A stretch of 64,000 nt of DNA, taken from Salinibacter grassmerensis (GTDB lineage: Bacteria > Bacteroidota > Rhodothermia > Rhodothermales > Salinibacteraceae). The notes below the pieces were generated by a model that saw nothing but the letters and a program-made list of their open reading frames with translations, searched no databases and was not told where the DNA came from. The DNA lies in assembly GCF_947077765.1 (NCBI RefSeq), contig NZ_CAMTTF010000002.1:558001-622000 (forward strand). The letters run 5' to 3'. This document shows positions 1-64,000 of the stretch, piece after piece (within the stretch, counting starts at the first letter, position 1; each line of letters opens with the position of its first letter). Made by a program: the position numbers and the translations under genes.

Positions 1-53
1 TGCGTCTGGGCGTGGGGGCGTCGGAAGCGCGTGGAACCGCGGGCGGCGGCACG

Positions 54-1766
54 TCACGAGTCCGGACGCACATGGCTGACTGCCCCGTCCGCGGCGGAGC
101 CGAAGAGGGCGGCGTACTTGGCGAGAACGCCGGTCGTGTACTGCGGATCGGGGGAGGACCAATCCTCGAGGCGCTTCTCCAATTCGGCATCGGATAGGTC
201 GACTGCTAGGCGACGCTCCGACACGTCGATGATGATCGGGTCTCCGTCCTGGATCGCGGCGATGGGCCCGCCGGCCGCGGCCTCGGGCGCAACGTGGCCG
301 ATGGAGAGGCCGCGGGTGGCCCCGGAGAAGCGCCCGTCGGTGATGAGGGCCACGTCCTCGGCGTGTCCCTGCCCGTCGCGGGCGGCGGTTACCCCAAGCA
401 TCTCGCGCATGCCAGGGCCACCCTTCGGGCCCTCGTTCCGGATGATGATGGCGTCGCCCGACTCGATGCGGCCATTCTGGACGTAGGCCGTCGCGTCCTC
501 TTCGCTCTCGAAGACACGAGCCGTGCCGTTGAACTGCCAGTCGTCGGCGTCGGTGATCTTCAGAACGGCGCCATCGGGCGCAAGGTTGCCGGTGAGAATG
601 CGAATGGCCCCCTCTTCGTTTTTCGGGGCGTCGACGGGGTAGAGGTAGTCGACATCGAGGTCCGCGATGGCGGGCGGGTCGACGCGGTCGAGGGCCTCGG
701 CGATGGTCTCGCCCGTCACGGTCTGGGCCTCGCCGTGCAGCAGGCCCGCATCGAGAAGCTCTTTCAGTACCACCGGCACGCCGCCCACCTCGTGCAGGTC
801 GTTCATCACGCGGGAGCCGCCGGGCTGAAAGTCGCCGATCTTGGGCGTCCGCCGGCTGATCTCGTCGAACTCCTCAATCGAGAGGTCGATGTCCGCCTCC
901 GCCGCCATCGCGAGCAGGTGGAGCACGCCGTTTGTGGACCCGCCCACGGCCACCTGGAGGGCGATGGCGTTCTCGAAGGACTTCTTGCCGAGGAACTCGG
1001 AGGGCCGACGCCGTTCCTCGATTGCATCGACGGTCAGCCGTCCGGCCTCCTGGGCGACGGCATTGCGCGCCTCCGTCTCGGCAGGAGGGCTTGCGCTGCC
1101 CAGCGGCGCAAAGCCAATCGCCTCGCTGATGGAGGCCATCGTATTGGCCGTGAACATGCCGCCGCAGGACCCGGCGCCGGGACAGGCGTGGCGCTCCATC
1201 TCGTCGAGCTCTTCTTCGGTCATCTGGCCGGTGGCGACGGCCCCGCACGCCTCGAACACGTTCTGGATCGTGACCTCCTGCCCGCGGTGGTGCCCCGGCA
1301 TGATGGACCCGCCATAGAGGAAGACGCTTGGAAGATCGGCCCGGATGGCCGCCATCATCATGCCCGGCATGTTCTTGTCGCAGCCGCCCATGATGACGAG
1401 GCCGTCGAGCCGCTCGGCGAAGGCCACGAGCTCCACCGAGTCGGCAATCACCTCGCGGGAGATGAGCGAGCCCTTCATGCCCTCCGTGCCCATCGAGATG
1501 CCGTCGCTCACCGTGATGGTCCCAAACTCGATGGGGGTCCCGCCAGCCTCGGCGAGCCCCTCGCGTGCGGCGTCGGCAAGGCCGTCGAGGTGCACGTTGC
1601 AGGGCGTCACGTCCGCCGCCGGGTTGGCGATGCCGATGAGGGGCTGGTCGAGGTCGGCGTCGTCGTAGCCCATCGCCCGAAACATCGCGCGGGCCGGCGC
1701 CTGGTCGAGGCCCTCGGTGACGTCTTGGCTCTGGATTTTGGAGGAGTGGCCGTTGGTGGAGGACAT
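54..1766 (-). CDS. ilvD: dihydroxy-acid dehydratase
   Basis: Catalyses dehydration of 2,3-dihydroxy-isovalerate and 2,3-dihydroxy-3-methylvalerate, the third common step of valine and isoleucine synthesis, in the cytoplasm. The 570-aa product has the IlvD/Edd signatures, including the cluster-ligand segment GCDKNMPG and the later [12 protein letters not shown] and GRFSGATRG segments, and has the usual family length. The frame is open 41 codons further upstream, but that part is Arg/Pro-rich and unlike the family; the ATG at 1766 (MSSTNGHSS) is preferred. It is the last gene of the ilv-leu operon, 109 bp after leuD. Identification is secure; the exact start is less so. Confidence 0.96.
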
Positions 1767-1875
1767 TGGCAGGGGAGGAGAGTGGAAAAGAAAGGTCGTG
1801 CTGCTTCCATTGAACGTCGTGATGCGTAAAACGCGAGGCTTTTGTCCCCTCACGTCTTCCCGCATCACTTGACGC

Positions 1876-2499
1876 TTAGCAGCCGGCAAAATCGTTTAGG
1901 TAGGACAGAGAACCGGCGGTCGCCTCCACCTCATCCATGTAGCTCTTCATGAGGGCGGTGGTGTCCCAGACGCCCTGCAGGAGCGCCTCGCGCTGCGCGT
2001 CGCTGATGGTTACGTCGGTCGTCTCGTCGCCGACGGTGACGGTTTCCTCTTCCACGTCGATGGTGAGTTCGAGCGCGGGGTCGGCCGTCACCTGGGCCAT
2101 GATCCACTCCACGGTCTCGTGGCCCGCGGTGGCGGTGGGCAGGCCGAGGGCCTGGCAGTTGCCGGCAAAGATCTCGGCGAAGGACTCGCCGATGAGGCCG
2201 TCGATGCCCCATCGCATGAGGGCCTGCGGGGCATGCTCCCGCGAGGAGCCACAGCCAAAGTTCTCGTTCACCACCAGGATGTTGGCGTTCGGGTAGCGGT
2301 TAAACGGGTGGTCATTGCGGGTGCCGTCGTCGCCGCGCCGCACGTCGTAAAAGGCATACTCGCCCATGTTGTCGAACGTGACCTCCTTGAGGAAGCGGGC
2401 GGGGACAATCTGGTCGGTGTCGATGTCGTTGCCGCGGACGGGGACGGCGGGGCCGGTGACGGACGAAACCGCTTTGGACTCGTCGGCAGTAGCGGGCAT
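1876..2499 (-). CDS. leuD: 3-isopropylmalate dehydratase small subunit
   Basis: Small subunit of isopropylmalate isomerase; pairs with LeuC to convert 2-isopropylmalate to 3-isopropylmalate. The 207-aa protein has the aconitase swivel-domain hallmarks: the N-terminal GNDIDTDQIVPARFLK segment and the conserved NFGCGSSREHAPQAL motif around residues 75-90. Length matches the family. The start ATG at 2499 is the only good one; the longer open frame upstream translates into a shadow of leuC. It lies 59 bp after leuC, which supports co-transcription and stoichiometric expression of the two subunits. Confidence 0.96.
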   Translation of the reverse strand: MPATADESKAVSSVTGPAVPVRGNDIDTDQIVPARFLKEVTFDNMGEYAFYDVRRGDDGTRNDHPFNRYPNANILVVNENFGCGSSREHAPQALMRWGIDGLIGESFAEIFAGNCQALGLPTATAGHETVEWIMAQVTADPALELTIDVEEETVTVGDETTDVTISDAQREALLQGVWDTTALMKSYMDEVEATAGSLSYLNDFAGC

Positions 2500-2558
2500 G
2501 GCTGTTGGAAGTTTGAGGACAGAGAATTCGGGATTTGCGGGGGCTCGTTCGTAGGCAT

Positions 2559-3968
2559 CTACAGCAGCGTCCGCACGTCGGTGACCTCGCCTTCCACCGC
2601 CGCCGCTACGACCATGGCGGGGCTCATCAGCACCGTGCGGCCGTCCTTGCTTCCCTGGCGGCCGATGAAGTTGCGGTTGGAAGAGGAGGCGCAGAGCTCG
2701 CGGCCCTCGAGCTGATCCTGGTTCATGCCGAGGCACATCGAGCAGCCGGCGCCGCGCCAGTCGAAGCCTGCGTTGCGGAAAATGTCGGCCAGGCCTTCGT
2801 CCTCCGCCTGCTGCTTCACGCCCTGCGAGCCGGGGACGACCATCGCCCGCACATCGTTGGCCACCGGGCGGTCCAGTCGCTCCAGGAGCGAGGCGGCCTC
2901 GCGAAGGTCGGCGATGCGGGCGTTGGTGCAGGAGCCGAGGAACACGACGTCCACGTTGACCCCCTCCATCGTGCGACCGGGCCGCAGGTCCATGTGATCG
3001 AGCGCCTTCTCGGCCGTGGCCCGGTCCCCCGAGTCCATCCGGGCCGGATCCGGAATGGGCTCCGAGATGCCGAGGGCCTGGCCGGGCGTGATGCCCCAGG
3101 TCACCATCGGCTCGATGGCCGAGCCGTCGAACGTCACCGTGTCGTCGTAGGTGGCATCCGGATCGGAGTGGATGTCCTGCCAGCAATCGACGGCCCGCTC
3201 CCAGGCCGCCCCGGTCGGGGCGTGCGGCCGGCCCTTCATGTACTCGAACGTCGTGAGGTCGGGGTTGACGTAGCCCGCGCGAGCACCTCCCTCCACGCTC
3301 ATGTTGCAGATGGACATCCGGCCCTCCATGCTGAGCTCCTCGATGGCGGGGCCGCCGTACTCGTAGACGTATCCGATGCCGCCCTCCACCCCTAGTTCGC
3401 CAATGATCTTAAGAATGATGTCCTTGGCGTAGACCCCCTCGTCGAGGGCCCCATTGACCTGGATGCGCCGCACGTCTTGCTTCTCCATCGCGATGCACTG
3501 GGTCGCCAGCACGTCGCGGATCTGACTCGTGCCAATGCCGAACCCGAGGTTGCCGAAGGCGCCGTGCGTGCTCGTGTGTGAGTCCCCGCAGACGATGGTC
3601 ATCCCGGGCTGGGTGAGGCCCTGCTCCGGTCCCACAACATGCACGATGCCCTGCGCCCCGGATGTTGGGTCGAAGAACGTGATGTCGTACTTCTCGGTGT
3701 TCGTCTCCAGTACCTGCAGCATCGTCTCGGCCTGGTCGTCGCCGAAGGGGCGCTCCAGGTCGGCCGTGGGGATGATGTGGTCGGTGGTGGCGTAGGTGCG
3801 GTCGGGGAACGCCACCGATAGGTCACGCTCTTCGAGCATGCCAAACGCCTGCGGGCTCGTCACCTCGTGAATCAGGTGCAGGCCCACAAACAACTGGGTC
3901 TCGCCGGTGGGCAGTTCGCGGACGGTGTGCTGGTTCCAAACCTTGTCGTAGAGGGTGCCGCTGGACAT
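2559..3968 (-). CDS. leuC: 3-isopropylmalate dehydratase large subunit
   Basis: Large 4Fe-4S subunit of isopropylmalate isomerase in leucine biosynthesis. The 469-aa protein begins MSSGTLYDKVWNQHTV, typical of LeuC, and carries the aconitase signatures VCGDSHTSTHGAFG, VFLGSCTNARI and GCSMCLGMN, which supply the three cluster cysteines. Thirty upstream in-frame codons are basic and unlike the family, so the ATG at 3968 was chosen. It sits between leuA (93 bp) and leuD (59 bp) in the same orientation. Confidence 0.97.
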   Translation of the reverse strand: MSSGTLYDKVWNQHTVRELPTGETQLFVGLHLIHEVTSPQAFGMLEERDLSVAFPDRTYATTDHIIPTADLERPFGDDQAETMLQVLETNTEKYDITFFDPTSGAQGIVHVVGPEQGLTQPGMTIVCGDSHTSTHGAFGNLGFGIGTSQIRDVLATQCIAMEKQDVRRIQVNGALDEGVYAKDIILKIIGELGVEGGIGYVYEYGGPAIEELSMEGRMSICNMSVEGGARAGYVNPDLTTFEYMKGRPHAPTGAAWERAVDCWQDIHSDPDATYDDTVTFDGSAIEPMVTWGITPGQALGISEPIPDPARMDSGDRATAEKALDHMDLRPGRTMEGVNVDVVFLGSCTNARIADLREAASLLERLDRPVANDVRAMVVPGSQGVKQQAEDEGLADIFRNAGFDWRGAGCSMCLGMNQDQLEGRELCASSSNRNFIGRQGSKDGRTVLMSPAMVVAAAVEGEVTDVRTLL

Positions 3969-4061
3969 TGAAGGGGGAAGTCGATCTGAAGGGAGACGCT
4001 GGAGTTTGGGGCGGACGCGACACGCGAGGCTGCCATTCTTGCCCGCAGCGCGTTTCACGCA

Positions 4062-5702
4062 TCATTCCTTGTACGTGTGCATGATGCCGTTTTGCACGAA
4101 TTCGACGGACTCGGCGTGCTCGCGGGCGGCGACGAGGCGGTTCAGGGCGTCGACGTACGCCTCGGCGGAGGCCCGAATGACGTCCGTGTTGCGGGCCGTG
4201 CCGGCGAACTGATTTTCGCCGTAGCGGATGGTGACCTCGACCTCGCCCTGCGCGTCGGCCCCCTCGCTGATGGAGCGGATCGAGTAGTCGACCAGTGTGT
4301 GGGGGGCGTCCACGGCGTGATCGAGGGCGCGGTAGAGCGCGTCCACCGGGCCCTCCCCCGTGGTCTGCTCTTCACGGATCGAGCCGTCGTCGCGCTGTAG
4401 ACGCACCGAGACCTGCGCCTCGTCGTCCGAGCCGAGGTGTACGGAGAAATGGTCGAGCCGGTAGGCGGGCGTGCTGCCGTTGGGGGCGGCCCCGCTGTCG
4501 GGGAGGCCCTTCGCCGTCGCGACCGCGTCGTCGCCGAAGTCGTCCATCATCTGCTCAAGGTCTTCCTCGAACACCTCCTTTTTGCGGTCGGCCAGGTCGA
4601 GGAACCGATCGTAGATCTCATCGCGGTGGCCGTCGGGGACCGTGTGCCCCATGGCCTCCAAGCGGTTGAAGAGGCCGTGGCGGCCGGAATGGCGGCCCAG
4701 CCGGATCTGCTCGGCGTCCTGCCCCACATCCTCGGCGGACATGATTTCGTAGGTGGTTCGCTCCTCGAGCACGCCGTGCTGATGGATGCCGGCCTCGTGG
4801 CTGAACGCGTTGCTGCCCACGATGGCTTTGTTGGGCTGCACCGGGAAGCCCGTGGCCGCCGAGACCACCTGGCTGGTCGGCGTCAGGTGCTTGGTGTGCA
4901 CGTCCGCGTTCACGTCGAACTCGTCTGCCCGCACGGTCAGTGCCATGACGATCTCTTCCAGTGCGGCGTTGCCGGCACGCTCGCCGATGCCGTTAATCGT
5001 GCATTCGACCTGTCGGGCGCCCGCCCGGATGCCCGCGAGCGTGTTGGCCGTGGCAAGGCCGAGGTCGTCGTGGCAGTGGGTGGAAAGGGTCACTGCGTTT
5101 GGGCTGGGCAGGCAGTCGACCACCGTTGTCAAAAGGTCCGCGTACTCCGACGGGGCGCAGTACCCGGTTGTGTCTGGAATGTTGATGGTCGTGGCGCCGG
5201 CCTCGGCCGCGGCCTGCACAATTTCGCAGAGAAAGGCCGGATCGGTGCGCCCGGCGTCCTCGGCGCTAAACTCCACATTGTCGGTGTAGGTGAGGGCCTG
5301 CTCGATGGCGCGCACGGCGCGCTGAATGATGGCCTCCCGCTTCTCGGTCATCGTGTCCCCGAGGGCGTCGAACTTGGCCCCGATATGAACATCGCTCGTC
5401 GCGATGAAGGTGTGGAGGCGCGTGTCGCTCCCGTTGGCCAGGGCCTCCCCGGCGGCGTCGATGTCGTCCTCCTTCGTTCGGGCGAGGGCACAGGCGACCG
5501 GGCCGTCCACCTCGGTCGCGATGCGGGCCACGGCCTCGGTCTGGGCGGGGGACGAAATGGGAAAGCCGGCCTCAATAACGTCCACGTTTAGATCCGCCAG
5601 CCGGTGGGCGATGCGGACCTTCTCCGGGACGGTCATCGAGGCGCCGGGCGCCTGCTCGCCGTCGCGCAAGGTCGTGTCGAAAATTGTAATGGAGTCACTC
5701 AT
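4062..5702 (-). CDS. leuA: 2-isopropylmalate synthase
   Basis: First committed enzyme of leucine synthesis: condenses acetyl-CoA with 2-oxoisovalerate. The 546-aa protein begins with the catalytic TIM-barrel signature FDTTLRDGEQAPGASM, has the HCHDDLGLATAN metal-binding motif near residue 210 and a long C-terminal region (about residues 400-520) matching the LeuA dimer/regulatory domain, so leucine feedback inhibition is expected. The 546-aa length favours the bacterial long form over the shorter homocitrate or citramalate synthases. A 61-codon frame fills the 174-bp gap to leuB (see findings). Confidence 0.96.
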   Translation of the reverse strand: MSDSITIFDTTLRDGEQAPGASMTVPEKVRIAHRLADLNVDVIEAGFPISSPAQTEAVARIATEVDGPVACALARTKEDDIDAAGEALANGSDTRLHTFIATSDVHIGAKFDALGDTMTEKREAIIQRAVRAIEQALTYTDNVEFSAEDAGRTDPAFLCEIVQAAAEAGATTINIPDTTGYCAPSEYADLLTTVVDCLPSPNAVTLSTHCHDDLGLATANTLAGIRAGARQVECTINGIGERAGNAALEEIVMALTVRADEFDVNADVHTKHLTPTSQVVSAATGFPVQPNKAIVGSNAFSHEAGIHQHGVLEERTTYEIMSAEDVGQDAEQIRLGRHSGRHGLFNRLEAMGHTVPDGHRDEIYDRFLDLADRKKEVFEEDLEQMMDDFGDDAVATAKGLPDSGAAPNGSTPAYRLDHFSVHLGSDDEAQVSVRLQRDDGSIREEQTTGEGPVDALYRALDHAVDAPHTLVDYSIRSISEGADAQGEVEVTIRYGENQFAGTARNTDVIRASAEAYVDALNRLVAAREHAESVEFVQNGIMHTYKE

Positions 5703-5876
5703 CGGTTGTGGAGACGCTGAATGTGGTTCGTGGGGAGGCAGCCTGGGGGGCGGAGACGCGCCCGGACGCCGCGTCGGTCGTCACGTCCGGACGCTCGATA
5801 AGGAGTAGGCGCATGCGGCCACGGAGGGGACGGCCCTCTGGAACAGGCGGCGCCCACTCATGGGGAGCAAAAAAGG

Positions 5877-6974
5877 TCATGGCGTAGGGGCATTTTGGGG
5901 CGTGTAGTCGGCGGCGTGGCGAGCGACTGCTCGCCCGAAGACGGCGGTCGAGGCGGGCTCCTCTCTGTCCGGCGCAAGGTCGGCGGTACGGTGTCCGGTC
6001 TCCAGGGCCGCGTCGATGCCGTGTCGGATCGCGTCGGCGGCCGCTGTCTCACCGAATTCGTCGAGCAGGAGGGCAGCGCTTAGAATGGCCGCGGTGGGGT
6101 TTGCAGCGCCCTGGCCAGCAATGTCGGGGGCGCTGCCGTGGACCGGTTCGAAGAGGCCCACTGTGCCCCCGACGCTGGCGGAGGGCAGAAGCCCCAGCGA
6201 GCCGGGGAGGGCCGCCGCGAGGTCCGAGAGAATGTCGCCAAAGAGATTGCTGGTGAGTACCACGTCGAACTGGCGCGGGTCTCGGACCACCTGCATCGCG
6301 GCGTTGTCGACGTACAGGTGGCGAAGGGTCACGTCAGGGTATTCGTCGTGGACCTTGGTCACGACCTCGCGCCACAGCCCCGACACCTCCAGCACGTTCG
6401 CCTTGTCGACGGACGTCACTTCTCTGTCGCGCCGCCGGGCACGCTGAAAGGCGACGTGGGCGATGCGCTCGATCTCGTCGTTCGAGTACTCCATCGTGCT
6501 CCGGGCGCCGTCGTCGGTGCGGCCCTCGGGCGTGCCGAAGTAGATGCCGCCGGTCAGTTCGCGGACGAACAGGAGGTCCGTGCCGCCTACACGGCCGGGG
6601 CGAAGGGGCGAGGCGTCGGTTAGGGCCTCTGGCACGCGGACCGGACGCAGATTCGCGTAGACGCCCAGGGCCTCGCGCAGGGCGAGGAGGCCGCTCTCGG
6701 GACGCCGGTCGCCGGTCGTGTCGGCCCACTGCAGGCCTCCGACCGCGCCGAGCAAGACGGCGTCACTTTCCAGGCATGCGTCGCGGGTGGAGGCAGGAAA
6801 CGGCGCTCCCGTCTCGTCGAGTGCCGCGCCTCCGATCCGGTACTCCGTGGCCGTTACGGAAAATCCGTGGGCCGAGCCCACCGCCTCCAGTACGCGGAGT
6901 GCTTCCCGCGTCACCTCCGGGCCGACGCCGTCACCGGGAAGCCAGGCAATGTCGTACGATCGTGTGTCGTCCAT
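5877..6974 (-). CDS. leuB: 3-isopropylmalate dehydrogenase
   Basis: NAD-dependent oxidative decarboxylation of 3-isopropylmalate in leucine synthesis. The 365-aa protein has the isopropylmalate/isocitrate dehydrogenase fold features: [11 protein letters not shown] at the N-terminus, the [10 protein letters not shown] loop specific to LeuB, and the [12 protein letters not shown] and [14 protein letters not shown] metal and cofactor motifs. Length is typical. Located between ilvC (64 bp) and leuA in the operon. Loop sequence separates it from isocitrate and tartrate dehydrogenases. Confidence 0.97.
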
Positions 6975-7038
6975 TCTAGACTGTGAGCGTGCGGGTGAAT
7001 TGCGTTGAGGCCAGTGTCTGAGGCGTCGGCGCGTGCGG

Positions 7039-8085
7039 TCAGTTCGACGGGGCCGGGGTCTGCTCCGCCGCGCCGGGGGCGCTCTCGTCTTCCGACGCCT
7101 CGTCGCCGTCCAGCCAGGGCATCATGCCGCGGAGTTTCTGGCCGACCTGCTCGATCGGGTGCTCCGTGAGGGCCGTGCGTTCGTCCTGGAGCTGCGGCGC
7201 GCCCTGCTCGTATTCCTCGATCCACTCGTCGGCAAATTCGCCGGACTGCACCTCCTCAAGGATCGTTTGCATCTCCTCCCGCACCGTGTCGTCAATCACG
7301 CGGGGACCGCGCGTATGGCCGCCGTACTCGGCGGTATCGCTTACCGAGTGGTTCATGCACTCGAGGCCGCCTTCGTAGTAGAGGTCCACGATCAGCTTTA
7401 GCTCGTGGAGGCACTCGAAGTAGGCTAGTTCTTCGGGGTAGCCCGCGTCGACGAGCGTCTCGAAGCCCGCCTGGATCAGGGCCTGTGAGCCGCCGCAGAG
7501 CACGGCCTGCTCGCCGAACAGATCGGTTTCGGTTTCGTCCTTGAAGGTCGTCTCGATGACGCCCGCATGGGTGCCGCCGATGGCATCGGCGTAGCTGAGG
7601 GCGAGGGCCATTGCGCCGCCGGACGAATCCTGGTCGACCGCCGCGAGGCACGGCACACCGCTGCCGTCCGCGTAGGTGCGGCGGACAAGGTGGCCGGGCG
7701 ATTTGGGCGCTACCATGAAGACATCGACTGCCTCGGGCGGCTCAATGCGGTCGTAGTGGATGTTGAAGCCGTGTCCGAAGCCGAGGGCCGTGCCGGGCGT
7801 CATGTGCTCCGCAATCTTCGCCTCGTAGACGTCCTTCTGGTGCTGATCGGGAATGAGGAGCATCACCACGTCCCCCCACGCGGCCGCCTCGCCGACGTCC
7901 ATTACCGTGAGACCCTGCTGTTCGGCCTTCGGACGAGAGGAGGAGCCCGGGCGCAGCCCGACAGCCACGTCGACCCCGCTGTCGTGTAGATTCAAGGCGT
8001 GGGCGTGGCCCTGGCTGCCGTAGCCGATGACGGCGACCTGCTTGTCGTGGATGAGAGAGGGATCAGCGTCGTAGTGGACGTCCAT
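7039..8085 (-). CDS. ilvC: ketol-acid reductoisomerase
   Basis: NADPH-dependent isomerisation and reduction of acetolactate and acetohydroxybutyrate, second step of the common valine/isoleucine pathway. The 348-aa protein shows the Rossmann motif [13 protein letters not shown] near residue 20 and the class I knotted domain with the conserved acidic metal ligands ([12 protein letters not shown]; later [13 protein letters not shown]). The first 23 in-frame codons upstream are unlike the family, so ATG 8085 ([11 protein letters not shown]) is used. The C-terminus carries a short acidic/Ala-Pro tail typical of halophilic extension. Confidence 0.96.
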
Positions 8086-8162
8086 ATCGGGAGTACGGAT
8101 TGAGAGAGGGAAGGAAATGGATAGGGGGCGGCGCTCACCGGCAGTGGGCCCCACAGGTGGGG

Positions 8163-8816
8163 CTACTCGCCGTCCGAAGAGGCGCCGTTGGTGGAGGGCT
8201 CAGCGTCGGCGGAGGCAAGGGGGTTGGGCGCCTCGTACTCCAGAGCGCGGTGCATCGCCACCTGCCCGCTGCGCGCGACCTCCTCGATCCCGTGCTCCTC
8301 CATCATGCCGACGAAGGCAGTGACCTTCTTCGTTGGGCCGGTGACCTCCAGTACCATTGTCTCCGGCGTCACGTTGACGACGCGCCCGCGGAAGATGTCT
8401 TTGATGTCGAGCACCTCCGACCGGGTCTCAGACGTGTACTGGACCTTGAGCAGGCAGAGCTCGCGCTCCACGTGCTCCGCGTCGGTCAGATCGGTGACGT
8501 CGTAGGTGTTGACGAGGTTGTCGAGCTGGCGCGTAATCTGAGCCACGATGCGGTCGTTGCCCACCGTGACGAGCGTAAGGCGGGCGACGGAGGGCTCGTC
8601 GGTCTCCCCCACGGCGACGCTCTCCAGGTTGAAGCCCCGCGCCGAGAAGAGATTCGTAACGCGGTTGAGCGCGCCAATCGTATTGTCGAGCGTGACGGCG
8701 ATGATGTGCCGGTGCTCCTGGTCGGTCTCGTCCTCTTCTTCCGGCAAGAGGGGCTCGCCAAACTTGCGCTTCCGGCGGATCTGTTGGCGGGTGAGGGGCT
8801 CTTCGGACATCGGCAT
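8163..8816 (-). CDS. ilvN: acetolactate synthase small (regulatory) subunit
   Basis: Regulatory subunit of acetohydroxyacid synthase; its ACT domains bind valine and activate and feedback-regulate IlvB. The 217-aa product has an N-terminal charged extension of about 35 residues, then an ACT domain ([21 protein letters not shown]...[10 protein letters not shown]) followed by the second ALS-type C-terminal domain. It is longer than the usual 160-170 aa because of both termini. Two ATGs lie two codons apart at 8816 and 8810; either may be used. It follows ilvB after 92 bp that contain a GC-rich hairpin. Confidence 0.93.
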
Positions 8817-8869
8817 CGGGGGGCTTATTCGAAGTAGGGAATCTTCCGATCAGGGGGGATGCGTGAGGC

Positions 8870-8891
8870 GTGGGGCGGGCTCCGCCCCCAC
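8870..8891. other. GC-rich hairpin between ilvB and ilvN
   Basis: A near-perfect inverted repeat (gtggggcgg at 8870-8878 against ccgcccccac at 8882-8891, three-base loop, one bulged base) lies in the 92-bp gap between ilvB and ilvN. There is no T-run on either strand, so it is not an ordinary terminator. It may stabilise or process the mRNA or be a dispersed repeat; only one copy was noticed. Confidence 0.4.
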
Positions 8892-8908
8892 ACCACGGGC
8901 TGCGCGCG

Positions 8909-10699
8909 TCAGGTGTCGGCCATCGCGTCCTTGTCGAACATCTCGGTGAGCATGTCGTCGCTGGCGGCGCCGGCGGGGACCATGGGAAAGACCATCTCCT
9001 CCTTCGGCACCCGAAATTCCATCACGACGGGCCGATCATCGACCGTCCAGGCCTCGTCAATCACCTCGCCTACCTCACTGGGCGAGGTGGCGCGCAGGCC
9101 GACGCAGTGGTGCGCCTCCGCGAGCTTCACGAAGTCGGGGTTTGTCGGGCGCAGGTTCGTGTGGCTGAAGCGGTCCTCATGGAAGAGGGACTGCCACTGC
9201 CGCACCATGCCGAGGTAGTTGTTGTTCAGGACGGCGATCTTGAGGGGCAGGCCGTGCCGGGCCGCCACGCTCAGCTCCTGCGCGTTCATCACGAAGCCGC
9301 CGTCGCCGCTCACGCAGATGACGTCCAGGTCGCGCCCCTCGCGCATGCCGAAGGCCGCGCCCATCGCCGCGGGCAGGCCGAAGCCCATGGTGCCGAGGCC
9401 GCCCGAGCTGATGTGGGAGCGCGTTCGCCCAAACTTGTAGTACTGGCAGACCCACATCTGATGCTGTCCCACGTCGGACACCATCACCGCGTCTCCCTGG
9501 GTCTTCTCGTACAGGGCGTCCACGACGGACTCCGGTGCGATCTCGTCGTCCTCGGGACTCTCGTATTCGTAGGGCGGACACTCGCCCCGCCATTCGTCGA
9601 TCTGAGTGAGCCAGTCGGACGTGTCCTTCGGCTCGATCTTCGGCTGGAGTTGCTCCAGGACCGTCTGGGCGTCGCCGATGAGGGCACAGTCGGCGTACAC
9701 GTTTTTGGAGATGCAGGAGGGGTCGATGTCGACGTGAATGATCTCCGCGTTGGGCGCCCACGCGTCCACGTCGCCGGTAACGCGGTCGTCGAACCGGGCC
9801 CCGATGGCGATGATGAGGTCTGCGTTCTGCACGGCCATGTTGGTGTGGTAAAAGCCGTGCATGCCGAGCCAGCCGAGCGCGAGGTCGTCGGTCTCCGGAA
9901 ATGCACCGAGTCCGTGCAGGGTAGTGGTGACCGGAATGTTGGCCGTGCGGGCGAGCTCAGTGAGAACCTCCGGGGCGTCGGCGTTGATCGTCCCGCCCCC
10001 CACGTACAGAAGTGGCTTCTCGGCCTCCTCAATCATCGCTGCCGCCCGGTCCACCTGTGTGGGAGCCGCGGCGCCGGGGACAGAATAGCCATCCAGGCCC
10101 GGCTCCTCGGGGTAGATGAATGGGGCGTCATCCATCTGCACGTCTTTCGGAATATCCACGACGACGGGCCCTGGACGGCCCGTGCGGGCAATGTGGTAGG
10201 CCTGCTTAACCGTAGAGGCCAGCTCGTTCACGTCCCGCACCAGAAAGTTGTGCTTTGTGATGCTGCGGGTGACGCCCGTCGTGTCGGTTTCCTGAAAGCT
10301 GTCGTTGCCGATCAGATGGGTAGGCACCTGGCCGGTGAAGACGACGATGGGAACCGAGTCGAGGTAGGCATCCGCGATGCCCGTCACGGTGTTGGTGGCC
10401 CCGGGCCCGCTGGTGGCGAGCATGGTGCCCACCCGACCGGTGGCTTTGGCGTAGCCCTCGGCGGCGTGGGTGCCGCCCTGTTCGTGTCGGACGAGTACGT
10501 GGTCGTACGACGGCTGGATGCGCTCCATCGCGTCGTAGATCTTGATGACGGCCCCGCCCGGATGGCCGAAGATGCGGTCCACGCCTTCTTCTTCGAGGGC
10601 GCGGACGAAAATCTCGGAGCCTTTCAGAGTGGGCGCGTCCGAAGCGCCGTTCAAAGCGGGAACGTCTGAATTGGGAGACTGCACGGTATCGGTCGGCAT
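8909..10699 (-). CDS. ilvB: acetolactate synthase large (catalytic) subunit
   Basis: ThDP- and FAD-dependent catalytic subunit of acetohydroxyacid synthase, first common enzyme of branched-chain amino acid synthesis. The 596-aa protein has the ThDP Pyr domain with the catalytic Glu segment (LVRHEQGGTHAAEGYAKATG), the central FAD-binding domain, and the PP domain with the GDGGFVMNAQELSVAARHGL...NNNYLGMV motif. The frame stays open 79 codons upstream but that extension is Arg/Pro-rich and overlaps the leader structures, so ATG 10699 is used. First enzyme gene of the operon, with a leader of roughly 370 nt. Confidence 0.96.
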   Translation of the reverse strand: MPTDTVQSPNSDVPALNGASDAPTLKGSEIFVRALEEEGVDRIFGHPGGAVIKIYDAMERIQPSYDHVLVRHEQGGTHAAEGYAKATGRVGTMLATSGPGATNTVTGIADAYLDSVPIVVFTGQVPTHLIGNDSFQETDTTGVTRSITKHNFLVRDVNELASTVKQAYHIARTGRPGPVVVDIPKDVQMDDAPFIYPEEPGLDGYSVPGAAAPTQVDRAAAMIEEAEKPLLYVGGGTINADAPEVLTELARTANIPVTTTLHGLGAFPETDDLALGWLGMHGFYHTNMAVQNADLIIAIGARFDDRVTGDVDAWAPNAEIIHVDIDPSCISKNVYADCALIGDAQTVLEQLQPKIEPKDTSDWLTQIDEWRGECPPYEYESPEDDEIAPESVVDALYEKTQGDAVMVSDVGQHQMWVCQYYKFGRTRSHISSGGLGTMGFGLPAAMGAAFGMREGRDLDVICVSGDGGFVMNAQELSVAARHGLPLKIAVLNNNYLGMVRQWQSLFHEDRFSHTNLRPTNPDFVKLAEAHHCVGLRATSPSEVGEVIDEAWTVDDRPVVMEFRVPKEEMVFPMVPAGAASDDMLTEMFDKDAMADT

Positions 10700-10895
10700 C
10701 GGTCGTGGTGGCCTAGTGTAAAGAAAACGTCGCGGGGAAAGAGGGCACGCGAGAGGGTTTCGAACAACCTGGTAGAAGCCCCGATGCCGTAGGGGTCGCC
10801 GAGACGTCGGACGGGCGTACAGCGGTCCCGGAAGAAGACCAGGGGTTGAACGCGATGACGCTGGACATGGGCTCAGGCATCGGGGGTGAGGGGGG

Positions 10896-11049
10896 CGAGG
10901 GTCAACCCCTCGGCACCGCACGATACCTGATGTCATCGCTGGGAAGGGATTGACCGTCGGTTTTTAGTCCGCAAGAATCGCAATAAGAAGGAGGACACGT
11001 GCCGAACGCCGAAGCGCGGTGGGCACGGGTCCCGTCACGGCAATCCCTT
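10896..11049 (-). promoter_or_regulatory. candidate transcription attenuator of the ilv-leu operon
   Basis: Four segments of the minus-strand leader can pair in competing ways. Segment 1 (11037-11049) lies inside the leader ORF and pairs with segment 2 (10944-10957): 13 base pairs with one bulged base. Segment 2 begins six bases after the leader stop codon. It can instead pair with segment 3 (10900-10909), ten pairs including one G-U. Segment 3 is also the upstream half and loop of a 6-bp hairpin, 10896-10901 with 10907-10912. This is the 1:2, 2:3, 3:4 topology of amino-acid operon attenuators. The 3:4 hairpin is followed by C-rich rather than U-rich sequence, so the final step could be Rho-dependent or act on something other than intrinsic termination. 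Confidence 0.5.
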
Positions 11050-11071
11050 TGGGTGTGATCGAACGACCCAT
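10964..11071 (-). CDS. putative ilv-leu leader peptide
   Basis: A 35-codon frame starting at ATG 11071 (or in-frame GTG at 11038 or 11026) ends in RVLLLIAILAD followed by TAA. Seven of the last ten or so residues are Val, Leu or Ile, just as in leu and ilv leader peptides of other bacteria. An AGGGAG sequence lies 11 bases before the ATG. It is 264 bp upstream of ilvB on the same strand, and its coding region is enclosed by the complementary segments described for the attenuator. The peptide itself would have no function; translation speed through the Leu/Ile codons would sense charged tRNA. Inferred from sequence layout only. Confidence 0.5.
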   Translation of the reverse strand: MGRSITPKGIAVTGPVPTALRRSARVLLLIAILAD

Positions 11072-11181
11072 GGAGGCCCAGTCTCCCTGAACAGAGGGAG
11101 AACTCGGATTGGACGCCAAGAAGGTGGGTTGCGAGGAAGACGTCATCGGTACGGATAGGCCGTCCTTTGAAGGTAGACCCC

Positions 11182-11210
11182 AACTAGAGGGACACGCAGT
11201 GCCGTGTCAA
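11182..11210 (-). promoter_or_regulatory. possible promoter of the ilv-leu operon
   Basis: On the minus strand a perfect -35 hexamer TTGACA (11205-11210) is followed after 17 or 18 bases by CTAGTT/TAGTTG, a weak -10. It lies about 110 bp upstream of the leader ORF. The -10 match is poor and Rhodothermota promoter rules are not well known, so this is tentative. Confidence 0.3.
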
Positions 11211-11466
11211 GGATAGAAGGAAAACTAGGCACTATGTTCAGGACGGGAAATCCTCCGATACGAAGCGCTTCCGATACGAAGAAAGTTGAATAGGCGTCAC
11301 CAGGCGGCGAATGTATTTACCTGATTCTCCAATAGGCCTCAAAAATTTGTTTATCGGAAGTGCAAGAAGAATTTAAGTTCACGTCGTATTCATGGTATTG
11401 GGGTCCGGGAGGGGTGAGACCAGGTGCCCAAGTCAAGACGAGAGGACGTGCTTGGGAGCTTTGGGG
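11211..11466. other. non-coding stretch upstream of the ilv-leu leader, with a 12-bp direct repeat
   Basis: No gene seen. It is AT-richer than its surroundings. TCCGATACGAAG occurs at 11254-11265 and again at 11270-11281 (16-bp period), about 45 bp upstream of the candidate -35 box, a spacing compatible with an activator site. The stop of the SRPBCC gene marks its far end. Confidence 0.35.
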
Positions 11467-11901
11467 CTACGACGTCACCTGTGCCTCCAGATTACGCAGA
11501 AGGGCCTGAACTTCGCGTTCGTTGTAGCGCCGGATGAGGGGCCGGGCGAGTGGGTGCAACAGGCTCGGCCCTGGGACCTGATACGTCGCTGCATAGGTGA
11601 AGTGACACCCGCCGTCAAGGGGCTCGAAGTACCATCGAAGGGTGCCTTGAAGGTCGCCCGTCATGCTCCAGACGATGCGCTCGTTCGGCACGTAATTGGT
11701 CGCACGGACCTCGCCGGAAAAGGACAATCCGAGGATTCGGTAGGCGTAGCGGGCCCGAGATCCGCCGTTTGGCAGTCGCTCGAGAAGCGTAGATTCCGAC
11801 AGGCTCGGCGTGATCTGGGCCTGGCGGGTGGGGGCATCCATGAAGTCGAACACCCGGTCCACCGGCACAGTGAGATCGATGTGATCGCGAACGTTCACCA
11901 T
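11467..11901 (-). CDS. SRPBCC (START-like) family protein
   Basis: A 144-aa protein with the helix-grip pattern of the SRPBCC superfamily: an N-terminal strand (VRDHIDLTVPVDRVFDFMDAP), central beta-strands with an NERIVWSMTG segment and a C-terminal long helix (LIRRYNEREVQALLRNLEAQ). Members bind hydrophobic ligands in an internal cavity; the ligand here cannot be predicted. It lies 21 bp after ccmF on the same strand (measured from the ccmF stop), so they may be co-transcribed, although no functional link is evident. No signal peptide. Confidence 0.8.
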   Translation of the reverse strand: MVNVRDHIDLTVPVDRVFDFMDAPTRQAQITPSLSESTLLERLPNGGSRARYAYRILGLSFSGEVRATNYVPNERIVWSMTGDLQGTLRWYFEPLDGGCHFTYAATYQVPGPSLLHPLARPLIRRYNEREVQALLRNLEAQVTS

Positions 11902-11922
11902 GAGGAGGGCCGACTGAAAAGA

Positions 11923-14427
11923 TTAGCGGCGGAGCCGGATGTCCTGCACGCGGCGCCCGATGGAGACGACGAAGCCGAGCGTGAGCACGATGATACCGGC
12001 CCAGAGGACGCTGATGAATGGCTTCGTATAGGCCTGTACCACCACCCAGTTTTCCGGCATCACGTCGACGCCCTCCACGGCGAAGGTCGCCTCGCCGTTG
12101 TTTGCATCCATCTCGGTAAAGCTCATTCGGAGGTCCCAGTCCGCGATCCGGTTCTCGATGTACTGCTGCGAGTTGTCGTTCATCACGAGGTAGATGGGCA
12201 TGAGCGACCGGGTCTCTCGGGTGTCGATGTTGGTAACCCGAAGGCGGGCCCCCACGGCCATCTGCGCGTCGTCCGGCACGCGCTCGTCCGTCGCCGTCGT
12301 CTCCATGGCCCCGTCCGGTCCCTTCAAGACCTCGAATCCGTGGAAGGCGACCGCGTACTCTCGGTCCCCGAGGGTGGTCGAGTCACCGTCCGCGAGTTGG
12401 AACTCGCCGCCGGGCGGACCGTCGTCCTGGGCGACGCCCGTTGCCTCCTTGGGCGTCACGGCGACGAAGAGGTCTTTCTCCAAAAAGGCCTTCACGTCCG
12501 GATGCTTAAACCACTGGTCATTGCTGCCCTGGTATGCCACCGGTGTGAAGGTGTGGGCGCGTCCCTGCGGATCGCGCACGTCCAGGATGTACTGGCCGCG
12601 GCCCCGGTCGGTAGTCGTCTCGCCTTCGTAGGTGACCCGGTACCCGTTTACGACGCGCGTCTGGCCCTTCGCCACCACGAAGTTCTCGCGCGGCATCTTG
12701 TCCTCGTCCGCGGCCGTGGGCTCGCCGATGCGGGGCAGGGCCTGATCAAAGCCGTTGGACGCGATGATGCCCAGGATCACGAGGGCGAAGCCGACGTGCG
12801 AGAGCGCCCCACCGGCCATCCGGGGGTTGCCCCGAAGAATCCGCCAGAGCACGGCCCCATTGCCGAACAGCGAGAAGAAGCCCACAAAGAGCAGGAGCAG
12901 CATCTGAAGGGCTTGTCCGTACGCCGCCCAGAAGTCGGCCAGGCTTCCCGTCAAGCTGGCCGAGGCCGTCTGGGGGGCAGCCCCGGTGCCCGCCGGGATG
13001 ACAAGGGCCTGCTCCGCGAACGGCGTCAGGATGAGCACGGCGATGGTGCTCGCGGTGGCCAGGGCGAGCGGCTTCAGGAGAACCCGGTTCACCGTCGCCA
13101 CGTCCATCTTCTTCCACCAGAAGAGCTGGCCAAGCCCGGCGAGAAACACGAAGCCGAGCGCCAGGGGCAGGGTCCACTGGTTGTAGAACGACTGCGGAAC
13201 GGCCGACGGGTTGTCCCGGAAGATCTGGCCGAAGATGGGGGCGCTGGTGCCAAGGATGATGACGGCGGCCGTCGCCGTGAGGAGGACCGCGCCGCAAAGG
13301 ATCATGAACTCGCGGGAGAGGGTGCGCGGCTCCTGGTCGGGTACGGGCAGCTCGCCGTACCGGTACGTAAACAGCCCGATGCCCAGAACGCCCAGGGTGG
13401 CGATCCAGAGCAGCAGCTGATTGTAGAGGCCGAGGCTCACGAATGAGTGCACCGACACGTCCCCCAAGATCCCGCTTCGCGTGAGGAACGTGGAGTAGAT
13501 GACGAACAGGTACGCGGCGATGGAAAGGAGGAGCGAGGCCTTTTGGCTCGATCCGCTCTTCTTCTGCACCAGCATCGTATGAAAGGCCGCCACGCCCAAG
13601 AGCCAGGGGACGAGCGACGAGTTTTCAACTGGGTCCCACGCCCAGTACCCGCCGAACGAGAGCGTGACGTACGCCCAGTATCCGCCCATTGAGATGGCCA
13701 CGCCCAGCGCCATGACGGCGAAGAGCGTCCACGGCAGGGCCGGACGCACCCACTGCGTGTAGCGCTTCTTCCACAGCGCCGCGAGGGCGAAGGCAAAGGG
13801 CACCACCATCGCCGAGAAGCCCAGAAAGAGAATTGGCGGGTGGATCGTCATCCAGGGGTTCTGAAGCAGGTCGTTGAGCCCCTGCCCGTCCGCCGGCACG
13901 AAGCCCGGGTTCTGCTGAAAGATGGGCGCATCGGCAAACTTCTCCGGCAGGGTCATGAACGGCGAGGAGCCGATCTCGACAGGGCCGAACTGCAGGCCCA
14001 TGATCATCGACAGCAGGAAGATCTGGCAGAGGCCCACGACGGCCATCACCGGTGTCTCGTACTCCCGCTGGACGTAGGCAATGAGGAGCCCCCCCACGAC
14101 GCACATCATGAGGGCCCAGAAGAGGAACGAGCCTTCCTGCCCGGCCCAAAACGTGGAGAAGAGATAGTGCCCCGGGAGGTCGTTTGACGATTGCTGGTAG
14201 ACGTAGGCGTACTGGTACTGGTGGGTCAGAATCATGTACCAGAGCACCCCGGACGCGGCCCCCACGGCCGTGCTCATAGCCCCCCAGGCCCAGCGGCCCG
14301 CCCGCTTCCATGTCTTTGCCGTATGCGTGTCTCCGTCGGCCTGGGCTGCCCAAAAGAAGGTAATGGCCGACACGCCACACGCCACAAAGGCGCTCAAGAG
14401 AAGAAGCTCGCCGATTGTACCGAGCAT
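11923..14427 (-). CDS. ccmF: cytochrome c biogenesis protein CcmF/CcsA family
   Basis: Polytopic inner-membrane haem lyase component of System I cytochrome c maturation. The 834-aa protein has many hydrophobic segments, the tryptophan-rich WWD-type haem-binding motif (GGYWAWDPVENSSLVPWL, around residue 260) and flanking conserved His residues (TIHPPILFLGF, AAFHTML). It is longer than the roughly 650-aa enterobacterial CcmF because of a large periplasmic region near the C-terminus. The next 5' codon is a TTG at 14439; ATG 14427 is preferred. The multihaem act operon at the other end of the window would need such a system. Other ccm genes are not adjacent. Confidence 0.88.
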   Translation of the reverse strand: MLGTIGELLLLSAFVACGVSAITFFWAAQADGDTHTAKTWKRAGRWAWGAMSTAVGAASGVLWYMILTHQYQYAYVYQQSSNDLPGHYLFSTFWAGQEGSFLFWALMMCVVGGLLIAYVQREYETPVMAVVGLCQIFLLSMIMGLQFGPVEIGSSPFMTLPEKFADAPIFQQNPGFVPADGQGLNDLLQNPWMTIHPPILFLGFSAMVVPFAFALAALWKKRYTQWVRPALPWTLFAVMALGVAISMGGYWAYVTLSFGGYWAWDPVENSSLVPWLLGVAAFHTMLVQKKSGSSQKASLLLSIAAYLFVIYSTFLTRSGILGDVSVHSFVSLGLYNQLLLWIATLGVLGIGLFTYRYGELPVPDQEPRTLSREFMILCGAVLLTATAAVIILGTSAPIFGQIFRDNPSAVPQSFYNQWTLPLALGFVFLAGLGQLFWWKKMDVATVNRVLLKPLALATASTIAVLILTPFAEQALVIPAGTGAAPQTASASLTGSLADFWAAYGQALQMLLLLFVGFFSLFGNGAVLWRILRGNPRMAGGALSHVGFALVILGIIASNGFDQALPRIGEPTAADEDKMPRENFVVAKGQTRVVNGYRVTYEGETTTDRGRGQYILDVRDPQGRAHTFTPVAYQGSNDQWFKHPDVKAFLEKDLFVAVTPKEATGVAQDDGPPGGEFQLADGDSTTLGDREYAVAFHGFEVLKGPDGAMETTATDERVPDDAQMAVGARLRVTNIDTRETRSLMPIYLVMNDNSQQYIENRIADWDLRMSFTEMDANNGEATFAVEGVDVMPENWVVVQAYTKPFISVLWAGIIVLTLGFVVSIGRRVQDIRLRR

Positions 14428-14713
14428 GTGGGAAGACAATTAAACCAGGTCAGAAAGCGGAGATTCTTGAAAATACGGCGCCGGGCTCGGTTCCGTCTCA
14501 GACGGTGTCAGAAGAGGGATGTTGAATTAGTACGCGAACGTTTCAACGAATGTGCGGTGCCGGGGGCGGGGGGGCGATTCCATAGGGACCCGGTGTGCCG
14601 AACGCCGTGCAGTCCGGCTCGGCTGATCGCTGGGCTCAGCGGGGAACCTTGAAGTCAAGATTGCTTTCCGGGAGACGACAATCCGTCCCAATATTCCACC
14701 GTCCCGCAGCCCC

Positions 14714-15214
14714 GTGAAGGTACGATCGCACCCGACAGAGCGAAGTGCACGCCCCGGTTGCCGCTGGGCGTTGCTCCTGCTGTGCGGGGTGCTGGCGGGG
14801 TGTGGGTCGACACAGCACATTGGGGAGCGGGGTCTTCCCGCCGCCGAAGGAATCGCCAGCTACTACGCGGACAAGTTCGTGGGCCGGACGACGGCCAACG
14901 GAGAGATTTACGACCACGAGGGGCTCACGGCCGCCCACCGCACCCTGCCATTCGGCACGCGTGTCCGCACCACCCGAATCGATGCGCCCACGCAACCGTC
15001 CGTGGTCGTGCGCATCAACGACCGAGGGCCGTTCAAGGATGGACGCATCATCGACCTTTCGAAGACGGCGGCCGGGCGCCTGAATATGATTCGCGACGGG
15101 CTCGCGGAGGTGCGACTGGAGATCGTCTCGTATCCGGCGGGCACGGCCTCCATGACCACGGCGCCATCAGCGACGAAGCCGTCGCCCCCGGAATCGTCGA
15201 ACGCAGGATGGTAG
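14714..15214 (+). CDS. rlpA: RlpA-like double-psi beta-barrel lipoprotein
   Basis: A 166-aa exported protein with a lipobox (LAGC, Cys30) and an RlpA double-psi beta-barrel: GIASYYADKFVGRTTANGE..., then TAAHRTLPFGTRVRT and RINDRGPFKDGRIIDLSKTAA, where the conserved His and Asp of septal RlpA lytic transglycosylases are present. RlpA acts on glycan strands lacking stem peptides at the septum. There is no SPOR domain here, so septal targeting is uncertain. The start codon is GTG at 14714. Transcribed divergently from ccmF. Confidence 0.85.
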   Translation: MKVRSHPTERSARPGCRWALLLLCGVLAGCGSTQHIGERGLPAAEGIASYYADKFVGRTTANGEIYDHEGLTAAHRTLPFGTRVRTTRIDAPTQPSVVVRINDRGPFKDGRIIDLSKTAAGRLNMIRDGLAEVRLEIVSYPAGTASMTTAPSATKPSPPESSNAGW

Positions 15215-15265
15215 CGTTTGCCCGAAGGGCAGGGCGACCGGCAAAACGAGGACCCGGAAGCCACA

Positions 15266-15303
15266 GAAAAGGAGGTCGCCCCGACGAACAGGTGCGACCC
15301 CCT
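15266..15303 (-). terminator. intrinsic terminator of the small acidic protein gene
   Basis: On the minus strand a 9-bp stem (15294-15302 with 15271-15279, one G-U pair) is followed by TTTT at 15267-15270. It lies 30 bp after the stop of the gene ending at 15334 and between two convergent genes. Confidence 0.55.
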
Positions 15304-15333
15304 CACTGAGCACAAAACGCGACGGACACGGCG

Positions 15334-15618
15334 CTATGGCTTCTCCGTGGCCACGAAGTCGGCCCGCTCGCCGGACGGGGTGCTCACCACATCCGTAATC
15401 TCAACCGAGAAGCTCTTCTCGCGCTCACGACTTCGGTCGTAGAGGATGCCCTCAAAGTTGGCATCTTCCTCCTCAGTGGCGAGGTCCTCAATCTGTTCTT
15501 CGTCCTCCCCGAAGAAGACGCCCTTGTAGGCCTTGCCGTAGACGGTCTTCTCTGAGTAGGCGAACCCCTCTCCTTCCATGTCGTTAAGCGTTGCGTCGTG
15601 CAGGTCGTACAGGCTCAT
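15334..15618 (-). CDS. small acidic protein of unknown function
   Basis: A 94-aa very acidic protein (MSLYDLHDATLNDMEGEG...; EDEEQIEDLATEEEDANFEG in the middle). It has no signal peptide, membrane segment or family motif that I recognise. The spacing of aromatic and charged residues, a following terminator and GC-rich third positions support it being a real gene. It is single, convergent with rlpA. Confidence 0.6.
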   Translation of the reverse strand: MSLYDLHDATLNDMEGEGFAYSEKTVYGKAYKGVFFGEDEEQIEDLATEEEDANFEGILYDRSREREKSFSVEITDVVSTPSGERADFVATEKP

Positions 15619-15910
15619 AGTCGTACAGAGAGATTAGGTGGGACAGTGTGTGCGAGGCAGACGACGTGGGGATTGTCCGCCGGATGTGAGTGGCCTCCAG
15701 ACGAGACTGAAACGGAGGACACGACCGGGCAATCAGCATTTTGTAAACATTGAGGCATGCACTTCGGAATGAAGGCACCCACAACCCCGGTAAAATCACC
15801 GCTTATACGACGCGGAAGTCCATCGGTTCGCCGAGGCAGCTCCGTCTTGCCTGGAGGAAGGAGGGGGCTCTGCCGTCGTTCCTGCTCGTCCGCCGTGTCG
15901 GCCCTCGGTT

Positions 15911-16465
15911 ATGCCTGAGTCTGCGTTCGATCCGGATCGTGTTCGAGATGCCCAGAACGGGGATGAGCAGGCCCGAAACGGGCTTCTGCGCCGTCTAGAG
16001 CCTATTCTGCGGGGCTACTTCATCAAGCGCATCGGGGCTGAAACCGACGTTGATGATTTAGTGCAGAATACGTTGGTGCGCATCCACGAAAGCCTCGATG
16101 ACCTTGAAAAGCCGGGCAGCCTGAAGTCGTTCGCCATGAAGGCGGCCCTGTTCGAGCTACAGGACTACTACCGTGGGCGCTACGACATGAAGGAGCACCT
16201 GCGCGACCCCGATCTGCCCTTGGGACAGTCGACGGACCCGGAAGACCGGAGCGCACAGGTGGATGTGGAAAAGGCCCTTGACGCCCTCACGCCCAAGGCA
16301 CAGCGCATCATGGAGCTGCGGGAATATGGGTATCTCTACCGGGAGATTGCCCAGATGCTCGACACGACGGAAGCGGCGGTCAAGATGCAGGTGAAGCGTG
16401 CCTTCGAGACCATGAAAGACGCGCTGACGGCCCTGCTTCTTCTCGCCTGGTTTTTTGGAATGTAA
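15911..16465 (+). CDS. ECF-type RNA polymerase sigma factor
   Basis: A 184-aa sigma-70 family protein. Region 2 spans about residues 20-90 (FIKRIGAETDVDDLVQNTLVRIHESL...) and region 4 about residues 115-165, with the helix-turn-helix LREYGYLYREIAQMLDTTEAAVKMQVKRAFETM. It has no extra regions, which places it among ECF factors. The C-terminus is odd: it ends in a hydrophobic run (ALTALLLLAWFFGM). The next gene is a FecR-type regulator and the one after that an STN-domain TonB receptor, so it is expected to drive an iron-siderophore or glycan uptake-type regulon on an outer-membrane signal. Confidence 0.9.
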   Translation: MPESAFDPDRVRDAQNGDEQARNGLLRRLEPILRGYFIKRIGAETDVDDLVQNTLVRIHESLDDLEKPGSLKSFAMKAALFELQDYYRGRYDMKEHLRDPDLPLGQSTDPEDRSAQVDVEKALDALTPKAQRIMELREYGYLYREIAQMLDTTEAAVKMQVKRAFETMKDALTALLLLAWFFGM

Positions 16466-16605
16466 TCAAATTTCCGGGACTGTTACTTTCCCCGCGCCGG
16501 GGGCGGCTAACTCCCTGCCTGGATCAATCCGGGGGCGTGGAGCGCCACACGGGCCCCCTGGCCTCGGAGTCGGTTCTTTTCCTGACGGATGCGATTATTC
16601 GGACC

Positions 16606-17808
16606 ATGGACGACGCGTACGAGCCCCTTCTGTTTGAGAATGACCTTTCTCCTGAGCAGCGGGCGAAGTTGCGGGAGCGGCTCGATCAAAATCCGGCGCT
16701 GGCCGATGGCTGGGCGCGCTGGGAGCGGGTGCGCACTCGGCTGCGCGAGCGCCTGCAGGAGCACCTCCCCGACCGGCGCCTCCTCGTCTTGTACGCACTG
16801 GCCGAAGAGGGCCGGGAGGACCTTCTGACGTCCGAAGAGGCCGATGCCCTTGACGCGGCGCGCCACGACATTGCCGAGGCCCTCGATGCTGTTCCGGCCC
16901 TCCAGCGCGTGGTGGAACGGGTCCAGGACGAACGGGCCGATTTCGAAACGGTGTGGGCCCAGCACCGCGAGGAGATCCGTGCCGCGGGGAACAAGACGAA
17001 TCGTCGGTCGCAGTCGGACCGAAACGAGCGGGCCCCTCAGCGCTCCGCGAGTGCCCGGGGGGAGGCATCCGGGCACCGGTGGGCGTGGCGCCTCACCGTT
17101 GCGGCCCTTCTACTTGGTGCTGCGGTCCTCGCTGTGTTCTACGGGCCGCAAGGGGCGGAGCGGACGACGGTCACGGCGGAGGCGGGCGAGCAGCGGCAGG
17201 TGGAGTTTGAGGATGGCTCGACAGTCCGGCTCGTGGGAGCGTCCACCCTGTCCTACACACCCGGGATGGACGCGGCCGAGGAGCGACGCGTCACGCTGGC
17301 GCGCGGCCGGGCCTACTTCGACGTCACCGCCCGGAACGATGTGCCGTTCGTCGTGACGACGCCCGCGGCCCGTACCGAGGTGCTCGGGACGCAATTTGGG
17401 ATTGCGGCCAGCAACGACACCACGGAGGTTGTGCTCGTGGACGGACAGGTGCGCGTGGGGCCGGGCGAGAACAACAAAACTGAGCCGGTGGTGCTGGCCC
17501 CCGGCGAGCGCAGCACAGTCCGAAGTGGAGCCCCCCCCACGTCCCCCGCGCCCGTAGACCTCACCGCGACGCTGAACTGGACCGGGCTCTTTGTCTTCCG
17601 GGCCGCCCCCACACGCGCCATCGCGGAACGGCTGCGCGACCACTACGGGGTGTCTATTTCCGTGGCGCCCGGCCTTGCCGAGGAACCCGTCACCGGAACC
17701 TTCGAGCGGGATCAGTCAGTGGGGCAGGTGCTCAATACAATTGCCCGCACGTTGGGGGCAGATGTGCGGAGGGAAGGGGACACCTATCGACTCGACCCTG
17801 CGTCCTGA
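16606..17808 (+). CDS. fecR: FecR-type anti-sigma factor/regulator
   Basis: A 400-aa single-pass membrane protein. Residues 1-150 form a charged, helical cytoplasmic part expected to hold the sigma factor; a transmembrane helix (LTVAALLLGAAVLAVFYG) lies near residue 170; the periplasmic part has a FecR domain (AGEQRQVEFEDGSTVRL..., LARGRAYFDVTA, VLGTQFGI) and a C-terminal STN-like DUF4974 region (APTRAIAERLRDHYGVSISV). This layout matches Bacteroidota FecR regulators that receive a signal from the TonB receptor. ATG 16606 was chosen over an upstream in-frame GTG at 16537. It follows the ECF gene by 140 bp. Confidence 0.9.
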   Translation: MDDAYEPLLFENDLSPEQRAKLRERLDQNPALADGWARWERVRTRLRERLQEHLPDRRLLVLYALAEEGREDLLTSEEADALDAARHDIAEALDAVPALQRVVERVQDERADFETVWAQHREEIRAAGNKTNRRSQSDRNERAPQRSASARGEASGHRWAWRLTVAALLLGAAVLAVFYGPQGAERTTVTAEAGEQRQVEFEDGSTVRLVGASTLSYTPGMDAAEERRVTLARGRAYFDVTARNDVPFVVTTPAARTEVLGTQFGIAASNDTTEVVLVDGQVRVGPGENNKTEPVVLAPGERSTVRSGAPPTSPAPVDLTATLNWTGLFVFRAAPTRAIAERLRDHYGVSISVAPGLAEEPVTGTFERDQSVGQVLNTIARTLGADVRREGDTYRLDPAS

Positions 17809-17943
17809 GCGGCTTTCGGGTAGGCGTGCACGTGGATCCGCTGCTTCTAGCACGTGCAGGGAATTTGGCATTCGCTGAACGAGGGCCCGTGTCGAGAGTA
17901 AAATAGTGCTCGTCTACCTTCCGGGCCTACACCAGCGAGGACC

Positions 17944-20589
17944 GTGCCGCGCTTTCTCTGTGTCATCGTTTTCCTGATAGGAGGAGCCGTCTCGGGGGGA
18001 GCGGAGGCCCGAGCGCAGGCGCCCATCAACATCCGCGTCGCTGAGGCCCCGCTGACGGACGCCCTGGAAGAGGTGCGTGCCCAAACGGACCTCGATCTCG
18101 TCTACGCCGAGCGGCTCGTCCGGGACCGCACGACGAGCTGCTCGTATACAGGGGGCAATCGGGAGGCCGCCCTTGAGTGTGTGTTGAAGGGCACGGGCGT
18201 CCAGGCCGAGCGAGTACGGCGCGGGCAGTACGTGCTCGTGGCGACTTCGGAGGAGGAGAACAACAGTACGGAGGCTGCCCCGCGCACCTCGCTCAAAGGA
18301 TACGTGCGCGATGCGGAGACGGGCGAGCGGCTGCCGGGCGCACACGTCTACCTCACACAACTGAAGGCCGGGACGACGACAAATCAGGACGGCTACTTTG
18401 TGCTGTCCGGCCTGCCCCCGGAGACATACGCGGTGCGCATTTCATACCTGGGGTACCAGCGCATAGACACCACGATTACGGCCGGGGGCGAGCCTGCTCG
18501 CATCTCGCTGACCGGCACGTCCATCCAGTCGGAAGGGGTCGTCGTAGAAGCGGGATCCACGGGCCTTGAGGATAACGAGCGCCTTCCGGGCATGAGCTCA
18601 GTCGCACTGAACCGGCTCGGCCAACTGCCTACATTCGGAGAGCCGGATCTCTTCCGTGCCCTCCAGTGGACGCCCGGCGTCCGAAAATCGGGCGTGACGA
18701 GTGGGGGCCTCAGCGTGCGAGGGGGCAACCCCGACCAGAACCTCTACCTCCTCGACGGCGCTCCGGTCTACCATCCGTGGCACGCCTTCAGCCTCATCTC
18801 GACGTTCCAGACCCAGACGCTCCGCTCCACGGATCTCTATCGGGGGACCTTTCCCGTCGAGCACGGGGGGCGCCTGTCGGCGGTGCTCGACGCGCAGATG
18901 AAAGATGGAAGCCGACGCGCGCCGAAAGCCGTGGCGGGGCTCAGCGTGTTCAGCGGGCGGTTTCGGGTCGAGTCGCCCCTCACGGAGTCCACGTCGTTCA
19001 TGGTGTCGGGGCGGCGCTCGTACCTCGACAAGCTCATCGGGCGGCGCCACCCGGTGACGGGGGACAACGGGCGCCGCGACACCCTCCGGACGGGCTATTA
19101 CTTCTTCGACACCAGTGCGAAGCTCACGCATCGCTTCGGGCCGAACCACCGGCTCTCGCTCAGCTACTACCACGGGGGGGACGACCTGGACCTCCGCCTT
19201 CCGTTTGATCTGTCCCTAGATTTCTCGTCCTGGCTGCGCCCGGCCGATCTCCTGTTTGAGGTGGCCCAGAATTGGGACAATCGGGTCGTCAGTGGCCAGC
19301 ACCGCTACCTCGCCGGTGACGACCTGTTTCTCACCACGACAGGGTATTACTCCGGGTATCGAGCCCAGGAGGCATCGTTTGTGCAACCGACCACGACCGC
19401 GTCGCTCACGTCCGACTACCGGGTCCAGCTCTCCGACGCAGGGGTGAAGGTGCAGGCCGACTATCACCACTCGGTGAGTCACGAGTGGACCGGCGGGCTG
19501 GAAGTCTCTACACTTCAGTTCGAGAGCACGCTCGACAGCGACCTGCAGCGGTCGAGCGGGACGTCCACCCGGCGCGTTCAGGACAGTCGCGTTTCCGCCG
19601 CGAAGGTGGCGGGGTATCTGCAAGACACGTGGACCCCCACCCCCCGATGGACGGTGGAGTCGGGGGTGCGGGCGAGTTATTTCAGCGGGGGCGATTACGT
19701 GCACCTCGCGCCCCGACTCAGCGCGCAGCACGTGGTGCATCCGCGGTGGCTCGTCGTGGAGGGGAGCGTCGGCCTGCACGTGCAGCACCTGCAGCGCCTC
19801 CGGGATCGGTATTCGCTGGCGTACGACCTGGTGTCGAGCCGATGGATTCCGGCGAGTGACCGCGTCCGGCCCGCCACCGGGGGGCAGTTGGGGCTCGGGA
19901 CGTACACGCAGCTACGGCCCGGATGGAGCCTGGAGCTCGACGCGTACGCCCGAGAAACCCGCCGCACCCTCGTGCCGGCCGACGTATTTCAAGAGAAGGA
20001 CGGTATTGAGGGCCCGGGGATTGAGGTTGGGGCATTGCTCGGCCAGTATGTGACCGGAGCCGAGCGGGCGTTTGGCCTTGAGCTTAGCACGCGCTACGAG
20101 CAGGGTTCGTGGCGGGCACGGTTCGGACTGAGTACGGGCCGCACGTTTATCCAGGCCCCTGCCCGATCGGGCCTTCGCTGGCGCCCGTCGGGTCTGGACG
20201 TGCCCGTATCGGTTCGCAGCACGCTCGGGTGGCAGGGGGCACACTGGCGGGCCACAGTGGGCGCGGAGGTGCGCAGTGGCTATCCCGTTACGGTGCCGGA
20301 GGCCCGCTACCAGTTGGGCGACCCCACGGCGGCTGAACCGACGACCTACCTATACCGCCCGCAGGTTCACAACGGGCGACTTCCGCCCTACCTCCGGGTG
20401 GACCTGACCGTGGGCTACCAGTTCCAACTGCTCTCCGCGAACTGGACGGCCACGGTGGACATCTCCAACGTCACCAACCGCGACAACATTCTGGATCAGA
20501 CGTACCGGCCCACCGAGACGGGCATCGCCGTCAACCGTCAGCGGGGACTGCCGATTCTCCCCCTGGTGGAGTTGGAGATGGAGTTATAG
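17944..20589 (+). CDS. TonB-dependent receptor with N-terminal STN signalling domain
   Basis: An 881-aa outer-membrane receptor. In order: signal peptide (about 1-25), STN domain (about 28-100, INIRVAEAPLTDALEEV...), carboxypeptidase-like regulatory domain (KGYVRDAETGERLPGAHVYL), plug domain (RALQWTPGVRKSGVTSGGLSVRGGNP...), then a beta-barrel ending in L-E-M-E-L. The STN domain contacts FecR in transducing systems, which fits its position directly after fecR. Start codon is GTG. Substrate is unknown; FecA-like iron uptake and polysaccharide uptake are both possible. The downstream DUF4249 gene is a usual partner. Confidence 0.9.
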   Translation: MPRFLCVIVFLIGGAVSGGAEARAQAPINIRVAEAPLTDALEEVRAQTDLDLVYAERLVRDRTTSCSYTGGNREAALECVLKGTGVQAERVRRGQYVLVATSEEENNSTEAAPRTSLKGYVRDAETGERLPGAHVYLTQLKAGTTTNQDGYFVLSGLPPETYAVRISYLGYQRIDTTITAGGEPARISLTGTSIQSEGVVVEAGSTGLEDNERLPGMSSVALNRLGQLPTFGEPDLFRALQWTPGVRKSGVTSGGLSVRGGNPDQNLYLLDGAPVYHPWHAFSLISTFQTQTLRSTDLYRGTFPVEHGGRLSAVLDAQMKDGSRRAPKAVAGLSVFSGRFRVESPLTESTSFMVSGRRSYLDKLIGRRHPVTGDNGRRDTLRTGYYFFDTSAKLTHRFGPNHRLSLSYYHGGDDLDLRLPFDLSLDFSSWLRPADLLFEVAQNWDNRVVSGQHRYLAGDDLFLTTTGYYSGYRAQEASFVQPTTTASLTSDYRVQLSDAGVKVQADYHHSVSHEWTGGLEVSTLQFESTLDSDLQRSSGTSTRRVQDSRVSAAKVAGYLQDTWTPTPRWTVESGVRASYFSGGDYVHLAPRLSAQHVVHPRWLVVEGSVGLHVQHLQRLRDRYSLAYDLVSSRWIPASDRVRPATGGQLGLGTYTQLRPGWSLELDAYARETRRTLVPADVFQEKDGIEGPGIEVGALLGQYVTGAERAFGLELSTRYEQGSWRARFGLSTGRTFIQAPARSGLRWRPSGLDVPVSVRSTLGWQGAHWRATVGAEVRSGYPVTVPEARYQLGDPTAAEPTTYLYRPQVHNGRLPPYLRVDLTVGYQFQLLSANWTATVDISNVTNRDNILDQTYRPTETGIAVNRQRGLPILPLVELEMEL

Positions 20590-20655
20590 GGGGGCCGGGC
20601 GCCAGAAGATCGAGTATAGAACCGGTTGACCGTTCGCTCGCAGACACAACACCGA

Positions 20656-21603
20656 ATGCACCGAGAGACGGCGCGACACACGTTTCGAGCTCTTGCGGGC
20701 GTGCTCCTGATGGCCGGGCTCATCCTGGCCCTGGGGCGATGCGACCTGGCGGACCCCACAGAGCCGCAGTCGCTCGTGGTGGAGGCGTTCTTTGCGACCG
20801 ACCGTCCGCTTCTTCCGATCACCCTTCGGCGGACACGCCCGCTCAACGCGCCCGGCAGTCGGGATGAGAACGCGGCGGACGGGGCGGCCATCGAGTTCGT
20901 TTTGGACGGAGAGCCCGTTCCGTACGAGGAGCATGATTCACGGCCAGGGCTGTACGTCCCTGGAGAAGACCTCGGGACGGTGCCGGCAGGCGTTCCGTGG
21001 GCCCTTACGGTTGAGTGGCAGGGCGAGGTCGCACAGGCCCGGGGGCGAACTCCGCCCCCCATCGACCTGGGCGAGGTCTGTGTCGAGGTGCCGGATGCTC
21101 CGGTGCAGGCCGTCCGCGTCGACTCGCTGCGTCGCGACTCGCTCGACCTCCCTGCGGAGCAAGGGTACCTCTATCCGGTGAACGTGTCGGTGGAGTGGCC
21201 GGTGGGGGCACTTCCAGCGGGAGCGGACACGACCCACTGGGTGCGGCCGCAGCTCCGGCCCGACACCGCTGAGTTCTCGTCCCGGGTTGTCAACTTCTTC
21301 CTGGAGCCGGTGGACGTGCGGCGCGAAGACCAGTTTCGGGCTCGGAACGGCCACCGGGCGTGGCGGGGCGTCTACGCGGTGCCCGTCGCGGGCAGCACCT
21401 CGGCGCTTCCCGGGCACGACCTCACCGTGACGCTTACTCGCGGCGACACCGCGTTCGCGGCGTTTGCCCGAAGCCGCGACGATCCAGAGCGGCGCGAGCC
21501 GGTGTCGAACGTGGAGGGGGGGCTCGGCATCGCCACGGGAATCGCGATCGATTCGTTGCGTCGCGTGGTGGAGGAAACGGGGGAAAAGTGCTACGTCCCG
21601 TGA
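20656..21603 (+). CDS. DUF4249 family exported protein
   Basis: A 315-aa protein with an N-terminal hydrophobic export segment (LAGVLLMAGLILALGRC), then the DUF4249 opening pattern (DPTEPQSLVVEAFF) and beta-rich repeats. DUF4249 proteins regularly sit directly after TonB receptors in Bacteroidota and are thought to be periplasmic or surface accessory lipoproteins. The residue before the candidate lipid Cys is Arg, a poor lipobox, so lipidation is uncertain. ATG 20656 is preferred to a TTG ten codons upstream. It closes the sigma/FecR/receptor locus, 66 bp after the receptor. Confidence 0.75.
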   Translation: MHRETARHTFRALAGVLLMAGLILALGRCDLADPTEPQSLVVEAFFATDRPLLPITLRRTRPLNAPGSRDENAADGAAIEFVLDGEPVPYEEHDSRPGLYVPGEDLGTVPAGVPWALTVEWQGEVAQARGRTPPPIDLGEVCVEVPDAPVQAVRVDSLRRDSLDLPAEQGYLYPVNVSVEWPVGALPAGADTTHWVRPQLRPDTAEFSSRVVNFFLEPVDVRREDQFRARNGHRAWRGVYAVPVAGSTSALPGHDLTVTLTRGDTAFAAFARSRDDPERREPVSNVEGGLGIATGIAIDSLRRVVEETGEKCYVP

Positions 21604-21717
21604 AAGGCACGGTCCGCGGAGAATCCAGCGCGGAGGCTAGGCATAAAACAGCCGCAATAGTACACGGCGGCAATCGCCACTCGACGTGCATACTCCATTG
21701 CAGATCCACTGAGCCAC

Positions 21718-22386
21718 ATGTCCGAGGAGACGCCGGAGGGAACGATTACGCGCCTTGACCCCCAGGTCAACAACGAGAACCGGGTGTCGGTCTTCATCGA
21801 TGAAGAGTTTGCGTTTGGGGTGCACGAGGACCTCGTGGTCAAGCACGGGCTGACGGTCGGGATGACCCTTACGGCTGAAGACATGCGCGAGGTCGAGGCC
21901 GACGAGCAGTACGTGGAGGCCAAGCAGGCGGCACTCGACTACCTCGCGCACAAGCCGCGCACAGAGACGGAGGTGCGCCGAAAACTCAAGCGGAACGACA
22001 TGCCGGCGTTCGTGATCGACGACGTCATTGCCCGCCTGTACGAACTGGAATACCTTGACGACGAGGCCTACGCGCACGATTATGCCCACAACCGCTTTTC
22101 CAGCAAGAGGTACGGCCCCGTACGCATCCGACGCGAGTTAGAAGAGCGGGGCATCGACCGGCACCTGGCCGATGTGGCGGTCGACACGCTCTTCGAAGAC
22201 AAAGACCCAACTGCGGCGGCCTGGGAGCACGCCGAATCCCGATGGCCGCGTCTGGCCGACGAGGACGACCCGCGTCGTCGCCGGCAGAAAATGTACCGGT
22301 ACCTCCGCCGTCGCGGCTTCACGTCCGAAACCATTCGCCCCATTCTCGACGAGTTGGAGCGCGAGGGGGGGCGCTCCCCTGCGTAG
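21718..22386 (+). CDS. recX: regulatory protein RecX
   Basis: A 222-aa cytoplasmic protein of the RecX family, which caps and disassembles RecA filaments. It shows the three tandem three-helix repeats, e.g. ALDYLAHKPRTETEVRRKL, the YELEYLDDEAYAHDYAHNRF segment and RRELEERGIDRHLADVAVD. Length is normal. recA is not adjacent. The N-terminal 60 residues form the RecX first domain seen in Bacteroidota. Confidence 0.9.
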   Translation: MSEETPEGTITRLDPQVNNENRVSVFIDEEFAFGVHEDLVVKHGLTVGMTLTAEDMREVEADEQYVEAKQAALDYLAHKPRTETEVRRKLKRNDMPAFVIDDVIARLYELEYLDDEAYAHDYAHNRFSSKRYGPVRIRRELEERGIDRHLADVAVDTLFEDKDPTAAAWEHAESRWPRLADEDDPRRRRQKMYRYLRRRGFTSETIRPILDELEREGGRSPA

Positions 22387-22468
22387 GCAGACGCGAACAC
22401 GACGCGTCGTTCCGCGCCCGACCAACGACGCCCTTCTGTCACCCCTTTCATCCGTCACGATCGTCCGC

Positions 22469-23710
22469 ATGCCCGACGGCTCCGATCCGTCTTCCTCCAG
22501 TCCCGGCGAGCCCCCGGCCCCCGACGACGGAGACCCGTCGCCCTCGGAGAAGGCGCCGGCACTCCAGAACCGGACGAGCACGGCCCCTCGGCGGAACCAG
22601 GCCCGGGAGCAGATGCCCCGTCTCCCCGATGGATCCCCCAGCACATTCACGTTCGACCGGGTCGTTCGCTTTCTGCTCGGGGCCGCGGCTGTCGTGTCCG
22701 TCGGGTGGACGCTGTGGTACTTTGCCGGCATTGTGTTGTATCTGATTGTCGGGGGCCTACTCGCATACTTGCTCCGGCCCCCTGTCGACTACATTCAAGG
22801 GCTTGGCATTGGGCGAGTCCCGGCCATCCTGGTGGCGTTTGCGGTCTTTCTGGGGGTGATCGTGGTGGTCGTGACGTCGGTGGTGCCATTCATCACGCGC
22901 CAGGTCCAGGACTTGTCGCAACTTATTACCGTCGACACGGCCGCGTACGTCGCCAACCTCATCCAGGCGCAGGTCCAGGGCGTCATTCCGCTGGAGCAAG
23001 GCGTCCTAGAGGAGAATGTCCGCCAGGCGGCCGAGTCGCTCATGCGGGGGGATCTGGTGGAGGGCCAACAGGTGGCCGAGACGGTGAGCTCCGTCGTGAG
23101 CGTCTTCACGAACATCGTGTACGCCGTCGTTATCGTGCCCTTCGTCACGTTTTTCCTGCTCAAAGACGAGCTCAGGATCCGGCGGAGCCTCCTGCACCTC
23201 GTGCCCAACCGGTATTTCGAAGTAACGCTATCCATCCTTGCGAAGGTGGAGCTAAATATTGGCCGCTACTTCCGGGCCCTGCTCGTGCAGGGGACGACCA
23301 TCGCGGTCATCGCGTCCACGCTCCTGTGGATTGTGGGCCTGCGGGGCGCCATCGCCATCGGGATCTTTACCGGCCTGGCCAACACGATCCCGTACTTTGG
23401 GCCTTTTCTGGGCTTCCTGGCGGGCACGCTCGTGGGCATCGCCCAGACGGGGGACGTGTCATTGGTGCCAGGGGTGGCCCTCGCCATGGCCCTCACGCAA
23501 CTGGCCGACAACGTACTGCTCCAGCCCCTCATCTTCTCGCGGGCCGCACAGACCCATCCGCTCGTCATTCTCTTCGTGGTGCTGGCGGGCGCCCAGTTGG
23601 GGGGCATCCTGGGGATGCTGATGGCGATTCCCCTGACCACGACGCTGCGCGTGATTGTGGGGCAACTGCTCTGGAGTCTTCGCAACTACCGGATTCTGCG
23701 GGCGGGGTAG
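22469..23710 (+). CDS. AI-2E family transporter (PerM-like)
   Basis: A 413-aa inner-membrane protein with about eight hydrophobic segments and the family's conserved C-terminal features (GLRGAIAIGIFTGLANTIPYFGPFLGFLAG; LADNVLLQPLIFSR). A 60-residue Pro/Ser/Asp-rich cytoplasmic N-terminus precedes the first membrane span. The family includes proposed autoinducer-2 exporters, but also Na+/H+ antiporters in halophiles, so substrate is open. The frame is open upstream into recX's 3' end; ATG 22469 is used. Confidence 0.85.
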   Translation: MPDGSDPSSSSPGEPPAPDDGDPSPSEKAPALQNRTSTAPRRNQAREQMPRLPDGSPSTFTFDRVVRFLLGAAAVVSVGWTLWYFAGIVLYLIVGGLLAYLLRPPVDYIQGLGIGRVPAILVAFAVFLGVIVVVVTSVVPFITRQVQDLSQLITVDTAAYVANLIQAQVQGVIPLEQGVLEENVRQAAESLMRGDLVEGQQVAETVSSVVSVFTNIVYAVVIVPFVTFFLLKDELRIRRSLLHLVPNRYFEVTLSILAKVELNIGRYFRALLVQGTTIAVIASTLLWIVGLRGAIAIGIFTGLANTIPYFGPFLGFLAGTLVGIAQTGDVSLVPGVALAMALTQLADNVLLQPLIFSRAAQTHPLVILFVVLAGAQLGGILGMLMAIPLTTTLRVIVGQLLWSLRNYRILRAG

Positions 23711-23803
23711 ATCTCCCGAGACGGCCTGTCGAGGATCGAAGATTCCCCCGAGACGTTTTTCGGACTCTCGCTTTTCCCTTCCTCCCCACTCACCGCTTCC
23801 GTT

Positions 23804-24673
23804 ATGCCCCGCTCGACCGCCGTGCCCACGCGCTCTGATCCCGCTGTGTACGACGACGAAGACCTTGATGCTGCGGTGGCGGCCGTCCGGGAGCACGTCG
23901 GCTGGGCCCCCGAGATGGCGCTTATTTTGGGATCGGGGCTCGGGCGCCTGGCGGAGGCGGCGGACGAGACGACGGTCGTGCCCGCCGCCGAGATTCCGGG
24001 CTACCCCGAGTCGACCGTAGAGGGGCACAGCGGGACACTCGTGTTTGGGGCCCTGGAGGATACCCGCGTGGTCTTTGTACAGGGGCGGGTGCACCTCTAC
24101 GAGGGGTACCCGGTGCAGCAGATCGCGATGCCGGTGCGGCTCGTGCACGCCCTGGGGGCCGATCGCATGCTCGTCACCAACTCGGCCGGCGGCATCAACC
24201 GCACCTTCGACCCAGGCACGCTCATGTTCATCACGGGCCACCTCAACATGGCGTTCGCCAGTCCGGGGGTCGGGGCAGGGGCGGCGCCGGCACGTCAGCG
24301 ACCGGAGGAGGATCGGGTTCCCTTCTACGACCAGGGGTGGACAAACCGGGCCGAGAAAGTGGCCCTCGATCTGGAACTGGATGCGCGGCGAGGCACTTAC
24401 GCCTGGACCCTGGGGCCGAGCTACGAGACGAAGGCGGAGGTGCGGGCGCTGGAGCACCTAGGCGCCGACGCAGTGGGGATGAGCACGGTGCCGGAGGTGA
24501 TTCAGGCGCACCAGCTGGGGATGACGGTCCTCGGCCTGTCGACGATCACGAACCCGGCCGCGGGCCTGGCCGCCGGGGCGCTCGACCACGACGAGGTGCT
24601 GGAGGTCAGTGAGCGCGTGCGAGGGGATCTCATGAAACTGGTCCGGGGCATCGTGCGCGTGGCAGATGTGTAG
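23804..24673 (+). CDS. purine-nucleoside phosphorylase (trimeric type)
   Basis: Phosphorolysis of purine nucleosides to base and ribose 1-phosphate in purine salvage. The 289-aa protein has the family signatures LILGSGLGRLAE (phosphate binding), VEGHSGTLVFG, TNSAGGINRTF, GPSYETKAEV and GADAVGMSTVPEV, and a late NPAAG. Length matches the trimeric PunA/human type, so inosine and guanosine are the likely substrates. It is a single gene convergent with the HD gene. Confidence 0.93.
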   Translation: MPRSTAVPTRSDPAVYDDEDLDAAVAAVREHVGWAPEMALILGSGLGRLAEAADETTVVPAAEIPGYPESTVEGHSGTLVFGALEDTRVVFVQGRVHLYEGYPVQQIAMPVRLVHALGADRMLVTNSAGGINRTFDPGTLMFITGHLNMAFASPGVGAGAAPARQRPEEDRVPFYDQGWTNRAEKVALDLELDARRGTYAWTLGPSYETKAEVRALEHLGADAVGMSTVPEVIQAHQLGMTVLGLSTITNPAAGLAAGALDHDEVLEVSERVRGDLMKLVRGIVRVADV

Positions 24674-24721
24674 AGACGTCCCCATGGCTGGCGTCCCGCT
24701 TGCCCGAATTGGAACCGCCTC

Positions 24722-25387
24722 TTATGCTGGGGGGCGGAGGGCTGCCTCGTACCGATCGAGCTCCGTCTGAAGCCGTTCACGCATTGCCGGGAGGCGTGGA
24801 TCGTCGTGGTGGGTAGACGCCTCCAGGACGGCCGCGTGAAACCACTGTTGTGCCTCGGCGTCGCCGCTGAGGGCCGAGAAGATATCCTCGTCCGCCTCCA
24901 GGCTCTGCGTGATGGACCACAGGTTGTGGATCTTGTCGGCCAGGCTGATGGCGGCGGCCTCTGGGCGGCCCGTGCGGATGCCATCGAGATAGTCTTCCTT
25001 GCGGGTGCGCCAGGGCCGCATCTGCCCGTCGTCGTCCAGCTTCTGCTCGGAGACCTGAACCACGAGCCGGGCGACGTCCGCCCCCACGGCGTCACGAAGC
25101 TGCTTGCGGCGCAGCCGCTGGCCGTGCTGGTTCATATCCTCAATTGCGTCGTGCAGGTAGGCGGCGGCCACGGTCGCTTCGCCCCATCCCGCCCGGCGCA
25201 CAATCGAGGCCACGGCAGCGAGGTGCGCAATGACGGGGATTTGAATGTCCTCGCCCTCGGGCACCTCGAACGCTGGCTCGCGCCAGACGCCCTTTCGGTA
25301 GGTGCCGTCGTGCCACTGGGCTGAGAGCTCGATGGCGTGTTCGATGAGCGGGCTGAAGAGAACCTCTGGGGACGGGCTGTCCTCCAT
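24722..25387 (-). CDS. HD-domain hydrolase, RelA/SpoT hydrolase-like
   Basis: A 221-aa cytoplasmic protein with the metal-binding HD pattern of ppGpp hydrolases: H in IAHLAAVASIVRR, the AAAYLHDAIED pair, and the downstream Asp in SLADKIHNLWS. No synthetase, TGS or ACT domain is present, so it resembles small alarmone hydrolases (Mesh1-like). The substrate could be (p)ppGpp or another nucleotide; the sequence alone does not decide. It follows bshC by about 60 bp on the same strand. Confidence 0.8.
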   Translation of the reverse strand: MEDSPSPEVLFSPLIEHAIELSAQWHDGTYRKGVWREPAFEVPEGEDIQIPVIAHLAAVASIVRRAGWGEATVAAAYLHDAIEDMNQHGQRLRRKQLRDAVGADVARLVVQVSEQKLDDDGQMRPWRTRKEDYLDGIRTGRPEAAAISLADKIHNLWSITQSLEADEDIFSALSGDAEAQQWFHAAVLEASTHHDDPRLPAMRERLQTELDRYEAALRPPA

Positions 25388-25449
25388 GACAGGGCTCAGC
25401 GGGCATTTTTGATGTAGTCGACGGACGTCCGCGATGGACGCTAAGTCCT

Positions 25450-27093
25450 CTACAGTTCCACGACCTGATGGGCAGAGGTGTCGGTATGAAGCGCGTGCCG
25501 CAGGTCGTCGAGCAAGGTGGGACTGTACTTGTTGAGGTAGTACAGCACGTTGATCGTGCGTTCCTGAAGCGCCCCGTTTGGACGGAGGTTCGTGTGGGCC
25601 TTTTTGAGCTGCGACCGAACCTCATCCTGCTGGCGTTTCTCGGCCCGGACGACCTTTTGCTTCAGCGACTCCATCTCGTCCATGATTGCCGACCGTGCCG
25701 CCTCGGTCGAGGCGCCGAGCGTCCGGTCCACAGCCTCCACTTCGGGCTTTAGGGCATTGAGGGTCTGGTGAAGCTGTGGCAGGGCCTCCGAGAAGAGGGC
25801 GTCCACGTCGACCTCCATCGTGTCGATGACCACGTCCTGAAAGAGCGGCTCCAGGTCGTCGTGGAAGTCCGACACCGACAGGCCGTACTTGTCGAGGACC
25901 TTCTGCACCTTGCCCTCTACCAGGGACACGCTCGCCCGCGGGTGAATGAGGGGCATGTCGAGGTCCGCCCACTCGTAGACCCCGCCGTACTGAGCGAAGT
26001 AGGACACCTCGCCCGGACCCGCAACGTACGCGGCGGTGGGCAAGAGGTGGTCCTGCATCAGCGGACGCAGGACGACGTTGGGACTGAAGCGTTCGGGCGT
26101 CTCGTCCAGACGACTAATCAGCTCGGAGCGCGAGAATGTCCGGTCCGTGCCGCGGAGCCGAAAGGTGTTTTCGTCCTCTAGGTCGATTGCCCAGCGGCTG
26201 TCGTCGCCGAGCCAGAAGAGGTTGGTCGGGCGGGCGTTGACCTGTGCGTGGTAGCCCCGATCCTGGAGCGCCCGGCTGGCCGCGTCCACCTGGGCGACGG
26301 AGGCCTGCGGGTCTTCCAGTTCGCGACGGAAGAGGGGGCGAGTCAGCGCCTTGAGGCGTGCATCGTCGGGATTCATGAACACGAGCCCGTCGTCCTCGAA
26401 GAAGGAGCAGATCAGCCGGGTGAAGGCATCCTCGAGGCGGGTGCCGGGCCTGTAGGCGGCCCGCACATGCTCCATCACGGCCGGCTTGAAGTCGGAGGGC
26501 GGCAGGGCCTCATCGAGCTGGTCGACCACCTCGTGAACCTCGTCGGTCAGGGCGAGTCGCCCGACCGCGCCGGGATTGGCGTCTATGTCGGGTTGGTAGG
26601 AGAGGGGATCAACCTTGTTGCGCCGGAGGACGTGCGCCGTGGCAATCTCCTCAAAGTCGTGGTCTTCGCCCTCCACCCAGAAGACCGGGACGACGGGGCG
26701 CCCCGTCTGGTCGGCCCACTCCTCAATCAACTGGAGCGTAGTGATGGTTTTGTAGATGGTGTAGAGCGGCCCCGTAAACAGCCCCACCTGCTGGCCCGTC
26801 ACCACGGCGATGCTGTCCGGGTCCCGCAGGGTCTCGATGTGGGAGCGGGTGCTTTCGTCGAGGCCCCAGCGCTCGTTCTGGTCGAGCAGCGTGTCGGCGA
26901 GCACGTCGCGGTCGGCAGGGCGCTCGGCCGCCGTCGTGGCCGCCGCCTGGCGGGCCGTTCGGGATTGCCAGTCGCCCGGATAAAAGTCCGCCACCGCGTC
27001 GAAATCGGTGCAGTAGTCGATGAATAGGTCGGGGAAGGCGCCGAGGGCAGCGGGCGAGGTGCGGTGCGCAGCGCTCTCGGTGAGGGACGTCAT
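25450..27093 (-). CDS. bshC: bacillithiol biosynthesis cysteine-adding enzyme BshC
   Basis: Adds cysteine to GlcN-malate in the last step of bacillithiol synthesis, the main low-molecular-weight thiol of many Bacteroidota and Firmicutes. The 547-aa product has the BshC nucleotide-binding core (AVVTGQQVGLFTGPLYTIYKT; VPVFWVEGEDHDFEEI), a central region with YVAGPGEVSYFAQ and a C-terminal coiled coil. Length is typical. ATG 27093 (MTSLTESAAH) was chosen over the longer open frame. bshA and bshB are not in the window. Confidence 0.92.
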   Translation of the reverse strand: MTSLTESAAHRTSPAALGAFPDLFIDYCTDFDAVADFYPGDWQSRTARQAAATTAAERPADRDVLADTLLDQNERWGLDESTRSHIETLRDPDSIAVVTGQQVGLFTGPLYTIYKTITTLQLIEEWADQTGRPVVPVFWVEGEDHDFEEIATAHVLRRNKVDPLSYQPDIDANPGAVGRLALTDEVHEVVDQLDEALPPSDFKPAVMEHVRAAYRPGTRLEDAFTRLICSFFEDDGLVFMNPDDARLKALTRPLFRRELEDPQASVAQVDAASRALQDRGYHAQVNARPTNLFWLGDDSRWAIDLEDENTFRLRGTDRTFSRSELISRLDETPERFSPNVVLRPLMQDHLLPTAAYVAGPGEVSYFAQYGGVYEWADLDMPLIHPRASVSLVEGKVQKVLDKYGLSVSDFHDDLEPLFQDVVIDTMEVDVDALFSEALPQLHQTLNALKPEVEAVDRTLGASTEAARSAIMDEMESLKQKVVRAEKRQQDEVRSQLKKAHTNLRPNGALQERTINVLYYLNKYSPTLLDDLRHALHTDTSAHQVVEL

Positions 27094-27191
27094 GCGGGCA
27101 GTAGGAAGTGGTGGAAAGAGTGAGGCAGCCCGTTGGGGGTATGGGACCGTCGCGGTGATTTGGGGAACCCCGAGACAGACGGCAACGGACA

Positions 27192-27238
27192 ATAAAAAAG
27201 GCGAAGCCGCGGGCACGAGTCCCGCAAGGCTTCGCCAG
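27192..27238 (-). terminator. intrinsic terminator of the bifunctional nuclease gene
   Basis: On the minus strand a 9-bp stem (27228-27236 with 27200-27208) contains an inner GCGGG/CCCGC stem and is followed by TTTTTTATT. It sits 25 bp after the nuclease stop codon, before bshC, so the two genes are probably transcribed separately. Confidence 0.85.
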
Positions 27239-27262
27239 GATCGAGAGTCCGATCAAGAGCCG

Positions 27263-27865
27263 CTAGTTCTGATTCTGCTGCTGCTCCTGCTCCAGGCGCT
27301 GGATTTCGTCGCGGAGCTCGGCGGCCCGTTCGTAGTCCTCCTCCTTCACGGCCTCCTCAAGCTGTTTCTGCATCTGTTCGAGTTCAGTCCCCTCTTCCTC
27401 CTCCGAAGCAGATGTCTCTTCGGCCTGCTCGGCGAGCGAAGAAATGTCCGACTCGTCTTCGGCGACGATGCCGGCCTCGTCCAGTACCGCGGGGGCGACG
27501 AAAATGGGTGCGTCTACGCGCACGGCGAGCGCCACGGCGTCGCTGGGGCGGGAGTCAAGCTGGTGTTCTTCTCCGTCGTGGCGGTATCGGATCTTGGCGA
27601 AGAAGGTGCCTTCGCGAAGTTCGTCGATCACGACCTCGTCCACGTCTACGTCTACAGCCTCAAACGTGTCGCGCAGCAGGTCGTGTGTCATGGGGCGCGG
27701 CGGCTGAATCTTCTCCAGCTCCAGTGCGATCGCCTGGGCCTCAAACGCACCAATGATGATTGGCAGACGGCGGTTGCCCTCAACCTCTCCGAGCACGAGC
27801 GCATAGGCCCCTCCGCTGGAAGGGCTCGTGGAGAGACCAATGATATCTACCCGAGTAAAATCCAT
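27263..27865 (-). CDS. bifunctional nuclease (BFN/DUF151) with C-terminal UVR motif
   Basis: A 200-aa protein. Residues 1-130 match the BFN/DUF151 domain (VDIIGLSTSPSSGGAYALVLGE, LPIIIGAFEAQAIALELE, DSRPSDAVALAVR). The C-terminus is an acidic linker and a UvrB/UvrC-type motif (LEEAVKEEDYERAAELRDEI), the common Bacteroidota fusion. The first domain is linked to DNase and RNase activity in plants; the bacterial role is less clear. A more upstream ATG at 27898 adds 11 residues; 27865 fits the family N-terminus better. Confidence 0.85.
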   Translation of the reverse strand: MDFTRVDIIGLSTSPSSGGAYALVLGEVEGNRRLPIIIGAFEAQAIALELEKIQPPRPMTHDLLRDTFEAVDVDVDEVVIDELREGTFFAKIRYRHDGEEHQLDSRPSDAVALAVRVDAPIFVAPAVLDEAGIVAEDESDISSLAEQAEETSASEEEEGTELEQMQKQLEEAVKEEDYERAAELRDEIQRLEQEQQQNQN

Positions 27866-27946
27866 CGCGAGCTCAGTGAATTCAGAGAAAGTGCTCAATG
27901 CCCGAGAGTGAAGCGGCGGTCCTTCTCGTCGACCAGCAGAACGAAG

Positions 27947-29071
27947 TTACTTTCCAGATACAGCACCCACCTCTTTAAGCGAGACATCCAACGCGTCCAG
28001 AAACGCGTTGTTCTCCTCCTCGGTCCCTGCACTGACGCGCAGATACCCCTCCAGCTCCGGATACCCGCCCATGTTGCGGACGAGAACGCCGCGGTCTGCC
28101 AGGCGATCCTGCAGCGTGTCGGCCGGCACCGGAGTGGTGAAGACGACAAAATTCGCCTGTGACGGCACCACCTCGACCGTGTCCATGGCCTGCAGGGCCT
28201 CGGTGAGCATCGTAATCGAGGCCTCGATGCGCGACACGCGATCCTCAATCAAGTCTGGCCGCCGGAGCACCGCCAGGGCCGTCTGCTCGGCAAACCGATC
28301 CACCATGAAGGGCAGACGCGCCTTCATGAGCTCCGTCACTACGGTGGGATGGGCGAGAAGATACCCGAGGCGCGCGCCCGCCAACCCGAACCCCTTCGAG
28401 AGGGTGCGGAGAATCAGCACGTTGGGGTGCCGCTCGAGTAGTTCGATGGCGGTGCCTTCTGGGTTGAACTCGACGTACGCCTCGTCGATCACCACGAACC
28501 CGGAGCTTGCCGTGACGACCCGCTCAAGCTCGTCGAGCGTCATGGCCAGCCCCGTGGGGTTGTTGGGGGTGGTGAGAATCGTCAGAACGGCGTCGGTCTC
28601 TGCCGCGGCCGTGGCGAGGGCGTCCGTGTCGAACCCGAAGTCGTCCTGGGGCGGCACGATGGTAAGGTCGGCCTCCTGCAGGCGCATCACCTTCTCGTAG
28701 AGAGAGAACATCGGACGGGGCAAAACCACCGGGTCGCCCGGGTCCAGGAAGGCGAGGCCGAAGGTGTAGGTGATTTCGTTGGAGCCGTTGCCGATGAGAA
28801 CCTGATCGGGATCGACGCCGTCGTACTCGGCGAGCGCGTGGCGCAGCTCCTCCGGCTGTTCAGAGGGATACCGGTTCATCTCTACCTGCGCGTGCGCGTC
28901 CAGGAGCTCCTGCTTGAGGCCCTCCGGCAGGTCGAACGGGCTCTCATTCTGGTTGAGCTTTACGTCAATCCCCTCCGGCATGTCCACAATGTACTCGCTC
29001 CGTTCCCGCACGGCGGGCCGGATGTGTTGGAGCACGTCGTCGAGAGGGGGAGAGTCGGTGTCAACGGCCAT
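27947..29071 (-). CDS. hisC: histidinol-phosphate aminotransferase
   Basis: PLP-dependent transamination of imidazole-acetol phosphate in histidine synthesis. The 374-aa fold-type I aminotransferase has KLNQNESPFDLP near the N-terminus, TTPNNPTG, FVVIDEAYVEF and the PLP-lysine segment RTLSKGFGLAGARLGY, all typical of HisC. ATG 29071 is preferred over an open extension of 15 codons. It follows hisD by 81 bp; the other his genes are not here, so this is a split his gene set. Confidence 0.94.
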   Translation of the reverse strand: MAVDTDSPPLDDVLQHIRPAVRERSEYIVDMPEGIDVKLNQNESPFDLPEGLKQELLDAHAQVEMNRYPSEQPEELRHALAEYDGVDPDQVLIGNGSNEITYTFGLAFLDPGDPVVLPRPMFSLYEKVMRLQEADLTIVPPQDDFGFDTDALATAAAETDAVLTILTTPNNPTGLAMTLDELERVVTASSGFVVIDEAYVEFNPEGTAIELLERHPNVLILRTLSKGFGLAGARLGYLLAHPTVVTELMKARLPFMVDRFAEQTALAVLRRPDLIEDRVSRIEASITMLTEALQAMDTVEVVPSQANFVVFTTPVPADTLQDRLADRGVLVRNMGGYPELEGYLRVSAGTEEENNAFLDALDVSLKEVGAVSGK

Positions 29072-29152
29072 GGGCCCGGCGGGGCGTATCGAAGGGAAAA
29101 GTCGAGTAGTGTACACGAAAGGTACCAGCGGGCGAACACAATGTCTCCGGGG

Positions 29153-30460
29153 TCACGGCTTTTTCGAACCCGATCCGTCGTTGCGATCGAGCCGTGCCCG
29201 GATCGCCTCGGCGTGGGCCTGCAGGTCTTCGGCCTCCGCGATGGTCGCGATCTTCGGTCCGGTCTCGTCCAGTCGGTCCTTGGTGTAGGAAAGGACGGAC
29301 TGCGTGCGCACGAAGTCGTCGACCCCAAGGGCGGAAGCATGGCGGGCCGTGCCGCCCGTGGGCAGCACGTGGTTGGGTCCCGCAAAATAGTCGCCCACGG
29401 GCTCGGACGAGTACTCGCCCAGAAAAATGGCCCCGGCGTGGCGGATGTGGGTCATGGTCTGCCAGGGGTCGTCCACGTGCAGCTCCAGGTGCTCCACGGC
29501 GAGGTCGTTCATCAGGTCAATGGCCGCGTCCATCGTGTCGGGCACGACGCACGCCCCGTAGTCGGTCAGGGCCTGCTCAATCACGTCGGCGCGGTGGAGG
29601 CCGGGCACCATCGCCTCTACGTGGTCCTGCACCGCCTCGGCCAGGGGCCGGTGGGGCGTGATGAGGACTGCGGAGGCCCGCTCGTCGTGCTCGGCCTGGG
29701 AGAGCAGGTCGGCGGCCACGAATTCCGGGTCGGCCGTGGCGTCGGCCAGCACGCCGATCTCACTGGGGCCGGCCACCGAGTCGATCCCTACGCGCCCAAA
29801 CACCTTCTTTTTCGCGGCGGCCACGTACGCGTTGCCCGGGCCCACGATCGTGTCGACCGCCGGCACCGACTTGGTCCCGTACGCGAGTGCCCCGACGGCC
29901 TGTGCGCCTCCAACGGCGTAGATGTGGTCCAGGCCGAGAAGGGCGGCGGTGGCGAGGACGAGCGGGTGAGGCCGCCCATCGTCCTGCGGGGGGGAGACGA
30001 GGTGGATCTCGTTGACGCCCGCGACCTGTGCAGGGAGTGCATTCATGAGCAGACTCGACGGATAGAAGGCCGTGCCGCCCGGCACGTACAGCCCGGCCCG
30101 CTCCATCGGCACCACACGCTGTCCCAAGATCACCCCGTCCCCGTCGTCGGTGAACCAGGACTCGTCCAGCTGCTTGTCGTGGAAGTGGCGAATGTTGGCC
30201 GCGGCCTCCTCAAGCGCGTCGCGCAGGTCGTCGTCGAGCGCGTCGACCGCACCGTCGAGCACCGAGGCCGGAACCTTGACCGGGTCGGGGCGCACCCCGT
30301 CGTACTTTTCGGTCAGCTCGATGAGCGCGTCGTCGCCCTCCGCACGAATCCGCGCCAGGATGTCCTCGACGGTGGCGTCCACCGCGTCGCTGAAGGTGCC
30401 GCCCCGGCTCACGATGGCGTCGAGGCGAGCGGTGTCGTCGGGCGTGATTAGGGGAATCAT
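29153..30460 (-). CDS. hisD: histidinol dehydrogenase
   Basis: Two-step NAD-dependent oxidation of histidinol to histidine. The 435-aa protein carries the HisD signatures: ERAGLYVPGGTAFYPSSLLMNALPA (written here in part), AVGGAQAVGALAYGT, VGPGNAYVAAAKK, DSVAGPSEIGVLAD and the C-terminal HVLPTGGTARHASALGVDDF. ATG 30460 (MIPLITPDDT) was selected; the extra 43 open codons upstream are unlike the family. First gene of the hisD-hisC pair; transcribed divergently from rlmN. No His-rich leader peptide was found upstream. Confidence 0.95.
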   Translation of the reverse strand: MIPLITPDDTARLDAIVSRGGTFSDAVDATVEDILARIRAEGDDALIELTEKYDGVRPDPVKVPASVLDGAVDALDDDLRDALEEAAANIRHFHDKQLDESWFTDDGDGVILGQRVVPMERAGLYVPGGTAFYPSSLLMNALPAQVAGVNEIHLVSPPQDDGRPHPLVLATAALLGLDHIYAVGGAQAVGALAYGTKSVPAVDTIVGPGNAYVAAAKKKVFGRVGIDSVAGPSEIGVLADATADPEFVAADLLSQAEHDERASAVLITPHRPLAEAVQDHVEAMVPGLHRADVIEQALTDYGACVVPDTMDAAIDLMNDLAVEHLELHVDDPWQTMTHIRHAGAIFLGEYSSEPVGDYFAGPNHVLPTGGTARHASALGVDDFVRTQSVLSYTKDRLDETGPKIATIAEAEDLQAHAEAIRARLDRNDGSGSKKP

Positions 30461-30642
30461 AGACGTGGAGATGCACGAAGTAAACGAGATAGGACGGATA
30501 GATCTATTTTCGAACCGGGGGAATGTTTTGGGGCGGACGTTGAAAGGTTGGAACGCCCGCAGCGGAGGCATGCATCGAGGGGGAGTCAATGCCCCAGCGG
30601 AACCGAAACGTCCGGTGCACGCGCAGCGTTTGCCAGTGTGAT

Positions 30643-31749
30643 ATGCCCGATGTTAAAACTGCCTCCCATACCGTTGGCACCGCCGAAGACCGCGTGGACC
30701 TCAAGACGATGGGCCGTGCGGGGCTGAAGGACTTCGTGGCCGACCACGGCGTGCCTCCCTACCGCGGCGACCAGCTCTTCAACTGGATCTACGGGAAGGG
30801 GGTCTCCGACTTCGAGCGGATGTCGAACCTCCCCAAGCGGATGCGCCGCGGCCTGCAGCGAGACGCGACGGTCGAAGACATTGAGATCGTGGAGCAGCAG
30901 CAGGCGGCCGATCAGACCGTGAAGGCCCTCTTCGAGCTGCCCTCGGGGCGGGAGGCCGAGACGGTGCTCATCCCTGCCATCGACGAGCGGGGCGAGGCGC
31001 GGCGCCTCACGGTGTGTGTGTCGAGCGAGGTCGGCTGCGCGATGGGGTGCGAGTTCTGCGCCACCGGCCTGATGGGCTTCCGCGAGAACCTCACGCCCGG
31101 GGCCATCTTCGACCAGGTGTGGCACATGAACGAGGTCGCCCACGAACGCTTCGGGCGGCCCGTGACCAACATCGTATTCATGGGGATGGGAGAGCCGCTC
31201 CTCAACTACGACGCGGTGCTCGACAGCATTTCCATTCTGACCGACGAGGACAGCCTCAACCTCTCGGCCCAGAAGATTACAGTGTCCACCGTCGGCCTCG
31301 CGCGCCGCATCAAGGACCTGGCCGACGACCAGCTGCGCACCAACCTAGCCGTCTCCCTGCACGCGCCGGACAACGAAACGCGCAGCACCATCATGCCGGT
31401 GAACGAGGCGGAGAAGACAAGCCTCCCGGCGTTGAAGGAGGCGCTCCAGTACTACTCTGAGACGACTGGTCGCCAGATCACGTACGAGTACTGCCTCTTC
31501 AGGGGCGTAAACGACAGTGAGGAGGACGCGCGAAACCTCGCCGAAATTACGCGCTGGGCCCCGAGCAAGGTGAACCTGCTCATGTACAACCCGGTCGAGG
31601 GCCTCAACTTCGAGCGCACCTCCGAGGAGCAGCTCGACCGGTTCGTGCAGGTGCTGGTGCAGGAGGGCGTGACCGTGACGGTGCGGCGCAGCCGAGGGCA
31701 GGACATCGACGCTGCGTGCGGGCAGCTCGCCAATGAAGAGGACGCGTAA
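30643..31749 (+). CDS. rlmN: dual-specificity RNA methyltransferase RlmN
   Basis: Radical SAM enzyme that methylates C2 of A2503 in 23S rRNA and A37 in some tRNAs. The 368-aa protein has an N-terminal RNA-binding accessory domain (YRGDQLFNWIYGKGV), the CxxxCxxC cluster motif (GCAMGCEFCATG), FMGMGEPLLNYD, and the conserved second methyl-carrying Cys near the C-terminus (RGQDIDAACGQL). ATG 30643 was chosen over an in-frame ATG 18 codons upstream. Confident assignment. Confidence 0.95.
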   Translation: MPDVKTASHTVGTAEDRVDLKTMGRAGLKDFVADHGVPPYRGDQLFNWIYGKGVSDFERMSNLPKRMRRGLQRDATVEDIEIVEQQQAADQTVKALFELPSGREAETVLIPAIDERGEARRLTVCVSSEVGCAMGCEFCATGLMGFRENLTPGAIFDQVWHMNEVAHERFGRPVTNIVFMGMGEPLLNYDAVLDSISILTDEDSLNLSAQKITVSTVGLARRIKDLADDQLRTNLAVSLHAPDNETRSTIMPVNEAEKTSLPALKEALQYYSETTGRQITYEYCLFRGVNDSEEDARNLAEITRWAPSKVNLLMYNPVEGLNFERTSEEQLDRFVQVLVQEGVTVTVRRSRGQDIDAACGQLANEEDA

Positions 31750-31876
31750 GGGGAACGAGGAAGAGAATCGTCCCCGGATGAGTCTGTATCCCGACGACAG
31801 GCGCGCGCCCCTCGTGCTCTGATTGCCGTCGGCGGGCGTGCACCAATCATCCGTTTGCTTATGCCTGTCTCTGATT

Positions 31877-32119
31877 ATGGCCTATTCCTCTTCTGATGCC
31901 CCCGACTGGCTCACCCGTCTCGTCCAGGGGCTCCTCGGCATCCTCGGCTTCTACGCCGCCGTCCGACTCTTGCCGCGTGTGCTGAAGAGCATGACGCGCC
32001 GCTTCCTGTTCGGGCTCGTCGGGGAAATCCTGCTCGTGGCCCTCGGCCTCTTCCTCACCCGCCGGGCCACAGACCGCCCCGATTCCCAAGACCCCGTCCC
32101 CGCGGAAAAGCGAAAGTGA
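31877..32119 (+). CDS. small membrane protein of unknown function
   Basis: An 80-aa protein with two hydrophobic stretches (LVQGLLGILGFYAAVRLLP and FLFGLVGEILLVALGLFLTR) and a charged tail. No family is recognised. It lies 113 bp upstream of the HerA-like ATPase in the same direction and could be co-transcribed with it. An in-frame upstream ATG at 31823 would add 18 codons. Confidence 0.55.
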   Translation: MAYSSSDAPDWLTRLVQGLLGILGFYAAVRLLPRVLKSMTRRFLFGLVGEILLVALGLFLTRRATDRPDSQDPVPAEKRK

Positions 32120-32232
32120 GCTAGACCGTGGGGAAGAGACACGTCCCGCGACGGAGACGCTGCTTCGCGACGGACCGATCTGTGGGGGAGACCCGCCCTC
32201 CGAACAATCATCCATTGATTCCGCCACCGCCC

Positions 32233-33918
32233 ATGTTTGAAGAAACGGGCTTTCGATCTGATCAGCTCGGCGTCATCACGCACGGGTCGCTGAATGAGGG
32301 CATCGAAATGAAGCTCGACTCGGCGGAGTCCGTGGAGGACGTGGTGGCCGGAACGTTCGTCGTGATTCAGGGGGCGAAGCACGACTTCTTCTGCATGATC
32401 ACGGACATCGAGATTGAGGCGGCCAACGAGCAGATTCTGCTTAACCCGCCCGGCCCGTCCGACGACCTGCTGCGCGAGGTGATGCAGGGGTCTGGCACCT
32501 ACGTGACCGTGCAGCTGAAGCCGATGCTCATGATGCCGAATACCGACCATCCGGAGCTGACGGACGAGGAACCGGCGTCGGTGAAAACCATCCCCACGCA
32601 CTTCTCGCCGGTGGCGCCGGCGGAGGCCGACGACGTGGCCCGCGTCTTCGGGGACGAGACGTGGGAAGGGGGCGACACGTACTTTCACGTGGGCCACCCC
32701 ATCGGGATGGAGGAGACCCCGGTGTGCATCGACCTCGCAAAGTTTGCTGAGCGCTCGAATGCCATCTTCGGCAAGACGGGCACCGGAAAGACCTTCCTCA
32801 CGCGGTTGCTGCTGGCGGGAACGATCGTGACGGGGCGGGCCGTCAACCTGGTGTTCGATATGCACTCCGAGTACGGCTACGGCAGTCAGGCGGAGGGGGC
32901 GGACGGACAAGGACAGTTCGTAAAAGGACTGCGCGATCTTTTCCCGAGTAAAGTGAGCCTCTTCTCACTTGACCCCTCCACCACCCGCCAGCGGGGGCAC
33001 ACGCCGGACTACGAGGTGCACCTGCACGCCGATCAGATTCAGCCAGCCGACATCCTGCCGCTGCGCGATACCCTTAACCTCAACGCCACCGCCGCCGAGA
33101 GCAGCTATCTCCTCAAAAATCAGTACGGCGACCGGTGGCTCACGACACTTCTGGAGGCGCAGAGCGGCGACGACTTCGAGCAGCTGGCCGACGAGACCGG
33201 CGCTCACAAAAGCTCGATTGAGGCGCTGCGGCGCAAACTCGCGCCCTTCCAGGAGTATGACTTCTTCACCACCGAGCCCTCGCCGGAAGACTACGATGTC
33301 CTCGATGCCCTTCTCGAAACTCTAGATTCGGGCACGTCGGTGGTTCTCGAGTTTGGGCAGTACGACGATCTGCGCGTCTATCTGCTGGTCGCCAACGCCC
33401 TCACGCGCCGCATCCGGCGGGCCTACGAGGAGAAAACAAATCGCTACCGCCAGACGCAGAACGAGGGGGACAAGCCGCAGCCCCTCATGATCACGATCGA
33501 GGAGGCGCACAAATTCCTCTCGCCGGACATTGCGCACGAGACGCCGTTCGGCAAGATTGCGCGCGAGATGCGGAAGTTCTTCGTGAGCCTGCTGGTGGTG
33601 GACCAGCGGCCCAGCGCGATCGACGAAGAGGTGCTCAGCCAAATTGGCACCAAGATGGTTGCCAAACTGAGCGACGACAAGGACATTGGCGCGGCCCTCG
33701 TGGGCACGAGCGATGCGTCGTCCCTCCGCGAAATCCTCGCTTCGCTCGACGCCAAGCAGCAGGCTCTCCTGTTGGGGCACGCGGTGCCCATGCCGATCGT
33801 CGTCAAGACGCGAACATACGACCAGGACTTCTACGACGCGCTCCGCAGCCACCCCGCAGCGAGCAGCGTCGACGGGGCGGCCGACCCGGATGAAGAAATG
33901 GAAGACCTGTTTTACTAA
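32233..33918 (+). CDS. HerA-like/DUF87 P-loop ATPase
   Basis: A 561-aa ATPase of the HerA/FtsK superfamily. The N-terminal 120 residues are a beta-barrel (HAS-barrel-like: QLGVITHGSLNEGIEMKL...), followed by Walker A (FGKTGTGKTFLTRLLL, near residue 185), Walker B (MITIEEAHKFLSP) and the sensor/arginine region (VSLLVVDQRPSAIDEEVLSQIGTKM). HerA works with the NurA nuclease in archaeal end resection; no nurA is next to it here, and similar stand-alone proteins are common in bacteria. Function in this organism is inferred only by family. Confidence 0.85.
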   Translation: MFEETGFRSDQLGVITHGSLNEGIEMKLDSAESVEDVVAGTFVVIQGAKHDFFCMITDIEIEAANEQILLNPPGPSDDLLREVMQGSGTYVTVQLKPMLMMPNTDHPELTDEEPASVKTIPTHFSPVAPAEADDVARVFGDETWEGGDTYFHVGHPIGMEETPVCIDLAKFAERSNAIFGKTGTGKTFLTRLLLAGTIVTGRAVNLVFDMHSEYGYGSQAEGADGQGQFVKGLRDLFPSKVSLFSLDPSTTRQRGHTPDYEVHLHADQIQPADILPLRDTLNLNATAAESSYLLKNQYGDRWLTTLLEAQSGDDFEQLADETGAHKSSIEALRRKLAPFQEYDFFTTEPSPEDYDVLDALLETLDSGTSVVLEFGQYDDLRVYLLVANALTRRIRRAYEEKTNRYRQTQNEGDKPQPLMITIEEAHKFLSPDIAHETPFGKIAREMRKFFVSLLVVDQRPSAIDEEVLSQIGTKMVAKLSDDKDIGAALVGTSDASSLREILASLDAKQQALLLGHAVPMPIVVKTRTYDQDFYDALRSHPAASSVDGAADPDEEMEDLFY

Positions 33919-34601
33919 ATCCCACCTCACCGGCTTGGGCTCTGCGCCATACCACCGACACCGCGTCCGCACGCCACGCGTTGGAGATGACGCCCACGGT
34001 GGGCCCCGAAAAGCGTCAGGGAGGCGATGTGCTCCCTGACGAGTGGCAGTCGAATGGAGAAAAGGCGCGATGTGTGTCCCGGGTCCGGACCGCCGTCGAA
34101 CAGGTCTACGCCTGCGTCACCGCCGTGAACGATGTGCCGGAGGGACGAAGGTGGGGGCGGGGCGGAACCCCGCCGTCTCCAGGGTCCTGCGAATCTCCGT
34201 CGGAGAGGGCGTCGTTGATCGCATCCTGAACGTTCTGCAACAGAAGGGCGGCGTAGAGGCTGCGGTATGGATTCCGCTCTCGAGCCTCAATGGGCAGGGA
34301 TGGCAGACGGTCGTTCATGGCGAGAAAAGGGGCAGGTCAGAAGGAACGAAAAGGCACCAGGGGTAGCGTTTTACAGAAAACTTGTTCTACAATTAATTTG
34401 CATCAAACAGTGTGCCAAGACCGTGAGGGTCGGATGAGACATGCTGAACGAGCAGGGAGGGACCGGTCGGGATGCAGAGTTTGGGCAAAATCGAGCCGGG
34501 CGCACATCCTGGTTTGAAACGACCGGGTCGTGCTCGTACGTTCGGTAGTGTCAGTCTTCCCAACGTGGGAGAATGTCTCACCCAACGATGCCCCTCGTCC
34601 C
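33919..34601. other. 683-bp stretch with no secure gene
   Basis: Between the HerA-like gene and the acyl-CoA synthetase. It holds one weak minus-strand frame (listed separately) and otherwise no RNA gene, repeat or terminator that I could recognise. The last 100 bp are AT-richer and probably contain the promoter of the synthetase gene. Confidence 0.5.
34106..34318 (-). CDS. possible small protein, unknown function
   Basis: A 70-codon frame, MNDRLPSLPIEARERNPYRS..., with an amphipathic helical stretch (LYAALLLQNVQDAINDAL) and mostly G or C at third positions, as in real genes here. No family match or ribosome binding site is seen and it is alone in an otherwise empty region, so it may equally be a chance frame. 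Confidence 0.3.
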   Translation of the reverse strand: MNDRLPSLPIEARERNPYRSLYAALLLQNVQDAINDALSDGDSQDPGDGGVPPRPHLRPSGTSFTAVTQA

Positions 34602-37352
34602 ATGCCCGACTCGTCTGAGGTCTCCCCCGGCGCCACCCCCACCAGCGACCCGTCGTACGACCTGATCGGCTCCCGCCGGCAGCCGCTCGACGCCATTTTC
34701 GAACCGAAAAACGTGGCGGTGATCGGAGCGAGTGAATCGCCCGGCAGTGTAGGGCGGACCCTGCTCTGGAACCTCGTGAGCAATCCGTTTGGGGGCACTG
34801 TTTTTCCGGTTAACCCGAAGCGAGACAGTGTGCTCGGCATTGAGGCGTATGAGGGCGTCGCGGAGGTGGAAGCGGACGTGGATCTGGCCGTCGTTGCCAC
34901 CCCCGCGCCGACCGTGCCTGACATCGTGGAGCAGTGTGGGGACGCAGGCGTCGAGGGGCTCGTCATCGTGTCCGCCGGATTTCGGGAAGTGGGAGAGGAG
35001 GGGGCCGAGCTCGAGCGCGAGATCAAAGAGATTGCTCGGCGGCACGGCATCCGCATCGTCGGGCCCAATTGCCTCGGGGTCATGCGGCCGCCCAACGGCC
35101 TGAATGCGACCTTTGCCGGGTCGATGGCCAACGAGGGCGACGTGGCGTTCGTGAGTCAGAGTGGCGCGCTCCTCACCTCGATTCTCGACTGGAGCTTCCG
35201 CGAGAACGTGGGCTTTAGCTCGTTCGTCTCCATCGGGTCGATGCTCGACGTCGACTGGGGCGACATGATTGAGTACCTAGGCGACGACCCGAAGACCGAG
35301 AGCATCGTGCTCTACATGGAGTCCATCGGGAACGCACGGTCGTTCCTCTCGGCGGCGCGGGACGTGGCACAGAGCAAGCCCATCATCGTCATCAAGGCGG
35401 GGCGCACCGACGCGGCGGCCGAGGCGGCGGCGTCCCACACCGGCACCCTCACCGGCAGCGACGCTGTGTTAAATGCGGCCTTCCGTCGCAGCGGCGTGCT
35501 GCGGGTCGACGACATCAACGACCTCTTTTACATGGCCGAGGTGCTTAGCAAGCAGCCCCGGCCGGAGGGGCGCAACCTCACCATCCTCACGAATGCAGGT
35601 GGGCCCGGTGTGCTGGCGACCGACGCCCTGATCGGGGGCGGCGGTGAGCTGACGCCGATCTCCGGGGACGCAATGGACGACTTCGATGACATCCTGCCGG
35701 GGGCGTGGAGCCATGGCAATCCCGTCGACATTCTGGGGGACGCCGATCCGGAGCGCTACGCGGAGTCCCTGGAGGTGGCGGCCAACGACGAAAACAGTGA
35801 CGGGCTGCTGGTCGTCCTGACGCCCCAGGCCATGACCGAGCCCACGAAAACGGCCGAGCATCTTCGGCCCTACGCCCGCGACAACGACAAGCCCATCCTG
35901 GCCAGCTGGATGGGGGGCGACGCGGTGGCCTCCGGTGAAAGCATTCTCAACAAGTCCGGCCTGCCCACCTTTGCGTATCCGGACACCGCGGCGCGTGTGT
36001 TCAATCACATGTGGCGCTACAGCTACAACCTGCGCGCCCTCTACGAGACGCCGAGCCTGCCGGAGGACGAGCCGGGCCTCCCCGACCGCGAGGCGGCCGC
36101 CGGCATCGTGCAGGACACCCACGAGTCCGGTCGCGTGCTGATGACCGAGCACGCGTCCAAGGAGCTGCTCTCGGCCTACGGCATCCCCACTGTCGAGTCG
36201 CCGGTGGCGGAGACCGCCGAGGAGGCGGTTGCGGCGGCGCGGGAGATTGGGTACCCGGTGGTGGTGAAGCTCCACTCCACCTCCATCACGCACAAGTCGG
36301 ACGTGGGGGGCGTGCACCTGGGCCTCACGAGCGACGCGGACGTCGAGTCTGCCTTCGCCGAGGTCGAGAATAACGTGGCGGAGGGGTTCGACGGGGTGAC
36401 GGTGCAGCCCATGATCGACCGGAGCGACGGGTATGAGCTCATCATCGGCAGCAGCATGGACGAGCAGTTCGGGCCCGTGCTGCTCTTCGGCTCCGGGGGG
36501 CAGCTGGTGGAGGTCTATCAGGACCGCGCCCTCGGCCTGCCCCCGCTCAACCGCACCCTGGCCCGCCGCATGATGGAGCAGACCCAGATCTACGAGGCCC
36601 TCCAGGGCGTACGGGGGCGTGAGCCGGTGGACCTCGACGCGCTGGAGACGCTGTTGGTGCGGTTCAGCCAGCTAGTGGTGGAGCAGCCGCGCGTGAAAGA
36701 GATCGACGTCAACCCCCTACTGGCCCGGCCGGGCGACGATGGTCTTCTGGCCCTTGACGCCCGGGTGGTACTGCACCCGTACACGAAAGACGACGACGAG
36801 CTGCCGACACCCGCGATCCGGCCCTACCCGCGGCAGTATGTTGGCACGCACGCGATGGCCGACAGCGAAGAGGTGACCATTCGTCCCATCCGGCCCGAGG
36901 ATGAGCCCAAGCTGGTTACCTTCCACGAGCGCCTGTCCGAGCGGAGCGTGTACCTGCGCTATGCCAACCTGATGAAGCTGGAGCAGCGGGTGGCCCATGA
37001 TCGACTCGCCCGCATCTGCTTCATCGACTACGACCGCGAGATGGCGCTAGTCGCCGAGCGCCCCACGGACGACGGGGAGAATCGAATCATTGGAGTGGGG
37101 CGCCTCACCCAGCAGCCCGGGCGCAACGAGGCGGAGTTTGCGATGCTCGTGATTGACGAGTACCAGGGCGAGGGCATCGGCACTGAGCTGCTGCGCCGCC
37201 TCGTGGAGGTGGGCGAAAATGAGGGGCTGGACCGCATCACGGCCGACATCCTGCAGCAGAACCACGCCATGCAGCGGGTCTGCGAGAAGCTCGGGTTCGA
37301 AGTCGTGCGGGGTGACGGGCGAGAGATGGTACAGGCCGTAAAGACCCTCTGA
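34602..37352 (+). CDS. ADP-forming acyl-CoA synthetase fused to GNAT acetyltransferase
   Basis: A 916-aa fusion. Residues 1-470 are the CoA-binding and ligase-CoA (alpha) parts, with the CoA-binding opening [20 protein letters not shown] and the phosphorylatable His in [15 protein letters not shown], near residue 300. Residues about 500-720 are an ATP-grasp (beta) part ([22 protein letters not shown]). Residues about 755-916 are a GNAT domain ([21 protein letters not shown]). The same arrangement occurs in bacterial Pat/Pka lysine acetyltransferases. Because the catalytic His is kept, it may also make acetate plus ATP from acetyl-CoA. ATG 34602 was preferred over the open extension. Confidence 0.88.
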
Positions 37353-37410
37353 CGGCAGCTCCTGGTGACGATGGAGCAGAACACTTGGGCGATTATTGGA
37401 GGCGACAAAT

Positions 37411-37456
37411 AAAAAAGGCTGCCCCTTCCCAAACCGGGAAGGAGCAGCCTTTTGGT
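37411..37456. terminator. bidirectional terminator between the synthetase and groEL
   Basis: A long hairpin (AAAAGGCTGC-CCCTTCCC against GGGAAGG-AGCAGCCTTTT, loop AAACC) flanked by A-run on the left and T-run on the right can terminate transcripts from both strands: the acyl-CoA synthetase ending at 37352 and groEL ending at 37503. Confidence 0.9.
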
Positions 37457-37502
37457 TTTCGGTTGCAAGCGCGCGCCGAGTGGGCGCGAGCGTGCAGGGG
37501 TG

Positions 37503-39577
<2,075 letters not shown>

Positions 39578-39629
39578 GATCTGTTCGGAATGCCTTGTGA
39601 GGGATATGTGGATGAGGCGTCAGAGACTG

Positions 39630-39656
39630 TTATCACTCACCGATAGCGAGTGATAA
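39630..39656. promoter_or_regulatory. CIRCE operator (HrcA binding site)
   Basis: TTATCACTC, nine bases, GAGTGATAA: a perfect 9-bp inverted repeat (10 with the flanking G and C) and the exact CIRCE spacing, with one changed position (T for G, and its mirror) relative to the usual TTAGCACTC. It lies 52 bp upstream of the groES start, in the expected place for repression by HrcA and heat induction. hrcA itself is not in the window. Confidence 0.93.
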
Positions 39657-39849
39657 CAACTCCACGCTAAAGAACATCAGGGTCCGTTCTCTGTTCCCGA
39701 TTGCCGCGAGACTCAGGGTGAAGATCCTCTAGCGACGCTTCGTATCGTGTCTCGCCGGTGTTCGGGAACGGTGAGGCAGTCTCGATGTGTGGGCCGAAAC
39801 AGGCTTGGGCCCTGACCTCTGTCTGGTTCAACCCGTCTGGCTAGAAGTG

Positions 39850-40350
39850 ATGCCAATCTCCTCCCGACACATGATGAACGGACGCAGCGTACGCCTCGTC
39901 TGGTACGGCCTGCTGGCGATCACGAGCGGGGTCTTCGCCCTGGCAATGCTTCCCCCGATCCTGCCGGCGTCGCTCCAGGCCGTGGTGCGGGAGGGTTTCG
40001 CACCGGTATGTCACCAATTGCCGGGGCGTTCGCTTCACTTCAGGGGCGTCCCGGTGGCACTTTGTGACCGCTGCAGTGGAATTTACGTTGGGCTGGTCGT
40101 GGGCGTGGCGGGGACGGGTTGGGGGGCCAACCTGTGGGCCACGCTCGGATCGTACGGCCGGTACGCACTGCTCGGGGCGCTCGTCCCGATGGGACTCGAC
40201 TGGGCCGGGCCCCTGTTGCATCTCTGGGGGAACGGACCCGAGAGCCGCATTCTGACTGGGCTTCTCTTCGGAAGTGTAGCGGCCAGTTACGTCACGGCTC
40301 GACTTCTCCACCGCAAGGCACGGGCCTCCGGCATGGGTGGTCCCGAGTAG
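39850..40350 (+). CDS. DUF2085 family membrane protein
   Basis: A 166-aa inner-membrane protein with the DUF2085 motif (CHQLPGRSLHFRGVPVALCDRCSGIYVGLVVG, given in part), two CxxC-type cysteines, and four or five hydrophobic segments. The family's biochemical role is not established. ATG 39850 was taken; an ATG at 39871 is also possible and the longer frame from 39787 is less likely. Divergent from groES. Confidence 0.8.
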   Translation: MPISSRHMMNGRSVRLVWYGLLAITSGVFALAMLPPILPASLQAVVREGFAPVCHQLPGRSLHFRGVPVALCDRCSGIYVGLVVGVAGTGWGANLWATLGSYGRYALLGALVPMGLDWAGPLLHLWGNGPESRILTGLLFGSVAASYVTARLLHRKARASGMGGPE

Positions 40351-40470
40351 GCACGCTTCCCTTTCGGTTGACGGTGCTCATGCTTAATTTCGTGCGACCT
40401 TTCTCCGGGGCATGCAATGTCTTCGCAGGGCTCCGCTCGTTCATCCGCACAACACGTCTTCCGCACATCC

Positions 40471-40992
40471 ATGACTCCCCGACAGCAGTCCATCCTGGTC
40501 GGCGCCGTCGTCACCGGCATTCTCAGTACGTCCTATCTGAACTTTATCAATACGATCTGTTGCCTCGGCGTCATCGTGGGAGGAATCGTCGCGACGCAGC
40601 AATTCACGAGCCGCACCGATCAGGCCATCGAGGCCGGCGAGGGTGCCGTGGTTGGTGCACTCGCCGGCGCCGGCGGGGCAATCCTTGGCTCCATCTTCGA
40701 CGCGATGCTCCGCCCACTTGGCCTCGACTCGGACTCCATTTCGCGAGACGCAATGAAGCAGTTTATGCAGAGGATGGAGGGTCAGCAGGGCATGTCCCCC
40801 GAGATGATGCAGCAGTTTCAGAGCGAAGGAGGGGGGATCATGATGTTTCTCGTTGGTCTCGGCTTTAGCATCGTCCTCTACGCCATCTTCGGGGCGATCG
40901 GAGGTGCTCTCGGCACTGCCTTCTTTGGCGAAGATGACGCTGGCGGGTCGGGAATGGAGCAGGCCGTGGAGGCCGAGGTGATTGACGAGTAG
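40471..40992 (+). CDS. membrane protein of unknown function
   Basis: A 173-aa protein with three hydrophobic segments: an N-terminal pair (ILVGAVVTGILSTSYLNF / CCLGVIVGGIVATQQF, then VGALAGAGGAILGSIF) and a C-terminal one (MMFLVGLGFSIVLYAIFGAIGG). Between them is a Met/Gln-rich hydrophilic stretch. No recognised family. ATG 40471 was chosen; ATG 40417 would add 18 residues. It ends 11 bp before the convergent mutY stop. Confidence 0.65.
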   Translation: MTPRQQSILVGAVVTGILSTSYLNFINTICCLGVIVGGIVATQQFTSRTDQAIEAGEGAVVGALAGAGGAILGSIFDAMLRPLGLDSDSISRDAMKQFMQRMEGQQGMSPEMMQQFQSEGGGIMMFLVGLGFSIVLYAIFGAIGGALGTAFFGEDDAGGSGMEQAVEAEVIDE

Positions 40993-41003
40993 GCTCGTTC
41001 CGC

Positions 41004-42068
41004 TCAGTCGAAGAGCGAAGGCTCGGTCTGACGCCGCTCCAGCTCCTCGATCAACCGCCGGTTGGCCCGGGGAAAAGCGTGATCGTCCAGTTCGTCGACC
41101 GTGACCCACCGAAACGGCTGGTCCTCTCGGGCTTCGGGCGGGCCGTCGTCGAGTCGGCCGCGGAAGGCATGAAGGGTGATTTTAAAATGGGAATAGGCGT
41201 GGGAGAGGGTGTAGAAGGGCTCCACGTCTCGCATTCCGACGCCGAGCTCCTCCTGCACCTCCCGCCGACACGCCGCCTCCATCGACTCGTCGCCCTCCTG
41301 CTTCCCGCCTGGAAATTCCCAGAGCCCGCCGAGCAGTCCCTCGTCGGGGCGGCGCTGAATGAGGAGCCGGTCGTCATCGTCGAACACGAGGCCCACGGCG
41401 ATGTCTTCGTGGGGCACTGGTTCCGACTCGGGGGTGATGGGGTAGTCTTCCTCCGTTCCGGCGTCGTGGGCGCGGCACACTGCGCTGATTGGGCATCGGT
41501 CGCAGTGGGGCGTGCTGGGGGTGCAGACGAGCGCGCCGAGCTCCATCATGGCCTGGTTAAAGTCGCCGGGGCGGTCGGGGAGGAGGAGTTCGTTGGCGAG
41601 GTCGCGGAGGTGCCCTTCGGCGGAGCTCGTGGTGGCGTCCTCGTCCACCGCAAATACGCGGCTCAGCACGCGCGTCACGTTGCCGTCGAGGACGGCGTGG
41701 GACTTCCGGTGCGCGATCGAGAGCACCGCGGCGGCGGTATACGGACCCACGCCCTTCAGGTCCTTGATGGCGTCCATCGTGTCGGGGACGGCGCCGTCGT
41801 GCTCGTCGACGACGCGTTGGGCCGCCTCGTGGAGGTGGCGGGCCCGGGCATAGAACCCGAGGCCCTCCCAGTGTTTGAGGACGGCGTCGCGGTCGGCGCT
41901 CGCGAGGGCCTCAACCGTGGGGAAGGTCTCCAGGAAGCGATGATAGTAGTCGCGCACAGTGTCGACTCGCGTCTGTTGGAGCATGATCTCCGAGACCCAA
42001 ATGCGGTACGGGTCGTCCGCCTCGCGCCAGGGCATCGACCGCTTGTGCTCGTCGTACCAGTCGAGCAA
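41004..42068 (-). CDS. mutY: A/G-specific adenine glycosylase MutY
   Basis: Removes adenine mispaired with 8-oxoguanine or guanine. The 354-aa protein has the HhH-GPD domain (MLQQTRVDTVRDYY; LKGVGPYTAAAVLSIA with following VLDGNVTRVLSRVF), the 4Fe-4S cluster cysteines (CTPSTPHCDRCPISAVC), and a C-terminal Nudix-like domain (GLWEFPGGKQEGDESMEAACRREVQEELG). The annotated start is TTG at 42068; the frame continues upstream with no ATG or GTG, but reads family-like (a CTG at 42110 precedes TDRQRQAF), so the true start may be a CTG there. Confidence 0.92.
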   Translation of the reverse strand: MLDWYDEHKRSMPWREADDPYRIWVSEIMLQQTRVDTVRDYYHRFLETFPTVEALASADRDAVLKHWEGLGFYARARHLHEAAQRVVDEHDGAVPDTMDAIKDLKGVGPYTAAAVLSIAHRKSHAVLDGNVTRVLSRVFAVDEDATTSSAEGHLRDLANELLLPDRPGDFNQAMMELGALVCTPSTPHCDRCPISAVCRAHDAGTEEDYPITPESEPVPHEDIAVGLVFDDDDRLLIQRRPDEGLLGGLWEFPGGKQEGDESMEAACRREVQEELGVGMRDVEPFYTLSHAYSHFKITLHAFRGRLDDGPPEAREDQPFRWVTVDELDDHAFPRANRRLIEELERRQTEPSLFD

Positions 42069-42190
42069 GTCGGTCCGGAAGGCCTGGCGCTGGCGGTCGG
42101 TGGGGGACAGGGGAAGTGTAGGAATGGGAACGTGGGAGGCAGCGTATGCGAGAGAACGGTTGGGTGGGAGCTCGGACCTGAGGGGTAGAC

Positions 42191-42577
42191 CTATGGCCGA
42201 AAACGGATTTGGACGACGAGAGTGTCGGGCGGGGCGTCTTCGGATTCGGCCCGAAGAAGGGCGCGGTGTACGCCGGGAGCGGCACCCTTCGGGATCCAGG
42301 TGAAGGAGCGGCCGGCGACGCCGCTCAGAGCAGGGCCGCGGAGGAGCGCGTAATGGGTCACCGAGCGCCCGCTCAGGGACTCCGGGAGCGTAAGGATGAG
42401 CGGTGTGCCTGCGTCGGCTGATGCGCGCACCGTGTCGGGCGGACGAAAGAGAACCGATGCAACCCGTGAACTGCCGCCGGATTCAAAAGGTGTTGGTGGC
42501 GAGTCAGTCTGGAATCCCATCACGCCCAGCAGGCCGGCCGCGAGAGCGGGGAGGAAGGCGCGACGCAGGAGCGTCAT
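42191..42577 (-). CDS. small exported protein of unknown function
   Basis: A 128-aa protein with a clear signal peptide (MTLLRRAFLPALAAGLLGVMG). The rest looks like one Ig-type beta-sandwich (VRASADAGTPLILTLPESL...VHRALLRAE). No family identified. It ends before mutY's open frame. Its ATG at 42577 overlaps the ATG of the divergent BamA-like gene by two bases (see findings). Confidence 0.55.
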   Translation of the reverse strand: MTLLRRAFLPALAAGLLGVMGFQTDSPPTPFESGGSSRVASVLFRPPDTVRASADAGTPLILTLPESLSGRSVTHYALLRGPALSGVAGRSFTWIPKGAAPGVHRALLRAESEDAPPDTLVVQIRFRP

Positions 42578-44405
42578 GATTCAAAACCTCACAGTGAGCA
42601 GTCACCGGCGACACGTCATATACCCGACCGTCGGGACGGTGTTGCTCGTCCTGGGGGGACTGTTGTGCATCGGCGGGCAGCGGGCCGTGCGCGCCCAGTC
42701 ATCGGTGTCCAGCCCCGACACGCGAGTGGAGCAGTGGCGGCTGGTGCTAGACGGAGAGCGCGTGGAGTGGCCGGACACGGTTGCGACTGCATCGCCCAAC
42801 CGGGTGCGTGCGGTCGGCCAGCGTGTGCTGCGCCACCTCCGTCGGACGGGACACTACTACGCTACGCTCGATTCGGTGTCCGTCGACACGAGCAGCGCCG
42901 GGCCCGATGTCCGATTCTATGCCCGCCGTGGGCCGCGGGTGCGGGTGGGAGCCCTTCGTCTCCGAGGGGACAGCGCCGTGCCGGCGCCCGAATTGCGCAT
43001 GCTCATGGAGACCGAAGAAGGTGCTCCGCTCCGGCCTGGCCAGTTGGAGGCAGACATTCAACGGCTTCTTGATCGATATGAGGAGGCCGGCCGCCCGCTC
43101 GCCCAGATTCGTGTGGTGGAGACGACGCCCTCTGCGGCCGGGACGGCCACCATCCGAGTTACTCTTCAGATCGACGAGGGGCCTGCGCTGTGGCTCCGGC
43201 GTGTTGAGGCATCAAACGACGCTCGGGCCACCCCGGAGCTTCTGGCGTACCTGGCGGGGCTGGAGAAGGACGAATCCCTGCGCGGCTATGACCCGGACGC
43301 CATCCAGCGTCGCCTCCGAGAGCACGATCTTTTCCGGACGGTGGGAGCGCCCCAACTGCGAGTTGCGAACGACGGGGGCGCCGTTCTCCGCATCCCGATT
43401 GAGGAAGCCCCCCCGGGAGCGTTCGACGCCGTGCTTGGCTACCTGCCCCCATCCCCGACCCGCAATTCGGGACAGCTCGTCGGCAGTGGGCATCTGGTCC
43501 TGAAGCACCTGTTCGGTGGGGGACGACGGGCCGAATTTGCCCTCGACCGGCGGCCCGGACAGGCGAGTGTTGTCGATGTCTCCGTCGCGGATCCGTACCT
43601 GTTCGGGCGTCCGGTGCGGGTGTCCGGCCGGTTTCGGGGAGAGCAGCGGGACTCAACGTACGGGGAGCGGATCTACGAGCTTGAGGGAGGGTACCGGCTG
43701 GGCAACGGACTGGAACTGACGGCCACCCTCAGCCGCGAGGCGGTGCGCCCCGGCCCCGCCGGGACGCAGGTTCGCGGCCCCCGCCAGTCGATCCCTCGGG
43801 CCACGACCTTGTTCTACGGTGTGGGCGTGCGTTACCGACAGCTCGACCGTTCCCGAAATCCGCGGCGCGGCGTCTCCCTTAACGTCCAGCTTTCGCAGGG
43901 CCGCAAGGAGCGCCAGTTCCGCCGCGTTGTGGCCTCTGGCGACACGACCCAGGGTTCCGACTCTTTTCGGCAGGAGCGCCTCCAGGGGCGCGTGCGGATG
44001 TACCTTCCGCTCTTCGACCGGCAGGTCGTTGTCGCAGGGGGCGACGGCTCCGTGCTCCTTAGCCGAGACTACGATCGGAGTGACCTGTTCCGGCTCGGCG
44101 GGGCCACGTCGCTCCGGGGCTACGACGAGGACCGGTTCGTGGGGAATATTGCGGCACGGGGCCTCGTCGAGTACCGCCTGCAACTCGACCGGGCCTCGTA
44201 CGCCCACGCCTTCTTCGACCTCGGATACGTCGTGCGTCCCGAACTGGGCGCCACGACGGCCACGCGGGGCTGGCACCCTGGCTACGGCCTCGGGATGCGC
44301 CTGCAGACGGCCCTCGGGCGCATCTCGGCCAGCTATGCGCTCAACCCGCAGGTGCAGAGTCCGGCCAACGGGCGTGTGCACCTTGGGCTTTCTGTTGGGC
44401 TCTGA
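42576..44405 (+). CDS. BamA/TamA-family outer-membrane protein
   Basis: A 609-aa exported protein: signal peptide (about 1-38, ending RAVRAQ), two or three POTRA-like segments (about 60-290, e.g. VGALRLRGDSAVPAPELRMLMETEEGAPL), then an outer-membrane beta-barrel with the Omp85 loop-6 region (RLGGATSLRGYDEDRF) and a family-like C-terminal strand. Insertion or translocation at the outer membrane is expected. It is smaller than BamA (usually 5 POTRA), so a TamA or FhaC-type role is more likely. GTG 42594 is an alternative start. Confidence 0.85.
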   Translation: MIQNLTVSSHRRHVIYPTVGTVLLVLGGLLCIGGQRAVRAQSSVSSPDTRVEQWRLVLDGERVEWPDTVATASPNRVRAVGQRVLRHLRRTGHYYATLDSVSVDTSSAGPDVRFYARRGPRVRVGALRLRGDSAVPAPELRMLMETEEGAPLRPGQLEADIQRLLDRYEEAGRPLAQIRVVETTPSAAGTATIRVTLQIDEGPALWLRRVEASNDARATPELLAYLAGLEKDESLRGYDPDAIQRRLREHDLFRTVGAPQLRVANDGGAVLRIPIEEAPPGAFDAVLGYLPPSPTRNSGQLVGSGHLVLKHLFGGGRRAEFALDRRPGQASVVDVSVADPYLFGRPVRVSGRFRGEQRDSTYGERIYELEGGYRLGNGLELTATLSREAVRPGPAGTQVRGPRQSIPRATTLFYGVGVRYRQLDRSRNPRRGVSLNVQLSQGRKERQFRRVVASGDTTQGSDSFRQERLQGRVRMYLPLFDRQVVVAGGDGSVLLSRDYDRSDLFRLGGATSLRGYDEDRFVGNIAARGLVEYRLQLDRASYAHAFFDLGYVVRPELGATTATRGWHPGYGLGMRLQTALGRISASYALNPQVQSPANGRVHLGLSVGL

Positions 44406-44510
44406 GAGTTGCCATTCTGAGCAATGGGGCTTGCCAACGGACCGTTTTTCGATGCACTGCATTCGTTGGGGCAGCACAGAGTCACCACTCCGGTAGCACC
44501 CGCACCCGCG

Positions 44511-45269
44511 ATGACCACGAACTTCTACGCCCCGCCCTCCGCCATTCGGGCCAGCCGCGTCGTGCTGCCGGAAGAGGAGGCGCGGCACCTGCGAACCGTG
44601 CTGCGAGGCGGAGAGGGCGATAAAATGACCGTGGTCGACGGAGACGGCGGCTGGTATCGTGCACGGATCGATCACGTGGGGCCCGACCAAGTGGTGGGGA
44701 CAATCACGGAGCAACGGGAAAACGTCGGCGAACCCACGATCGACGTGACGGTGTGCCTGGGTATTTTGAAGAAGCGGTCGCGCTTCGAGACGTTCGTGGA
44801 GAAGGCGGTGGAGCTGGGGGCCCGGCGCATCGTGCCGCTGCGGACACGGCGTACGGAGCGCGAGTCGATCCGGGACGAGCGGCTCCGGAACGTCATGGTG
44901 GCCGCGATGAAGCAGTGTCGCCGCAGCTATCTTCCGGCCCTCGCGGCCCCGCAGTCGATCGGGTCCCTACTCACCGAGGAGGCGGAGGAGATGCGGCTCG
45001 TGTGTCATGCGGGGGAGAAATCCGTTCCGGTCCAGCAGGCGGTTACGGACACGCGACCGGCCACGTCGGCCCTCGTACTCGTGGGCCCCGAGGGGGGCTT
45101 CACGCCATCGGAGGTTGAGGCGGCCGTCGAGGCAGCGGCCACGCCGGTGTCGCTCGGGGCGCGCCGGCTCCGGGCGGAGACGGCGGGGCTCGCAGTGTTG
45201 CAGTCTGTGGTTGGGGCACACCCGGGCGAAGTAGAAGCAGCCCCGAGACCGCACGGGCAAAACGGATGA
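44511..45269 (+). CDS. rsmE: 16S rRNA (uracil1498-N3)-methyltransferase
   Basis: SPOUT-class methyltransferase for U1498 in helix 44. The 252-aa protein has the N-terminal PUA-like domain (HLRTVLRGGEGDKMTVVDGDGG), the KAVELGARRIVPLRTRR segment, a KQCRRSYLP segment and the trefoil-knot SAM site (LVGPEGGFTPSEVEAA...VSLGARRLRAETA). All are RsmE hallmarks. ATG 44511 was chosen over the upstream open frame. It lies downstream of the BamA-like gene, 105 bp away. Confidence 0.95.
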   Translation: MTTNFYAPPSAIRASRVVLPEEEARHLRTVLRGGEGDKMTVVDGDGGWYRARIDHVGPDQVVGTITEQRENVGEPTIDVTVCLGILKKRSRFETFVEKAVELGARRIVPLRTRRTERESIRDERLRNVMVAAMKQCRRSYLPALAAPQSIGSLLTEEAEEMRLVCHAGEKSVPVQQAVTDTRPATSALVLVGPEGGFTPSEVEAAVEAAATPVSLGARRLRAETAGLAVLQSVVGAHPGEVEAAPRPHGQNG

Positions 45270-45428
45270 AAAACGGGGCGGCGAGGAGCACGGCACTCAA
45301 TGGCTCGTACCCCGAGTAAATTTCGCAGTTGCCTTGGACACTGAGGAGGCAGGCAACTCATCACCGTACGCCAACTTCAACAACTTCAATAGGCACACGG
45401 CTGCTCCTGTCCCCACGCTGCACATCCG

Positions 45429-45986
45429 ATGAGTGATCTTACCGAACGCCGACTCTCCTCCGAGCAACTCGTTGACGGGGTGCTACTGAAGGCGTTCCGC
45501 GACGAGGTGCGTCTGCCCAACGAGCAGACGTCGGTTCGCGAGTGGATCGACCACCCGGGTGCGTCGGCCATCGTCCCGGTGTTCGAGGATGGGCGAACGC
45601 TCCTGGTGCGCCAGTTTCGCTACCCGCCCCGACGTGCTTTCCTGGAGGTGCCGGCCGGCAAGATTGACGAACCGAGCGAGGCCCCCGTAGACGTGGCGGC
45701 GCGAGAACTGGAGGAGGAGACAGGGTGGCAGGCGGGACGGTTCGAGCACGTCGGGGCGGCCTATCCGTGCATTGGCTACAGCAACGAGCAGATCCACGTG
45801 TTTACCGCGCACGACCTGGACCGCGGGACGCAGGCCCTTGCAGATGGGGAGTTTGTGGAAGTCGTCGAGATGGGCCTCGAAGAGGCACTGGCCCGGGCCC
45901 GCAGCGGAGACCTTCAAGACATGAAGACGGTCACTGCACTCGTCTACGCCGCGGCGCACCTGAACGAATCATCCGCGGCCCCGTAG
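45429..45986 (+). CDS. Nudix hydrolase, ADP-ribose pyrophosphatase-like
   Basis: A 185-aa protein. The Nudix box is complete: AGKIDEPSEAPVDVAARELEEETGW (shown here in part as G-x5-E-x7-REL-EE-TG). The surrounding LVRQFRYPPRRAFLEVPAG pattern is typical of ADP-ribose pyrophosphatases (NudF), which limit ADP-ribose and related nucleotides. Substrate is inferred from that pattern only. Upstream of secG by 70 bp. Confidence 0.88.
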   Translation: MSDLTERRLSSEQLVDGVLLKAFRDEVRLPNEQTSVREWIDHPGASAIVPVFEDGRTLLVRQFRYPPRRAFLEVPAGKIDEPSEAPVDVAARELEEETGWQAGRFEHVGAAYPCIGYSNEQIHVFTAHDLDRGTQALADGEFVEVVEMGLEEALARARSGDLQDMKTVTALVYAAAHLNESSAAP

Positions 45987-46056
45987 CGTAGACCGTTGTT
46001 GAAATATATAAGCACTTCCGCCATCGACTTCTCTCTGACAAAGCGGACGGGTTGAC

Positions 46057-46443
46057 ATGTTTTCATTCATGGTCGTCCTCATCGCCCTCATTGCGGCTGT
46101 TCTCGTCCTGGTGATCCTCATGCAGAGCGGCCAGGGGCAGGGCCTCTCGGGCATCGCCTCCGGCGGCGCCACCCGCCAGGTGCTCGGCACGCGACAAGCT
46201 CCCGACATGCTTGAGAAAGCGACATGGACCCTCGCGGCGGTGTTTATCTCCCTGTGCGTCATCACCAACTTCTTTATCGACACGGGGGAGCAGGAAAGTG
46301 TCATCCAGCAGCGGGCTCAGGACAACCCGTCTCAGCAGGGACAGACGCCTCCGGGTCAGGGGAATGGCGCCGCCCCGCTTCCCGGCCAGGGTGGAGGGAG
46401 CGGCCCGAGTGGGAGCGGCCCGAGTGGAGGCGGCGGAAACTAG
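46057..46443 (+). CDS. secG: preprotein translocase subunit SecG
   Basis: Small SecYEG partner of the inner membrane. The 128-aa protein begins with a hydrophobic helix (VVLIALIAAVLVLVILMQ), then the family QSGQGQGLSGIASGG motif, a second hydrophobic helix (TWTLAAVFISLCVITNFF) and a hydrophilic tail. That tail is unusual: a Gly/Pro/Gln/Ser-rich segment in which a 15-bp unit (encoding GSGPS) is repeated. The gene is followed directly by its terminator and then the rnpB region. Confidence 0.92.
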   Translation: MFSFMVVLIALIAAVLVLVILMQSGQGQGLSGIASGGATRQVLGTRQAPDMLEKATWTLAAVFISLCVITNFFIDTGEQESVIQQRAQDNPSQQGQTPPGQGNGAAPLPGQGGGSGPSGSGPSGGGGN

Positions 46444-46485
46444 GGGTAGGCGCTCAGCGGCGCCCCACAGAGTTGCGTAGCGCAG

Positions 46486-46525
46486 ATGGCGAGGTGCTTT
46501 TCAGGCATCTCGCCATTTCTTTTTC
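46486..46525 (+). terminator. intrinsic terminator of secG
   Basis: ATGGCGAG (46486-46493) pairs with CTCGCCAT (46509-46516), extended by four more pairs (one G-U) around loop TTTTCAG, and is followed by TTCTTTTTCT. Located 42 bp after the secG stop. Confidence 0.88.
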
Positions 46526-46537
46526 TGGCGGAGAAAC

Positions 46538-46573
46538 GCAAAAAAGCGGCAGCCCCGGCTCGGGACTGCCGCT
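46538..46573 (-). terminator. intrinsic terminator of rnpB
   Basis: On the minus strand GCGGCAG (46572-46566) pairs with CTGCCGC (46552-46546), with inner C/G pairs, followed by TTTTTT (46540-46545). It lies just beyond the 3' end of the RNase P RNA. Confidence 0.9.
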
Positions 46574-46589
46574 CGTATTCGGGCGGATC

Positions 46590-47012
46590 ATGCAAATCTG
46601 TAAGCCGAATTTGGTCCGTTCGCCCCGGCGCCGCGCCGGACGACGAAGGGACCATCATCTATCTGGGACGACCGTCGCCGATCGTCTCGAGCGGCCTACC
46701 TGCACCGAAAAGGCGGGCAGCCTTTCCCCAGATGATCACCGGGGCCGGTGCTACTTGGCCTTACACCCCGTAGGGTTTGCCGGGCCGCCCCGGTCGCCCG
46801 GAACGCCGGTGCGCTCTTACCGCACCCTTGCACCCCTTACCCCGACGGCTGTCGGGGCGGGACTGCTCTCTGTTGCACAAGCCGTCGCGCCGAGGATGCT
46901 CGGCACGCCTTCCCGTTAGGAAGTACGGTGCCCTGTGGTGTTCGGACTTTCCTCACCGCCGACCCGACTGCGTACAGACGGGATGCGACGGAGCGATGGT
47001 CCGATTTGCACG
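46590..47012 (-). ncRNA. rnpB: RNase P RNA (bacterial type A)
   Basis: Catalytic RNA of RNase P, which matures tRNA 5' ends. On the minus strand the universally conserved block GAGGAAAGTCCGAACACC lies at about 46940-46957, with conserved downstream CR elements such as ACAGAGAGCAG and the GGGTAAGGGTGC-like region. The 5' TGCAAATC (47010-47003) pairs with 3' GATTTGCA (46598-46591), forming P1 and fixing the ends to within a few bases. Roughly 423 nt. Located between the secG terminator and the CT398-like gene. Confidence 0.93.
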
Positions 47013-47074
47013 TCCCTCTTATGTACCGTGCCGGTGGAAAAAAGGTCCTGCTTGTGCCTGCGGCTAGGGGCACG

Positions 47075-47112
47075 CAAAAAAGCGCAGCGGCCTCGGCGGG
47101 CGGCTGCGCTTT
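47075..47112 (-). terminator. intrinsic terminator of the CT398-like gene
   Basis: On the minus strand GCGCAGC (47109-47103) pairs with GCTGCGC (47088-47082), extended by inner GC pairs, followed by TTTTTT (47076-47081). It starts at the stop codon of the preceding minus-strand gene. Confidence 0.85.
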
Positions 47113-47888
47113 TAAAGGTCGAGTGTCTCCTTCATTTCGTCGACCGTCTCGTTGTAGAGGTCCTGGTCGACGATGATGCGTCCGGTGTGCTCGCAGGCGA
47201 CGACGGTCTTTCGCTTCCGGATTTCGACCTGTCGCTGCGGCGGGACGGCGAAGCCGGCGGCGGCGCCTCGCTTGAGCGGCACGACGGCCCGGCCGTCGCG
47301 GAGGCGATCGCGGAGCTTCGAGTAGGCCTTGAGGTAGCGGCTGTCCACCTTCTCGGATGCCTCGTCCCGGAGATCCTCGAGAGTCTTCTCCTCGTCCTCC
47401 GTGTCGTCGACGACCTCTTCGAGCTCGTCCTGCTTCTCGTCGAGTACCTTCTCGAGCTCGTCGAGGCGTTCCTGCGTTTCCTCAATGGACCCCTCGTTCG
47501 ACTCGATGGTCTCCTCGGCCTCCTCGATGGTCTCTTCGGCCTCGGCGATGCGCTCCTCCTGACTTTCAATCTCCTTCGTGAGCGCGTCGAACTCGCGGTT
47601 GTTGCGGACTTCGAGCTGCTGCTCCTCGTACTTGTCAATGAGGCCCTCAGCCTCCTTGATGTCGAGCTCGGCCTGCCGCTTGGCCACCTTTTGCTCCTGG
47701 ACCTCTTCGTCGTAGTTGTCGAGGCGTGTCTCGAGGCCCGCCTTCTCGTCCTCCAGATCGCGAATTTCGGCGGGGAGGTCGCCGCGGAGCTTCTGGATCT
47801 GGTCGATCCGGTTGTCAATATGTTGGAGCCGGACCAGGGCACGGAGCTGATCCTCCACATCCGTCTTTTTCTTTCGGGCAGTCGGCAT
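47112..47888 (-). CDS. CT398-like coiled-coil protein with degenerate zinc ribbon
   Basis: A 258-aa cytoplasmic protein. Residues 20-190 are one long, Glu-rich heptad coiled coil; the C-terminus has the CT398/zinc-ribbon pattern (SRYLKAYSKLRDRL...VPPQRQVEIRKRKTVVACEHTGRII). In family members the ribbon has four cysteines (two CxxC pairs); here only one remains, the positions of the first pair reading GAAAG and the second C-E-H-T. The family is normally next to nif3, as here. Function is unknown (protein scaffolding or nucleic-acid binding have been proposed). Confidence 0.82.
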   Translation of the reverse strand: MPTARKKKTDVEDQLRALVRLQHIDNRIDQIQKLRGDLPAEIRDLEDEKAGLETRLDNYDEEVQEQKVAKRQAELDIKEAEGLIDKYEEQQLEVRNNREFDALTKEIESQEERIAEAEETIEEAEETIESNEGSIEETQERLDELEKVLDEKQDELEEVVDDTEDEEKTLEDLRDEASEKVDSRYLKAYSKLRDRLRDGRAVVPLKRGAAAGFAVPPQRQVEIRKRKTVVACEHTGRIIVDQDLYNETVDEMKETLDL

Positions 47889-48128
47889 AGACTAGCTGTT
47901 TTTGATCATTTGAGCGCGGATGAACACCACCCAACATGTACATTCACACTGGACGGAGGTTCATACCTCCATATGGGACTTCTTTCATTTCGTGCAAAAA
48001 CATTGGGGCAGGCCGGGAGGTCAGCCCGTCTGAGCGACCGTCTCGGGGCAACGACGGTACACACCGGTCGTGCGTAGGGGGCATCCAATCACACCGAGAA
48101 TGTTGGACGTCCGTCTCTGGAGATGTTC

Positions 48129-49286
48129 CTACGAGTGGTTGCTCGAGGAGTCGCTCGTCGGGACGAACGTGCGCATGGGGCTGGTGGTAGTGGCCGTCCG
48201 GTGCCAGTCGACTCGGGGAAACTGCCCCTGGAGCCGGTCGCGGAGCAGGGCCTCAGTGAGGGCTTCGGTTTCGTAGTGGCCGGGGTCGACGAGGGCCATC
48301 TGAGGGGTGCCGTCGCGGTTGAGCACGTCGAAGAACTCGTGGTACTTGACGTCCGCGGTGACGTAGGCGTCGGCCCCGGCGCCCCGGGCCGTGCCGATGA
48401 AGTCGCTCCCGGCGCCGCCGCAGACGGCGACGCGCTCGACGGTCACGTCGGGGTCGCCTGCGTAGCGCAGGCTGCCGGCGTCGAGGCGCGTCGCCACGCG
48501 CTCGAGAAACGCGGAAAGCGGCATCGGTTCCTCCAGGTGCCCCAGGGCGCCGAGCCCGGTCTGCGAGTTTTTTTGCTTCACGGGATAGAGGTCGTGGGCC
48601 ACCTCCTCGTAGGGGTGAGCCTCCTGCAGGGCCGCCATCACGGTGCCCAGGTTCCAGCGGGCCACCTCCACCTCGAGCTTGCGCTCGTGTGCGGACTCCA
48701 CCGCGCCCCCAGCCGTCCCGATGTGGGGGTCGGCGCTGGCGCCGGGCTTGAAGAAGCCGGTGCCTTCCGACGCGAACGCGCAGGCCTCGTAGTCGCCGAT
48801 CCGGCCGGCGCCCGCGTCGGCGAGGGCCTCCCGCACCCCGTCGAATGCGTCCTCCGGCACAAAGACAGCTAGTTTGTAGAGCGTGTCTTCAAAGCCGTCG
48901 AGGAAGCCGACGTCGGTCAGCCCCAGTCGGTCGGCGAGGGCAAACGAGACGCCCTCCGGCGCCGCGTCGAGGTTCGTGTGGATGCTGTAGAGCCCGACGC
49001 CCGCCTCCGCGAACTGGAGGGCCAAGTTGGACACATAGTCGTCGGCCGTCACGCCGTCGAGCGGCCGGAAGAGGAGAGGGTGGTGGGTGATCACGAGCTC
49101 GGCGCCCTGGTCCTTCGCCTCCGCCAGCACCTCTGGCGTCGCGTCGAGCGCCAGCACCGCAGACGTTACGGGTCGGGATGCATCGCCCACCTGCAGGCCG
49201 ACGTTGTCGTAGTCCTGCGCGGACCCGGGCGGGGCCCAGGCTTCGAGGGCGGAGGTGATGTCGGCGATGGCGGGCGCGTCACTCAT
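48129..49286 (-). CDS. Nif3-like dinuclear metal centre protein (DUF34)
   Basis: A 385-aa member of the Nif3/DUF34 family, predicted metal-dependent hydrolase or GTP cyclohydrolase-like assembly. It shows conserved DNVGLQVGD, LVITHHPLLFRPLDG and YSIHTNLDAAPEGVSFALA metal-binding segments, a central PII-like insertion (VFVPEDAFDGVREALADAGAG) and the C-terminal VAVCGGAGSDFIGTARGAGADAYVTADVKYHEFFD segment (metal His). Family members are common and broadly conserved, but the cellular role is unsettled. It lies upstream of the CT398-like gene, its usual neighbour. Confidence 0.88.
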   Translation of the reverse strand: MSDAPAIADITSALEAWAPPGSAQDYDNVGLQVGDASRPVTSAVLALDATPEVLAEAKDQGAELVITHHPLLFRPLDGVTADDYVSNLALQFAEAGVGLYSIHTNLDAAPEGVSFALADRLGLTDVGFLDGFEDTLYKLAVFVPEDAFDGVREALADAGAGRIGDYEACAFASEGTGFFKPGASADPHIGTAGGAVESAHERKLEVEVARWNLGTVMAALQEAHPYEEVAHDLYPVKQKNSQTGLGALGHLEEPMPLSAFLERVATRLDAGSLRYAGDPDVTVERVAVCGGAGSDFIGTARGAGADAYVTADVKYHEFFDVLNRDGTPQMALVDPGHYETEALTEALLRDRLQGQFPRVDWHRTATTTSPMRTFVPTSDSSSNHS

Positions 49287-49325
49287 AAAACACGTGTTGC
49301 GGAATCAGGAGCAGTGCGGTGGTCG

Positions 49326-50456
49326 CTACGGGTGGATGGGAGAGGCGGGCTCGGCGCGAGGAGACACCTCTGACGTCGGGACCCCGAACGAAGTGCCCAC
49401 ATCCAGCCCGGAGGCAATGAGCGGATCGTTTAGGGGCACGGTTCGGGTTTTGCCGGCGATCTCGTCGAGTGGAACCTGTGTGAAGGCATCGTTCTGGACC
49501 GCAACCATGACGCCCGTGGTGGCCTCCGCGACCAGGGCCGCCGCGCGGGTGCCCAGGGCCGTGGCGAGGGTTCGATCGTACGCCGTAGGAGACCCGCCCC
49601 GCTGCATGTGGCCGAGGACGGTGGTCCGGATGCTGGTGTCGAGGTGCTCCCGCAGTTGGTCGGCGAGGACGCGGCTGATGCCGCCGAGGCGGATGGAGTC
49701 GGTGTATTCTTCGCCCCGCTCCTGCACCACGTAGTCCTCCTTCTTCCCCCGAGCTCCCTCGGCCACCGCGATGATTGTGAAGCGCTGGCCACTCCGCTCG
49801 CGGTCCCTGCACACGTCCGCAACGTTTTCCACCTCGTACTCGATCTCCGGCAGGAGAATCACGTCGGTTCCACTGGCGACCCCTGCGTGAAGGGCAATCC
49901 AGCCCGAGTACCGGCCCATCGTCTCGACGATCATCACCCGGTGGTGGCTCTGTGCCGTCGTGTGGATGCGGTCGATCGCGTCGGTTGCGGTGCTGACGGC
50001 CGTGTCGAACCCGACCGTGCGGTCGGTGCCCACCAGGTCGTTGTCGATCGTCTTAGGCACGCCCACGATGTCGACGCCGAGGTCGGTAAGTCGATTGGCG
50101 ATGGACATGGTCCCGTCACCGCCAATCGCCACCAGGGCGTCTAGGTCGAGGTTGCGGTAGGTCTTCATCACCTGGGCAGACACGTCGGCGCCCCCCCGGG
50201 GAAGGTAGTTGAAGGGGTCGGCCTTATTGCTGGCCCCGAGGATGGTGCCGCCCCGGGTGAGGATGCCGCTCACGTCGCGGTAGTGGAGGGGGTCGACGTT
50301 GCGGTTGACGACGCCGCGGAACCCGTCCCGGAAGCCGAGCACCTCCGCATCGTGCTGGAGAGTAAGGCTCTTCGTTACGGCACGGAGCGCAGCGTTGATG
50401 CCGGGGCAGTCGCCCCCGCCGGTCAGAACGCCGACGCGAAGAGAGTCACTGGCCAT
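49326..50456 (-). CDS. pfkA: 6-phosphofructokinase (ATP-type, group III)
   Basis: Phosphorylation of fructose 6-phosphate in glycolysis. The 376-aa protein has VGVLTGGGDCPGINAALR, GGTILGASN, GGDGTMSIA, GVPKTIDNDL, GFDTAVSTATDAIDR and METMGRYSGW-type segments. At the donor-selective positions it has Gly (GGDGT), as in ATP enzymes, but Lys at the PKTIDNDL position, as in PPi enzymes. That Gly/Lys pair occurs in ATP-dependent group III enzymes such as those of actinomycetes. It has no allosteric-type extensions. Confidence 0.9.
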   Translation of the reverse strand: MASDSLRVGVLTGGGDCPGINAALRAVTKSLTLQHDAEVLGFRDGFRGVVNRNVDPLHYRDVSGILTRGGTILGASNKADPFNYLPRGGADVSAQVMKTYRNLDLDALVAIGGDGTMSIANRLTDLGVDIVGVPKTIDNDLVGTDRTVGFDTAVSTATDAIDRIHTTAQSHHRVMIVETMGRYSGWIALHAGVASGTDVILLPEIEYEVENVADVCRDRERSGQRFTIIAVAEGARGKKEDYVVQERGEEYTDSIRLGGISRVLADQLREHLDTSIRTTVLGHMQRGGSPTAYDRTLATALGTRAAALVAEATTGVMVAVQNDAFTQVPLDEIAGKTRTVPLNDPLIASGLDVGTSFGVPTSEVSPRAEPASPIHP

Positions 50457-50745
50457 GGGGCGGCGCAGGAATTTGAAAGAAGAACCGAAACGGACACGAG
50501 CCCGGGACTAAAATTTTAGTTGGTGGTCTTATGAGCGGAGGCCCGGAAGTGTGCAAGGGGAATGCGAAAAAAGGATTCGTTCGGAGGAACGCAAGCGCTC
50601 CTGCCTCTGCACGGGGGGGTAGAAGGGTGCTGAGAGCGGTTCGGACCATCACGGGTCGCCGAAAAACTCCGGCTCCGCCAGCGCGTTGAAATCGCGCAGG
50701 TGATCATAGATGACTCACTGACGTGCTCCAAAATCAACCCGTCTC
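50457..50745. promoter_or_regulatory. divergent promoter region of pfkA and the DUF2237 gene
   Basis: Contains the perfect 14-bp palindrome ACTAAAATTTTAGT at 50507-50520, 51-64 bp upstream of the pfkA start. It is very AT-rich for this genome, so it may overlap the pfkA -10 element or be an operator. No RNA gene seen. Confidence 0.3.
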
Positions 50746-51153
50746 ATGAAGGTTCAGCAGTCGAGAAATGTTCTCGGCGGGGTCCTCCGCGCGTGCTCGA
50801 TGGATCCAGAGACCGGATTCTACCGGGACGGCCACTGCCGAACGGGTCCCCGCGACACAGGCAGTCACGTGGTGTGTGCCGAGATGACGGAGGCGTTTCT
50901 GGAGTATACGAAGCGCCAGGGCAATGACCTTATGACGCCACGTCCAGAGATGGACTTTCCAGGGCTGGAGCCTGGGGATCAGTGGTGCCTCTGTGCGGCG
51001 CGGTGGCGGGAGGCCGTGGAGGCCGGCGCGGCCCCGCCCGTCGTGCTGGCGGCCACTAGCGAGGCGGCCCTCAAGGCCGTGGATCTGGAGATGCTGAAGG
51101 CTCACGCCGTCGATGCGCCGTCGTCGGACGACGACGCGGCCCAGGACGCGTGA
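50746..51153 (+). CDS. DUF2237 family protein
   Basis: A 135-aa protein with the DUF2237 opening (QSRNVLGGVLRACSMDPETGFYRDGHCRTGPRDTGSHVVCAEMT, shown only in part here) and the conserved DWCLCAARW-like segment (GDQWCLCAARWREA), with conserved Cys residues. DUF2237 proteins are widespread in bacteria and some eukaryotes; no function has been assigned. The gene is transcribed away from pfkA. Confidence 0.85.
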   Translation: MKVQQSRNVLGGVLRACSMDPETGFYRDGHCRTGPRDTGSHVVCAEMTEAFLEYTKRQGNDLMTPRPEMDFPGLEPGDQWCLCAARWREAVEAGAAPPVVLAATSEAALKAVDLEMLKAHAVDAPSSDDDAAQDA

Positions 51154-51326
51154 GTGCTCAGTGTCGGTACCAGATGTCAGGTCCCCCGAAGAGACCTAGG
51201 GGATGCAAGCACACCCCCACGAGCATTGGCGATACAGAAGAGGGTCGGGGGGCGTCTCGCAGAGTCTCTAGGCACCAACGACCCGGACGCTAGAGGCCCT
51301 CACCGCGTCGGGATGATCAGAGTGCA

Positions 51327-51884
51327 TCAGGTGCGGAGGTCGGGCAGGGGGGCATCGGCCGGGACGAAGGAGAGGGCAAGGCCATTGTTGCAGTAGCGGA
51401 GGCCGGTGGGGTCCGGTCCGTCCTCGAAGATGTGGCCCTGATGGCCGCCGCAGCGGGCGCAGTGGTACTCAGTGCGGGTATAGCCCAGCTTCGTATCCTT
51501 CTTCGTGTCGACCTGACCGTCGAGCGAGGCCCAGAAGCTTGGCCAGCCCGTCCCGCTCTCGTACTTAGTCTTCGACGAGAACAGCGGCAGACGGCAGGCG
51601 GCGCAGATGTAGGTGCCGGTCCGGGTCTCGTTGAGCAGTGGACTCGACCTGCGCGGCTCGGTTCCCGCCTCAAAAAGAATCTGGTATTCGTCTTCCGTCA
51701 GAAGGCGCCGCCACTCTTCCTCAGACGCATCCAGTGGAGGAAAATCCTCGGGGAGGGAGTGCACGCCGAGTGTGTCGGGGGCGGAAGTGGACGCTGGGGT
51801 TGATCGGCCCGGGTTGCACGCAGTCAGCGCTAGGGGCGCCACGGCAGCCCACCCCAGATGCTTGAGAAATGTTTTGCGGTCCAT
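51327..51884 (-). CDS. msrB: peptide-methionine (R)-S-oxide reductase, exported lipoprotein
   Basis: Reduces methionine-(R)-sulfoxide in oxidised proteins. The 185-aa product has a signal sequence of lipoprotein type (RKTFLKHLG..., LTAC with Cys23), then the MsrB fold: ETRTGTYICAACRLPLF, KYESGTGWPSFW, YHCARCGGHQGHIFEDGPDPTGLRYC with catalytic Cys in RYC and two CxxC zinc pairs. A periplasmic or envelope location is likely. Divergent from the Cys/His-rich protein and TonB receptor. Confidence 0.92.
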   Translation of the reverse strand: MDRKTFLKHLGWAAVAPLALTACNPGRSTPASTSAPDTLGVHSLPEDFPPLDASEEEWRRLLTEDEYQILFEAGTEPRRSSPLLNETRTGTYICAACRLPLFSSKTKYESGTGWPSFWASLDGQVDTKKDTKLGYTRTEYHCARCGGHQGHIFEDGPDPTGLRYCNNGLALSFVPADAPLPDLRT

Positions 51885-52067
51885 TGGGATGTCGGGATTA
51901 AATACAACGGCAGTGTCAGGGTATGGGGGACTGGCCCCCGAAATGTTTCAGTTTCCCCTCAGCTCCGCGAAAATACACTAAATGACACGAAAATGAGGGG
52001 GGTAGGTTGATCTGCGGGCGTAGTAAGACGTAACAATCATTACTCATTTCTAACCCCCTCCTCCGCT
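51885..52067. promoter_or_regulatory. divergent control region, with inverted repeat GTAA-N6-TTAC
   Basis: Only 183 bp separate msrB from the Cys/His-rich protein gene. GTAACAATCATTAC at 52030-52043 is an imperfect palindrome, 25 bp upstream of the right-hand gene, in an AT-rich setting. It resembles a metalloregulator box in form, but no exact known box was matched. Confidence 0.3.
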
Positions 52068-52502
52068 ATGCCTGCAGGCTTGGGTGCATTCCGGCTTCCT
52101 CGATGGGGGCGGACCCTGTCCGTCCTGCTCGTCGGGGCTTTGCTGATGCAGGGACCCGTCCAGGGCCTTATGCAGGCGGCCTACGAGGCGCTGGGGGCCC
52201 ATCAACAGTGTGCGCATGCTCAGCACGACGTGTGCCCGCGCAGTCCGGACGGACCCTGCACCTGCGCCCACACCAATCCCGACACTGAGTCGGAGGGCCC
52301 GGTCATGCGAGCGTGCCACAGCGGATCGCGGGTCCTAGCGGTTGTGACGGTGCCCAGATGGCAGACCCCGAGTGCCCCGACTGCTGTACCAGGCCCGCTT
52401 GTATCCGAAACAACGCTTCTACCTCTGTCGCCGCTCCCCCCACCGCAGCGCCTCGGCGACGACATCTTTCGTCCTCCCCGAACGACGCTCCTGCGCGCCT
52501 GA
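52068..52502 (+). CDS. Cys/His-rich exported protein of unknown function
   Basis: A 144-aa protein with an N-terminal signal segment (RTLSVLLVGALLMQGPVQG) and a Cys/His-rich core (HQQCAHAQHDVCPRSPDG, then CTCAHTN, later RACHSGS: five Cys and several His within 60 residues). The rest is Pro-rich. No known family. It lies 92 bp upstream of a TonB receptor in the same direction and divergent from msrB. The composition suggests metal binding, but this is inference from residues and context alone. Confidence 0.6.
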   Translation: MPAGLGAFRLPRWGRTLSVLLVGALLMQGPVQGLMQAAYEALGAHQQCAHAQHDVCPRSPDGPCTCAHTNPDTESEGPVMRACHSGSRVLAVVTVPRWQTPSAPTAVPGPLVSETTLLPLSPLPPPQRLGDDIFRPPRTTLLRA

Positions 52503-52594
52503 GTTGACCGGCGGGTGTGCTCCTGTACTCGCGTCGTTCGGATGCCCGCACGGATGAGGTCGTCCGTGCACCCCTAAATACCTGGAGGACTCTT

Positions 52595-54976
52595 ATGGAT
52601 CGCTACGTCGTTTTTGCATGCATCTCTTTCATTGCTCTCACTTTCATTCCCGCCGCCGCGGCCCAGTCGTCCGGGACCGTCACCGGTCAAGTCACCGATG
52701 GAGAGACGGGGCGCCCCTTACCCAGCGTCAACGTAATTGTCGAAGGATCCGGTGATGATGCCAGGCCGCGCGGCACGAGTACCGGGCCACATGGGCGTTT
52801 CACCGTTGATGGGCTCGTCGCTGGAGTCTACACCGTACGGGCGCGCTTCGTCGGCTTCGCGTCCCGTTCGCGTGAGGTCGAGGTGTCCGCCGCCGAAACC
52901 GTCGGTGTCCGGTTTGCTCTTTCTCCACGGACAGTCGGCCTCGATGCTGTCGAGGTGACGGCCGCACCCACTGCTTCCGAACCTGCCGAGCAACTCCAGA
53001 AGGCTGACATTCGGGAGGCCAATCCGCGTGATGGCGGTGAGCTTCTGCGCACGATGTCGGGGGTGAGCGCGGTGCGACGGGGCCCCGTCGGTCTCGATCC
53101 GGTTGTGCGAGGGCTACGCTCGGGGCAGGTGGGCGTCTACGTGGACGGGATGCGCACCTTCCCGGCCGGTCCAGCGCGCATGGACTCGCCGCTGAGTCAC
53201 ACGGGTCCCTCGACCATGCAGAGCATCGAAGTTGCCAAGGGCCCGTACGCGCTCACCTGGGGCGGCGGCCAGCTCAGCGCCATTCGCGTGGAGACCAACA
53301 GCCTTTTCAACGTGGCCCGCGGTGAGCGCCTGAGCGGACAGCTGCAAACCGGTTACGACAGCAACTTTGGCTCCTACGACGTGGCGGGCACGGCCAGTGG
53401 GCGAAGCGACGCTTTCGCCTACCGCGTTGACGGGGCCTACAGAACGGGCAACGACTACGAGACCGGAGACGGGACGTCGGTGCCCGCCGACTTTCTGAAC
53501 CGCGAGCTCCGCGCGAAGATCGGCTACAAACTCGGTGAGAATCAGCGCCTGACCGCTGGGGGCGGCTACCAGCGACAGGATGATGTCGATTACCCCGGCC
53601 GCCTGCTCAACGCCCAGTTTTTCAAAACCGGGCGCGCCCGCCTCGGGTACGAGTATGCTCCGGGCAACGGCCTGGTGCGTTCGGTTGAGGCGAAGGCGTA
53701 TGGCTACCAGACCCTGCATACGATGAACAACGACGGGAAGGTGACCTACGCCTCGGAGAATTTTCCGGGACCGCCGCTGCGCGTTGCCGTCAATGCCGAC
53801 ATCACAACACTCGGCGGGCGCGTGGTCACAAAGTTGGCGCCCTCGCAGAACCTGCGGCTCAAGATCGGTGCCGACGGGTACCGCGCCCACCGCGATGCCG
53901 AGCGGCCTTTCGAGGTTATCATGATGGGGAGGCGAGTCCCCGCATCTGAGGCGGGGGCAATCGACCGGTACAGCAAACAGATCTGGCCGGGAGTTTCCAC
54001 CGCTGACGCGGGCGTCTTCGCGCAAGCCACGCGCCTGCTTGGGACTGTTGAGGCCACCGGCACTGTCCGCGCGGACATGGTCTGGGCCGGGGCCGACGAT
54101 GAACAGGTGACCGACGTGTATCTCGACATTGCCAAGCCGGGCAGCGGGTCGCTGGATGCAGATGCGCTCGACCAGCGGGAATTCAACGTGAGCGGTGCAC
54201 TGATGCTCACAGCGCCGCTCTCGGAGGCCTGGACGCTCTCGGCCGGAGGCGGGACGGCGGTGCGCTCCGCTAGTGCCCTGGAGCGCTATGCAGACCGTTT
54301 TCCGTCGAATAAAGCGCAAACGAGTGCCGAGTTTATCGGCAATCCGCGGCTGGACCCGGAACGGTCCTGGCAGGCTGACCTCGAACTGGAGGCCCGCTAC
54401 GACCGGGTCTCGTTCACGGCGGGCGGCTTTGCGCGGCGCATCTCCAACTACATCACGCTCCAAGATGCGCCGGACGTGGAGCCCATGCTGCCACTGCCCA
54501 TCTTCGCGGAAGGGCCGTTTCGCTACGCCAACGGGACGGCCACCTTCTACGGCGGTGAGATGTCGGCGTCGGTGGCGGTGCTCCGATCGATCACAGCAAG
54601 CGTGAGCGGAAGTTACCTCTGGGGGGAAAACCTGGAAACCGGCCAGCCGGCGCTGGGTGTTGCGCCTCTGAGCGGGGACATTGGGGTCCGCTATGAGCCG
54701 CCCCAGGGTCGCTTCTACGTGGAGAGCACGCTCGGAGGAGCCGTGGAGCAAGACCGGGTGGCGGCGGTGCTTGGCGAGACCTCCACTGAGGGATACGTCA
54801 CCCTTGACCTCAAAGGCGGCCTTACGGTGGGACGCGGCATCTCCGTCGAGGGAGGTGTGACCAATGTCACCAATGTTGATCACGTCAACCATCTGAATGC
54901 AAAGAACCCATACTCCGGAATACCTATACCGGAGGCGGGCCGAATCTTCTTTGCGGGTATCAACTACGACTTCTGA
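52595..54976 (+). CDS. TonB-dependent receptor (possible metal receptor)
   Basis: A 793-aa outer-membrane receptor: signal peptide (1-23, ending AAAA), carboxypeptidase-regulatory-like domain (GQVTDGETGRPLPSVNVIV), plug (TMSGVSAVRRGPVGLDPVVRGL, VYVDGMR), then a barrel ending in aromatic Phe. Around Met196 the plug has a MDSPLSH segment followed by IEVAKGPYALTWG, reminiscent of copper receptors of the OprC/NosA type, though their cysteine is absent here. A good Shine-Dalgarno (GGAGG) lies 6 bases before ATG 52595. No STN domain or sigma/FecR pair is present, unlike the receptor at 17944. Confidence 0.88.
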   Translation: MDRYVVFACISFIALTFIPAAAAQSSGTVTGQVTDGETGRPLPSVNVIVEGSGDDARPRGTSTGPHGRFTVDGLVAGVYTVRARFVGFASRSREVEVSAAETVGVRFALSPRTVGLDAVEVTAAPTASEPAEQLQKADIREANPRDGGELLRTMSGVSAVRRGPVGLDPVVRGLRSGQVGVYVDGMRTFPAGPARMDSPLSHTGPSTMQSIEVAKGPYALTWGGGQLSAIRVETNSLFNVARGERLSGQLQTGYDSNFGSYDVAGTASGRSDAFAYRVDGAYRTGNDYETGDGTSVPADFLNRELRAKIGYKLGENQRLTAGGGYQRQDDVDYPGRLLNAQFFKTGRARLGYEYAPGNGLVRSVEAKAYGYQTLHTMNNDGKVTYASENFPGPPLRVAVNADITTLGGRVVTKLAPSQNLRLKIGADGYRAHRDAERPFEVIMMGRRVPASEAGAIDRYSKQIWPGVSTADAGVFAQATRLLGTVEATGTVRADMVWAGADDEQVTDVYLDIAKPGSGSLDADALDQREFNVSGALMLTAPLSEAWTLSAGGGTAVRSASALERYADRFPSNKAQTSAEFIGNPRLDPERSWQADLELEARYDRVSFTAGGFARRISNYITLQDAPDVEPMLPLPIFAEGPFRYANGTATFYGGEMSASVAVLRSITASVSGSYLWGENLETGQPALGVAPLSGDIGVRYEPPQGRFYVESTLGGAVEQDRVAAVLGETSTEGYVTLDLKGGLTVGRGISVEGGVTNVTNVDHVNHLNAKNPYSGIPIPEAGRIFFAGINYDF

Positions 54977-55333
54977 TCTGGGCGAAGCTCCTCATTCCCT
55001 GACTGGTGGTGTGAAAACCGTGAGCTGGACGGGTCGATGGCAACGCGTCTTCCAATGGTGGAGCGGTTGGGTGCTTGGCTTGAGCGGAGGAGTGTCAGTC
55101 GACGACGGGAGACGAATTGGGCCCGGCGTCGGGAATGGGCTCGTCCCAGGCCCAGATCGAGTCGTCGCGGAATAGATGGTGAGAAGGGAGAGTCCCGGTT
55201 TGTGGTCGTCAGCACGAGACGCAGGCCCACCGGTTGGTACAGAACCGCACGTTCCTCGTGGGGACGACCCGCACGAGTGGGCGCGTGATACAGGCCGGCG
55301 GCTCGTGTGGACGAAGCGCGGGCGGAGAAGAGA
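54977..55333. other. gene-free stretch between the receptor and the outer-membrane protein gene
   Basis: No convincing coding frame, RNA gene, repeat or terminator was seen in these 357 bp. Two convergent genes end on either side. Confidence 0.5.
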
Positions 55334-56635
55334 CTACAGGCGGGTGTTCACGACGTTGTTGTATATCGACCCAAAGGTGTACGAGAGGCCAACTGAGCCA
55401 CTGAGCTCGTAACTGGTGGCCCGCTCCTGACGGCTCAGAAGCACCTCCTCCTCCGACAGGTCGCCTGCAGGAAGAGAAAGCTGGTCTTGGGTCCGGCTGG
55501 CATCGAGACTGAGGCGCAGTGAAAGCCCCTGGATCAGCTGAACGTCAAGAAAGCTCCGAAAATCGATGCTGTTTTTCGAGAGGTCGTGGAAGTAATTCGA
55601 CCACTCCACCCCTGCGAAGACAAACCCCCAGGTTTGATTGAGTCGCAGGTTGACCTCGGCGGACTGTTGAAGAAGGGTCTCCCGTCGCTTGCCAAAAACG
55701 GTCACCTCCCGATACGTTCGGTACTCCGGGCCGATTCGGTATGTAAAGGTAACTCGCTTTTGGTCGGAGACAGAGTAGGGAAACAGGTTGTACTCGGCAG
55801 CGGCCCGGAGGCGCGTGGCGATCTGGATGTTGGTGAAGGTGCGTGAGAACACCCCACCAGAAACCCCTGCCCCAGAGTTCGACCCGAGGGTCTTGACGAC
55901 CTCCGTGTCGAAATTGTAGTCCTCCGAGGTGCTACGGATATCCGTCGTGTCCTCGCGCTCAAACACATCGACCTCCTGCTCACCGTCGAGTTGAACGTCC
56001 ACTTTCCAGGCCTCTGTCACGCGCTCTGCGTTGAGGTTTCCCTCCGCCTCGTAATTGTACTCGCGCTCCTGCACGTCGGCACTGCCAGAAACTCCAACGT
56101 CAAACACCCACTGATTCCACGGGTCCGTTTGGGGGGCGGAGGTACTGTCGTTCTCGTTCGGGGGATCGTATGTGACCTCTAGGTGATCTGCGTTCGGGGT
56201 GCGATTCACGAAAGGAACGAGTCCCAGACGCAGCCGGTCGGCCAGTTCCTGTCGCAACTCGTCACGGGTTAGAGTGGACCGTGCGTCGTAGGTGAGCTCG
56301 TACCGCCGGCCTTCGAATGCCCGGCGGCCGATAAATTCTAGTCGGTAGGAGGCCCCGCCTCCGCTTGGCCGACGCGTCCCGAGCACGTGAACGTCCGCCT
56401 GCTTGCGGTCGCGGACGTAATCAACGAACGTGAGGTTGCGTCGCATGTATGACTCAAAGCATCGCTCACAATCAAGATACACCCGAACAGAACGATCGAG
56501 CGATCCAGAGGGGGCATCCGGCGTCGCAGACGGCGTCTGGGCACGAAGGGACGAGAAGCTTCCCAGGCCGAAGAGGATCAAGTAGGAGACGAACAGGACG
56601 AATCTGGGATGCTGAACCTGGCAACCAGTAGACAC
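55334..56635 (-). CDS. outer-membrane beta-barrel protein, function unknown
   Basis: A 433-aa exported protein with a signal peptide (ending SLRAQ near residue 33). Its N-terminal periplasmic part has a DCERC motif and a FVDYVRDRKQADVHVLGT segment; the C-terminal 250 residues show alternating beta-strands with aromatic girdles (ELSGSVGLSYTFGSI) and end in a short polar tail. Similar proteins with a D-C-x-x-C start and a YVRDR element occur in Bacteroidota and Gemmatimonadota, to my memory, without assigned function. Start is GTG at 56635. Confidence 0.7.
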   Translation of the reverse strand: MSTGCQVQHPRFVLFVSYLILFGLGSFSSLRAQTPSATPDAPSGSLDRSVRVYLDCERCFESYMRRNLTFVDYVRDRKQADVHVLGTRRPSGGGASYRLEFIGRRAFEGRRYELTYDARSTLTRDELRQELADRLRLGLVPFVNRTPNADHLEVTYDPPNENDSTSAPQTDPWNQWVFDVGVSGSADVQEREYNYEAEGNLNAERVTEAWKVDVQLDGEQEVDVFEREDTTDIRSTSEDYNFDTEVVKTLGSNSGAGVSGGVFSRTFTNIQIATRLRAAAEYNLFPYSVSDQKRVTFTYRIGPEYRTYREVTVFGKRRETLLQQSAEVNLRLNQTWGFVFAGVEWSNYFHDLSKNSIDFRSFLDVQLIQGLSLRLSLDASRTQDQLSLPAGDLSEEEVLLSRQERATSYELSGSVGLSYTFGSIYNNVVNTRL

Positions 56636-57089
56636 TGGGCGTGCGGGAGAGTGATGGGGAATTGTGAGAACGGGTTGAGAAGGGATTCCTCCAAAAGCCT
56701 TCCGGAGGCGATTTTGGCCTGCCAGCGGCGCACGGACTCAACTCGGACAGGGATCCGGGGCCTGACGGGTCTGTGTTGTTTCTTCAACCATTCGCTTTCC
56801 GCGGGGATGGGGAGGAAGAGCAGCGTGAATACGTTCTAAATTGTTCACATTCTCTGATCGCACCCTCAGAATATCAGTACACCGTTCCTACCGAGTGTCT
56901 TCTCACCAAAGACGTTAAGGTTTGGCATAGATCTGGTAGGATTCAGTGGAAAGCCGCCGGGGCCCTTGGCTCGTTGACCACTGCGTCATATATTTCCTTC
57001 GAGTCTAAAGGCAAGAATTCTGATGGGTCCTTTTGCTCGGACGGGAGAACAGCGGTGCCCGACTGCTCACTGTCGAACGATTCGCTAGT
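56636..57089. other. non-coding stretch upstream of the act operon
   Basis: 454 bp without a recognisable gene; one weak plus-strand promoter candidate is listed separately. Its AT content rises towards actA. Confidence 0.5.
56966..56994 (+). promoter_or_regulatory. possible sigma-70 promoter of the act operon
   Basis: TTGGCT (56966-56971), a 17-bp spacer and TATATT (56989-56994), about 95 bp upstream of the actA start. Hexamers match the general consensus in 4-5 positions each; a Bacteroidota-specific -7 element was not found. Confidence 0.35.
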
Positions 57090-57743
57090 ATGCCGCAATT
57101 CTTTCCCAAGAAGGCCAATACGCTGCCCGTTCTTTCCCTAGGGGCTTCGGTCCTCGGGGGCGTTCTTCTGGTGTTTTTGGTCTGGTACTACTTCTCGCCC
57201 GAGTTTAAAGTGGTGGGCTATCAACCGGAGCAGCCGGTGCCCTACAGCCACAACACCCACGTTGAGAAGCTGGGCATGGACTGCCAGTACTGCCACACCA
57301 ACGTGGCCAACTCGAAGCACGCCAACGTGCCCTCGACGCAGACCTGCATGACGTGCCACAGCCAGGTGAAAACCAACTCGCCGAAGCTGCTGACGGTGCG
57401 TGAGAGCTGGGCGAACAACGAGCCCATCGAGTGGACCAAGGTGCATCACCTGCCGGACTATGCGCACTTCAGCCACGCGTCTCACGTGAACAAGGGGGTT
57501 GGGTGTGAGACGTGTCACGGCCGCATCGACCAGATGGGCGCGGACGGAGTGTACCAGGCCGAGCCCTTATCGATGGGGTGGTGCCTCGATTGTCACCGGC
57601 AGCCGGAGAAGTACCTCCGGCCCAACGACCAAATCACGACGATGGGGTACACCCAGCCGGCCAGCTTTGTCGAGCGCAACCTAGAGCGCATCGAGGAGCA
57701 GGGCATTCAGCCGCCTACCAACTGCTCCGCCTGCCACTACTAA
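57090..57743 (+). CDS. actA: alternative complex III subunit ActA, pentahaem cytochrome c
   Basis: Membrane-anchored multihaem electron carrier of the alternative complex III, a quinol:cytochrome c (or HiPIP) oxidoreductase. The 217-aa protein has an N-terminal transmembrane helix (SLGASVLGGVLLVFLVWYYF) and five CxxCH haem sites at about residues 65, 86, 140, 165 and 212 (CQYCH, CMTCH, CETCH, CLDCH, CSACH). ATG 57090 is preferred over a longer frame start. First gene of the act operon; the CcmF gene in this window would serve haem attachment. Confidence 0.94.
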   Translation: MPQFFPKKANTLPVLSLGASVLGGVLLVFLVWYYFSPEFKVVGYQPEQPVPYSHNTHVEKLGMDCQYCHTNVANSKHANVPSTQTCMTCHSQVKTNSPKLLTVRESWANNEPIEWTKVHHLPDYAHFSHASHVNKGVGCETCHGRIDQMGADGVYQAEPLSMGWCLDCHRQPEKYLRPNDQITTMGYTQPASFVERNLERIEEQGIQPPTNCSACHY

Positions 57744-57857
57744 TTGCTTAGGGACGTGTCGTACGGTCCGCCGAGAGCGGCGAGTCGTGCGCAACGCCGG
57801 CCCCCGAGCGCTCGGGGGCCGGTGCCAATCCCTCAACCCGCAACGTCACAGCGTAGT

Positions 57858-60800
57858 ATGATCGAACTAGACGTTATAGATTCGGAGACGGCCGCCCGTG
57901 ACGAAGAGTCGGGCGCTCAGGATGAGTCGTCGGGGCCGACCTTCTGGCGCCACTGGTCCGAGTCGGACGCCGACGAGGACGGCGACGACCTCACGGAGTT
58001 TGTGCCGGGGGACAGTGAGCCCCCGAGTGGCGCGTCGCGCCGGCAATTTCTGCAGTTGATGGGGGCGGCCATGGCCATGGCCGGGCTGGCCGGCTGTCGG
58101 CGACCGGAGGAGAAAATTCTGCCGTACGCCCGCGAGCCGGAGGCGGTGACGCCCGGCATTGCGGACCACTACGCCACGAGCATGCCGTTCCGGGGCGTGC
58201 TGCGCCCGGTCGTGGCCCAGAGCCACGAGGGACGCCCGACCAAGATCAAGGGCAACAGCGACCATCCGGCGGGGCAGAGCGGCACCAGCCCGTACGAGCA
58301 GGCCTCGGTGCTCAACCTATACGATCCCGATCGCTCCCGATCCGTCCGCCAGGAGGGACGCACCGCCTCGTGGAGCGACTTCGTGTCGTTCTGTCGCCAG
58401 CTCGGCAACGAGGCCGACCAGCGTCGGGTGGCGGTCCTGGCGGAGGAGACCTCGTCCCCGACCGTGCAGGCCATGCGCCAGCGCATGGCGGATCGTTTTC
58501 CAAATCTGCAGTGGGTGTCGTACGCCCCAACGGGCACCGATCCGCGGCGACTGGGCACGCAGCAGGCCTTTGGGCGCCCCCTGCGACCGCGCTTCGAGCT
58601 CGACGAGGCGGAGGTCATCGTGAGCCTCGACGCCAACTTCCTCGACGGGCGCACCTACGACTTTGGGTACCACACGCAGGGGTTTGCGGAGGGCCGGCGC
58701 CTGGACGATGTGGAGGACACCATGAGCCGGCTTTACACGGTGGAGAGTCGCTACTCGACCACGGGCGGCAGCTCGGATCACCGGCTCGGGATGCGGGCCG
58801 GGCGCATTCCCGCCTTCGCGGCGGCCCTCGCGGCGGAGCTGGGCGTGGGGACGGCGCCGGACGCAGACTGGAGTGAGAGAGAGCGTTTGCACGTCCGGGA
58901 GATGGCCCGCGACCTCCGAGAGGCGGGTGAGCACGGCGTAGTGATGGCGGGAGAGGGACAGCCGCCCGAGGTGCACGCCCTCGCGATGGCAGTCAACCAG
59001 GCCCTTGGGGGCCTTGGTACCACCGTCACGCTCTTCGACACCGGAGACGATGAGATTCAGCCGCAGGGCGAGGCCCTGGCCGACCTGACCGCGTCGATGC
59101 AGGCGGGCGAGGTGGACACCCTGTTCATGCTGGGAGTCAATCCGGTCTATGACGCCCCGTCTGAGCTGAACTTCGCAGAGGCCCTGTCGAACGTGCGCGA
59201 CACAGTGCACCTGGGCCGCCTCCGAAACGAAACGGCCCAGGCGTCCCGCTGGCACCTGCCCCGCACCCACTACCTGGAACAGTGGGGCGACGGTCGGGCC
59301 TACGACGGCACAAAGTCGATCGTCCAGCCGCTGATCCGGCCGCTCTACGACGATGCACACTCGCTCATTGAGGTGCTGAACCTGGCGGCGACGGGCGTAG
59401 ACGCCAGCGGCCACGACTTGGTCCGCGAGCAGTGGCGCGGCGAGATCCCGGCGCCGTTCCGCGATCGGTGGCGTCGAGCGCTACACGACGGGTATCTGGA
59501 GGGGTCCGGGTACGACACGGCGTCGGTGGGCACGGCGACCGTGCCCTCCATCGATGCCCCGGCGTCCGACCCGGACGAGATTGAGGTCGTGTTCCGCACG
59601 GACTCGAAGTTGCTGGCGGGGCGATTCTCCAACAATCCGTGGATGCAAGAGCTGCCGGATTCCATCTCGAAAATTGTGTGGGACAATGTCGCCGTCATGA
59701 GTCGGGCGACGGCGGATGAGCTGGGAGTGGATGTCCAGCGCCGCGAGGGCAGCTTTTACGCCGACCGGGTGGAGCTAACCCTTGACGGCCAGTCCGTCGA
59801 GCTGCCCGTGTGGGTGCAGCCGGGCTACCCGGACGGCTCCATCGGGGTGTCGATGGGCTACGGGCGCACCATCGCCTCCACCCGCGAATCGGAAAGCACG
59901 CCGTTCTGGGACACCAGCGATCAGACAAACATCTACAACGGCAGTCCCATCGCGGGCGGAATCGACTCGTCCGGAGAACCGGTGGACGTGGTGGGGGGCA
60001 ATGTGGCGCCCATGCGCCCGAACGGAGGCCGCGTGGCCACCGGGGCCGACGTCACGAAGGTCGGCAGTGGGTACCTCCTCGCGACGACGCAGGAGGAGGG
60101 GAGCATGCAGGGGCGTCCGATCGTGCGGTGGGCCACCCTGGACGAGTTCAAGGAGAACCCGGAGTTCGTCAACGAGTCGCAGCCGCCCGTGCCGGACCTG
60201 GGTCACGAGGGCGAGGGGCACGGCGACGGGGAGAGTCACGGTAGTGGGAACGGGCACAGTGGCGACGGGGCGGCCCACGACGTATCGGGCAATGGTCTGC
60301 AGGCGGGCCCGGGCGCGGACGCCCACGGCGCGGCCGAGATGCCCGAGCAGGCCGCTCACGGGGGCGATGGCGCCGGTCAGCACAGTGGGGCCAGTTCCGA
60401 CGAGCCAGGGCCCGTGGAGAAGCAGCAAGAGTACCCCATGGCCTGGGAGGAAAACCATCCGAAGGATCAGGCGGCATTCAAGAACAACCCCTACTACCAG
60501 AACCAGTGGGGCATGACCGTGGACCTTAACACGTGCACGGGCTGCAACGCCTGTGTGGTGGCCTGCACGAGCGAGAACAACGTGCAGGTGGTGGGGAAAG
60601 AAGAGGTAAGCAATGGGCGGCACATGTACTGGATTCGGAACGACCGGTACTACGTGAGTGAGGAGGAGGGGGACGACAACCCCGAGATGCTCACGCAGCC
60701 GGTCATGTGTCAGCACTGCGAGAACGCGCCGTGTGAGTCCGTGTGTCCGGTGGCGGCGACGGTCCACTCGCCGGACGGCACGAACCAGATGGTTTACAAC

Positions 60801-61265
60801 CGCTGCATCGGGACGCGTTACTGCCAAAACAACTGTCCCTACAAGGTCCGGCGGTTCAACTTTTACGACTGGACCAAGACGCTGCCGACGGAGGTGCAAA
60901 TGGCGCAGAATCCCGACGTGACTGTACGCAACCGGGGCGTCATGGAGAAGTGCACATGGTGCGTCCAGCGCATCCGGAAGCACCAGCAGGAGGCCGACAA
61001 CGAAGATCGCGATCTCCGCCCCAACGAGGTCGAGACGGCCTGTCAGGAGGCGTGCCCCACGGACGCTATCACGTTTGGCGACCTCAACAATCCCGAGAGC
61101 GACGTGGTGGAGGAGAAGAAGAACCCGCGCCGCTACGAGCTGCTGTCCTACCTAAACACGAAGCCCCGCCTTTCCTACCTCGGGCGTGTGCGCAACACGA
61201 ACTCCCGCCTGGAAGAGGCCCTTTCGGACTCCGAGGCGGAGGAGGAGGCGCCCGTCGAGGCCTAG
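57858..61265 (+). CDS. actB: alternative complex III subunit ActB, molybdopterin-like plus 4Fe-4S
   Basis: An 1135-aa fusion, the peripheral catalytic-like subunit. It has a Tat signal (SRRQFLQLMG at residues 60-69, lipobox-like LAGC with Cys80), a long complex-iron-sulfur molybdoenzyme-like domain without the usual cofactor cysteine (about 90-770), a Gly/His/Asp/Glu-rich linker (about 775-855), and a ferredoxin-type domain with four cluster motifs (CTGCNACVVAC, CQHCENAPCESVC, CIGTRYCQNNC, KCTWCVQRI...CQEAC). It follows actA by 114 bp. Secure by order and motifs. Confidence 0.94.
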   Translation: MIELDVIDSETAARDEESGAQDESSGPTFWRHWSESDADEDGDDLTEFVPGDSEPPSGASRRQFLQLMGAAMAMAGLAGCRRPEEKILPYAREPEAVTPGIADHYATSMPFRGVLRPVVAQSHEGRPTKIKGNSDHPAGQSGTSPYEQASVLNLYDPDRSRSVRQEGRTASWSDFVSFCRQLGNEADQRRVAVLAEETSSPTVQAMRQRMADRFPNLQWVSYAPTGTDPRRLGTQQAFGRPLRPRFELDEAEVIVSLDANFLDGRTYDFGYHTQGFAEGRRLDDVEDTMSRLYTVESRYSTTGGSSDHRLGMRAGRIPAFAAALAAELGVGTAPDADWSERERLHVREMARDLREAGEHGVVMAGEGQPPEVHALAMAVNQALGGLGTTVTLFDTGDDEIQPQGEALADLTASMQAGEVDTLFMLGVNPVYDAPSELNFAEALSNVRDTVHLGRLRNETAQASRWHLPRTHYLEQWGDGRAYDGTKSIVQPLIRPLYDDAHSLIEVLNLAATGVDASGHDLVREQWRGEIPAPFRDRWRRALHDGYLEGSGYDTASVGTATVPSIDAPASDPDEIEVVFRTDSKLLAGRFSNNPWMQELPDSISKIVWDNVAVMSRATADELGVDVQRREGSFYADRVELTLDGQSVELPVWVQPGYPDGSIGVSMGYGRTIASTRESESTPFWDTSDQTNIYNGSPIAGGIDSSGEPVDVVGGNVAPMRPNGGRVATGADVTKVGSGYLLATTQEEGSMQGRPIVRWATLDEFKENPEFVNESQPPVPDLGHEGEGHGDGESHGSGNGHSGDGAAHDVSGNGLQAGPGADAHGAAEMPEQAAHGGDGAGQHSGASSDEPGPVEKQQEYPMAWEENHPKDQAAFKNNPYYQNQWGMTVDLNTCTGCNACVVACTSENNVQVVGKEEVSNGRHMYWIRNDRYYVSEEEGDDNPEMLTQPVMCQHCENAPCESVCPVAATVHSPDGTNQMVYNRCIGTRYCQNNCPYKVRRFNFYDWTKTLPTEVQMAQNPDVTVRNRGVMEKCTWCVQRIRKHQQEADNEDRDLRPNEVETACQEACPTDAITFGDLNNPESDVVEEKKNPRRYELLSYLNTKPRLSYLGRVRNTNSRLEEALSDSEAEEEAPVEA

Positions 61266-61314
61266 CCTCGGGGCCGTCGCCTACACGAACTCGTCGAATT
61301 GATCTGATCCATTC

Positions 61315-62835
61315 GTGGAGTCATCTAAGAAGCTTCCAACGGACCCGTCCGAGTCGCCCCCATCCCCCGCAGGAGACGGGGCGGCCGACCCGGAGCGTCT
61401 CGTCAGGGGCAACCTGTCGTTTCACGACATCACGGAGATGGTGTCGCGGCACGCGGAGAAGAAGGCGCCGCTGGCGTGGTACGTGGCGTTTGCCGTGTCC
61501 CTGTCCGGGGCGATGCTTCTGATCGGGCTGCTTGCCTACGTCGTGTGGAACGGCATCGGGGTGTGGGGCAATAACCAGCCCGTCGGGTGGGGCTGGCCGA
61601 TTGTCAACTTCGTATTCTGGGTCGGAATCGGCCACGCCGGGACGCTCATCTCCGCCATCCTCTACCTCTTCCGGCAGCACTGGCGGACGGCGATCAACCG
61701 GGCCGCGGAGGCCATGACGATCTTCGCGGTAATCTGTGCCCTCATCTGGCCAACCTTTCACGTTGGGCGCGTCTGGGCCATCTACTGGACGCTCCCCATC
61801 CCGAACCAGATGGCGATGTGGCCGCAGTTCAAGAGCCCGCTGCTCTGGGACGTGTTTGCGGTGTCGAGCTACTTCATCGTCTCGACCCTCTTCTGGTACG
61901 TGGGGCTCGTCCCCGACCTCGCCACGCTCCGCGACCGGGCCAAAAACTTCTGGCGGCAGCGCATTCTGGCTTTCTTCTCGCTGGGATGGACGGGCTCGAA
62001 CCGCCATTGGCGCAACTACGAAAAGGCATACCTGTTGCTCGCGGGCCTCGCCACGCCGCTCGTGCTGTCGGTGCACTCGGTCGTGTCGTTTGACTTTGCG
62101 GTGTCGGTCATCCCGGGATGGCACACGACGATCTTCCCCCCCTACTTCGTGGCCGGAGCCATCTTTTCCGGCTTCGCCATGGTGGTCACGCTCATGGTGA
62201 TTACCCGGGAGATCTACGGCCTAAAGAACCTGATTACGATCGACCACCTGGAGAAGATGAACATCATCATCCTCCTGACCGGGTCGATCGTGGGCTTCGC
62301 CTACATCACGGAGTTCTTCATGGCCTGGTACTCGGGGGTCGAGTACGAGCAGTACGCCTTCATTAACCGGGCCTTCGGGCCGTACGCCTGGGCGTACTGG
62401 ATCATGATGACCTGCAACCTTGTCACCCCGCAGCTCTTCTGGTCGAAGCGGCTGCGGCGGTCCATCCCGGTCATGTTCGCCCTGTCGATCGTGGTGAACA
62501 TCGGGATGTGGTTCGAGCGGTTCGTGATTACGATCACGTCGCTCCACCGCGACTTCCTGCCGAGCTCGTGGGGCTACTTCACGGCCACGTGGGTCGACAT
62601 CGGCACGTTCGTGGGGTCGTTCGGGCTCTTCTTTACCCTCTTCCTGCTCTTCCTCCGGTTCGTGCCGATGGTGGCGATGGCGGAGGTGAAGGGCGTGATG
62701 CCGGAGGCCAATCCGCACCACTACGACCACGGGGGCGACGGGCACGCCGAGGGGGATGGCGAGCCCTACATCAAGCCGGCAGAGCCGGCCCTGGCCGAGG
62801 CGTACCGGAACGGCGAGGCCGACGCCTCCGGGTAG
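61315..62835 (+). CDS. actC: alternative complex III subunit ActC, NrfD-like membrane protein
   Basis: A 506-aa integral membrane subunit with about ten hydrophobic helices, of the NrfD/PsrC type that binds quinol. Typical segments are [45 protein letters not shown] and [19 protein letters not shown]. It has an 80-residue hydrophilic acidic N-terminus and a His-rich C-terminal tail. Start codon is GTG at 61315, 49 bp after actB. Confidence 0.94.
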
Positions 62836-62894
62836 ACGGGGCCGCCTCGACGTCCTCACTCATCGCTGCTTTCCACTGAGCACCGCGCGACATC

Positions 62895-63500
62895 ATGTCT
62901 ACGCTGACCCAAGACCTGAAGGCTCAGGCCGGAATCTTTGAGAGTGATGCCGACCAGGTCCACGGCCTGCTCGCCGAGTTTCCGGACCCGGGCGCGCTGC
63001 TGCACGCCGCCGAGGCGGTTCGGGAGGAGGGATACCGCCACTTCGACACGCACAGCCCGTTTCCGATCCACGGAATGGATGAGGCGATGGGGCTGGGCAA
63101 CGCGACCAGCGTCGGCGTGCTCACGTTTTTTGGGGGGATTACAGGGTGCGTGGCTGCGTATCTCCTGCAGTGGTGGACGGCCGCGGTGGACTACCCGCTC
63201 AACATCAGCGGCAAGCCGTTCTTTGCCGTGGAGCCCTCGGTGCCCATCATGTTCGAGTTGACGATCCTATTCGCGGCGTTCGGAGCCGTGGCGGGCATGT
63301 TTGCGTTGAACGGGCTGCCGCGGCCCTACAATCCCTTGTTCTACTCCGATCGCTTCAAGGGGGCGACGGACGATCGGTTTTTCCTGCACATTGCGGCCAG
63401 CGACGATGAGTTCGACGTGGAGGACAGCGCCGCGATGCTTCAGGGACTCGGGGCGCGCCACCTTGAGCTCGTCAAAGATGACGGCACGGTCGATGCGTAG
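62895..63500 (+). CDS. actD: alternative complex III subunit ActD (DUF3341)
   Basis: A 201-aa membrane protein of the DUF3341 family, a conserved alternative complex III component. Two transmembrane hairpin helices (SVGVLTFFGGITGCVAAYLLQWW and IMFELTILFAAFGAVAGMFAL) and the family's ...YRHFDTHSPFPIHGMDEAMGL segment are present, followed by a soluble C-terminus. It follows actC by 59 bp. Confidence 0.92.
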   Translation: MSTLTQDLKAQAGIFESDADQVHGLLAEFPDPGALLHAAEAVREEGYRHFDTHSPFPIHGMDEAMGLGNATSVGVLTFFGGITGCVAAYLLQWWTAAVDYPLNISGKPFFAVEPSVPIMFELTILFAAFGAVAGMFALNGLPRPYNPLFYSDRFKGATDDRFFLHIAASDDEFDVEDSAAMLQGLGARHLELVKDDGTVDA

Positions 63501-63553
63501 CGCCGCGTCGGCCCGTTCCGCCCGCACTCTCCTTCGATTTTCCCGCACCACCG

Positions 63554-64000
63554 ATGCGACGCCTGTTTGTTACCGGCTTGATGCTCGTCGCCCTGCTCTT
63601 GGCCGGGTGCCGGGGCACCCAGTCGGACAATCCGCCCTTCCACATGAACCTGGACATGGACTTCCAGCCCAAGTTCGGGCCGCAGGAGGCAAATCCATTC
63701 TTTGAGGACCGGGCTGCCATGCGGGCGCCGGTCTCGGGCACGGTGCCACGGGGCGAGCTCCGCGACAGCTCTGTCCTCTACAAGGGCCGCACGGCGGACG
63801 GCGACTACGTGGACCAGATCCCAATTGCCGTCAACCGGAAGGTCCTGGAGCGGGGACGAGAGCGGTATGAAATTCAATGCACGGTGTGTCACGGGAAAAC
63901 CGGAGACGGAAACGGGGTCATCATGCGGGGCGACTACGGGTACACCCCAGCCCCAAGCTATCACGTCGATCGACTTCGCGGGTCGCCGGACGGCTACCTC
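63554..64000 (+). CDS. actE: alternative complex III subunit ActE, cytochrome c lipoprotein (5' part)
   Basis: Partial: 149 codons to the window end, still open. The product has a lipobox (LLAGC, Cys19), a conserved DMDFQPKFGPQEANPFF stretch, a PVSGTVPRGE segment and a haem site CTVCH at residue 109. This matches ActE, the monohaem cytochrome of alternative complex III. The gene lies 53 bp after actD; actF and other act genes should follow outside the window. Confidence 0.9.
   Translation, partial: MRRLFVTGLMLVALLLAGCRGTQSDNPPFHMNLDMDFQPKFGPQEANPFFEDRAAMRAPVSGTVPRGELRDSSVLYKGRTADGDYVDQIPIAVNRKVLERGRERYEIQCTVCHGKTGDGNGVIMRGDYGYTPAPSYHVDRLRGSPDGYL

Follow-up and report, generated by a model that had tools for sequence, protein, structure and literature searches.

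A candidate leader-peptide attenuator that may control translation initiation upstream of the ilv-leu genes in Salinibacter and much of its order

How a member of the Rhodothermales might adjust the synthesis of leucine, isoleucine and valine to their supply is the question raised by a leader on the minus strand in front of ilvB. The leader belongs to a window of 64,000 nucleotides (the whole stretch of DNA analysed), part of contig C2 of the 3.78-Mb genome of Salinibacter grassmerensis. All features described below lie on the minus strand unless stated otherwise. The first structural gene is ilvB, the acetolactate synthase large subunit (8909-10699; TIGR00118, 754 bits), followed by ilvN, the small subunit (8163-8816; NF008864, 197 bits), ilvC, ketol-acid reductoisomerase (7039-8154; NF004017, 537 bits), leuB, 3-isopropylmalate dehydrogenase (5877-6974; TIGR00169, 451 bits), leuA, 2-isopropylmalate synthase (4062-5702; TIGR00973, 637 bits), and leuC, the large subunit of 3-isopropylmalate dehydratase (2559-4058; TIGR00170, 611 bits). 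A leuD-like frame, identified by eye, lies on the same strand, and ilvD, dihydroxy-acid dehydratase, is found downstream in the same direction (75-1697, that is G000:C2:558075-559697; TIGR00110, 692 bits). An earlier note on this DNA had read the leader as a classic transcription attenuator with alternative 1:2, 2:3 and 3:4 pairings. The leader frame, its run of Leu, Ile and Val codons and the conserved 2:3 pairing stand; the terminator probably does not, and the 1:2 pairing does so in a minority of leaders. With a probability of roughly 0.64, the element is a leader-peptide attenuator acting on translation initiation and opened by starvation for Leu, Ile or Val.

The leader frame, uORF1, comprises 60 codons and a TAA stop (10964-11146) and ends in ARVLLLIAILAD. 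Its tail RVLLLIAILAD, reported earlier upstream of ilvB, and its stop at 10966-10964 are read directly on the minus strand, and the frame is conserved in the family. The family alignment covers 620 nt upstream of ilvB in 12 loci, namely 11 of Salinibacter, the window included, and L012 from another genus. The earlier note had allowed an ORF of up to 35 codons from the ATG at 11071. Since this ATG is not conserved, the equivalent in relatives being GTG, TTG or no start codon, the start is placed at 11146 (60 codons) as the most likely one on comparison of the sequences. A frame of 52-72 codons started by ATG, with the same stop, is present in 11 of the 12 family loci, and L006 and L007 have no in-frame start other than an ATG that precedes the stop by 52 codons and corresponds to 11146. 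Before the stop, the family frames terminate in ILAD, ILPG, LLPS or VLIT.

The earlier note had proposed that conservation of Leu, Ile and Val codons be checked, and a leader frame rich in them is indeed present in 12/12 Salinibacter-family ilvB loci, one of them interrupted by an insert (L011). The window leader has 8 such residues among its last 16 codons; in 400 kb of the window's own genome, frames of 8-100 codons with at least 8 I/L/V occur 0.0073 times per 450 nt of one strand, and those with at least 9 occur 0.0023 times. Codon usage in ten leader tails is strongly biased, Leu being encoded by CTT in 39 of 47 cases and Ile by ATT in 17 of 17, as against 12% and 27%, respectively, in 245 long frames of the genome. 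This bias is what would be expected of control codons. The openness of uORF1 alone is not rare, 0.17-0.49 of shuffles staying open in 8 loci. As proteins under selection, neither uORF1 nor the second frame described below finds support, no marked excess of third-position changes being seen in the 20 pairs compared (the largest contrast is 21 changes at position 3 versus 15 at position 1). In the interrupted locus (L011, genome G068), the leader stop codon is the site of an insert of about 100 nt that has inverted ends, duplicates TA and by eye resembles a MITE. Through this insert the leader frame stays open as far as the original stop, so that it ends about 34 codons later, and the second frame is shortened to 7 codons.

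Three segments of the leader are mutually complementary. Segment 1 lies inside uORF1 (11037-11050), segment 2 just after the leader stop (10943-10957) and segment 3 further on (10900-10911). The complementarity reported earlier between segments 1 and 2 is found as 13 pairs with one bulge (11050-11037 with 10957-10943), the ten-base pairing of segments 2 and 3 extends to 12 pairs, two of them G-U (segment 2 with 10911-10900), and the 6-bp 3:4 hairpin at 10912-10896 is read in the sequence exactly as described, the lack of a U tract included. In shuffles of its own locus the window leader yields p=0.013 for 1:2 and p=0.003 for 2:3. Segments 2 and 3 recur in all 12 family loci, with 149 of 153 alignment cells paired between them, and segment 1 was recovered by pattern in 10 loci (96 of 100 cells paired with segment 2) and by eye in the other two, L073 and L012. 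Orthologous leaders of the family thus retain both frame and segments (12/12), while some loci of the order have no leader.

Beyond the family, 2:3 exceeds own-locus shuffles at p<=0.05 in 39 of 45 leaders and 1:2 in 17 of 45, the window leader included; these tests left out L011 (insert), L020 (a near-copy of L018), and L109 and L154, which were outside the first list. The 2:3 pairing is therefore general and the 1:2 pairing is not, and on the latter count 1:2 may be lineage-specific. Over the ten pairs of the 2:3 core, 185 of 210 cells are paired in 21 genera (20 of the order and one apparently outside it), the best of 2000 partner shuffles reaching 179; the places were chosen by pattern and best pairing, which raises the count, and the partner shuffle controls for this only in part. 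As to the compensatory changes that the earlier note had thought worth seeking, they are found on both sides in 8 of the 10 core pairs across genera and are few within the family, where few pairs vary at all: one pair in 2:3, one in the helix P2, two in P1 and none in 1:2. Here as elsewhere, genera and species are non-independent samples.

The fold proposed earlier, with its three segments and hairpin, is present; it missed two helices that enclose the hairpin. In P1, the 5′ arm GCGATGAC (10932-10939) pairs with the 3′ arm GTCATCGC at 10859-10852 in 80 of 90 cells of the family alignment at 10 loci, among which are the two pairs with changes on both sides; P1 was not found in L012, nor its 3′ arm (10852-10859) in L011. 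In P2, CAGGTATCG (10921-10929) pairs with 10882-10874 in 101 of 108 cells at 12 loci. The 3′ arm of P2 (10874-10882) holds the ATG of a second frame, uORF2 (10880-10878), which is thereby paired in the modelled OFF fold; its unpaired value is 0.00 in all 11 family leaders tested. The layout of the closing helix is thus a 5′ arm between segments 2 and 3 and a 3′ arm on a start region, and it returns in other families. The Rhodothermus arms are CTTCACAGGC and GCCTGTGAGG, the latter immediately ahead of the ilvB ATG. At L123 the 3′ arm CTATGC, paired with GCATAG, contains the ATG of ilvB, and at L141 the 3′ arm CCATGCG, paired with CGCATGG, contains that of ilvD.

A test that omitted segment 2 asked how strongly the start region pairs with the spacer that separates segments 2 and 3; in 17 of 20 genera this pairing exceeds a shuffled null (Wilcoxon p=0.0001, a generous value as the genera are related and not independent samples); the genera not above the null are f3 g16, f6 g23 and f13 g38. 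Taken leader by leader, 13 of 45 show a closing helix significantly above its null (p<=0.05), and within Salinibacter 1 of 10 does. A simple duplex test against coding-region windows gave weak results and is confounded by segment 3. The evidence for the closing helix is accordingly order-wide, and weak in Salinibacter alone. According to these folding models, on which the masked starts rest, the default fold would mask the downstream start across the order.

When the 2:3 pairing is forced, the region from -12 to +6 of the start becomes more open in 38 of 45 leaders (mean unpaired value 0.34 to 0.52), and the start ATG itself opens in 33 of 45 (0.27 to 0.38). For the window leader the modelled energies are -43.0 kcal/mol for OFF versus -38.4 kcal/mol for ON, OFF being the more stable. 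In the modelled ON fold, the uORF2 ATG is still paired, within a different local helix, in 8 of 11 family leaders, that of the window among them. This predicted pairing is the main weakness of the translational model for the window itself. The closing helix could also coexist with 2:3 as a pseudoknot.

In the window, the covered start is not that of ilvB. It opens uORF2, a frame of 55 codons and TAG (10713-10880) whose stop lies 13 nt before ilvB. The same arrangement is seen in f1, f15, f10 and L029, where the covered ATG, 64-97 nt beyond the first base of the leader stop, opens a frame of 43-70 codons; exceptions in length are L029 (21 codons), L011 (7, after the insert) and L108, where a frame of 10 codons starts at the first ATG and one of 54 at the next, 5 nt further on. 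In the other families it is the start of ilvD or ilvB that lies 56-97 nt after the first base of the leader stop, or 116-152 nt in Rhodothermus. The stop of a uORF2-type frame is no more than 25 nt away from the ilvB ATG in 10 of 14 representatives, where a shuffle null expects 2.1 (P=2e-7, made generous by shared ancestry, the representatives having been grouped by hand), and between -60 and +25 of it in 13 of 14 (3.4 expected); L110, with no ilvB start match, was dropped, L109 was left out, and L108 was taken from its second ATG. All three frames relative to ilvB occur among these stops. An in-frame extension of ilvB was considered for uORF2 and rejected, its frame relative to ilvB being 0, 1 or 2 by locus, and the ilvB ATG of L006 being preceded, 9 nt upstream, by an in-frame stop. 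No marked codon-position signal of a selected protein was found in uORF2. The simplest reason for the stop placement would be translational coupling, or ribosome cover against Rho. Like the frames, the complementary segments and their conservation, the placement itself is read from sequence.

The position of ilvD is different in the two arrangements: it follows the leu genes in the window and stands directly after the leader in f4, f6, f7 and f13. This suggests a rearrangement that left uORF2 in the place of ilvD, and the relay frame may thus fill the place that ilvD holds in other families.

From these elements a mechanism can be proposed, in which stalling, coupling, the switch itself and the response to amino acids are what we infer. 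It is known that a ribosome covers about 15 nt past its P-site. When Leu, Ile and Val are plentiful, the ribosome would complete uORF1 and, at the stop, cover the start of segment 2; segment 3 would then fold with segment 4, and P2 and P1 would close over, hiding the uORF2 start. When charged tRNA is short, the ribosome would stall in the VLLLIAIL run with its leading edge about at the stop codon, leaving segment 2 free to capture segment 3, so that the 3:4 arm fails and the uORF2 start is exposed. That stalling in this run would free segment 2, and a pause at the stop cover its first bases, fits the capture of segment 3 on starvation. The ribosomes that translate uORF2 would terminate next to the start of ilvB and reach that gene by coupling; they would also cover a stretch of 180 nt and so should shield it from Rho. 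For other families, the model has this arm mask the ilvD or ilvB start region without an intermediate frame. Segment 1 is more than 40 nt upstream of the first Leu codon in the run, so that a stalled ribosome would leave it uncovered, whereas the trp scheme requires it to be covered; this counts against the model, and the role of segment 1 would therefore differ from that in trp. It may be speculated that a trailing ribosome covers it.

The 3:4 hairpin had been taken in the earlier note for a transcription terminator, a reading that comparison makes improbable. Terminator-like sites with a U tract occur after 1 of 45 leaders, with 1.0 expected, the search having reached ilvB in f1 and only the covered start in other families; between 10500 and 11500 of the window no terminator-like site was found. 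Taken by itself this absence is weak evidence, since gene ends in this genome seldom carry such a site: 6 of 49 convergent pairs do, with 2.5 expected, and, within the window, 1 of 37 gene ends, with 0.4 expected. A control is offered by trp. TrpE is above cut-off in 12 of 13 Salinibacter genomes, and a trp leader with a U-tract hairpin is present in 12/12 trpE loci of the genus (1.4 of 12 expected); each of these leaders holds two to five Trp codons, and its hairpin counts 12 or 13 pairs, the last of which fall in the U tract, with T-rich sequence following. Antiterminator pairing in these leaders was seen by eye only. The twelve loci are L214 and L218-L228; runs of Trp occur in their leaders, GWWLW for example, and the U-tract hairpin is GC-rich. 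No His-rich frame was seen upstream of hisG. Since the trp leaders have U-tract hairpins throughout, attenuator terminators of this kind are in use in the genus, and the ilv leader has none. A terminator role for the 3:4 hairpin is improbable, and the start regions paired to the spacer point the same way.

The main rival is control of Rho-dependent termination by the leader peptide, Rho loading on a C-rich stretch when uORF2 is untranslated. The uORF2 region of L002 has C 0.39 and G 0.23, versus C 0.35 and G 0.29 in ilvB, a clear excess of C over G is seen in 7 of 12 tabulated loci (L002, L005, L006, L008, L073, L012, L134), and the window leader has no intrinsic terminator-like site, all of which would suit Rho. 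However, L009, L010 and L103 show no such excess and L003 and L112 a weak one, there is little room where the masked start lies less than 100 nt from the leader stop (f4, f6, f7, f8, f13), and Rho alone would leave the masked starts unexplained. We regard it as unlikely, though Rho may act on top of translational control. Less probable still is the classical transcription attenuator, with 3:4 terminating without a U tract. The 1:2, 2:3 and 3:4 geometry is there, stalling at the Leu/Ile run would free segment 2 and a pause at the stop would cover its start, given the footprint size quoted above, and U-tract terminators are uncommon in this genome; yet 44 of 45 leaders have no such site whereas the trp leaders of the genus do (12/12), and neither the start regions paired to the 2-3 spacer nor the stop placement of uORF2 is explained.

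That the element is a structured RNA bound by a protein or metabolite, the short frames being incidental, seems very improbable: most positions of P1, P2 and the segments are invariant in the family, and ppGpp riboswitches are mentioned before some ilvB genes in excerpts of PMC10272879, but there is no Rfam match, and the ILV run, the biased codons and the stop position are conserved. Chance complementarity in a GC-rich leader can practically be dismissed. It is true that 1:2 alone is not rare in shuffles of many loci and that 8 triple-repeat places occur in 464 kb, both strands, the window leader not being among them as its bulge was missed by the strict search; against this stand the conservation in the family and that across the order, with changes on both sides of pairs.

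Upstream of the leader, a promoter-like pair, TTGACA (11210-11205) and TAGTTG (11186-11181), lies about 480 nt from ilvB; TTGAC is conserved in 12/12 family loci, and the putative pair at 11181-11210 was not among the sites listed by a consensus promoter scan. About 60 nt upstream of the -35 box is the motif GGAAGCGCT (11264-11272), a candidate regulator site whose role as an operator is suggested by sequence. AAGCGCT precedes the leader stop by 236-459 nt in members of f1, f3, f4, f6, f7, f10, f11, f15 and, in one case, f13. Where both elements are present, a GGAAGCGCT-like motif lies 50-73 nt upstream of the TTGACA/T box in 17 of 20 leaders, the places in f1, f3, f4, f6, f7, f10 and f11 being equivalent to 11272-11264. 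In the window leader and ten representative loci, no Rfam family was found at the gathering score; at a relaxed threshold (E up to 1) only mir-3957 appeared, on the other strand and far below cut-off (E 0.28). Elsewhere in the window, a bacterial class A RNase P RNA lies at 47012-46585.

The leader is widely distributed in the order, being present in 49 of 76 loci, upstream of ilvB or of ilvD where ilvD leads the operon. An ILV-rich leader lies upstream of ilvB in 30 of 76 ilvB loci with upstream sequence (L109 and L011 included by reading), namely 12/12 in f1, 7/7 in f11 (Rhodothermus), 6/6 in f15, 3/3 in f8, 1/1 in f10 and 1/16 in f3; among the listed ilvB leaders, the last 16 codons include 6 to 13 I/L/V, with L005 at the bottom of the range. 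Some loci have a larger gene in front of ilvB, and the leader precedes that gene in 19 of the 24 of them that were extended (f4 2/2, f7 1/1, f6 2/3, f13 14/15, f12 0/3; L140, L031, L119 and L138 of f12/f13 were left unextended). Of these 24 loci, 6 were scanned for the identity of that gene, and all 6 gave ilvD above the curated cut-off. The search found no leader at 15 of 16 f3 loci, 3/3 of f14 and the 3/3 examined of f12. The DNA pattern of the 2:3 core occurs in 30 of 114 genomes of the order versus 3 of 130 other genomes of the class, and in 2 of 244 with a reversed-pattern control. By coordinates, about 22 of the 30 matches are at the ilv leader, and the others look unrelated, except in G012, where the pattern stands beside ilvB and the upstream frame has no ILV run. 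In L101 (f3 g12), the pattern is found some 300 nt short of the end of the oriented stretch upstream of ilvB, preceded by a frame with no ILV-rich run, perhaps a decayed leader. A similar leader is found in three Bacteroidetes MAG loci apparently outside the order (L068, L090, L095), with the 2:3 pair in both of those checked. G062 and the genera g2, g4, g5, g8 and g9 of f1 give no strong ilvB match, even in genomes 98-99% complete, and auxotrophy for branched-chain amino acids is possible in them. The wider picture, an order-wide translational attenuator which in Salinibacter and some relatives relays through a protein-less frame to ilvB and shields the mRNA from Rho, while trp has a terminator-type leader, is tentative, its chances falling slightly short of even.

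The element can be compared with several known systems. The trp, leu and ilvGMEDA operons of enterobacteria are the classical leader-peptide transcription attenuators, and in the ermC and ermB translational attenuators, ribosome stalling in a leader frame frees a masked downstream start. With the former, the ilv leader shares control codons before the stop of a leader peptide and competing 2:3 and 3:4 helices, as judged by complementarity and conservation; unlike them, it has no U-tract terminator, a predicted extra helix closes over a translation start, the leader is about 60 codons long and segment 1 lies well upstream of the control codons. With the latter it shares the proposed freeing of a masked downstream start by stalling in the leader, but it would sense charged tRNA and not a drug, it serves an amino-acid biosynthesis cluster, and it is widespread in an order. 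Induction of ermB depends on two leader peptides, as stated in excerpts of PMC8274638.

In the actinobacterial LEU element, as described in parts of PMC1262725, a Leu-rich leader frame stands upstream of leuA with a masked Shine-Dalgarno box; the Leu codon run pairs with that box and there is a pseudoknot, and in the authors' view the mechanism is unlikely to involve translation of the leader. The same parts mention actinobacterial ilvB leaders with poly-U terminators and also cover translational ileS T-boxes. The Leu-rich frame and the predicted masking of a start region are shared with the LEU element as portrayed there, whereas the masking arm lies here 27-45 nt after the first base of the leader stop and not in the Leu run. 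Excerpts of PMC10272879 describe ilvB-II and ilvB-OMG motifs with an Ile/Leu/Val-rich uORF upstream of ilvB; in Corynebacterium, ilvB-II usually has a uORF of 15-17 codons and a terminator stem followed by uridines, which sets this short uORF and U-tailed terminator apart from the present leader, as does the absence of an Rfam match. A passage of PMC4833913 cites Lopatovskaya 2010 for a variant of attenuation that overlaps the ribosome binding site. It shares, as cited, the general idea of leader-peptide control over that site, and the ilv leader is hence not a new kind of element. Clues for leader-peptide transcription attenuation in a flavobacterium are given in part of PMC9723704. The earlier note knew of no such attenuator described for Rhodothermota, and a search of openly accessible papers for one found none, which does not prove absence.

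Leader-peptide attenuation of biosynthetic operons is usually taught as premature termination of transcription. Here, the output of the three-segment logic appears to have been moved to translation initiation in much of an order, beside a trp leader of the terminator type. The relay through a frame that encodes no selected protein is a directly testable design. If this reading is true, Rhodothermota would join the lineages with leader-peptide control, and the ilv and trp leaders, present in the same cells, would form a natural pair for asking why termination serves one operon and initiation the other.
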